Origin: Candidatus Syntrophosphaera sp.
Lineage (GTDB): Bacteria; Cloacimonadota; Cloacimonadia; Cloacimonadales; Cloacimonadaceae
Length of the DNA stretch: 34,448 bases
Reading direction: 5' to 3'
Assembly (NCBI GenBank): GCA_019429425.1
Contig: JAHYIU010000012.1
Location: forward strand, 1-34,448
Numbering within the stretch: the stretch's first letter is position 1; every line of letters begins with the position of its first letter. This document shows positions 1 to 34,448 of this stretch, piece after piece. Below the pieces are notes generated by a model. The model had not been told where the DNA came from. It saw only the letters and a program-made list of their open reading frames with translations, and ran no database searches. The position numbers were made by a program, and so were the translations under genes.

Positions 1-402
1 CAAGATGAAAACAATGCAATTTGCCGCTTGGCCTTACATAGATTGTGAGTAACGAGGGATATCAGATGCCCTCAAACAACCTGAGAAACAACGAGTTGGA
101 ATTTACACCAACATTTGGGACTCAACACTCTTTCCAAATGTTCCAAGCTAAATTCATGTTTATTAGCGGTAGATTCTATGTCAAGAACTTTCTTACATTT
201 TTCCTGCGCATCCTTACGCATCCTTATTTGTGAGAATACAGGGGACTGCTTTCATATAAAGGCAGATAGATGAATTCTAATAAGTATGTATGCCGTAACA
301 CCTTGTTATGTATCAGTATATGTGATGTCTTAACTAATCCGGGAATCAAGGGAAAGTTCCCACTCCGTTTTTCCGATGCCGGATCGAACGACGTGTCCAC
401 AG
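1..402. other. Intergenic region at window edge, no convincing gene
   Basis: Frame 1 of the plus strand is open from the window edge to a TGA at 46-48, so the last 15 codons of a plus-strand gene could lie here, but 15 residues cannot be identified. A 62-codon open frame (45-233, +) has no recognisable domain and no clear ribosome binding site. The stretch is more AT-rich than the rest of the window. It contains a 9-bp perfect inverted repeat (110-118 with 134-142) and a short tandem GCATCCTTA repeat near 209-227. I see nothing else in it. Confidence 0.4.
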
Positions 403-1320
403 CTATCTGAGCACCGTGAATCTGATGGTTTTGCTTTGTCCTGACGTGGTTATTAGCCTGCAGAAATAGATCCCGCTGGCGGCTTGGCCTCCGGATTCCA
501 GATCGAGATCCCAGCTTACGCGATAGTAACCTTTATCCTGAATTTCCCGCACCAGGGTTTTGATCTTCTGCCCGCGGAGATTGTAGACGCTCAATTGGGT
601 AAGTCCTTCCTGGGGAACGGCATAGGCAAAAATTGTACGCTCCGGTGCGGGATTGGGGTAGATGAGCAGATGAGGTTCGGTAAAAAAGCCGGAGGGCTGG
701 ATGATCTGGGTGAATTGGGGAGGACAGATCACCGCCATTGAACCGTATTCCGCCATATCCTGGTAGCGAGGGTCGAAATTGATGAAATGCCGTTTGTATA
801 TGTCGATAAAGTAGGGATCGAGCTTTCTTGCGGAAACCGCGCTGGCTTGATCCGGGGCGATCAGGTCGAGGGTGAGACGGTCCATGACGAACAGTTTTCC
901 TCCGGAGACCTGAAACGGGGAGATAGTCAATTCAATGCCCCGAACCTCTCGCAGGCAATAGGGATCGCTCAGTTACAAGGTTTGGCCGTTGGTTCCGGAG
1001 GAGTTTTCCCAAGCGATAGCGGTGTCATGCAGATGTTGGTCAATCTGGCAGTAGTAGTTTCCTTCGGTGGGTAAAGCCACCTGGAGCTTGAGCACCGGCA
1101 AAGCGTTGTCATACATGAGGTAGGGGGCAAACCGCGCCGGCAGTTCCACACGGCCCGTCGCGTCAAAACTCAGGCTGCCGATGTTGATCTCGATTCGGAT
1201 ATCGCTGGCATTGATTTTGGAAAAGCGAATGTAGTCGCCGGCGTCACTGAGGGTAAGGCCATGCGCTAGGCCTATTGCCAGGAGAAGCAGAAGCGGGGCG
1301 CTGTGAGGCAGTTTGATCAT
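403..1320 (-). pseudogene. Remnant of C25 (gingipain-like) peptidase: propeptide plus sorting tail, catalytic domain lost
   Basis: One reading frame runs from the ATG at 1320 (ribosome binding site AAGAAGG) to a TAG at 403-405, broken only by a TAA at 973-975. The first part has a signal peptide (MIKLPHSAPLLLLLAIGLAHG), then text typical of a gingipain-family propeptide: an ELP-then-YLMYDNALPV-type segment and, after the stop, PYCLREVRGIELTISPFQ and a LTLDLI strand. The frame then starts the segment that leads into the C25 catalytic domain (GSMAVICPPQFTQIIQP). It jumps within a few residues to a Por-secretion-like tail (LLIYPNP ... GIYFCRL ... IRFTVLR). The whole caspase-like catalytic domain, normally several hundred residues, is absent. 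The upstream promoter looks intact. It may be a pseudogene after internal deletion plus nonsense mutation; a functional secreted propeptide-like protein is less likely because of the stop. Confidence 0.7.
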
Positions 1321-1373
1321 GTTGCCTTCTTGTTGTGATTCAAGTACTTAACAATGTGGCCAAATCTGTGGGC

Positions 1374-1402
1374 ATAATGAACGTTCTGCGGTTTTTTGTC
1401 AA
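1374..1402 (-). promoter_or_regulatory. Sigma70-type promoter of the C25 remnant
   Basis: On the minus strand a perfect -35 box TTGACA (1402-1397) is followed after 17 nt by CATTAT (1379-1374, 4 of 6 matches to TATAAT). A start site near 1367 would leave a leader of about 46 nt before the ATG at 1320. Confidence 0.55.
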
Positions 1403-1453
1403 GGAATATGATGGCCAGCCTGATGTGTCAGGTGGTCAGATCATTGAAACAAA

Positions 1454-1480
1454 GGGGAAAAGGGGATTAGGGGAAAAGGG
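1454..1480 (+). other. G-quadruplex-forming motif
   Basis: Four guanine runs (4, 4, 4 and 3 G) are separated by three 4-nt A/T spacers (AAAA, ATTA, AAAA), matching the canonical G3+N1-7 quadruplex pattern. It lies on the plus strand between two minus-strand genes, so it is on their template strand, between the stop of the 1520 gene and the promoter of the C25 remnant. Confidence 0.6.
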
Positions 1481-1519
1481 AAACAATAGGCCTGGGGTGG
1501 TTATTGGGATATTCTGTGT

Positions 1520-2455
1520 TTATTTCTCAGGCCTTGAACCCTCCAGCAGTTCCCTCACCAGGAGCGGGACCATGATCTCGTGGTGGCCGATAAAGTAATA
1601 GCCCTGCCCGCCGTTCTGCACAGGGCGGCGGACCACGTTCTCCATAGCCCGGTAATGCGTGTTCATGTCAAAGACGGCGGTCGTGAAATCCTGCACCCGG
1701 CCATAGATGTTTCTGGCAACGGTCAAAGCCTTTAAAAAGACCTCGGGGAGGATGACTGCGGAACCCAAATTGATCCAGACACCGCCGCCGTTCAGATTTC
1801 TCACCTGTTCGCAGAGGATACGGAAATCGCGCAGGCTGCAATCTCCGATGGCGCTGCCATCCGCGCAGGGTGTCTGATGTGTGATGTCTGTTCCCAGTGC
1901 GATATGCGCCGTAACGGGGATTTCGTGCTTGTAGGCCATCGCCAGGAGCGAGATCTCGGGGTTAGGGGCCTCATTCAGGATGTGCCGGCCCAGGGCTTCG
2001 CCATAGCCGAGTTCGGCGTCGCTGGCTTTGGTGATCACGTCGTTGATCCCGTGCGTGGTCTCAAAGACCATGCCGAAGCTGCCATCCGCCAGGCCTTTGC
2101 CCACGTCCTCCGAAGTTTTGCCAAAGAAGGCCAGCTCATAATCATGGATGGTCACGGAGCCGTTTACGGCGAAGCATTGGACCGCTCCGGCCTGCATGAG
2201 TTCGATGAGCAGGGGCGTCAGGCCGCATTTGATGACATGCCCGCCCAGGGCGATGATGATTGGTTTTTTATGCTCGATTGCGTGACGGCAGGAACTGACA
2301 AAGGCTTTGAAATCCGCGCCCTTGAGGATGTCCGGTATGCTGTCCAGCAAGACCGCTCCCGGTTTGGCGAAGGAGGCGGGTTCCACCTTGCTGGGCCTGT
2401 CTTTCACGGAACTGACCGTGATCTGGAAGATGTCGATCTCTTTGTATCTGCTCAT
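1520..2455 (-). CDS. Conserved protein resembling the deoxyhypusine synthase fold, function unknown
   Basis: 311 residues with no signal peptide, so probably cytosolic. The central part reads IIIALGGHVIKCGLTPLLIELM, then NGSVTIHDYELAFFGKTSEDV and FETTHGINDVI, followed by HIALGTDITHQ and GGGVWINLGSAVILPEVFLKA. This looks like a nucleotide-binding Rossmann-type domain. I recall this pattern from conserved bacterial hypothetical proteins sometimes labelled deoxyhypusine-synthase-like, but substrate and reaction are not established and I do not claim a spermidine/eIF5A role. It is the last gene of a minus-strand operon and its ATG overlaps the stop of queH in an ATGA arrangement (2452-2455), indicating translational coupling. 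The coding assignment is firm; the fold assignment is tentative. Confidence 0.75.
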   Translation of the reverse strand: MSRYKEIDIFQITVSSVKDRPSKVEPASFAKPGAVLLDSIPDILKGADFKAFVSSCRHAIEHKKPIIIALGGHVIKCGLTPLLIELMQAGAVQCFAVNGSVTIHDYELAFFGKTSEDVGKGLADGSFGMVFETTHGINDVITKASDAELGYGEALGRHILNEAPNPEISLLAMAYKHEIPVTAHIALGTDITHQTPCADGSAIGDCSLRDFRILCEQVRNLNGGGVWINLGSAVILPEVFLKALTVARNIYGRVQDFTTAVFDMNTHYRAMENVVRRPVQNGGQGYYFIGHHEIMVPLLVRELLEGSRPEK

Positions 2456-3000
2456 TTCTTTATTCCCAGATAGCGTTCTTCCTCGCTGAAAATGCAGCCG
2501 CAGTATTTCTGGCGGTACATGTTTGCCTCTTTGGAAAGCCTGATCCCCTCGCTCCAGAGGGGACGCCAGTCGCGGTAGAAAAAAGTTATATTATGATCTT
2601 TGGCGGCGGCCTCTGCGATCTGGATTATCAGTTCATGCTTTTGGTACTTGCTGTAGAGCAGGGTGGAAGTGAAGGCGTCGAAGCCCTGTTCCTCTGCGGT
2701 TTTGGCGGCCATTTCGAGGCGGGAGCGATAGCAGAGTTCGCAGCGATCCTCTGGATTGGCCGAAACCTTGCCCACAAAGCCGCGCAGGTCATATTCATCA
2801 TTAACGATCAGGGGAATTGATTCTGCCGCGCAATACTCCTCAAGGGAGCTGAGCCGGCTGCGGAACTCTGTGTAGGGCTGGATGAAAGGATTGTACCACA
2901 GCACACTGATCTTGATCCCCTCCGCCTGGAGCTGGCGCTGGGGCGCGATCAGGCAGGGCGCGCAGCAGGTGTGGATCAGAAGGTTCTCAGGAACGGACAT
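2452..3000 (-). CDS. queH: Epoxyqueuosine reductase QueH
   Basis: QueH (former DUF208) reduces epoxyqueuosine to queuosine in the wobble position of tRNAs with GUN anticodons, replacing the unrelated QueG. This 182-residue protein has the full cysteine set of the family: HTCCAPC near the N-terminus (Cys12, 13, 16), RCELCY (Cys87, 90) and YCGC near the C-terminus (Cys167, 169), which in QueH bind the Fe-S cluster and a nearby metal. Length is within the usual range. It overlaps the PAS gene upstream by 14 nt and the next gene by 4 nt, so it is co-translated in the operon. No other queuosine gene is in the window. Confidence 0.93.
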   Translation of the reverse strand: MSVPENLLIHTCCAPCLIAPQRQLQAEGIKISVLWYNPFIQPYTEFRSRLSSLEEYCAAESIPLIVNDEYDLRGFVGKVSANPEDRCELCYRSRLEMAAKTAEEQGFDAFTSTLLYSKYQKHELIIQIAEAAAKDHNITFFYRDWRPLWSEGIRLSKEANMYRQKYCGCIFSEEERYLGIKK

Positions 3001-3334
3001 GATGCTCCATATCCGGAGGCAATACGAAAGATATCTCCACCAAACCGCCCTGCTCGCCGTCCTTTTGCCATGGCTGCTGGTAGATCAGTTTTCTCACTCC
3101 GTTCTTTTCGATCGAATAGACATTGTTTTTGCCGGTGGCGAGCATGTCCTTGATGATGGCGATGGACCTTGGTTGGTGGCAGTCGTAGAGGCTGGTTCCG
3201 ATCAAGGCCGCTCCGCCGTGGTCAGAGAAAGTGGCGCAGGCCGCGTCGTTCATTTCGATGATGGTCCCATCCTGATCACAGACCGTGATCGCCACCGGGA
3301 AATGCTTTATCCATTCGTGCATGAGAACGGCCAT
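2987..3334 (-). CDS. Single-domain PAS protein
   Basis: 115 residues, essentially one PAS sensory fold: WIKHFPVAITVCDQDGTIIEMNDAAC is the typical PAS start, followed by GTSLYDCHQ and the FVLP-type closing strand. No kinase, HTH or cyclase output domain and no membrane segment are present, so it is a soluble stand-alone sensor or ligand-binding protein of unknown partner. The ATG lies 3 nt after the acyl-CoA dehydrogenase stop codon and the ribosome binding site (AAGGAA) is inside the end of that gene. The 3' end overlaps queH by 14 nt. It could sense flavin, haem or small acids; the sequence does not decide. Confidence 0.82.
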   Translation of the reverse strand: MAVLMHEWIKHFPVAITVCDQDGTIIEMNDAACATFSDHGGAALIGTSLYDCHQPRSIAIIKDMLATGKNNVYSIEKNGVRKLIYQQPWQKDGEQGGLVEISFVLPPDMEHHVRS

Positions 3335-3337
3335 TGC

Positions 3338-4483
3338 CTAAAATTCCTTGAGCAGGCTGGCGGCCACGATCCCGCGTTGGATCTGGTTTGTGCCTTCATA
3401 GATCTGGAGGATCTTGGCATCGCGCATCATCTTTTCCACAGGATATTCCTTCATGTAGCCGTAGCCGCCGAGGATCTGGACCGCGTCGGTGGTCACCTTC
3501 ATCGCTACGTCGGAGGCGAAATACTTGCACATGGCGGATTCCTTGGAATAGTTCTTGGCGCCGCTGTCGACCATGCGCGCGGTTTGCATTACCAAAGCGC
3601 GGGCGGCCTCGATCTGGGTGGCCATGTCCGCGAGCATGAACTGGACTGCTTGGAAGGAGGAAATTGGCTTGCCAAATTGCTGGCGCTCTTTGGAATATTT
3701 GACTGCTGCCTCAAAGGCCCCGCGGGCGATCCCGACGGCTTGAGCGCCCACCATGGGGCGGGACTTGTCGAAGACCTTCATGGCGGTGATGAATCCGGTG
3801 CCTTCGCGGCCCAGCAGATTCTCCGCGGGAACGGCGCAATCCTCAAAGATCAGTTCGCGGGTGGCGGAGGCGCGGATGCCCATCTTGTTTTCCTTTTTGC
3901 CAAAGCTGAAGCCGGGAGTTCCCTTTTCCACCACGAAACAGGAGCATCCCCGCGCGCCCTTGGTCTTGTCCGTCATGGCGAAAACAGTGTAGATGCCGGC
4001 CTCGCCGCCATTGGTGATCCATTGCTTGGTTCCGTTGAGGATATAATGGTCGCCCTCTTTGCGGGCGGTGGTTTCGATCGCTCCCGCGTCTGAACCGGCA
4101 TTGGCCTCGGTCAGGGCAAATGCTGCAAGCTGTTCACCAGAGGCGATCTGGCCCAGGTATTTCTGTTTCTGCTCTTCCGAGCCGGCGATCAGGATGGGGT
4201 ACATGCCCAGGCCGGTAGCGCCAAATGCCAGCGCTATGCCCGCGTCCACGGCGCAAAGCTCTTCCGTGACCACTGTCAGGTCGGCCACCTTGCCGCTAAT
4301 CCCGCCGTATTCTTCGGGGATCAGGATGGCGAAAAGGTCGCTCTGGCGCATGATCTCCACTATGTCCCAGGGGAAGATACCCTCTTCGTCATATTTTTCG
4401 GAGAGCGGCTTCATTTTTTCGATGGCGATGCGCCGCGCGATCTCCTGCATTTCCAGTTGGTCCTCAGTGAGGAAGTAATTCAT
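3338..4483 (-). CDS. Acyl-CoA dehydrogenase (short/medium-chain type)
   Basis: Flavoprotein oxidising acyl-CoA to trans-2-enoyl-CoA, passing electrons to electron-transfer flavoprotein. 381 residues, the normal length. It shows the family signatures ALTEANAGSDAGA, QWITNGGEAG and, near the C-terminus, GGYGYMKEYPVEKMMRDAKI. The catalytic base is Glu363 in QIYEGTNQIQ, the position used by butyryl-CoA dehydrogenases. The ATG at 4483 is preceded by AAGGAG. It is the first gene of a four-gene operon with the PAS protein, queH and the Rossmann-type protein. etfAB is not next to it. Chain-length specificity cannot be read from sequence; butyryl-CoA-like is the likeliest, consistent with amino-acid or fatty-acid fermentation. 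Confidence 0.93.
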   Translation of the reverse strand: MNYFLTEDQLEMQEIARRIAIEKMKPLSEKYDEEGIFPWDIVEIMRQSDLFAILIPEEYGGISGKVADLTVVTEELCAVDAGIALAFGATGLGMYPILIAGSEEQKQKYLGQIASGEQLAAFALTEANAGSDAGAIETTARKEGDHYILNGTKQWITNGGEAGIYTVFAMTDKTKGARGCSCFVVEKGTPGFSFGKKENKMGIRASATRELIFEDCAVPAENLLGREGTGFITAMKVFDKSRPMVGAQAVGIARGAFEAAVKYSKERQQFGKPISSFQAVQFMLADMATQIEAARALVMQTARMVDSGAKNYSKESAMCKYFASDVAMKVTTDAVQILGGYGYMKEYPVEKMMRDAKILQIYEGTNQIQRGIVAASLLKEF

Positions 4484-4508
4484 ATCGTAACTCCTTGGTG
4501 GATATTAA

Positions 4509-4514
4509 ATTATA
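4509..4514 (-). promoter_or_regulatory. Possible -10 box of the acyl-CoA dehydrogenase operon
   Basis: A perfect TATAAT on the minus strand lies 26 nt upstream of the ATG at 4483. No good -35 box is found at 16-18 nt; a TTGACT lies further upstream, too far to pair with it. Weak support. Confidence 0.3.
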
Positions 4515-4564
4515 TGAAAGTGTAGGTTATTGGATATGGCTCTTTGAGTCAAGCAAAATCTGCT

Positions 4565-5803
4565 TTAGTTTAGGATCAGCAATTTGCCTGATTGGATATG
4601 CTGGTCCTGCTCAACCCGATACAAATACACTCCGGCAGGGAGTTTTGGCAGGGGGACGGTCCCGTCCGGGCTCACGCTTTCTTTCTGCAGCAATTGGCCC
4701 CGCGGGTTGTAGATCCTGAGTTCAGCGTTGCCAGAACGCCCTGAAACCAGACGCAAAGAGCCTCCACGGGGCAAGGGGTTGGGATATAGCCGGAACACGA
4801 CTTTTTGGACCTGGTCGTTGTTCGCAGTGTTTCCCTCGGGTGTGACGACCATGTCCGTGCTGGAGAGTCCGACGTTGTAGCTGTTCAGGGGTATGAGATC
4901 GTGCTGATAGGTGGTTACGACGGAATTTCCAGTCCAGTTCTGGTCCAGGAGTGCCATCATACCCGCGTTTCCGGAGATGGCAAAAGCGTCGTAGGGGAGA
5001 GGGTTGGAGGCATTGTGATAGACCTCGTGGGTGACCGCGTCATAGCTGTAAAGGCCGAAGCCCATGCCATCGCCCAGATAGGCGAGGCCGGAAGGATTGA
5101 TCCAGATGTTGCCTGGATTTCCGCCGATGTTGAGCCTCTGTACCAATTCCAACGTGGCGGGATCGATGATGTCGACCTTGCCCTGGATGTCGGTCCAGTT
5201 GCCGGTGCAAGATACATGCAAGTAACCGTCGTGGACCACCGCAAATTGGGGATTTGTCCAAACTGGCAGGGTTTCCGTAAGGGTAAAGGAATCCAGGTCG
5301 ATCACGCTGATGGAGCTATTGGCATAGTTGTTGATGTAGCCGCCGGTGTTGCAGACAAAGAGGCGGTTTTGCCAATTTGCCAAACCCTGGGGCGAGATCC
5401 CCACCGTGAGGGAAGCCACCACGGAATTGCTTTGCAGGCTGATTTTGTAGACTTTGTCCGTGAACAGCCCCGTTACATAGAGGTTTTCACCCACCCTGAG
5501 CACGTCATAGGGATTGCTGGAAGGCGCAACGGGGATATAGCGAATATGTGCCCCAGTGGCGCGGTTAACCACCTGGATGGCGTTGTCGCCCGAGCAGGCT
5601 ATGTAAACATGGTCCTCATCCAGGTCCATGAGGTTGGGGGTTAAACCCAGTTGGGTAAAGGAATTATTGACCGTTCCGGCCTGGGTGTCGATCCGCGAAA
5701 GGGTGCGGGAAGCGGAATTGACCACGAAGATCTCCGCCGCGGAGAGAGGTGCCTGCAGCAGCAATATGATCGCCGCAAGCAGCCCTGATTTGTTTTTTGG
5801 CAT
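4565..5803 (-). CDS. Secreted YncE/BtuG-like beta-propeller with C-terminal sorting tail, under B12 riboswitch control
   Basis: 412 residues. A signal peptide (MPKNKSGLLAAIILLLQAPL then SAAE) without a lipobox cysteine is followed by about 300 residues of repeated YVTN/YncE-type propeller blades: EIFVVNSASRTLSRID, VYIACSGDNAIQVVNRATG, LYVTGLFTDKVYKISLQS, LFVCNTGGY, ISVIDLDSFTLTETL, LHVSCTGNW, VDIIDPATLELVQRLNIGGNP, giving roughly seven blades. The last ~75 residues are a Por-secretion-like tail (FRLYPNPLP ... GVYLYRV ... GKLLILN), so export and surface attachment are likely. I take the ATG at 5803 because AAAAGG lies 8 nt before it; an in-frame GTG at 5812 overlaps that site. A cobalamin riboswitch immediately upstream links it to vitamin B12. 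In Bacteroides the YncE-like lipoprotein BtuG binds B12 on the cell surface; a similar role here is inference. Confidence 0.85.
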   Translation of the reverse strand: MPKNKSGLLAAIILLLQAPLSAAEIFVVNSASRTLSRIDTQAGTVNNSFTQLGLTPNLMDLDEDHVYIACSGDNAIQVVNRATGAHIRYIPVAPSSNPYDVLRVGENLYVTGLFTDKVYKISLQSNSVVASLTVGISPQGLANWQNRLFVCNTGGYINNYANSSISVIDLDSFTLTETLPVWTNPQFAVVHDGYLHVSCTGNWTDIQGKVDIIDPATLELVQRLNIGGNPGNIWINPSGLAYLGDGMGFGLYSYDAVTHEVYHNASNPLPYDAFAISGNAGMMALLDQNWTGNSVVTTYQHDLIPLNSYNVGLSSTDMVVTPEGNTANNDQVQKVVFRLYPNPLPRGGSLRLVSGRSGNAELRIYNPRGQLLQKESVSPDGTVPLPKLPAGVYLYRVEQDQHIQSGKLLILN

Positions 5804-5806
5804 GGC

Positions 5807-5844
5807 GTTCACCTTTTTCTTTTTTGATCAGAAAGGGGGTGAAC
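5807..5844 (-). promoter_or_regulatory. Ribosome-binding-site sequestering hairpin (riboswitch expression platform)
   Basis: On the minus strand GTTCACC (5844-5838) pairs perfectly with GGTGAAC (5813-5807). The second arm covers the GG of the AAAAAGG ribosome binding site just before the ATG at 5803. Next to the arms, CC(C)TTT and AAAGG can extend or shift the pairing. This is the expected form of a translational OFF platform between a B12 aptamer and its gene. Confidence 0.6.
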
Positions 5845-5887
5845 TACTTTTCCGGAGGCCACATGAACCGTATGGCCGCACCGAAGG

Positions 5888-6037
5888 CGGTGGCAGGTTT
5901 CCTGGCTCGCAGCGGCGTTTATCATGACCCGGCCTTCCCGCTTAAGGCAGTGACCGGATCTGCCCAAATGCTGCTTACAGTGGCGGTTACCGCTCCCGTT
6001 TCGCACGGGATTCCCTTTTACCTATGAAGTAGCACCA
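5888..6037 (-). promoter_or_regulatory. Cobalamin (AdoCbl-class) riboswitch aptamer
   Basis: Read on the minus strand, the conserved elements occur in the right order and spacing. They are GGTG (6036-6033), GGTAAAAGGGAA (6022-6011), the GTGCGAAACGGGAGCGGT block, CCGCCACTGTAA (about 5987-5976), a second CACTG, CGGGAAGGCC (about 5940-5931), ATGA, and the B12 box AGCCAGGAAACCTGCC (5907-5892) followed by CACC, which closes P1 with the 5' GGTG. It lies in the 320-nt gap between typA and the YncE-like gene, in the same direction as the latter, and ends about 85 nt before that start codon. Confidence 0.95.
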
Positions 6038-6123
6038 TCTATTCTTGCGGGCCAAGATCGCTCGCTGGCGTTTTGTGTCAAGGCAGAAAACACACACAGC
6101 CCAACAACAATGCCCAACCTGCC

Positions 6124-7932
6124 TCAGGCGCTGTTCTCTTCCCGTTTCCGGTCGGTATGGTTGAGTATCTTTTTACGCAGGCGAATGCTGTCCGGAGTAA
6201 TTTCCAGCAATTCGTCATCGCCCACATATTCCATTGCCTGCTCCAGACTGAAGATCCTTGGCGGGATCAGCCTGATGGCGTCATCTTTGCCGGCGGCGCG
6301 GTTGTTGGTGAGTTTTTTGCCACGGCAGACGTTGATGACCAGATCCTGGTCCTTGCTGTGCTGGCCCACGACCATTCCTCCGTAGACCTCTGTATTGGGG
6401 TTGATGAAGAGTGTTCCCCGGGGCTGGAAATTGTTAAGAGAGTAACCCAGCGCCACCCCGTTTTCCATGGCGATCATGGAGCCGTGCTGGGAGCCGGGGA
6501 TCTCGCCTTTGTATTGCTCATAGCCCAAAAAGCACTGGGTCAGGATTCCCGTGCCCCTGGTTTCGGTGAGAAACTCATTGCGGCAGCCGATCAAGCCCCG
6601 CGCTGGAACCTTGAAATCCAGCCGCGAATAGCCGTCGATCGCTGGAGTCATGCTCACAAGTTCGCCCTTGCGCCTGCCCATCAGGTCGATCACGGTGCCC
6701 ACAAATTCCTCCGCGACGTCGACCACGGCCAGTTCCATGGGTTCCATGAGTTTACCGTCCATTTCCTTGAACAGGACCCTGGGCTTGGAGATCTGAAATT
6801 CATAGCCTTCGCGGCGCATGTTTTCCATCAGGATGGAGAGCTGTAATTCACCCCGGCCTTTGACTGTGAAAGTATCGGCGGAATCTGTTTTTTCCACCAC
6901 GAGGGAGACGTTGGTCTGCAGTTCTTTTTGCAGCCTTTCCCAAATCTTGTTGGAGGTCAGCCATTTGCCTGACCTGCCCATGAATGGGGAGTTGTTGACC
7001 ACAAACTCCACGGCGATGGTAGGCTCATCAATGCTGAAGCTGGGAAGCGAAACCGGATCATCCTTGCTGGCGACCGTTTCGCCGATGTCGATCATTTCCA
7101 GTCCGGCCAGCGTGATGATATCCCCAGCGTGGGCGATCCTGACTTCCTTTTTGTGCAGGCCGTGATAGGTGAAGATGTTGCTTACCTTGCAGAGGTGTTT
7201 GGTGCCGTCGCGTTTGAGGAGCATCACCTCTTCGCCAGTTCTGAGGGTGCCGTTGTGGATCCTGCCTGTACCCAGCTTACCCAAATAATTGTCATATTCG
7301 ATGGCCGACGTCAGCATCTGGAAAGGTTTACGCCTGTCCCCCCGGGCGTCGGGAACGCAACGTACCACCATATCCAGCAGGGGAAAGATGTTCAAGCGCT
7401 CGTCGCCGATCTCATCGATCGCGTAACCGTCCTTTCCGGAAGCATAGATGACTGGGAAATCCAATTGCTCATGGTGCGCGTTGAGTTCCAGGAAAAGCTC
7501 GAAGATCATGTCCAGCACGTCATGCGGCCGGGCATTGGGGCGGTCGATCTTGTTGATCACCACCAGAGGTTTCAAACCCATTTCCAGGGCGTTTTTGAGC
7601 ACATACTTAGTTTGGGGCATGGGGCCCTCGAAGGCGTCCACCAAAAGCAGCACGGAATCCACCATTTTCATGATGCGCTGTACCTCGCCGCCGAAATCAG
7701 AGTGTCCGGGCGTATCCACCAAATTTATCTTATAGTCTTTATAGAACAGCGAGGCATTCTTGGAGAATATTGTTATTCCGCGTTCTTTTTCGATGTCGTT
7801 GGAATCCATTATCCTTTCCACCACTTTCTCGTTGGCCCGGAAAACTCCGGTTTGGCGCAGCATTGCGTCAACCAGGGTGGTTTTGCCGTGATCCACGTGC
7901 GCGATAATGGCTATGTTCTTGATCTTATGCAT
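6124..7932 (-). CDS. typA: Ribosome-associated GTPase TypA/BipA
   Basis: Translational GTPase of the EF-G/LepA superfamily that acts on the ribosome, helping 50S assembly and stress or cold adaptation. 602 residues, normal length. G1 is AHVDHGKTT (residues 11-19), G2 lies in KERGITIF, G3 is DTPGHSDF and G4 is NKIDRPNARP (about 126). EF-Tu domain II, two EF-G-like domains and the BipA-specific C-terminus follow (RGLIGCRNEFLTETRGTG, then LFINPNTEVYGGMVVGQH and the KKLTN region). The ATG at 7932 has AGAAGGA in front. It is transcribed divergently from the RNA helicase, and the next gene on the strand is the riboswitch-controlled propeller. Confidence 0.96.
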   Translation of the reverse strand: MHKIKNIAIIAHVDHGKTTLVDAMLRQTGVFRANEKVVERIMDSNDIEKERGITIFSKNASLFYKDYKINLVDTPGHSDFGGEVQRIMKMVDSVLLLVDAFEGPMPQTKYVLKNALEMGLKPLVVINKIDRPNARPHDVLDMIFELFLELNAHHEQLDFPVIYASGKDGYAIDEIGDERLNIFPLLDMVVRCVPDARGDRRKPFQMLTSAIEYDNYLGKLGTGRIHNGTLRTGEEVMLLKRDGTKHLCKVSNIFTYHGLHKKEVRIAHAGDIITLAGLEMIDIGETVASKDDPVSLPSFSIDEPTIAVEFVVNNSPFMGRSGKWLTSNKIWERLQKELQTNVSLVVEKTDSADTFTVKGRGELQLSILMENMRREGYEFQISKPRVLFKEMDGKLMEPMELAVVDVAEEFVGTVIDLMGRRKGELVSMTPAIDGYSRLDFKVPARGLIGCRNEFLTETRGTGILTQCFLGYEQYKGEIPGSQHGSMIAMENGVALGYSLNNFQPRGTLFINPNTEVYGGMVVGQHSKDQDLVINVCRGKKLTNNRAAGKDDAIRLIPPRIFSLEQAMEYVGDDELLEITPDSIRLRKKILNHTDRKREENSA

Positions 7933-8145
7933 TTTATCCTTCTGATGGGGTGTTTGCTCGCCATGTTTGTCTATATGGCATATCCGTCAATGCAAGTTAT
8001 TCGCGCGCTTGTTCGCGACACGCCATACACCTGCAATTTCACTGCCGCCCCAGCCCCGTAACTCATTGTTTTTTGTACAAATTCCTTTACAAAAGCACCC
8101 TTCAGGGAAAGCTGGCGACAAATTCAACATTAAGGACCCCAATCT

Positions 8146-9828
8146 GTGACAAAATTCACCGACATAACCTTACCTGAGCCTCTTTTACGCGCAGCAGCAG
8201 ACCTGAATTATGAGACTCCCACCCCGATCCAGGACCAGGTGATCCCCTGGCTGCTGGAAAACGACAACGACCTCATCGCGCTGGCCCAGACGGGCACCGG
8301 AAAAACCGCAGCCTTTGGCTTTCCAATACTGAGCCAGACAGACATAGAAAAACCCACCGTGCAGAACCTTATCATTTGTCCCACCCGCGAACTCTGCCTC
8401 CAGATAACCAAGGACCTGGAATCATACGCTAAATACATACCCCGGATCAAAACCGCGGCTGTTTATGGCGGGGCTTCCCTCCAGAAACAGAAGGATGCCA
8501 TCAAAGCTGGCTTGCATATCGTGGTCGGCACTCCCGGCCGGATCAACGATTTCATCCGCCAGAACGTGCTCAAGCTGGACCAGGTGGGACGCCTCGTGCT
8601 CGACGAAGCCGATGAGATGCTCAACATGGGCTTCAAGGATGATTTGTTCGAGATCATGGGCCACACTCCCGCGGAGAAGCAAATCCTGCTGTTTTCCGCC
8701 ACGATGCCCAAAGAGGTGGCAAATCTGGCCCGGACCTTCATGAAAGATCCCCATCAGATCAGCGTTGGCAACCAAAACCAAGGCGCGGACAACATCAGCC
8801 ATTTCTACTACAAGGTCCACGCCAGGGACAAATACAAGGCTTTGAAGCGGATAGCGGACATGAGCCCCAAAATCTACGGGATCATCTTTTGCCGCACCAG
8901 GGCCGAAACACAGGAGATCGCCGACAAGCTTCAGCACGACGGCTACAACGCCGACGCCCTCCACGGCGACCTTTCGCAGGGACAGCGGGAACTGGTTATG
9001 AGCCGGTTTCGCACAAAATACGTCCGCCTGCTGGTGGCTACGGACGTCGCGGCGCGGGGACTGGATGTGGACAACCTCACCCATATCATCAATTTCAGCG
9101 CCCCCACCGATCCCGACATCTACATTCATCGCTCTGGCAGGACAGGCCGGGCCGGTAAAAGCGGGATTTCAGCCACCATCATCCATACCAAAGAGATCGC
9201 CGCCTTGAAAGCCATGGAAAAACGCCTGGGACGCGAGATCACGCTGGCCAAGGTGCCCGGAGGACGAGAGATATGCGAGAAGCAGCTCTTCCAGTTTATC
9301 GACACCGTCGAGAGGATTGAGGTGGACACAGCCCAGATCGAATCCTTCCTTCCCAATGTCTACAAAAAACTCAGCTGGCTGACCCGCGAGGAATTGATTC
9401 AGCGCTTTGTCTCCGTGGAATTCAACCGCTTTCTGAATTACTATAAGGACATTTCTGACCTAGACACCGTGGGCGACATCAGCTCTCGCGAGGAGAAGCG
9501 CAGCTTTGCTTTCAAGACCTTCAAACTGGGGATCGGCTATTCAAAGCAACTCACCAAACGTGAACTGATGCGCTATATCAACCAGCTGAAAGTGACGCGC
9601 AGCCTTGAGATAGGCCAGATCGACATCTATCCTGAGCATACTTTGGTGGAACTGGACGCGGAATTCGAGAACCAACTGCTCAAGGCCTTCAGCCGCAACA
9701 AATACAAAGGCGTGGCCTTCAGGGCTGAAGTGGTCGAGTCCGCGCGCAGAAAACGCTTTACCAAAGACGAACATAGGTCCGTGGCTCCCAATAAAGCGAG
9801 AAAATACCAGGGCTGGGCCGAGGGTTAA
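8146..9828 (+). CDS. DEAD-box ATP-dependent RNA helicase (DeaD/CsdA-like)
   Basis: Cytosolic RNA helicase of 560 residues. The Q motif is PTPIQ (25-29), Walker A is AQTGTGKT (47-54), motif Ib is TPGR, motif II is DEAD (153-156), motif III is SAT (184-186), and motif VI is HRSGRTGR (328-335). After the two RecA domains a C-terminal extension of about 190 residues ends in a region resembling the DbpA-type RNA-binding domain and a basic tail (ARRKRFTKDEHRS), as in cold-shock DeaD/CsdA proteins active in ribosome assembly and RNA decay. The start is GTG, with AAGGA 9 nt upstream; no ATG fits. It is divergent from typA, another ribosome-linked gene. Confidence 0.93.
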   Translation: MTKFTDITLPEPLLRAAADLNYETPTPIQDQVIPWLLENDNDLIALAQTGTGKTAAFGFPILSQTDIEKPTVQNLIICPTRELCLQITKDLESYAKYIPRIKTAAVYGGASLQKQKDAIKAGLHIVVGTPGRINDFIRQNVLKLDQVGRLVLDEADEMLNMGFKDDLFEIMGHTPAEKQILLFSATMPKEVANLARTFMKDPHQISVGNQNQGADNISHFYYKVHARDKYKALKRIADMSPKIYGIIFCRTRAETQEIADKLQHDGYNADALHGDLSQGQRELVMSRFRTKYVRLLVATDVAARGLDVDNLTHIINFSAPTDPDIYIHRSGRTGRAGKSGISATIIHTKEIAALKAMEKRLGREITLAKVPGGREICEKQLFQFIDTVERIEVDTAQIESFLPNVYKKLSWLTREELIQRFVSVEFNRFLNYYKDISDLDTVGDISSREEKRSFAFKTFKLGIGYSKQLTKRELMRYINQLKVTRSLEIGQIDIYPEHTLVELDAEFENQLLKAFSRNKYKGVAFRAEVVESARRKRFTKDEHRSVAPNKARKYQGWAEG

Positions 9829-9952
9829 GACCCAAGCCTGATCATCTGGGGGATCCGGCAGCTCTTGTGTTTATCTGGTCAAGCTGAGCCTGCCGGACGT
9901 CGTCCACCGATCACAGGCCTCATTCTCGCTCCTTTTGCCGCTACTGGTTTCG

Positions 9953-9989
9953 CCCAACACACTCCGAACGAAATAAGGACTGTGTTGGG
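9953..9989. repeat. Dispersed palindromic repeat, copy A
   Basis: CCCAACACA (9953-9961) pairs with TGTGTTGGG (9981-9989), a perfect 9-bp stem, with a further TCC/GGA pair inside. It lies 124 nt after the helicase stop. It resembles copies B (20551-20589) and C (31504-31536) in stem sequence (ACACA/TGTGT), size and the CCGAAC motif, and is followed by a similar ACTGG-containing flank. Confidence 0.55.
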
Positions 9990-10090
9990 TGAGTGTACAA
10001 CTGGTATGGGCAGAGGTTCTGGATCTGGCGGGAGTTTGACAGTAAAGCGGCTCAAATACCGCATGCCTTTCCAGACCAGCAAAAAAAAGC

Positions 10091-10119
10091 TTGCCAAAAA
10101 AATGAGCTTGAAATATGGT
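10091..10119 (+). promoter_or_regulatory. Candidate promoter of the secreted protein gene
   Basis: TTGCCA (10091-10096, 5 of 6 to TTGACA), a 17-nt spacer, then TATGGT (10114-10119, 4 of 6). A leader of about 70 nt follows, containing an inverted repeat ATATTCC/GGAATAT (10134-10140 with 10151-10157). Confidence 0.4.
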
Positions 10120-10198
10120 GCGTTTATAGAGGAATATTCCCTGAAATCAAGGAATATGGACGGTTCAGGGGTTTTCCCGCATGTCAGGAGATAACACA

Positions 10199-12010
10199 AT
10201 GAGAAAGAAACCAGCTTTGGCTTTGCTCCGAATTACAGTTTTTATCGCCTTGTTAATTTTACCTTTGTCAGTTTCGGCGCAGGCGCTGCTGACCTTTGAG
10301 GTCGACGACCTGGAAGCCTACAACCGCAGCGGAAACTGGATCTACGATGCCGACGGGCCCGGCTTTCCAACCCACGACGGGAATTGGTTCACTTTCAGCC
10401 CTGATCCCAGTTATCTTTTCCACTACTTCGCGGAAAGGTACATCCACGACAACGGCACCACCACATCCTTGGTCTGCATCGAGGAAAACGTGCCTCTGGC
10501 CACCGATCCCAGCCAGATGGACATGATCTTCACCGAGTTTGACATGGTGGCTTTCAGAAGGTTAAACAACATCGATCCACTGGCCCCTTGGGATATGCCG
10601 GGCCAGTCAGCAGACGAGCGCGTCTATGCCAATGCCACCGGCTACATCACTTTTAACGGTGTTCCGGTGCTGACCATCGTCAGCGCCACCTTCGTGATCA
10701 CCACCCCCTATCCCAGCGAGGATCAGGTCCGGGCACTCAGCCCCTATCTGGCTTCCTGGACCGGAGACATTGGCTCCGGCGCGCCCCAGACTGGATATGG
10801 CTTTGGCGACCTCGATCTAGCCAACTGTGATCCTGATTGGGCAGCCTTGTTTGCCGGCTCAGATTACAAAGTCCAGATGAACATGGTCGGAATCACCTCA
10901 ACCGTGAGCCCGCTCTACGGCTGGTTCGATTTCGACTTGGAAGTCCTTCCCTCCCCGGTTCCCTTTGAGGCCAACAACATCTATCTTGACCTGACCAGCC
11001 TTCCCCAGAGCATCGATTTTCCGCTAATGTCGGCTGGAGTTGATGTTACCGCGGGCGAACCCGCCGGCCAGTACAACAACATGCAGCACATCTACCTCAA
11101 CGAGATCGGGATCGCGCCGTTGGGCACCCTACCGGACGGAGTGGTTGACCTAGCCCCAAAATACTGGGAATTGGGCAGCACCCTGACATCCTTCAACGCA
11201 GATATCCGCTTTACCCTCACCAACAGCGAACTTCCCGGGCCGCCTGAGAACCGGCGGATCCTCCACCGGCAAATATGCCGTGAAGGCGATGATCCATTGC
11301 CTTGGACGCTTTGGACCAACTACACCTTGCTGAGCCCCACCACCATCGTGGCCAACAACGTATCTCAGATCGGGGAATTCACCGTGGCTTCGATACAGGA
11401 CCAAAACGTGCCTGTCGTACTGAGCAGCTTCAACGCGGTGGCGACCGCCCAAAATAAGGTTCAGATCAACTGGAGCAGCCAGACGGAAAGCCAGATGGTG
11501 GGATACCGCCTCTATCGCGGCTTCAGCGCGGAACAGGCAGCCGCGGGTTTGCTGGACCATCCCTTGATCCCGGCAACCAACTCCAGCACTCTGCAGACCT
11601 ATTCGGTGACCGATGAAAACGTTCAGATCGGTTCGACCTACTTCTACTGGCTGGAAGCCGTTGACTATACCAGCAGTGAATTCTTCGGCCCTGTCAGCGT
11701 TTCGGTCACAGGCAACGTCCCGCCCGTGCTTCCGGGAGAAACTTCCCTGCAGAACGCCTATCCCAATCCTTTCAAAACCGGGAACAGCACCAACATCGAA
11801 GTTGCCATCAAAGCAGGGGAAAATGGTATCATATCCATTTACAACATGCAGGGCCAGTTGGTCAAGACCTATAAGGTAAGCGAAGGGATCCACTCCATCG
11901 CTTGGAATGGAACAGACGGCAAAGGTAAAGCCTGCGGCAGCGGGATCTATTTCTATAAGCTCAGAACGCCCTCTTTCAGCCAGACCCGCAAGATGGTCAT
12001 CATCAAGTAA
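10199..12010 (+). CDS. Large secreted protein with Fn3-like domain and C-terminal sorting tail
   Basis: 603 residues. The ATG at 10199 has AGGAG 8 nt upstream; an earlier in-frame ATG at 10181 would overlap that site and is less likely. A signal peptide (MRKKPALALLRITVFIALLI ... VSAQA) comes first. A region of about 370 residues with no recognised domain follows. A fibronectin-type-III-like module comes next (VVLSSFNAVATAQNKVQINW ... GYRLYRG ... YFYWLEAVD). The end is a Por-secretion-like tail (LQNAYPNPF ... ISIYNMQGQLVKTY ... GIYFYKL ... KMVIIK). This layout is typical of cell-surface proteins of FCB bacteria. Function unknown. It is a single-gene unit with its own candidate promoter and a strong terminator. 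Confidence 0.85.
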   Translation: MRKKPALALLRITVFIALLILPLSVSAQALLTFEVDDLEAYNRSGNWIYDADGPGFPTHDGNWFTFSPDPSYLFHYFAERYIHDNGTTTSLVCIEENVPLATDPSQMDMIFTEFDMVAFRRLNNIDPLAPWDMPGQSADERVYANATGYITFNGVPVLTIVSATFVITTPYPSEDQVRALSPYLASWTGDIGSGAPQTGYGFGDLDLANCDPDWAALFAGSDYKVQMNMVGITSTVSPLYGWFDFDLEVLPSPVPFEANNIYLDLTSLPQSIDFPLMSAGVDVTAGEPAGQYNNMQHIYLNEIGIAPLGTLPDGVVDLAPKYWELGSTLTSFNADIRFTLTNSELPGPPENRRILHRQICREGDDPLPWTLWTNYTLLSPTTIVANNVSQIGEFTVASIQDQNVPVVLSSFNAVATAQNKVQINWSSQTESQMVGYRLYRGFSAEQAAAGLLDHPLIPATNSSTLQTYSVTDENVQIGSTYFYWLEAVDYTSSEFFGPVSVSVTGNVPPVLPGETSLQNAYPNPFKTGNSTNIEVAIKAGENGIISIYNMQGQLVKTYKVSEGIHSIAWNGTDGKGKACGSGIYFYKLRTPSFSQTRKMVIIK

Positions 12011-12027
12011 CCCAAGCAACAGCTATG

Positions 12028-12058
12028 AAAAGCCCCGGAAATCACCGGGGCTTTTTTT
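12028..12058 (+). terminator. Rho-independent terminator of the secreted-protein gene
   Basis: AAGCCCCGG and CCGGGGCTT form a perfect stem around an AAATCA-type loop and are followed by a T7 run, 18 nt after the stop at 12010. The A-rich 5' flank would also let it act on the minus strand for the convergent radical SAM gene. Confidence 0.9.
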
Positions 12059-12082
12059 ATAATTTTCGTAAATTATGGCAGT

Positions 12083-13096
12083 TCAGCTGTAGTTGCAGCC
12101 CAGGCAGCCTTGCAATATTTCGCCTGTCCTGGTCCGTTGGGCTTTCCTGAGCTCGCGCATGGCCGAACCATTCCAGATATCCAGGAGCGAATCGGAACAG
12201 ACATCTCCGAGGAAATGCAGCTTTTGCGGGTCTATGGAACACCCCTTGGCTGGGCAGAGGGGGACTCGGCCATCAGGCCTGATCTGGAGATCCTTGAAGG
12301 GAATGGAGCAGACGGGAATGGTGGACTGCGCTTCGGCTGGTGTGCTGAAGACATCGCTGGAGTAATCGCTTTCCGGATGCTTGAGCAGCAATTGGGGCAG
12401 CACAGAGTCCGCGTATCTGCGCCAAAAACGGGTTTCCTGCCATTCCCGGGCCTTGGTCGAGGGACGCAGCATCAGCCTGACCTTAATGAAAGTTTTGCTT
12501 TTCTGGCTGTCCCTTTGTTTCTTCATGTGCCTCAGGTTGCGGATCAGCCTTTCATAGTTGGCTCCCAGGCGCGAACTTTCATAAACCGCTGCCCCTCCGG
12601 CATCGATGGAGATCTCGATCAGGTTCACTCCCGAAGCCAGGATCTCATCTATATTGTGGGGGTCCTGCCATTGCCCGTTGGTGATGATGGAAAGATAGCG
12701 GGTCAGCGGTGCCAATGCCCGGAGCATATTCGCACAGTTGGGATGGAGCATGGGCTCGCCGCCGCCGATGCGGATCCGATTGATCTTCGCCTCGCGCTGC
12801 CGCTTGAGCAGGCAGGCAAAAACTTCATCACTCATCATGGTGCGGGGATGGGGAAAGAGCGGGTTGTTGCAATATACGCATTGCAGGTCGCAGGCGTCGG
12901 TGAAATCGATTGACAAGAGCGGAGGCTTGGCAGCGTCCGGGAGCCGAAAGGGATACTTGAGTGTGATCAGTTCCAGGAGTGGGATACCGCGGCTGAAGAC
13001 ATGGGCGTTGAGGCGCAGGTAATAACCCCAGTGGGAAGCCATCCAGGCGAGGCTGCGATACTTTTTCAGGCCGGTCAGCGTTTCTTTTTCAGGCAA
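12083..13096 (-). CDS. Radical SAM protein with SPASM-type C-terminus
   Basis: 337 residues. The radical SAM 4Fe-4S motif is CDLQCVYC (Cys69, 73, 76, spacing Cx3Cx2C), followed by IRIGGGEPMLHP (SAM-binding GGE) and SIDAGG. A SPASM-like set of cysteines ends the protein: VCSIPFKDLQIRPDGRVPLC, CPAKGC, DVCSDSLLDIWNG and GCLGC. Such enzymes modify peptides or carry out difficult carbon chemistry. No precursor peptide or partner gene is visible nearby, so the substrate is unknown. The start is TTG at 13096 with GAGGA just before it; the first in-frame ATG (codon 19) would give a shorter N-terminus. It lies after the subtilisin gene on the same strand but a hairpin separates them. Confidence 0.85.
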   Translation of the reverse strand: MPEKETLTGLKKYRSLAWMASHWGYYLRLNAHVFSRGIPLLELITLKYPFRLPDAAKPPLLSIDFTDACDLQCVYCNNPLFPHPRTMMSDEVFACLLKRQREAKINRIRIGGGEPMLHPNCANMLRALAPLTRYLSIITNGQWQDPHNIDEILASGVNLIEISIDAGGAAVYESSRLGANYERLIRNLRHMKKQRDSQKSKTFIKVRLMLRPSTKAREWQETRFWRRYADSVLPQLLLKHPESDYSSDVFSTPAEAQSTIPVCSIPFKDLQIRPDGRVPLCPAKGCSIDPQKLHFLGDVCSDSLLDIWNGSAMRELRKAQRTRTGEILQGCLGCNYS

Positions 13097-13127
13097 TTGG
13101 TCCTCACAATCTTGGTGTCATGAGAAA

Positions 13128-13183
13128 CACCGGAAGCTTTTGGACGCTGCCCGGCTAGGCTTGTGGTCCGGAAACTTCCGGTG
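13128..13183 (-). terminator. Large inverted repeat, probable terminator of the subtilisin gene
   Basis: CACCGGAAGCTTTTGGAC (13128-13145) and GTCCGGAAACTTCCGGTG (13166-13183) form an 18-bp stem with three mismatches or wobbles around a 20-nt loop, 31 nt after the stop of the subtilisin gene. Only a short T-rich run (TTTCT) follows on the minus strand, so termination may be partial. Confidence 0.5.
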
Positions 13184-13213
13184 ATTCATTGGGCTAATAT
13201 TTAATGTTTCCGG

Positions 13214-16200
13214 TTATTTCATCAACACCATCTTGCGGGTGGAGGAGAATTTTCCGGATTTCATGCGATAGAAATAGACGCCACTGCTGACAGGGGAGCC
13301 ATTGTCGTCGGTTCCGTTCCATTCCGCCTGGTGTCTGCCGGCGGGAAGGTTCGTGTTCAGCAATGTCCTTACCAACTGCCCCTTCTGATTGAAGACCTCG
13401 ATGCTGACCGCGTCATTGGAGGCAAGCTCAAATCTGATCTGGGTGCTTGGGTTGAAAGGATTGGGGAAATTTCCGCTGAGGCCGGTGGCAACCACAGGGA
13501 TGTAGTTATCTTCAACGGGAGTATATTGATAGACGTTCCCAGCCCGGTTGTAGGTACCCATGTAGCAGGGCCACTGGATGCTTTGGGCGGGACGTTTGAT
13601 ATCAATAACAAAGAACCCCGCATCGTTGGGGATCGCGATATCGAGATCACCGTCCAAGTCCACATCTGCCAACGAAGCGGAAACCTTGATGTTTCCCGTG
13701 ATGTTGATCGGGAAGTTGCTGGATTCGGTGCCGTCCAGACGGACGCTGTGCAGGAAACCGTTGGTATCGCCGAAGATGATGCCGGCATAGTCATCGTTGT
13801 CAAAGCGGGCTACAGTGGGGGTGCATTCAACAGCCTGGCCGACGTTGATGGGTGTTCCGGGCAGGTCAGTTCCGTTCGAGTTTAGGATATTGATTACACC
13901 AGCCGCCCCTATCACGATGATCTCCTGTGTGCCGTCGTTGTTGACATCCGCGACTACAGCTCCGGTCTTGATCTGGCCGCCGACGTTCTTTTCAAAGAAC
14001 AGGCTGCCGTCATGGTTGAAAGCCTGGATATAGCCGGCAGTGCTGGTGTTGACAATGATCTCGGGATGGGTGTCCGCGTCCAGGTTGGCAATGGTGATGG
14101 GGTTTTGGCTTCCGCCCCGCATGGCGACCGGAAATCCCGGAAGGTTCTGACCCGTGGCGCTGTTGATGGCGCTCAGGTTGCCGTTCAGGGTGGCGACCAG
14201 GATCTCGTGGACACCGTCTCCGTTCAGATCAGCGATGGCAGGTGGTCCAAGCACGGCCCCGCCAACGCTGACGGGAAAGTTCGGATAATCAGAGCCATCG
14301 GCATTGAGCACAATAAGGTTGCCGGTCTGGGTGGCAGTGATGATCTGGCGCTGTGCGTCCATTTCCAGGGAGGCGATGACTGGGCCTGCGCGCAGCGTTC
14401 CCCCAGCCGGAACCGTCCAGAGCACGTTTCCGTTCTGGTTGAAAAGCATTATGCTGTTATTGGAAAGTGAGGCGGCAAATTCCTTCAAACCATCCGCGTT
14501 GACATCGCTCATGGCAAAGGAGCCAACTACCGCGGCCCCGGCCTGGATGGGGAATCCGGGAAGCATGGTCACTCCGTCTGATTTCATGGCGCGGATGTTG
14601 CCGGATTGGTCGCCAAAGATGATCTCCTTGTCGGGCTGGGTGTCCAGATTGTAAAGAACGGGGCTTGAAGTTGAGGCACCGCCGACGTTGTATGGCCAGC
14701 CGTGCTGGATTAGCGAGAGTTCTGCGCTGAAGGGCAAAACCTTGGTGTAGGGGAAGGGAGCATCGGCATTGGCCGATACTGATAGTTCAAAAGGAATGGG
14801 CTCTGAAGGCAGAGAGGCCACGGTGCTGATTTTGAAGGGCTGGCTGTTGTTCCACATGGTGCTGCCAGGGGTCAGGTTGCCATAGCTGGCGGTAGCATCG
14901 ATGATGGTTACTCCGGGATAGTTGCAACTCAGCGTGGCGACCAGGTTTTCGGCTGTCAGCCAGGCCAGTCCGTTATCGGAGAGATAGTTGTTCAGCGAAA
15001 CCTTGAGCCTGACGACTTCGCCGGGATTGGCGACTCCGTCTCCGTCGCCTGAGAATTCCTCTAGCATGGTGTCGTCTATGGTGATGTTGGGTATCTTGTC
15101 ATACATGGTGGCGGCAAAGGCGTTGACCCTGCCGGCTCCCAGAAGACCGTCACCCTGGTTGTTTATGTAGGTGGGATTCACGTCGTAGATATAATCTGCT
15201 GTTAGCATCAGCCTTTGCCTCAACTGGGCGGGGGTCATGGTCGGATGCAAAGCTTTGACCAGGGCTGCCACACCGGCCACGACAGGCGAGGCCATCGAAG
15301 TGCCGTCATAGGCATCGTAGCCGTTGTTGGCAATGATTGTGGAGAGAATGCCTTCGCCCGGCGCGCAGATGTCTATGGGCAAACCGTAGTCTGAAAATCC
15401 TGACTTGACGTCGTTCTGGCCAGTGGAAGCCACACATAGGGCATTGGTGCAGTCGGCGGGATAATCCTGATAGGAAGAGGTGTGCTCCATGTTCTCGTTT
15501 CCCGCGGCGGCTATGACCAATGCACCGAGAGCGGTGGCGTAGTTCACGATGGAATTGGGATAGGTCCCGCTTCCAGTGCTGCCCCAGCTACAATTGATGA
15601 TATGGGCGCCAACCTCGGCGGCGTATTTGACCTGGTCATAGGCGTAGGAAATACCGGTGGAATTGCTGGTATTGGAAGAGCCTTTGCAGGAGATGATGGA
15701 AACGATGGGTGAGGTGCCGACTACGCCGATGGCGTTGTTGCCCACTGCCGCGGCGCATCCAGCTACGTGTGTGCCATGGTCGTTGGCTGTCCAGGTTTGG
15801 ATGGGATTGTTATCATTGTTGTAAAAGTCCCAGCCCACGAGGTCGTCGATCTTGTTTCCGCCTTCGCCAGCGTCAACACCGTCGCCGCCGGATATGGTGC
15901 CGGCATCCCAGTTGATGGTCATGCCTGGCGCTTCGGCTGGATTGATCCAGATGTTGGCACGCAGATCGGGGTGGTTCCATTTGACGCCTGAATCGGTGAT
16001 GGCCAGCTTCACATCGAATGAGCCCTGGATGTAGTCCCAGGCTTCATAGCTGCGGATCCGGGCGTGCACATATTGGGAGGTGACCATCGGATCATTGGGT
16101 ACGAATTTGCTGCGCACAATACCTTCCAACTCCGCGTAGAGCAGGTTTTCGTTCTGGGCCAGTTCCTCGACAGCGTCGTCGATCCTGTCGTCAGAGTCCA

Positions 16201-16507
16201 GGATCAGGCGATAGGTGTTTTGCAGGTAGAGGCCGTTATCGTTCCAGGTGGGGACTTTCACATAGGGATGCATTTGCTGCAGTTCCACAATGTTGTATTT
16301 GGCTGCGAGCCTGTCGAAGGATGTCAGGCCGGTCTTCAGCTGGCCGTTCTCCAGGGTGGTGTCTATTCTTCCCGTGTCGTTGGCTACCGCTGCCTTGGTG
16401 AAGCAGACGATGATCGACTTGGAGACGAAATAGTCGGGATCAAATTTCAACGCGAACATGGCGCTGATCGCAATGATGAGCGAGATGATTAAGATCAGCT
16501 TTTTCAT
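13214..16507 (-). CDS. Secreted subtilisin-like (S8) serine protease with FG-GAP-like repeats and sorting tail
   Basis: 1097 residues. A signal peptide (MKKLILIISLIIAISAMFAL) and a propeptide of about 120 residues precede an S8 domain with catalytic Asp172 (AITDSGVKW), His244 (NDHGTHVAG) and Ser404 (DGTSMASP); the oxyanion Asn is in AAAGNEN. After a beta-rich linker come about six FG-GAP/VCBS-like repeats with DxNxDG-type calcium-binding loops (DVNADGLKEF, DLNGDGVHEI, DVNNDGTQEI, DVDLDGDLDI), probably a propeller. The end is a tail (FPNPFNPST ... GVYFYRM ... KMVLMK). The ATG at 16507 has GAGG 6 nt upstream; a TTG 12 nt earlier is not needed. Likely role: surface or extracellular protein degradation feeding amino-acid fermentation (inference). 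Confidence 0.93.
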   Translation of the reverse strand: MKKLILIISLIIAISAMFALKFDPDYFVSKSIIVCFTKAAVANDTGRIDTTLENGQLKTGLTSFDRLAAKYNIVELQQMHPYVKVPTWNDNGLYLQNTYRLILDSDDRIDDAVEELAQNENLLYAELEGIVRSKFVPNDPMVTSQYVHARIRSYEAWDYIQGSFDVKLAITDSGVKWNHPDLRANIWINPAEAPGMTINWDAGTISGGDGVDAGEGGNKIDDLVGWDFYNNDNNPIQTWTANDHGTHVAGCAAAVGNNAIGVVGTSPIVSIISCKGSSNTSNSTGISYAYDQVKYAAEVGAHIINCSWGSTGSGTYPNSIVNYATALGALVIAAAGNENMEHTSSYQDYPADCTNALCVASTGQNDVKSGFSDYGLPIDICAPGEGILSTIIANNGYDAYDGTSMASPVVAGVAALVKALHPTMTPAQLRQRLMLTADYIYDVNPTYINNQGDGLLGAGRVNAFAATMYDKIPNITIDDTMLEEFSGDGDGVANPGEVVRLKVSLNNYLSDNGLAWLTAENLVATLSCNYPGVTIIDATASYGNLTPGSTMWNNSQPFKISTVASLPSEPIPFELSVSANADAPFPYTKVLPFSAELSLIQHGWPYNVGGASTSSPVLYNLDTQPDKEIIFGDQSGNIRAMKSDGVTMLPGFPIQAGAAVVGSFAMSDVNADGLKEFAASLSNNSIMLFNQNGNVLWTVPAGGTLRAGPVIASLEMDAQRQIITATQTGNLIVLNADGSDYPNFPVSVGGAVLGPPAIADLNGDGVHEILVATLNGNLSAINSATGQNLPGFPVAMRGGSQNPITIANLDADTHPEIIVNTSTAGYIQAFNHDGSLFFEKNVGGQIKTGAVVADVNNDGTQEIIVIGAAGVINILNSNGTDLPGTPINVGQAVECTPTVARFDNDDYAGIIFGDTNGFLHSVRLDGTESSNFPINITGNIKVSASLADVDLDGDLDIAIPNDAGFFVIDIKRPAQSIQWPCYMGTYNRAGNVYQYTPVEDNYIPVVATGLSGNFPNPFNPSTQIRFELASNDAVSIEVFNQKGQLVRTLLNTNLPAGRHQAEWNGTDDNGSPVSSGVYFYRMKSGKFSSTRKMVLMK

Positions 16508-16536
16508 TGGGCACCTCAATTGGATTTGTTTATTCC

Positions 16537-16565
16537 ATCTAATCTCAAGTGGGGTATTTAGTCAA
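16537..16565 (-). promoter_or_regulatory. Candidate promoter of the subtilisin gene
   Basis: TTGACT (16565-16560), a 17-nt spacer and TTAGAT (16542-16537). The -35 box is good, the -10 box weak (3 of 6). The -35 flank TTGACTAAAT is shared with the glycerate kinase promoter. Confidence 0.35.
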
Positions 16566-16589
16566 TACTTATTCCCGTCCAGATGGACA

Positions 16590-18683
16590 TTAATATAGGA
16601 TAAGCTTCTCTTTATCAGCGAATTGCTCTAAGTAGATATTTTTGATCAGAGAGTGTTCCGGAGCGTTCAGATTGGGATCCTCTTCGATGATGGCGAAGGC
16701 ATCCTCACGGGCCTCTCTCAAAACTGGCTGGTCTTGGACGAGATTGGCAAAGCGGAATTGGGGTAGGCCGGACTGTTCTGTTCCGAAAAGCTCTCCGGGG
16801 CCGCGCAGCTGCAAGTCCTTTTCGGCGATCAGAAAGCCGTCCGTGGTCCGCACCAGGGTGTCCAATCTTTGCCGGGCGACATTACTGACAGGGAAATGCT
16901 CGATTAGATAACACCAGGCCTGCTGTCCTCCGCGGCCCACCCTGCCCCGCAACTGATGCAATTGGGCCAGTCCGAAGCGCTCGGCATGCTCCACGATCAT
17001 AACACTGGCGTTGGGTATGTCCAGCCCGACTTCGATCACCGTGGTGGAAACCAGGATCCTGATCTCTCCAGCCTTGAAGCTCTGCATTATTGCGTACTTC
17101 TCCCGGGCGCTCATCTTACCGTGCATGAGGACGCATTTGTAATGGGGGAAGACCTTGGTGGAGATGTGCTCGTGCATCCTCTGGGCGTCGAGTAGGTCCA
17201 CCTTGTCCGATTCCTCGATCAGGGGGCAAACGACATAAGCCTGCCTGCCTTCATGCAGTTCCCGGTCCACTTCGCGGTAGACCAGATCGATCTTCTGATT
17301 CGACCGCACCACGGTCTTCACCGGTATTCGGTTAGGCGGTAATTCGTTAATGACGCTGACCTCGAGGTCGCCATAGACCGTCATGGAAAGGGAGCGGGGA
17401 ATGGGAGTGGCGCTCAGGTACAAAAGGTCCGGATGTTTGTCTTTCCCAGCCAGTTCTGCCCGCTGCTGGACCCCGAAGCGGTGTTGCTCATCGACGGCCA
17501 CAAAGCCGAGCCTGTCGAAGGAAATATCGCTCTGCAAGAGCGCATGGGTGCCGATGATGATATCGGAGGTTCCCTCGCGAATGTCGGTCTTGATCTGGGC
17601 TTTTCCCTTGTAGGAACCGCCTTTGAGCAGGGTTACATTGACCGGGAATCCATCCAAAAACCTGGAGATGTTGGCATAATGCTGATCTGCCAAAATCTCG
17701 GTGGGCGCCATTAGCGCGGCCTGATATCCGTTTTCCACTGCCAGGAGCATTGCGAACAGGGTGACGATCGTCTTACCAGAACCTACGTCACCCTGCAGCA
17801 GACGTGACATCTGCCTGTCCGAGCACATGTCCGCAAAGATCTCGCGGATCGTCTTTTTCTGGGCATCCGTCAGCCGGAAGGGAAGTTTTTGGTGGAGTTG
17901 GGTGGTCAGTTGCTTTTTGTTCTCAAAGCGGATGCCGGAGACTTGTTTGCCATGGAAATGCTTGTGCCGGGCCCAGAGGATCTGAGAATAGAAGAATTCC
18001 TCAAAAACGAAGCGCTGCCGTATCTTGTCCACTTCCAGAGGATTAAGGGAGAAGTGTATCTTTTGCAGCGCTGCCTTGCGGGGGATGAAACCATGCCTTG
18101 TGATCAGCTCTTCAGGCAGGTTTTCCTCGATCAGGCCTGCGTATTGCTCAAAGGCGGCATAAACGGTCTTGCGGAAAAACTTCTGGGTCAGGTCACCTGT
18201 GAGGCCATAGATGGGCAGAAACTCGCGCTTTTTCCAGAAATCATCCTCTTCAGCGTCATCCACCAGTTCGAATTCCGGATGCATCAATTGCAACTGACCG
18301 TTATACTCTGAAAGGGTCCCGGCCACCCAAATGGTCACTCCGGGCTTCAGCAGCTCCAGATACTTCTGCGGGTAGCTGAACCAGGTGCAGACCAGGATGG
18401 CGCGCCCGTCGCTGATTCCCACGTTGAGCATGTCTTTGCCTTTGCGGGTGCCGCGCTGCTCCACCCAACTGACCATGGAGGTGAGGGCGATATGGTTGCC
18501 AGGCCGGAGTTCTTTGATGGAGCGATCGATCACGCGGTTCAGATAGGCCCGGGGAAAATACTCGAACAGGTCGAGAACAGTCTTGATCCCCACGTTTCCA
18601 AGCTGGCGGGCCCGCACTTCGCCCACGCCCCTCAGGAATTTCACCTGCATGCTTGTGTCTTTGCGATATTCCGATCTTTCCAT
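16590..18683 (-). CDS. recG: ATP-dependent DNA helicase RecG
   Basis: Branch-migrating helicase that processes stalled forks and recombination intermediates. 697 residues, normal for RecG. The N-terminal wedge/OB region (FLRGVGEVRARQL, then VSWVEQRGTRKGKDML and VWVAGTL-type strands) is followed by Walker A LLQGDVGSGKT, the DEQH box (VAVDEQHRFGVQQR), YLSATPIPRSL, and motif VI (QLHQLRGRVGRGGQQAWCYL) with the following TRG-type region. The ATG at 18683 has no clear ribosome binding site; the ATG at codon 12 (18650) is an alternative start. It is divergent from the HtrA gene. Confidence 0.94.
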   Translation of the reverse strand: MERSEYRKDTSMQVKFLRGVGEVRARQLGNVGIKTVLDLFEYFPRAYLNRVIDRSIKELRPGNHIALTSMVSWVEQRGTRKGKDMLNVGISDGRAILVCTWFSYPQKYLELLKPGVTIWVAGTLSEYNGQLQLMHPEFELVDDAEEDDFWKKREFLPIYGLTGDLTQKFFRKTVYAAFEQYAGLIEENLPEELITRHGFIPRKAALQKIHFSLNPLEVDKIRQRFVFEEFFYSQILWARHKHFHGKQVSGIRFENKKQLTTQLHQKLPFRLTDAQKKTIREIFADMCSDRQMSRLLQGDVGSGKTIVTLFAMLLAVENGYQAALMAPTEILADQHYANISRFLDGFPVNVTLLKGGSYKGKAQIKTDIREGTSDIIIGTHALLQSDISFDRLGFVAVDEQHRFGVQQRAELAGKDKHPDLLYLSATPIPRSLSMTVYGDLEVSVINELPPNRIPVKTVVRSNQKIDLVYREVDRELHEGRQAYVVCPLIEESDKVDLLDAQRMHEHISTKVFPHYKCVLMHGKMSAREKYAIMQSFKAGEIRILVSTTVIEVGLDIPNASVMIVEHAERFGLAQLHQLRGRVGRGGQQAWCYLIEHFPVSNVARQRLDTLVRTTDGFLIAEKDLQLRGPGELFGTEQSGLPQFRFANLVQDQPVLREAREDAFAIIEEDPNLNAPEHSLIKNIYLEQFADKEKLILY

Positions 18684-18689
18684 GATGCC

Positions 18690-18717
18690 AATATGTGAGG
18701 TTGGGGATTTTTGTCAA
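18690..18717 (-). promoter_or_regulatory. Promoter of recG
   Basis: A perfect TTGACA (18717-18712), a 16-nt spacer and CATATT (18695-18690, 4 of 6). The start site would fall at or next to the ATG at 18683, suggesting a leaderless message or use of the downstream ATG at 18650. Confidence 0.45.
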
Positions 18718-18807
18718 TGTGCAAGGGGAAACTTTGCAGGATGTCATGCCAGACATCGTATCTTCTAAGATGAGAACCAGTATTGGCCAGGAGTGGGGAT
18801 TTTTTAC

Positions 18808-18836
18808 TTGACCGTGATCGGGAAGAAGATTATTAT
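18808..18836 (+). promoter_or_regulatory. Sigma70-type promoter of the HtrA gene
   Basis: TTGACC (18808-18813), exactly 17 nt, then TATTAT (18831-18836): 5 of 6 matches in each box with ideal spacing. The leader would be about 98 nt. No obvious sigmaE-like pattern is seen. Confidence 0.65.
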
Positions 18837-18940
18837 GTATAGGAAACACTACTATAGCTGTCTATGTGACTGTATTTTTATCTTTTACAACGCCCAAACT
18901 TGCCAGGATGCAGGCCATCCTGAAACACAGGAGAACACAA

Positions 18941-20413
18941 ATGACAACTTGGAAAAGAATCCTGCCGCTTCTTTTGGCGGTAAGCTTGATGTCTTGCGCG
19001 GTGGCGCAGACAGGCAAGACAGCTCTGATCAACGAGAACGGTCCCAACCCTGTGGTACGGGTGGTGCGACAGGTGCGGGAAGCCGTGGTCCAGATCAAGG
19101 TGGAATCGAAGGTCACGGTGCAGAACTTCCGCAATCCCTTCTTCGACGATCCCTGGTTCCGCCAGTTTTTCCCCGAACAGCGCCAGCAGCAGCGTCCCGT
19201 GACCTCCATGGGCAGCGGTTTCATCTATGAATTCAACCCCCAAACCCGCGAAGCCTTCATCATGACCAACAACCACGTGGTGGAAAAAGGCAGGGAAGGC
19301 ACGATCACGGTCACTTTGGCGGACAAGATCAGCTACACTGCGACCCTGGTCGGCCTCGATCCCAACACCGATGTGGCTGTGATCAAGATAACCCTCAAGG
19401 AAGGCGACACGATCACGATCGCGCCCCTGGGAGATTCATCCAACCTGGAGATCGGAGATTGGGCCATTGCCATCGGCAATCCCTTCGGTGATTCCGGACT
19501 CGACCGCACCGTTACCCTGGGTGTGATCTCAGCCATCGGCAGGTCCAACCTCAACTTTGGCTCCGGCTCGCCCATTTATCAAGACTATATTCAGACCGAC
19601 GCCGCGATCAATCCCGGTAATAGCGGCGGACCGCTCCTCAACATCAACGGCGAGGTCATTGGCATCAATTCCGCCATCACCAGCACCAGCGGCGGCAACA
19701 TCGGCATCGGCTTCGCCATTCCTGTCAACCTCGCCAAGCGCGTGGTCGAAGACCTGGTCGCCAACGGAAAAGTGACCCGCGCCTATATCGGCATCTCGCC
19801 CCAGGAGATCACTTCTGACCTGATGGACGCTTTCAACCTCACCGAGGTCTCTGGTGTGCTGGTCGCCAAGGTGGAGCTCGATTCGCCCGCCCACAAGGCT
19901 GGACTGGAAGCCGGGGACGTGATCCTGGAATTCAATGGTGAGAAGGTACCCAATGTCTCCAAATTCCGCATCGCGGTGGCCACCTCGAGGGTGGGGACCA
20001 AGGTCCCGGTCAGGATCATCCGCGAAAACAAGGTCCAGACCGTCCATATCCAACTGGATTCCTATCCTGAGGACGGTCCCCTGGCCAGTAGCGAGGAACC
20101 TGAGGTAAATGGTGGCCCCGGCATCACGGTCGAGGCCACGGACAGCGCCTATGCCCGCCGCAACAACATCACCGCCGAGAAAGGTGTGATCATCAGCACC
20201 ATCGAGCCCAATTCAGCCGCCGCGAAAGCCGGTCTGCAGGTGGGGTTTGTCATCCTGAGGGTGGACCGTGACGTCGTGAACACTCCTGAAGAATATGAAA
20301 GCGCCATGCAGAAAGCACTAGACAGGATCAAAAAGGAAGACAGGAAGATCATTACCCTCTACGTCATGGACCGCAACAAGAACGAGCAGTTCACAGTGCT
20401 CCGCTTCGATTGA
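18941..20413 (+). CDS. Periplasmic serine protease of the HtrA/DegP (Do) family
   Basis: Envelope protease-chaperone that degrades misfolded exported proteins. 490 residues from the ATG at 18941, which has AGGAG upstream; the longer open frame to 18866 is not needed. The signal peptide has a Leu-Met-Ser-Cys lipobox-like end (Cys19), so it may be a lipoprotein; cleavage at AVAQ is an alternative. The trypsin-like domain has the triad His112 (TNNHVVE), Asp144 (NTDVAVI) and Ser228 (NPGNSGGPL). Two PDZ domains follow: AYIGISPQEI ... SGVLVAKVELDSPAHKAGL, and KGVIISTIEPNSAAAKAGL. It is single-gene, with its own promoter and terminator. Confidence 0.95.
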   Translation: MTTWKRILPLLLAVSLMSCAVAQTGKTALINENGPNPVVRVVRQVREAVVQIKVESKVTVQNFRNPFFDDPWFRQFFPEQRQQQRPVTSMGSGFIYEFNPQTREAFIMTNNHVVEKGREGTITVTLADKISYTATLVGLDPNTDVAVIKITLKEGDTITIAPLGDSSNLEIGDWAIAIGNPFGDSGLDRTVTLGVISAIGRSNLNFGSGSPIYQDYIQTDAAINPGNSGGPLLNINGEVIGINSAITSTSGGNIGIGFAIPVNLAKRVVEDLVANGKVTRAYIGISPQEITSDLMDAFNLTEVSGVLVAKVELDSPAHKAGLEAGDVILEFNGEKVPNVSKFRIAVATSRVGTKVPVRIIRENKVQTVHIQLDSYPEDGPLASSEEPEVNGGPGITVEATDSAYARRNNITAEKGVIISTIEPNSAAAKAGLQVGFVILRVDRDVVNTPEEYESAMQKALDRIKKEDRKIITLYVMDRNKNEQFTVLRFD

Positions 20414-20439
20414 CCCCCGCGGTTCTGAGCTATAAATAT

Positions 20440-20468
20440 GCCCCGCCGTTTGGCGGGGCTTTTCTTTA
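20440..20468 (+). terminator. Rho-independent terminator of the HtrA gene
   Basis: GCCCCGCC and GGCGGGGC form a perfect 8-bp GC stem with a GTTT loop, followed by TTTTCTTT, 26 nt after the stop. Confidence 0.9.
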
Positions 20469-20550
20469 AAATTGAATTTGAACAGGGGATTAAAGTATTG
20501 TGTTCAGCTATTCCGTCCTCATAGCCAAATGCTTTGCCTGCTGAACTTTT

Positions 20551-20589
20551 GCCCTACACACTCCCAATAATGTTCGGGATGTGTAGGGC
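20551..20589. repeat. Dispersed palindromic repeat, copy B
   Basis: GCCCTACACA (20551-20560) and TGTGTAGGGC (20580-20589) form a perfect 10-bp stem; inside, TCCC pairs with GGGA. The central 31 nt match the reverse complement of copy C at 27 positions, including the shared 15-mer TGTTCGGGATGTGTA. It lies between the HtrA terminator and the end of the disrupted gene. Confidence 0.65.
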
Positions 20590-21124
20590 GAGGTTAGTAC
20601 TGGCGTGAGTTTTGGAAATGAAGACGAACAATCAGGACAAACTCCCTAAAGGCCTTATTCAGCTTTGGGTCCGGTGTATTGGACGATGAAAGCCGTGTAT
20701 TCGTAGTCGTAAAAGGCAAAAACAGCACGGTCATTTCCCAGGTCCCAGTAGTATTCTTCGAAATACTCGTCATATTCGTAGTCCCAGCCATGCCAGGAGG
20801 CCAGGGCGTCCACGACGATCTCTTCGATATCTTCGTCATCCGGGGGGAAATAGATGATAGTCCAGGCCGCCAGGGTGGAATCCGCCGGAGAGAATTCCAG
20901 TTCGACGCTTTCCACCAGATAGTTGTCCGTGGGGACCATTTTGAGCCAGGCGCCGGTGTCGGAATCGATCGCGAAACCTTCCCCGATCAGGTTTTCGAGG
21001 ACCGCTTCCCTGGTGTCGTCATAATTGATCTGGAAGAGCCCGGTCTGGGCGCTAATACCATTTCGCTTGCATAATTCCAAATATGGGTTATTGTATCTCC
21101 AGTTTCAGTTCACTGGAGGTACTG

Positions 21125-22182
21125 ATGAGACAGATTCGAGTAAGCGATGCTTTGCCGGCAGAAGAGCTCAAGCGCCGAATGTTGTGCAGTAAAGACATTG
21201 GAGAGCGCAATCGGTGGCAAGCCCTCTATATGGCTAAGGCAAAGGGACTTCAAGCCAAGCAGATAGCAGACATGATCGGTGTTTCAATATACACGGTCAA
21301 CAAATGGGTATACAAATACAACCATCATGGAGAACAGAGCATTTACAGTCAGAAACGAGGTGGCAACCGCACCTCCTTTCTGAGTTGGGAAGAGGAAGAA
21401 GAGCTTCTGTCAGAAATCGGCAAGAGGGCCAAGGATGGCTTGGTGGTTGTGATCAAAACAATCAAGGCAGAAGTAGAAGCCAGCATAGGACATCCTGTCT
21501 CCAAAGATTATCCTTATGATTTGTTGCACCGTCATGGCTGGAGGAGAACGGCGCCCAGGCCCAAACATCCCAAGCAAGATACAGAAAAACAGGAAGAGTT
21601 TAAAAAAAACTCCCGGAACACCTGGCAACCGCCACTCTAAGCTTCCAAACAGGCGACAACCGACCGATTCAGGTTTTCTTTCAAGACGAAGCCCGCTTCG
21701 GCCGGATCAATATTCCGGTCAGGTGCTGGGCACCAAAAGGCCAGAGACCGACTGTCTCCAGACAGATCGTCCGACAATACATCTATGCCTATTCGGCGGT
21801 AAATCCAAAAAACGGAGATATATTCTCCATTCTGGCGCCCAACTGCGATACCGAAATAATGTCTCTGTTCATACAGGAACTCTCTGAAGAATATCGCAAT
21901 AATCGTAACATCATCATCATGGACAAGGCTGGTTGGCATACCACAAATTACCTCAAGCAATTTGATAACATCCGGCTGATATTCCTGCCCCCTTATAGCC
22001 CTGAACTGAATCCCACCGAACATCTTTGGTCAAAGATCAGAGACCTGAAATTCAGGAATACAGCCTATGGATCACTTGATGATGTGCAGAAAGCTCTGGT
22101 TGAAAGTTTCTCGTACCTGGACAACAATAAAGAGATGGTCTCAAAGCTGACCTATTTCAAGTGGCTAAATTTGGATACATGA
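21125..22182 (+). CDS. IS630-family transposase, made by -1 frameshift
   Basis: The first frame (21125-21640, 171 residues) starts at an ATG with GGAGG upstream and carries a helix-turn-helix DNA-binding region (KQIADMIGVSIYTVNKWVYK). The second frame, -1 relative to the first, runs to the TGA at 22180-22182 and carries the DDE catalytic core: FFQDEARFG (first Asp), IIIMDKAGWHT (second Asp) and PYSPELNPTEHLWSKI (Glu). The frames meet at TTT followed by eight A (21602-21609). A -1 slip there gives a continuous product of about 352 residues, the normal size for IS630 transposases, reading FKKKLPEHLATATLSFQTGD across the join. Programmed frameshifting on A-runs is known in this family, so I treat it as functional rather than mutated. 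Confidence 0.85.
21602..21609 (+). other. A8 slippery site for -1 frameshift
   Basis: In the zero frame the codons read TTT AAA AAA AAC. The zero frame ends 10 codons later at the TAA at 21638-21640, while the -1 frame continues through the whole DDE domain. Confidence 0.7.
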
Positions 22183-22321
22183 AAGCGAAATGTTATAAGT
22201 GAGCAGGCCAGGGCGATGATCAGAAGGGTTGGAAACAATTTGTGCATTTTGGTTCTCCTGCGTTGGTTGCTGGATATCATAAGTCACAGGAATCGTCAGG
22301 CAAATGTTTTTTCGCTTGTTT

Positions 22322-23128
22322 TCAGGATGATTCTTTGCCTGAATCGAGTTGGATAAGCTGGGCGAGGATGGAAACGGCTATCTCGTATGGGGTTTGGGAG
22401 CCGATGGGTAGGCCGATGGGGGTGTGGACCCGGGCCAGTTCATCAGGCAGAAAGCCTTTTTGGTGTAGTTTTTCCAGCGTGGCGGCGACCTTGGCAGTAC
22501 TGCCGATCATGCCCAGATAGCCATAAGGCTTGCCGAGGCATTGTTCCAGGACGTGCCGGTCGTGGCTGTGGCCGTGGGTCATGATCACGATCCTCGCCTG
22601 GAGGCCAAAGCGGATATGAGCTTCAAGGTTGCTGTAATCGCTGAAATGGAGGTCCGCGCAGATCTCAGGAGATATCTCTGCCAGGACCTCCCGGCGGTTG
22701 TCGATGAGGCGGGTTCGATAGCCGCAAAGTCCGGCCAGACGGGCCAAAGCTTTGCCGCAATGGCCAGCTCCCACTATGTCAAGGAGTTTGGAGGAAAAGA
22801 GCGGTTCGATGAACACGGTCACCTTTCCCCCGCAGATCATGGCCGTGGGGATGCCGATGTCCAGGCTGGCGGTGTCCCCCTGTTCGGAAAGCACAAAGGA
22901 TAGCAGGAGCGTTCTGGGAGGCTGTTCCTCGCATACTTTGGCGATAATGTGATGTTCCATCTCACCTCCTCCGAGGTTGCCGATGGCCTTGCCGGAAAGG
23001 GGAATCAGCATTTTCATGCCTGGTTTTGCCGGAGATGAGCCTTCGGTCTGGACGACCGTTACTTGCCAGGCCGCTTCGTTGCGGGAAACCAACTCGTTCA
23101 AGACGGCATAGTATTCTTGCTTATCCAT
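22322..23128 (-). CDS. XdhC/CoxI family protein
   Basis: 268 residues from the ATG at 23128, preceded by AAGGAGG; the longer open frame reaching 23422 is out-of-frame read-through of the methyltransferase gene. The N-terminal XdhC_CoxI domain (AWQVTVVQTEGSSPAKPGMKMLI, then GNLGGGEMEHHI) is followed by a Rossmann domain (LLDIVGAGHCGKALARLAGLCGYRTRLIDNR) and RIVIMTHGHSHDRHVLEQCL, YLGMIGSTAKVA and HTPIGLPIGSQTPYEIAVSILAQLI. Family members bind molybdenum cofactor and insert it into xanthine dehydrogenase-type enzymes, in some cases after sulfuration. No molybdenum hydroxylase gene is in the window. The start overlaps the end of the SpoU gene by 8 nt and the ribosome binding site lies inside it. 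Confidence 0.88.
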   Translation of the reverse strand: MDKQEYYAVLNELVSRNEAAWQVTVVQTEGSSPAKPGMKMLIPLSGKAIGNLGGGEMEHHIIAKVCEEQPPRTLLLSFVLSEQGDTASLDIGIPTAMICGGKVTVFIEPLFSSKLLDIVGAGHCGKALARLAGLCGYRTRLIDNRREVLAEISPEICADLHFSDYSNLEAHIRFGLQARIVIMTHGHSHDRHVLEQCLGKPYGYLGMIGSTAKVAATLEKLHQKGFLPDELARVHTPIGLPIGSQTPYEIAVSILAQLIQLDSGKESS

Positions 23129-23957
23129 TGTTTCCTCCTTGTTCGGCCGGGCCGGGGCCAAAAACGATCTGATAGGCGCATACGGAAAAGGCGACGGCCA
23201 CATTGAGCGAGTTTTTCCAGCCCTGGACGGGGAGGGAGACTTGATGGGCGCAAAGGGCCAAAACCTCTTCGGAGATACCCAGGCTTTCGTTGCCCAGCAC
23301 CAGGGCCAGAGGGAACCGGTAATCGGATTTAAAGACGGATTGGGAGTTTTGGGTGGTTTCCAACGCGTAAAGGTGATAGCCGGCAGCTTTGGCGGTCTCG
23401 ATAGCTTCCGGGGTCCGCTCAAAATAGCGCCAGGATACCCGGTTGGCAGTACCTCGGGCGGTTTTTTCCAAGGCAGGATGAGCGGGTGTGGCGGAAACGC
23501 CGCAGAGCCAGATCTCCTTTATGGCCAGGCATTCGACACCGCGGAAGATGGAGCCAATATTGAAAACTGAGCGTAGGTTGTCTAAAATTACGATGACGTT
23601 CTGAGCCCGCTCTTTGGCGGCGGGATCGGAAACGCGGAGTCCGTCACCCTTGAGAACCGCGATCTGGCCGTCTTTGAAAGTGAGGCCCAGTGAGCCTTGA
23701 AAACGTGTTATTGCCTGGCTGATCTGGTGTGGATCAGGATCATTCCCCAGATCGTTTGCCAGCCTCAGAACACTCTGCGGAAGGGGCTTTTCCATCCAGC
23801 CGATACAGAGCCTGATCTGAGAGAGCAGGGGAGAGGAGCAGGCGGGATCGCCCAAAACTGTTTCCAGGGCTGTCAGAAGCTTGTTTAGAGCCTTGATCCG
23901 GCCAGGGGCGTCCAAGGCTTGGAACTTCCTTTGGCTGTAGGATATGAGGGGTTTCAT
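23121..23957 (-). CDS. SpoU/TrmH-family RNA 2'-O-methyltransferase
   Basis: 278 residues. The C-terminal SPOUT (trefoil knot) domain has the three family motifs: motif 1 NVIVILDNLRSVFNIGSIFR, motif 2 PLALVLGNESLGIS, and motif 3 VQGWKNSLNVAVAFSVCAYQ. It uses S-adenosylmethionine to methylate a ribose in tRNA or rRNA; the N-terminal ~110 residues, specific to this protein, do not identify the target. The ATG at 23957 overlaps the stop of the GmhB-like gene by 4 nt, so the two are coupled. Confidence 0.88.
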   Translation of the reverse strand: MKPLISYSQRKFQALDAPGRIKALNKLLTALETVLGDPACSSPLLSQIRLCIGWMEKPLPQSVLRLANDLGNDPDPHQISQAITRFQGSLGLTFKDGQIAVLKGDGLRVSDPAAKERAQNVIVILDNLRSVFNIGSIFRGVECLAIKEIWLCGVSATPAHPALEKTARGTANRVSWRYFERTPEAIETAKAAGYHLYALETTQNSQSVFKSDYRFPLALVLGNESLGISEEVLALCAHQVSLPVQGWKNSLNVAVAFSVCAYQIVFGPGPAEQGGNNG

Positions 23958-24544
23958 CGGTTCTGCATCTGGATCAGTTTGGCCGCCGTGAGCAGGTTTT
24001 CGGCGATGAAATCAGGCTGGTGCTGCCATTTCCGCATATTCAACAGCATCTCTTCGGCTCCGTGGCCGCTGAGGATCAGGATGGTTTTCAGGCCTGCCCT
24101 TTTGCCGAACTCAACATCCGTTTGGCGGTCACCGATCATCCAGGAGCGGCCTGGGTCGAAATGGTGTTCCCGCAGGGCGCGTTTGAACATGCCCAGCCCG
24201 GGTTTGCGGTCTTCGTGGGCGATGTTATAGGGGGGAACTGTCCCTGCGGCGAAATAGGGTGAAAAATAGAGCGCGTCCAGATTCACGCCTTGTTCCGTGA
24301 GCAGTTCGCGCAGGCGAGCGTGGACCCTGTTTAAAGCCGGTATGTCAAAATAGCCTCTTGCGATGCCGGACTGGTTGGTTACCACGAAGAGCAAGAAACC
24401 CATATCCCGCAGGATCCTTAGGGCTTCGCCGGTGAAGGGATAGATCTGGTAACCAGCGGGATCTGAGATGTAGCCGAACTGGTCGGGGCTGAGGCAGCCG
24501 TCCCTGTCCAGGAAGACGGCGCGCTTAATACCTTTTGCTGTCAT
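23954..24544 (-). CDS. GmhB-like HAD phosphatase (heptose-1,7-bisphosphate 7-phosphatase type)
   Basis: 196 residues from the ATG at 24544, which lies inside the end of lptD (20-nt overlap). The HAD-IIIA motifs are clear: FLDRDGCL (motif I, two Asp), VVTNQSGIARG (motif II), a Lys in EDRKPGLGMF, and MIGDRQTDVEFGKRAG (motif III). The layout, with YQIYPFTGEALRIL and the Asn-Gln-Ser-Gly-Ile segment, fits GmhB, which makes D-glycero-D-manno-heptose 1-phosphate for LPS core or heptose glycans. The neighbouring lptD supports an envelope role. The cysteine zinc-binding loop of E. coli GmhB is not present (the loop reads YFSPYFAAGTVPPYNIAHEDRK), so a related histidinol-phosphate-phosphatase activity cannot be excluded. 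Confidence 0.82.
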   Translation of the reverse strand: MTAKGIKRAVFLDRDGCLSPDQFGYISDPAGYQIYPFTGEALRILRDMGFLLFVVTNQSGIARGYFDIPALNRVHARLRELLTEQGVNLDALYFSPYFAAGTVPPYNIAHEDRKPGLGMFKRALREHHFDPGRSWMIGDRQTDVEFGKRAGLKTILILSGHGAEEMLLNMRKWQHQPDFIAENLLTAAKLIQMQNR

Positions 24545-26936
24545 GGGTGGAAAAGCGCAGGGCGTCCGGCAGGGCTGTGTTGAAGAGAGTGATTCGGTAT
24601 TCCCAGAATTCGTTGCGCCGTGAATAGCTGAGGTCGAGCTTCCAGCAATGGAGGTCACGGCTGAGCTTCAGCGATTGCGAGATCAGCTCTTGGGTCTTGA
24701 GGTTGTAATAGTTGCCGTAGGTGACAGACCAATTATCTGTGAGCTTGAGCGAGGTGTCAAGGCGTAAGTTGTGGGAGCTGGGGTCCAGGATGCTGCTGGT
24801 GCCGTAAAGGTCTTGCGAGAGGCTGAGTTTCCAGGTGTTTTTGTCCCCACCGGCGACAAAGCTTTCGGCTATGACCTGGAGGCTGTCCTGAGGCTGGTAG
24901 GGATCGAAGATGCGGTTCTTTTCCTTGCTGAAATATTTGGCGTAGGGAGCGGATCCTGTGAGAGTGAGGGCCTGGGAAAAATACTGGCTGGAAGGTTTCC
25001 AATCGTCGAACTGTAGCTTGTAGGGATTGTGGGAAAGAGTGTACTGTGAACTGTAGCCAAGCGATATCTTTTCCAGTCGGTAGCGGGACCCGGTCACGCG
25101 CAGAGTTCCCAAATCGAAGCTTCCGGGGCGGAAAGAGGCCCGGTGTGATAGGATCCCGAAGGGCTTGCCGCCTTCTTTGAGCAGATTGGCAGAGACATTT
25201 GAGGTCAGGGCAAAGAGGTCGTTTATCTTGCGGTCGTCCTTTCCATATTTGATCTGCCATTTCTGGTCCAGGGAGAGGTTCAGGTTCGCCGCCTCATCAG
25301 CGCTGTTCAGCCCGATCCCACCAAAGCTGTAAAATCGGGAATTATCCCGGAAGTCCGGATGCAGGCTGATTCCCGCGGAAGGCGTTAGGATGTGGCGCAG
25401 GGATTTCAGCCAGCCCCGGCGAAAGTTCCGGATCCCATAGATGTTGAAGTTGGCGTTGGTATAGGCGCGGTAATCGTTGCCCCGCACCAGTTGGTTGTTC
25501 TCCTTGTCGCGGTCAAACCAGGCTTCGCTGTAGGCAAGGCCATGCTGTACTCCGAGCCAGCCCCGCAGCTTCCAATTGTAAGCCAGTCCAAGGTTGTGTT
25601 TCATGCCCAGATTGTGCTGGGTGAGGAAAAGTGTGGAATCGGCAGGGTCCGGGACGTTATTCCAGATAAGGTCTCGCACATTCCTGTCCGGATCGCTGCT
25701 CTGGCCGATGTGATCGAATCTGACATTGTAGTTGTAGCTCAGGTTACTCCACCACGCGTCGGGGCTGCGGTCGGGCTTGTAAAAGATCTCATAGACCGGC
25801 CGGGAAGGGAGCGAGAAGGAGGCCGAGGGCAGGGAAACCGAGGCCCGGTCGTTGATCAGGTCCTCGGTGTAGGAAGCGCCGACGCTGAGGAATGAGTTCA
25901 GTAGCGGTTTGCGGTAGGAAAGGTTCGAAGTGACCCGCTGGGCAAGGCTTTCATCGAGGTCGGTGCTGCTTTCCCACATCCGCTTGTTGCTCACGAAATC
26001 GATGTTCATGTCGAAAGTGGACCTGTTGCCCAGCTCGTGATGGTGGGTGGCGCGCAGATACCAGTCGTAGAAGGTTTGGGGATAGCTGACCTTTTTCTGG
26101 TAGGCGGCGTTGAAGGACCCGGCATGTTTGTAGCGCTCCAGATAATCTACCTTCAGGCCGGCTTTCCAACCCGTCTTTTCAATCAGGTCGAGGCTCAGTA
26201 CTGCGTCCGCGTAGTCTTTGTAGGGATAATACCAGGCAATGTCCCTGAGGAATTTGCCATCCACGCTGTTGTAGCCAGGCTCCGGGATCAGGAAGCCTGG
26301 ATGCCTTCCCCGCCGGATGGGGATGGTGATGAAGGGAAAATAGAAGACAGGCAGGTGGTTCACATAGGCGATCACGGGTCTGCCGACCACCTTGTCGCCC
26401 CGGTAGACACGCAATTGCGAGGCCGTGAACCAGAAATCCGGCTCGGCGTTTTCGCAGGTGGTGAAGCTACCATTGTCGACATCGTAGGTGTTGCCGTCCA
26501 CCATGCGGATCTTCTCACCGCTGTAAAAGCCTCTTTCCAGGCGGCTGACTCCGTCGGTCATGAGCCCGGTGCGGGTGTCCATATCGTAGGCAACGTTAGC
26601 GCCCAGCAGGATCTGATCGCCATCCTGCATGACCGTGTTTCCCTGGCTGTAAGCTCGTTTGGCCTTCAGGTCCACCAGCAGGGAGTCGCTGCTGATGGTG
26701 AATTCCTGATAGCGGACACTGGTGTTCCTGAACAGGCGGATCTGATCCAAAGAATGGTTGTAGGCCATGCTGTCCGCCGCATAGAAGAGGGAATCTTCTT
26801 TGGCGGGATTGTAAAACAGGGTGTCGGAAGGGGCCGGAATGGCCGGCAGTGCGTTGTTCAAAGCATCTCCCTGGGCAAGGAGCGGAAGCTGGCAAAGCAT
26901 CAGGAGCAGGGCGAGGAACAGGGCGGATCTCTTCAT
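24525..26936 (-). CDS. lptD: LPS assembly outer-membrane protein LptD (OstA/Imp)
   Basis: 803 residues from the ATG at 26936, which begins a clear signal peptide (MKRSALFLALLLMLCQLPLL then AQG); the open frame further upstream is read-through of the kinase gene. Residues of about 50-200 form the OstA/LptA-like jellyroll (VRYQEFTISSDSLLVDLKAKRAYSQG, then YDMDTRTGLMTDG). The linker GSFTTCENAEPDFWFTASQLRVYRGDKVVGRP with YVNHLPVFYFPFITIPIRRGR is the LptD signature. The rest is an outer-membrane beta-barrel (alternating aromatic strands to the C-terminus). It inserts LPS into the outer leaflet, proving a diderm cell. It sits between glycerate kinase (19-nt gap) and the GmhB-like gene. Confidence 0.92.
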   Translation of the reverse strand: MKRSALFLALLLMLCQLPLLAQGDALNNALPAIPAPSDTLFYNPAKEDSLFYAADSMAYNHSLDQIRLFRNTSVRYQEFTISSDSLLVDLKAKRAYSQGNTVMQDGDQILLGANVAYDMDTRTGLMTDGVSRLERGFYSGEKIRMVDGNTYDVDNGSFTTCENAEPDFWFTASQLRVYRGDKVVGRPVIAYVNHLPVFYFPFITIPIRRGRHPGFLIPEPGYNSVDGKFLRDIAWYYPYKDYADAVLSLDLIEKTGWKAGLKVDYLERYKHAGSFNAAYQKKVSYPQTFYDWYLRATHHHELGNRSTFDMNIDFVSNKRMWESSTDLDESLAQRVTSNLSYRKPLLNSFLSVGASYTEDLINDRASVSLPSASFSLPSRPVYEIFYKPDRSPDAWWSNLSYNYNVRFDHIGQSSDPDRNVRDLIWNNVPDPADSTLFLTQHNLGMKHNLGLAYNWKLRGWLGVQHGLAYSEAWFDRDKENNQLVRGNDYRAYTNANFNIYGIRNFRRGWLKSLRHILTPSAGISLHPDFRDNSRFYSFGGIGLNSADEAANLNLSLDQKWQIKYGKDDRKINDLFALTSNVSANLLKEGGKPFGILSHRASFRPGSFDLGTLRVTGSRYRLEKISLGYSSQYTLSHNPYKLQFDDWKPSSQYFSQALTLTGSAPYAKYFSKEKNRIFDPYQPQDSLQVIAESFVAGGDKNTWKLSLSQDLYGTSSILDPSSHNLRLDTSLKLTDNWSVTYGNYYNLKTQELISQSLKLSRDLHCWKLDLSYSRRNEFWEYRITLFNTALPDALRFSTHDSKRY

Positions 26937-26955
26937 TTTGGCAGCAGTATCTTCC

Positions 26956-28221
26956 TCAGAGGATTCCTTCGAAGATGTCAAAGTTGTCTCTGGAGTTTGC
27001 GGAGAGCGGCTTTTCCAGATCGTAACCCACGGATAGGATAAACACGTCGTTGACGTTCGTGGCCAGGAGCGGTGCCGGCAATATGTGGTGGATGGCCTTG
27101 AGGGCGGTGTAGCTGTCACAGTCCCTTTTGGCTTTCGCGAGTTCGATCCCGGCATAACGCAGTTTTACGCGAGTGCCTGAATCCGAGTAGGACCCGCCAT
27201 TGCCGCAGACGTTGTCACTTCCGTCAGTGGCAAAACAAAAGAGGGCGGAATTCTTGTAACGGCTGAGAGTTGCCGCCAGCGACAGGGCCAGATGGCTGCA
27301 ACGTCCGCCAGTTCCAGGACCGGTGACCTTCAAAGGTGTTTCACCGCCAAAGATCTGGATGAAAGGCGGATGTAGCCGGAATCTGGGATTGTCGGCCCGA
27401 CGCAGAATCTCCCGCAGTTGTTCTGCAAATTTAGGCAAGGGGCTGTTTTGGAAGCTTGGTTCCAAGTACACCTTGCATCCCTGCTGGCGCAGGTCCGTGG
27501 CCAATTGTGAACAGAACGAGCGGTTGTCGGCCACAATGTGATAGCGCAGCTCTTTGCCCGGAGGTTTGTAACGCCACCCATCCAGGGTCTTGGAAGCTGG
27601 TATCTCAGGCGTGAACGGGCCCGAGCCGATAATCTGTGGATCGTTGCCCTCCACATCAGAAACGGCATAGACATGGACGCGTTTGGAATTGACAAGGTCC
27701 AGGCACTTTCCTCCTTTCAGCAGTGAGAGTTCGCGCCGCTTGCGGTTGATCTCGGCGATGCTTTTTCCGCTCTTAAGGAGTTGGGAGTTTATATCGCTAA
27801 GTTCCTGCAGTGTTGCATTTTCCGGCAAGAGCTCGAATAGGGCGGAACTGCCCCCGGAAAGCAATACAACCAGGTCCTCCCGAGCAGGGATGCTACCCAG
27901 CCAGTCGACGATCCGGGCGCTGTGGGCCAGGCTGAAGGCGTCAGGAATGGGGTGTCCGGCTTCCAAAACCTTCAGACTGGGGATGGGGCCGAGTGAATGC
28001 CCGCGTTTGGTGAGCACAAATCCATCATGTTCAAAGCCTTTTTGAGCCAGCAAAGCAGCGCAGAGGGAAGCCATTTTCCAGGCCGCCTTGCCAATCGCCA
28101 AGACTCGCACCCGCGGGCTGAATTTCTCCGCGTCCAGCAGCTTCAACAGTTGCGGATACTGGCAAAACCTGTGCATGAGCTGCAGATAGCTCTGATAGAT
28201 GCCGTGATGGAGGTTGCTCAA
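26956..28221 (-). CDS. Glycerate 2-kinase (GckA/DUF4147-MOFRL family)
   Basis: 421 residues. The N-terminal DUF4147 domain has AIGKAAWKMA, VLTKRGHS, EAGHPIPDAFS and VLLSGGSSALFELLP, followed by INRKRRELSLLKGGK and YAVSDVEGNDPQIIGSGPF. The C-terminal MOFRL domain has FGGETPLKVTGPGTGGRCSHLALSLA, CFATDGSDNVCGNGGSYSDSG and NVNDVFIL. The enzyme phosphorylates D-glycerate to 2-phosphoglycerate. The start appears to be TTG at 28221, with GGGAGAG 5 nt upstream; the next in-frame ATG (codon 16) lacks such a site. It is the first gene of the operon that continues with lptD. Confidence 0.88.
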   Translation of the reverse strand: MSNLHHGIYQSYLQLMHRFCQYPQLLKLLDAEKFSPRVRVLAIGKAAWKMASLCAALLAQKGFEHDGFVLTKRGHSLGPIPSLKVLEAGHPIPDAFSLAHSARIVDWLGSIPAREDLVVLLSGGSSALFELLPENATLQELSDINSQLLKSGKSIAEINRKRRELSLLKGGKCLDLVNSKRVHVYAVSDVEGNDPQIIGSGPFTPEIPASKTLDGWRYKPPGKELRYHIVADNRSFCSQLATDLRQQGCKVYLEPSFQNSPLPKFAEQLREILRRADNPRFRLHPPFIQIFGGETPLKVTGPGTGGRCSHLALSLAATLSRYKNSALFCFATDGSDNVCGNGGSYSDSGTRVKLRYAGIELAKAKRDCDSYTALKAIHHILPAPLLATNVNDVFILSVGYDLEKPLSANSRDNFDIFEGIL

Positions 28222-28250
28222 GTATCTCTCCCAAAATTTAAATTTTATCC

Positions 28251-28279
28251 ATATAAAATGCGCAAAAGGATTTAGTCAA
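28251..28279 (-). promoter_or_regulatory. Promoter of the glycerate kinase-lptD-xdhC operon
   Basis: TTGACT (28279-28274), 17 nt, TTATAT (28256-28251). The predicted start site near 28244 leaves a leader of about 23 nt that includes the GGGAGAG ribosome binding site. Confidence 0.5.
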
Positions 28280-28423
28280 GTCCATTTTTCCGTTTCCTTG
28301 GGTCGGGATACTCACGCTTGTGAACTTTGTCCCGTCGCAGGTTGGCAGAAAGCAAATAAAATCCTTTACAAAAAAGGCCTCATAGAAAACTTGGTCTTTC
28401 TGAATTGTCCTTAGGAGTTACTT

Positions 28424-29923
28424 ATGCCTGACAAGGTGCGTGAAACGAGCAGCAAAGCTGCAATGAAAGAAATGCGGGAAGAGTATCTTCGCTTGCTCGA
28501 AGAATCTTTCCAAACCACAGAGGAATTTAAAAAAGGCGACGTCGTCGAGGCCCCGATCGTCACGATCAATGAGAAGTTCATGATCGTGAACCTGGGCGGG
28601 AAATTCGATGCGTACGCGGAGATCGGTGAGTTTGCCGACGAAAAGGGAAACCTTAGCTACAAGGAAGGCGATACCCTCAAAGGTTATATCGTGGACAGTA
28701 ACGAGCAGGGTTTCGTTATTGGCAGAAGTCTCACCAAGCAGTTTGTGGACAAAAACTCCCTGCTGGACGCCTATGAGCGCAAGATTCCGGTGGAGGGGAA
28801 GATCTATGCTGTCACCAAAGGCGGGTTCAATGTCGACGTCCTCGGTGCCCGCGCGTTCTGCCCCATTTCCCAGATCGCCTCGCGCGGCGGGGATAACGCG
28901 GAGCAGTACATCGGCAAGAGCATGGATTTCCTGGTGATTGAATGTTCCGACAATTGCCGCCGTGTGGTAGTTTCGCACCGTCAGATCGAAGAAGCGGCCG
29001 AGCAGGAAAAGAAAGCCGCCGCCCTCGAGAAGCTGGTTGTGGGCGAAGTCGTTAAGGGCACTGTGATGCGCATGACCGGTTTCGGCGCTTTTGTCGAACT
29101 GGGCGGGATCGAAGGCCTGATGCACGTTTCCGAGATATCCTGGCAGCATGTCATCAAGCCCCAGGACGCCCTGAAAGCTGGCCAGGAGGTCGAAGTCAAG
29201 ATCCTGGACATCAAGGGCGACAAGCTCTCGCTCTCCATGAAGGCTTTGCAGGAAAATCCCTTTGCCGCGGTCATCAATGAACTCAAGGAAGGCGACAATA
29301 TCAACTGTCGTGTCCTCCGCCTGCACAATTTCGGCGCCTTTGCCGAGATCAAGCCCGGGGTCGAGGGTCTGATCCCAATCTCCGAAATGAGCCGCAGCCG
29401 CAACATTTCCCATCCCCGCGAAGTGCTCAAGGAAGGTGATTTTGTGGAAGTGCAGATCCTGCGCATCGATCCCGACACCCAAAAGATTTCTCTTTCCCTG
29501 CGTGCCCTCCAGGCCGATCCTTGGGAAAACATAGATGAGATCGTCAAGCTCGAGACACCCTTCACCGGGACAGTCGAAAGCTCCACCAATTTTGGCCTGT
29601 TCGTCTCCATCACTGAAGGCATCACGGGTCTTCTGCCCCGCAGCCGCATCCGTGAGAAGGACAGCTTCAAATCCGGCGACGAGGTCACCCTGATGGTCAC
29701 CGCGATCGACAAGGAAAACCACCGCCTGACCCTGGATTACACAGACAGGGCCCCCGGCGAGGTTGTCGAGCAGCGCCACCGTTCCAATGACCGCCGCGAG
29801 CCGCAGAGCAGTTCATTCGACCGCCCCCGCGGACGTGGAAGGTCCCGCGCTGACGAGGAATGGCGCAGATACGCCAGCGAAAAGCCCAATCCAGTGGACG
29901 ACAATCCCTTCAAAGACCTATAA
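28424..29923 (+). CDS. rpsA: Ribosomal protein S1
   Basis: 499 residues, with AGGAG upstream of the ATG. Five S1 RNA-binding repeats are visible. The first two are degenerate (GDVVEAPIVTINEKFMIVNLGGKFDAYAEIGEF; EGKIYAVTKGGFNVDVLGARAFCPISQ). Three are typical (GEVVKGTVMRMTGFGAFVELGGIEGLMHVSEIS; GDNINCRVLRLHNFGAFAEIKPGVEGLIPISEMS; FTGTVESSTNFGLFVSITEGITGLLPRSRI). A basic Arg-rich tail ends the protein (RPRGRGRSRADEEWRRYASEK). It binds mRNA on the 30S subunit and helps initiation on messages with weak Shine-Dalgarno sites. The gene is followed 6 nt later by lysS. Confidence 0.94.
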   Translation: MPDKVRETSSKAAMKEMREEYLRLLEESFQTTEEFKKGDVVEAPIVTINEKFMIVNLGGKFDAYAEIGEFADEKGNLSYKEGDTLKGYIVDSNEQGFVIGRSLTKQFVDKNSLLDAYERKIPVEGKIYAVTKGGFNVDVLGARAFCPISQIASRGGDNAEQYIGKSMDFLVIECSDNCRRVVVSHRQIEEAAEQEKKAAALEKLVVGEVVKGTVMRMTGFGAFVELGGIEGLMHVSEISWQHVIKPQDALKAGQEVEVKILDIKGDKLSLSMKALQENPFAAVINELKEGDNINCRVLRLHNFGAFAEIKPGVEGLIPISEMSRSRNISHPREVLKEGDFVEVQILRIDPDTQKISLSLRALQADPWENIDEIVKLETPFTGTVESSTNFGLFVSITEGITGLLPRSRIREKDSFKSGDEVTLMVTAIDKENHRLTLDYTDRAPGEVVEQRHRSNDRREPQSSSFDRPRGRGRSRADEEWRRYASEKPNPVDDNPFKDL

Positions 29924-29929
29924 GTTTCC

Positions 29930-31426
29930 ATGCAATCCCGGGATAACCAGTTCATCCAGCTTCGCAAACAGAAGCTGGCGAAACTCATTGACGCGGGCAT
30001 AAACCCCTATCCGGTCAAATCCTCCCGCACCCACAAGATCGCAGAAGTGCTGTCTGACCGCGAGGAATGGATCTCTTCGGAGCGTGAGGTTTGTCTGGTG
30101 GGAAGGCTGGTTGCCATGCGCAGGCAGGGTAAGATCGGGTTTGGAAACATTGAGGACAGCAGCGGCCGCGTGCAGCTCTATGTGGCGCAGAACCTCGTGG
30201 GAGAGGAAAATTACGAACTCTTCAAGCTCTGCGACGCCGGCGATTTCATCCAGGTTCTCGGCACCATGTTCCACACCCAGGCAGGCGAATACTCTATCAA
30301 AGCGAACAGAATCGGCCTGTTGAGCAAGAACCTCCGTCCCCTGCCCGCAGTCAAGGAAAAGACAGTGGACGGCAAAACAGTCCGCTATGATGAGTTTTCG
30401 GATATCGAACTGCGCTATCGCAAGCGCTATCTGGACCTGCTGCTCAACCCTGATCACCGCAAAGTGTTCATCCAACGAGCCAGGATCGTCACCGCGATCC
30501 GCGCCTTCCTGGACGCCCGCGAATACACCGAGGTCGAGACCCCCGTCCTGCAACCCCTCTACGGAGGCGCTAACGCCCGTCCTTTCGTGACCCATCACAA
30601 CACTTTGGACACGGACCTGTATTTGCGCATTGCCACGGAACTTTACCTCAAACGCCTGATCGTAGGCGGTTTCGAGCGGGTTTACGAACTGAACAAGGAC
30701 TTCCGCAACGAAGGTATGGACCGCACCCACAACCCCGAATTCACCATGCTCGAGCTCTATGAGGCCTATTCCGACCTCGAGGGGATGATCGCCATCACCG
30801 AGGACCTGATCAGGCACCTGGCCGTGGACGTATTAAGCAAAAGGGAATACTCTTTCCGTGGCCATGCCATCGATCTGGGCAAACCCTTCACCCGCGCCTC
30901 CATGACCGATCTGGTCAAACAGCACGCGGGCATAGACCTTTCCGACCTCGATCTGGAGAGGGCCCTGGCTTTCTGCCGGGAACGTAAGCTGGAGATCCCG
31001 CCGGGAGCAGGAGTGGGCAGGCTGATTGCCCTGCTGTTCGAGACCTATGTTGAGGAAAAGCTGATCCAGCCGACCTTCGTGGTCGATTTTCCCAAGGAGA
31101 TCTCGCCCCTGGCCAAGTCCAAAGAGGACAATCCCCTCTTGGCGGACCGCTTTGAGCTGATCATTGCCGGACAGGAATTCGCCAACGCCTTCAGCGAACT
31201 CAACGATCCCCTCGACCAGCGTGCCAGGCTGGAAGCACAGGCGCAGCTTCGCGCCCTGGGAGACGACGAGGCCAACGTGGTCGACGAGGATTTCCTTGAG
31301 GCCATGGAATACGGAATGCCGCCGATGGGCGGGCTCGGTATTGGCATCGACCGCCTGGTCATGCTGCTCACGGAAAACGACTCGATCAAGGAAGTTATCC
31401 TCTTTCCCCAAATGAAGCCCGAATAA
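29930..31426 (+). CDS. lysS: Lysyl-tRNA synthetase, class II
   Basis: 498 residues, standard length. The N-terminal OB-fold anticodon-binding domain (VCLVGRLVAMRRQGKIGFGNIEDSSGRVQLYV) is followed by motif 1 region (RARIVTAIRAFLDAREYTEVETPVLQP), motif 2 (RVYELNKDFRNEGMDRTHNPEFTMLELYEAY) and motif 3 (GMPPMGGLGIGIDRLVMLL). It charges tRNA-Lys with lysine. The ATG lies 6 nt after the rpsA stop and no good Shine-Dalgarno site is visible, so translation is probably coupled to rpsA. Confidence 0.96.
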   Translation: MQSRDNQFIQLRKQKLAKLIDAGINPYPVKSSRTHKIAEVLSDREEWISSEREVCLVGRLVAMRRQGKIGFGNIEDSSGRVQLYVAQNLVGEENYELFKLCDAGDFIQVLGTMFHTQAGEYSIKANRIGLLSKNLRPLPAVKEKTVDGKTVRYDEFSDIELRYRKRYLDLLLNPDHRKVFIQRARIVTAIRAFLDAREYTEVETPVLQPLYGGANARPFVTHHNTLDTDLYLRIATELYLKRLIVGGFERVYELNKDFRNEGMDRTHNPEFTMLELYEAYSDLEGMIAITEDLIRHLAVDVLSKREYSFRGHAIDLGKPFTRASMTDLVKQHAGIDLSDLDLERALAFCRERKLEIPPGAGVGRLIALLFETYVEEKLIQPTFVVDFPKEISPLAKSKEDNPLLADRFELIIAGQEFANAFSELNDPLDQRARLEAQAQLRALGDDEANVVDEDFLEAMEYGMPPMGGLGIGIDRLVMLLTENDSIKEVILFPQMKPE

Positions 31427-31503
31427 GCGGCTTCTGTCCTTTTTCAGAACATCCCTCCCTTTCCGCCCTCATTCCATCATCCAATTCCGTCCTGACAATC
31501 TGC

Positions 31504-31536
31504 GTACACATCCCGAACAAGGTTGGGAATGTGTAC
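31504..31536. repeat. Dispersed palindromic repeat, copy C
   Basis: GTACACA (31504-31510) pairs with TGTGTAC (31530-31536); inside, TCCC pairs with GGGA and AAC with GTT, giving an almost complete hairpin. Its reverse complement matches copy B at 27 of 31 positions. It lies 77 nt after the lysS stop. Confidence 0.65.
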
Positions 31537-31680
31537 CTTGATGTTTCGAGTGGCATGGCGCTCTGGACTGAGGAGCGAAGACGCGCTGCCCGGGCTTGAT
31601 GCCCATTCCAGATAAAAGCTGAAGCCAGCCCGGCTTCTGTTCACCCCCCCCCCTTACATTCATCCGGTCCGTTTCCAGTA

Positions 31681-31729
31681 CGTATCCCGCCGGATTCGCG
31701 CCTGCCGGGCAGTTATCGTGCGGGATACG
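31681..31729. repeat. 10-bp perfect inverted repeat
   Basis: CGTATCCCGC (31681-31690) and GCGGGATACG (31720-31729) are exact reverse complements around a 29-nt spacer, which itself can fold (TGCC/GGCA). It lies about 100 nt beyond the transporter stop and may serve as a terminator-like structure, but no T-run follows. Confidence 0.5.
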
Positions 31730-31825
31730 GACAAGAAACCAAGCTTCAGAAAAAAACGGGGAAGAAAACAGAGCTTTGCCGTTGTATTTGGCTGGGCGCT
31801 TGCTTAAGCTCATGAGGCCCGGCGG

Positions 31826-33526
31826 TCAATTGTCGTCTGGCTCGGACTTGTCGTTCTCGTCCGTTTCCAGGATGTCAACCGAATAGACGAATCCATGGGT
31901 CCCGGCCTTGACCAGGTTCTTCAGCTTATCCGCGATCAATTCCATGGCGTCGATATAGTCGATGGTGTTCAGCCCGCCCCCGGGGTCGCATTCCGCGTTC
32001 TGGATTTGGGTTAGGATCTTTTCTCTCTGGGTGTGGTGCATCTCGTTGATTCTGCCTTCCAGTTCGATGATCTTGTAGGTGTAGAGGGGCTTGAGTTCCT
32101 CGATGTATTCAATGGAAAGGTCCAGCATGTCCATCACCTTGGCGTGGAAATCGTTGATCATCTCCCGGAAATCAGAGCAGAGTGGGTTTTTCTGGGCCGG
32201 GATCTGGTAGTTGAGGATGCGGTTCACCTCTTCGGTGAAATCCCCGATCTTTTCGATGTCGTTGACCGTGTGGAGCAGGGCGGGGATCTTTTGGATGATG
32301 ACCTCGGCGTTGGTGCGTTCGTTGACGGCCACCAAATAGCGCGTGATCTCCCTTTGGAGGTGATCGATGGAGGCTTCGATGCGGGAAACGCGGATCTGCT
32401 TCTTGTAGTTCTTGTCCTTGAAAGCCTCAAAGGAGACGGTCAGGCCCAGCCTCACCAATCTCAGCATTTCCCGCATTTCCCGCAGGGATTGGTCGATGGC
32501 CAGGTGGGAATCGCCGATCAGGCGATAATTCAAGTGCTTGGGTTCGCCCAGGGAGATCGTGTCCTCCGGGTCTTTGGGGATTATGCGTTTGGCGATCCCG
32601 GCCAGAACTCCGGCCAAGGGTAGCATCACGATCGTATTGAGGACATTGAAGAAAGTGTGGGCGTTGGCGATGTGCCGGGCCACGTTCTGGCCTGCAAAAA
32701 CGTCGCCGGGGGTGATGAGGTTGATGAATACCTTGTAAATGCCCATCGAGGTGAGAAAGGCAAAAATGACCGTGCCAAAGAGGTTGAATATCGTGTGCAC
32801 GAGGGCGACGCGTTTGGCGGTGTTATTCGCTCCGAGGCCAGCCAGCCAGGCGGTGATCGTGGTGCCGATGTTATCCCCCAAGACCAGGTAGATTGCGCCT
32901 TCGAAGGGGATCAGGCCGGTGTTGGCCAAAACGATCACGATACCCACGGAGGCGGAGGAACTCTGGATCAGCATGGTGAAGAGTGCGCCGGCCAGGATCG
33001 CCAGCACGGGAAAATCCGCCGAACGGGCCAGGATCCCGTGGGCGAAGGGGGAATTCTTCAAACCGGCAACTGAATGGGACATGACACTCAAGCCTATGAA
33101 CAGCAGGCCAAAACCCAGGATGATCAGGCTCCAGTGCTCCATTTTCCGGGAGCGCTTGACCAGCATCCCCACCACGCCGATGATCACAAAGGCGTAGGCG
33201 AATTTGCCGATGTCAAAAGCGATGAGCTGGGCGGTGATCGTGGTGCCGATATTGGCCCCCATCACCACACCCACAGCCTGCTGCAGGGTCATCAGCCCGG
33301 CGTTGACCAGGCCGATGATCATCACGGAAGTGGCTGAGCTGCTTTGGATTATGCCGGTGATGCCCATGCCTACCAAAACCCCCTTGAAGGGAGTGTTGGT
33401 GATCTTCTTAAGGATGCGGCGCATCTCGGTTCCGGCCACGGCCTGCAGATTGTCGCTCATCTTGTTCATGCCGAACAGGAAGAGCGCCAGGCCACCCAGC
33501 AGGTTCAGGACATCGATAAAAGTCAT
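31826..33526 (-). CDS. Na/Pi cotransporter family protein with PhoU-like C-terminal domain
   Basis: 566 residues. The N-terminal ~330 form a membrane domain of the PNaS family with two QSSS repeats (GIIQSSSATSVMIIG and MLIQSSSASVGIVIV) and the paired VVMGANIGTTITA and LVLGDNIGTTITAWLAG motifs that form the substrate site. The C-terminal ~220 residues are helical and PhoU-like (LVRLGLTVSFEAFKDKNYKK ... TVNDIEKIGDFTEEVNRIL ... RINEMHHTQREKI). It imports phosphate with Na+ or balances it across the inner membrane; some family members are linked to nucleotide signalling. The ATG at 33526 has GAGGAG 11 nt upstream, a slightly long spacing. A weak TTGACC ... AATTGT pair lies upstream. Confidence 0.9.
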   Translation of the reverse strand: MTFIDVLNLLGGLALFLFGMNKMSDNLQAVAGTEMRRILKKITNTPFKGVLVGMGITGIIQSSSATSVMIIGLVNAGLMTLQQAVGVVMGANIGTTITAQLIAFDIGKFAYAFVIIGVVGMLVKRSRKMEHWSLIILGFGLLFIGLSVMSHSVAGLKNSPFAHGILARSADFPVLAILAGALFTMLIQSSSASVGIVIVLANTGLIPFEGAIYLVLGDNIGTTITAWLAGLGANNTAKRVALVHTIFNLFGTVIFAFLTSMGIYKVFINLITPGDVFAGQNVARHIANAHTFFNVLNTIVMLPLAGVLAGIAKRIIPKDPEDTISLGEPKHLNYRLIGDSHLAIDQSLREMREMLRLVRLGLTVSFEAFKDKNYKKQIRVSRIEASIDHLQREITRYLVAVNERTNAEVIIQKIPALLHTVNDIEKIGDFTEEVNRILNYQIPAQKNPLCSDFREMINDFHAKVMDMLDLSIEYIEELKPLYTYKIIELEGRINEMHHTQREKILTQIQNAECDPGGGLNTIDYIDAMELIADKLKNLVKAGTHGFVYSVDILETDENDKSEPDDN

Positions 33527-33623
33527 ATCTGCATTATCTCCTCAGTGGATGGCAGGACAATTTTCGGAATAGGGGTTTTGGTCAAGGTTTTTTCTCATCC
33601 TCCGCCCCGGAGACTGAACTCGC

Positions 33624-34244
33624 TTATCTGACGAGGCTGAAGAGCGTATCCCGGTTTGTTGCCAACTGGCTGGGGTCCAGATGTGGGATGAGATGGCAAT
33701 GGCGGGCCCGGCGCTGGTCGAAACGCTCAATGCTCTGCGCCAGAGACAGTTGCCACCGCGTGGGGGCGAGAGGAAGCGCTTCCTGATAGGCCAAGATGAA
33801 CGCCGTGGCTAGTTTTTTCAGGGCTGGAGGCGGAAATTCGCCGGCCCAAAACAGCAAAAGATGGCTGAGGTCAGCCTCGGGCGAGGCAAATCTGGATTCT
33901 GCGAAATCGATCAGGTAAAACGAATCTTCGGCGGCAAGGACGTTGCGGGGTTGGTTGTCCCAGTGGCAGAGGCAGAGGCCGTTATCCAGAGTGGCATGGT
34001 GGAAGGCGGCGATGGTTTTGGCCAGGCGGGAAGATTCTTTTTGCGTTAGTCCAATGTCCAGGTAGGGCGTGCCCTCGATCCTGGCCATTTCTATCCATTG
34101 GGGAGCGCTGAAATCCAGCAGGGCAGGGGTCTGGGGCAGGCGGCGCTCATACACGGCCAGTTCGCGCGCGTAGTCCTCCGGGTCTGTAAAGTATTTCCTT
34201 ACAGTGTCATCCCGCAGTTCGACCCGGCTGGTTCCTGCCGTCAT
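33624..34244 (-). CDS. Small APH/choline-kinase-like phosphotransferase
   Basis: 206 residues, shorter than typical aminoglycoside/choline kinases (about 260-350). The catalytic loop is LCHWDNQPRNVL (Asp96, Asn101; Trp replaces the usual Gly in HGD) and the metal-binding Asp is in YLIDFAES (Asp113). The N-lobe is reduced to about 60 residues and no clear ATP-binding lysine motif is seen beyond the VRKYF segment. The likely substrate is a small alcohol, sugar or amino alcohol; antibiotic resistance is not implied. The ATG at 34244 lies 12 nt after the stop of the upstream gene without a clear ribosome binding site, so the two probably form an operon. Confidence 0.75.
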   Translation of the reverse strand: MTAGTSRVELRDDTVRKYFTDPEDYARELAVYERRLPQTPALLDFSAPQWIEMARIEGTPYLDIGLTQKESSRLAKTIAAFHHATLDNGLCLCHWDNQPRNVLAAEDSFYLIDFAESRFASPEADLSHLLLFWAGEFPPPALKKLATAFILAYQEALPLAPTRWQLSLAQSIERFDQRRARHCHLIPHLDPSQLATNRDTLFSLVR

Positions 34245-34256
34245 GGGGCAGCTGGC

Positions 34257-34448
34257 TCAATCTACCTTGAAGCGCCGGATCTCGTTCTTGTTGAAGACGG
34301 GGACGATAATTTCGCCAGTGGGCTGATGATAATAGATATCGGCGGGGGAGGGGATATTTTCCTGCCAGAGCAGTGTACGGTTCTGTTCTTGGGGGATCAT
34401 GAAGATGGCCTCTTCGCCCCAGGAAACGAAATAAATCCTGCCCAGTTC
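34257..34448 (-). CDS. C-terminal end of a probable beta-propeller (NHL/SMP-30-like) protein, partial
   Basis: An open minus-strand frame enters from the window edge and ends at a TGA (34257-34259), giving 63 residues. The text alternates short strands in the manner of a propeller blade: LGRIYFVSWGEEAIFMIP, then PSPADIYYHQPTGEIIVPVF and NEIRRFKVD, which resembles the closing blade of SMP-30/NHL-type propellers. The rest lies outside the window, so function and localisation are unknown. The small kinase follows 12 nt later. Confidence 0.6.
   Translation of the reverse strand, partial: ELGRIYFVSWGEEAIFMIPQEQNRTLLWQENIPSPADIYYHQPTGEIIVPVFNKNEIRRFKVD

Follow-up and report, generated by a model that had tools for sequence, protein, structure and literature searches.

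Why would a cobalamin riboswitch stand in front of a gene for a secreted propeller protein in the Cloacimonadota, uncultured bacteria that are common in anaerobic digesters and anoxic waters? In Bacteroides, BtuG binds cobalamin and cobinamide at femtomolar strength and forms a complex with BtuB, and an earlier reading of the present locus, made from its sequence alone, had put the propeller forward as a BtuG-like candidate under riboswitch control. Here we follow up this proposal in the window, a stretch of 34,448 nucleotides that makes up contig C12 of a Cloacimonadota MAG (the source genome; 2.38 Mb, 99.7% complete), and find it supported by linkage across the phylum and by a fold match to BtuG. 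We predict with good confidence that in Cloacimonadota the propeller captures corrinoids at the surface as the partner of outer-membrane BtuB, a job that falls to BtuG in Bacteroides.

The riboswitch and the propeller gene

The features referred to throughout, in window coordinates, are as follows.

5875-6054 (-): cobalamin riboswitch aptamer (RF00174), full length, found with cmscan; the sole one in the genome
5892-5907 (-): B12 box AGCCAGGAAACCTGCC, read directly and aligned to the RF00174 consensus
5807-5844 (-): expression platform hairpin, a predicted translational switch, whose fold is found in relatives as well as in the window
4565-5803 (-): secreted seven-bladed YncE/YVTN propeller with a T9SS tail, predicted to be BtuG-like, 412 aa from the ATG at 5803
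5738-5803 (-): Sec signal peptide MPKNKSGLLAAIILLLQAPLSA without a lipobox cysteine, from the sequence, with a helix at residues 7-19 in the model; orthologues are alike
4838-5737 (-): seven-bladed beta-propeller domain, residues 26-325 of the protein (P0001), with a model pLDDT of 91.5 and a Foldseek match to BtuG
4574-4789 (-): type IX secretion C-terminal sorting domain, residues 342-413, from PF18962 and TIGR04183
3338-4483 (-): acyl-CoA dehydrogenase gene directly downstream of the propeller gene, after a gap of about 80 bp, outside the conserved B12 unit

The sequence-only reading had described the aptamer as textbook and proposed a search against RF00174. The match spans the full model (positions 1-189) and scores 75.9 bits, where the gathering threshold is 31.5 (E 3.6e-17), and the B12 box lies exactly where that reading had placed it, at 5907-5892. 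Between the aptamer and the start codon, GTTCACC (5844-5838) pairs with the Shine-Dalgarno sequence GGTGAAC (5813-5807); in relatives GTTCAYC is likewise paired to a Shine-Dalgarno GGTGAAC in the same interval. Standard pairs occupy 81.3% of the cells of this hairpin in 19 distinct aligned rows, as opposed to 37-48% in slid registers. The motif is so strongly conserved that covariation is weak: double changes are seen at 2 pairs, a level reached by 25 of 500 shuffles. The hairpin points to translational control, in which the gene would be off at high B12.

In the list of open reading frames, the gene downstream of the riboswitch extends over 4565-5812 on the reverse strand and begins with GTG. 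The ATG at 5803 is likely to be the true start, since the GTG (5812) overlaps the Shine-Dalgarno sequence AAGGTGAAC and at least 90% of the orthologues keep the Met at 5803. The signal peptide and the YncE-like propeller of about seven blades that had been read from the sequence are borne out: Pfam YNCE scores 35.5 bits (cut-off 27.1), and an AlphaFold model built on a 39-sequence alignment has seven four-stranded blades and a C-terminal sandwich. The lipobox is lacking, as had been noted, and the same pattern is found in orthologues. What had looked like a Por-secretion tail scores above cut-off with both Por_Secre_tail (PF18962; 27.6 bits, cut-off 27) and TIGR04183, the type A tail (46.3 bits, cut-off 23); PF18962 is present in 37 of 39 propeller orthologues, phylum-wide. 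In the model the mature N terminus leads straight into the first strand; with an N-terminal linker missing, anchoring, if any, must be C-terminal. The source genome encodes SprA (424.5 bits, cut-off 200), PorU (582 bits, cut-off 420) and dozens of sorting-tail proteins, so the tail of the propeller has a machine serving it, and the TIGR04183 score together with SprA and PorU classes the protein as type IX cargo of type A. Two more type IX tail proteins lie in the window, at 10181-12010(+) and 13214-16519(-); one of them is a subtilase with FG-GAP/propeller-like repeats.

Linkage to B12 uptake genes across the phylum

We surveyed 125 Cloacimonadota genomes, mostly MAGs with broken contigs. Of these, 101 carry cobalamin riboswitches (115 riboswitches altogether); strong orthologues of the propeller and of BtuB occur in 103 and 110 genomes, respectively. 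As many as 94 of the 103 propeller genes sit right behind a cobalamin riboswitch or btuB. The linkage of riboswitch and propeller that the sequence-only reading had suggested looking for in relatives is conserved: in 38 genomes, 36 of them from the family of the source organism, the propeller gene starts 59-181 bp behind a riboswitch, and in 31 more it directly follows btuB inside a riboswitch-led operon. Another 25 propeller genes are immediately preceded by btuB, and no riboswitch was seen at these loci, which are often on short contigs. Neither link is found for the remaining 9, of which 6 belong to the genus of G001. For 60 of the 103, btuB is found on the same strand no more than 0.9 kb upstream, and the order btuB then propeller, directly adjacent, prevails in most families other than the source organism's own. 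Seen from the riboswitches, the first gene is btuF (52), the propeller gene (38) or btuB (15) in 105 of the 115 cases, and three further riboswitches head btuD-btuB-propeller. Strong riboswitches heading other genes are those on G050:C51, G050:C40, G068:C296 and G068:C34.

In deep lineages the locus reads riboswitch-btuF-btuC-[isc genes, opposite strand]-btuD-btuB-propeller; Pfam assigns the operon members to Peripla_BP_2, FecCD, ABC_tran (ABC ATPase) and the TonB-dependent receptors. The inserted cassette, iscU, iscS and an Rrf2 regulator, is present between btuC and btuD in deep families (L069, L071-L084) and splits the B12 locus at the same place in many families. Closer to the source organism, some genomes of one genus in its family carry btuB and the propeller gene consecutively, each with a separate riboswitch; in its own genus the riboswitch is retained at the propeller gene only and not at btuB. 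The statement that no btuB adjoins the propeller thus holds for this genome, where btuB lies elsewhere (G000:C9:11762-13846, right after an ABC ATPase gene, btuD) and btuF is on contig C95; in more distant families the two genes are adjacent. Genus g2 (L056, L057; one complete genome) has the propeller without an adjacent riboswitch or btuB, and a search for weak RF00174 matches near the g2 propeller or the own-genome btuB returned none down to E 1. At L057:2481-2700 there are three Acido-Lenti-1-like matches with 87 bp spacing, just below the curated threshold. A single-sequence scan of genome contigs with the propeller recovered three loci, all from Cloacimonadota. Plasmid tblastn matches (Priestia, Streptomyces and others) were set aside as generic YVTN propellers that cover about the first half of the query.

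Resemblance to BtuG and the proposed role

A structural comparison with BtuG had also been suggested. When the propeller model was used in a Foldseek-type fold search against 350,542 PDB chains, BtuG structures took ranks 2-17, mostly at 2.5-3.9 A over about 330 columns, with a TM on the BtuG (target) side of 0.75-0.80 for single propeller domains. The archaeal S-layer propeller 1l0q ranked first by E-value, yet its whole-length superposition gave 12.4 A; over the full length, BtuG is the best global fold match to the model among solved PDB propellers. The propeller profile matches BtuG with an E-value of 1.5e-22. Single-sequence and profile searches place 1l0q first and BtuG after it, and identity between the propeller and BtuG is 13-19%, so that BtuG would not stand out on sequence alone.

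In BtuG2 the beta5A loop grips B12 in simulations and Tyr239 is a reported B12 contact (PMC10404256). In a low-identity alignment, for which the BtuG2 residue numbering was set by locating Trp194 in the alignment printed in PMC10404256, the propeller loop N155-S167 falls opposite this loop (Asp236-Pro249) and Y159, a Tyr in 27 of 39 orthologues, opposite Tyr239; Trp194 is not kept, its place being taken by an invariant Gly115. Conserved loop residues concentrate on one face of the propeller, that of the B-C and D-A loops (0.57 versus 0.43, p 0.001), which carries 11 positions that are at least 90% conserved as compared to 1 on the other face. The loop aligned to beta5A belongs to this conserved face. 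C202 of P0001 (window 5207-5209) is a Cys in 39 of 39 orthologues and lies at a strand end on the conserved loop face; it might contribute to the binding site.

The receptor to which the propeller would be matched is a TonB-dependent barrel most like BtuB. Its profile finds Bacteroides BtuB2, BtuB3 and BtuB1 as best PDB matches and E. coli BtuB next, and its model (pLDDT 85.6) has BtuB3, BtuB2 and BtuB1 as top fold matches; the protein falls short of the full-length NCBIfam BtuB cut-off. A demand for B12 had been suggested on account of methylmalonyl-CoA mutase, and the source genome indeed encodes two subunits of this enzyme with the B12-binding domain, as well as an adenosyltransferase. CbiC and CobS were not found in the 99.7%-complete genome, so that de novo B12 synthesis and late-stage assembly look absent; on gene content, the organism is predicted to be a B12 scavenger. 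A gene for QueH, an epoxyqueuosine reductase, is located two genes downstream of the acyl-CoA dehydrogenase (window 2452-3000(-)). QueH is a replacement for the B12-dependent QueG, and one could speculate that its presence near the propeller fits B12 sparing.

YVTN propellers are common, and the match of unrelated plasmid proteins to the first half of the protein could be taken to mean that it is a generic surface propeller with no B12 role. However, this gene is the sole full-length match in its genome, and the association of 94 of 103 orthologues with riboswitch or btuB speaks against this reading. The same can be said of their co-occurrence with btuB: both genes are present in 101 genomes, the propeller alone in 2, btuB alone in 9 and neither in 13 (Fisher p 3e-10, not corrected for phylogeny). 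We consider the generic explanation very improbable, and give no more credit to the view that it is the downstream acyl-CoA dehydrogenase and propionate genes for which the riboswitch exists, the propeller being an unrelated inserted surface protein. The gap of about 80 bp between the two genes and the presence of the mutase in the genome would suit this view, and the dehydrogenase gene is possibly co-transcribed with the propeller gene. Nevertheless, the dehydrogenase adjoins the propeller essentially only in the source organism's own family; outside it, the link of the propeller to riboswitch or btuB persists. Moreover, it is the Shine-Dalgarno site of the propeller gene itself that the predicted switch hairpin covers. 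A riboswitch for the dehydrogenase was rejected on synteny.

Two other explanations accept a connection with BtuB. The propeller might be a structural or gating lid of the receptor that does not itself bind B12, as its BtuG-like fold, the adjacency to btuB across the phylum and the loss of some BtuG contacts, Trp194 for example, would allow. We hold this to be unlikely: conservation is clustered on the loops of the face with which BtuG binds B12, the equivalent of the beta5A loop is kept, and the source genome maintains a riboswitch for the propeller and none for btuB, which suggests that the role of the propeller is itself tied to B12 supply. Only slightly less doubtful is the possibility that the protein is released through the type IX system as a diffusible B12 scavenger, to be re-captured later by BtuB. 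It has no lipid anchor, its gene stands apart from btuB in the own family, and other bacteria release some of their type IX cargo. On the other hand, type A tail cargo, the class identified by TIGR04183, is usually surface-anchored in Bacteroidota, and the position of the gene right after btuB in most other families would be expected of a stoichiometric lid.

Capture of corrinoids at the surface on behalf of BtuB, the explanation that we favor, can be pictured as follows. To judge from the anatomy of the leader, high cellular cobalamin would be bound by the riboswitch, the hairpin over the Shine-Dalgarno sequence would be favored and translation would be turned off; at low cobalamin the propeller would be made. 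Sec would take the protein across the inner membrane and the type IX system across the outer one; given its tail, SprA and PorU, it would probably be held at the surface once the C-terminal domain is processed. Cobalamin or other corrinoids would then be bound on the conserved face of the propeller and handed to BtuB, with BtuF and BtuCD carrying them onward to the cytoplasm. Points that weigh against this picture are the low identity to BtuG, the glycine in place of Trp194, the unfocused negative charge, the g2 propellers that stand apart from both riboswitch and btuB, and an anchor at the other end of the protein than in BtuG.

Comparison with known systems

The sequence-only reading knew of no such propeller in this lineage, and we likewise found no earlier description of BtuG with T9SS, or of Cloacimonadota with cobalamin or B12, in the open-access literature. 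Since a riboswitch-controlled BtuG-like propeller travels with B12 importer genes throughout the phylum, surface B12 capture is probably not confined to Bacteroidota. If this is true, high-affinity surface capture of B12 is broader than the lipoprotein BtuG of Bacteroidetes and other ways of anchoring are possible, Cloacimonadota would be predicted to be B12 scavengers that depend on their neighbors, and the propeller offers a defined protein for a direct binding test. A fuller proposal, that propeller capture paired with BtuB is no Bacteroidota speciality, that in Cloacimonadota it uses a type IX, C-terminal anchor and a different lid hinge, and that C202 may bind corrinoid, strikes us as evenly balanced.

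Among systems described elsewhere, the Methanosarcina surface-layer YVTN propeller (1l0q) and E. coli YncE (3vgz) belong to the same repeat superfamily and have no B12 link. BtuH and DUF4465 proteins are likewise surface corrinoid binders encoded in B12 loci, with another fold; a domain search found no BtuH/DUF4465 domain in the propeller protein.

The closest parallel is with BtuG1-3 of Bacteroides (PDB 8bmx, 8bmy, 8okv, 8blw, 8p97, 3dsm), which share with the Cloacimonadota protein the seven-bladed YncE-type propeller, surface export, control by a cobalamin riboswitch and, in most of the phylum, adjacency to btuB. BtuG adjoins btuB, whereas the own-family propeller does not; in the source genome the riboswitch link stays. 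BtuG2 has a reported dipole; in contrast, the negative charge of the propeller (net -16; family mean -20) is not focused on the conserved-face loops by a crude loop-level measure. A 2018 eLife study reported BtuG homologues from Bacteroidetes only and, in nearly all of them, a lipobox and export signal (PMC6143338). Unlike them, the Cloacimonadota propeller has no lipobox or lipoprotein export signal and ends instead in a C-terminal type IX sorting domain. Because this lipoprotein feature is missing and B12 binding is a prediction, we refer to the protein as predicted BtuG-like and do not file it as BtuG; as a putative B12 binder, it probably works like BtuG. Its putative partner receptor has as closest solved relatives BtuB1-3 of the Bacteroides BtuB-BtuG complexes (PMC10404256). 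In BtuB2G2 the N-terminal lipid linker of BtuG2 serves as the hinge (PMC10404256); this linker is absent from the Cloacimonadota propeller, whose C-terminal anchoring would give the pair a different geometry.
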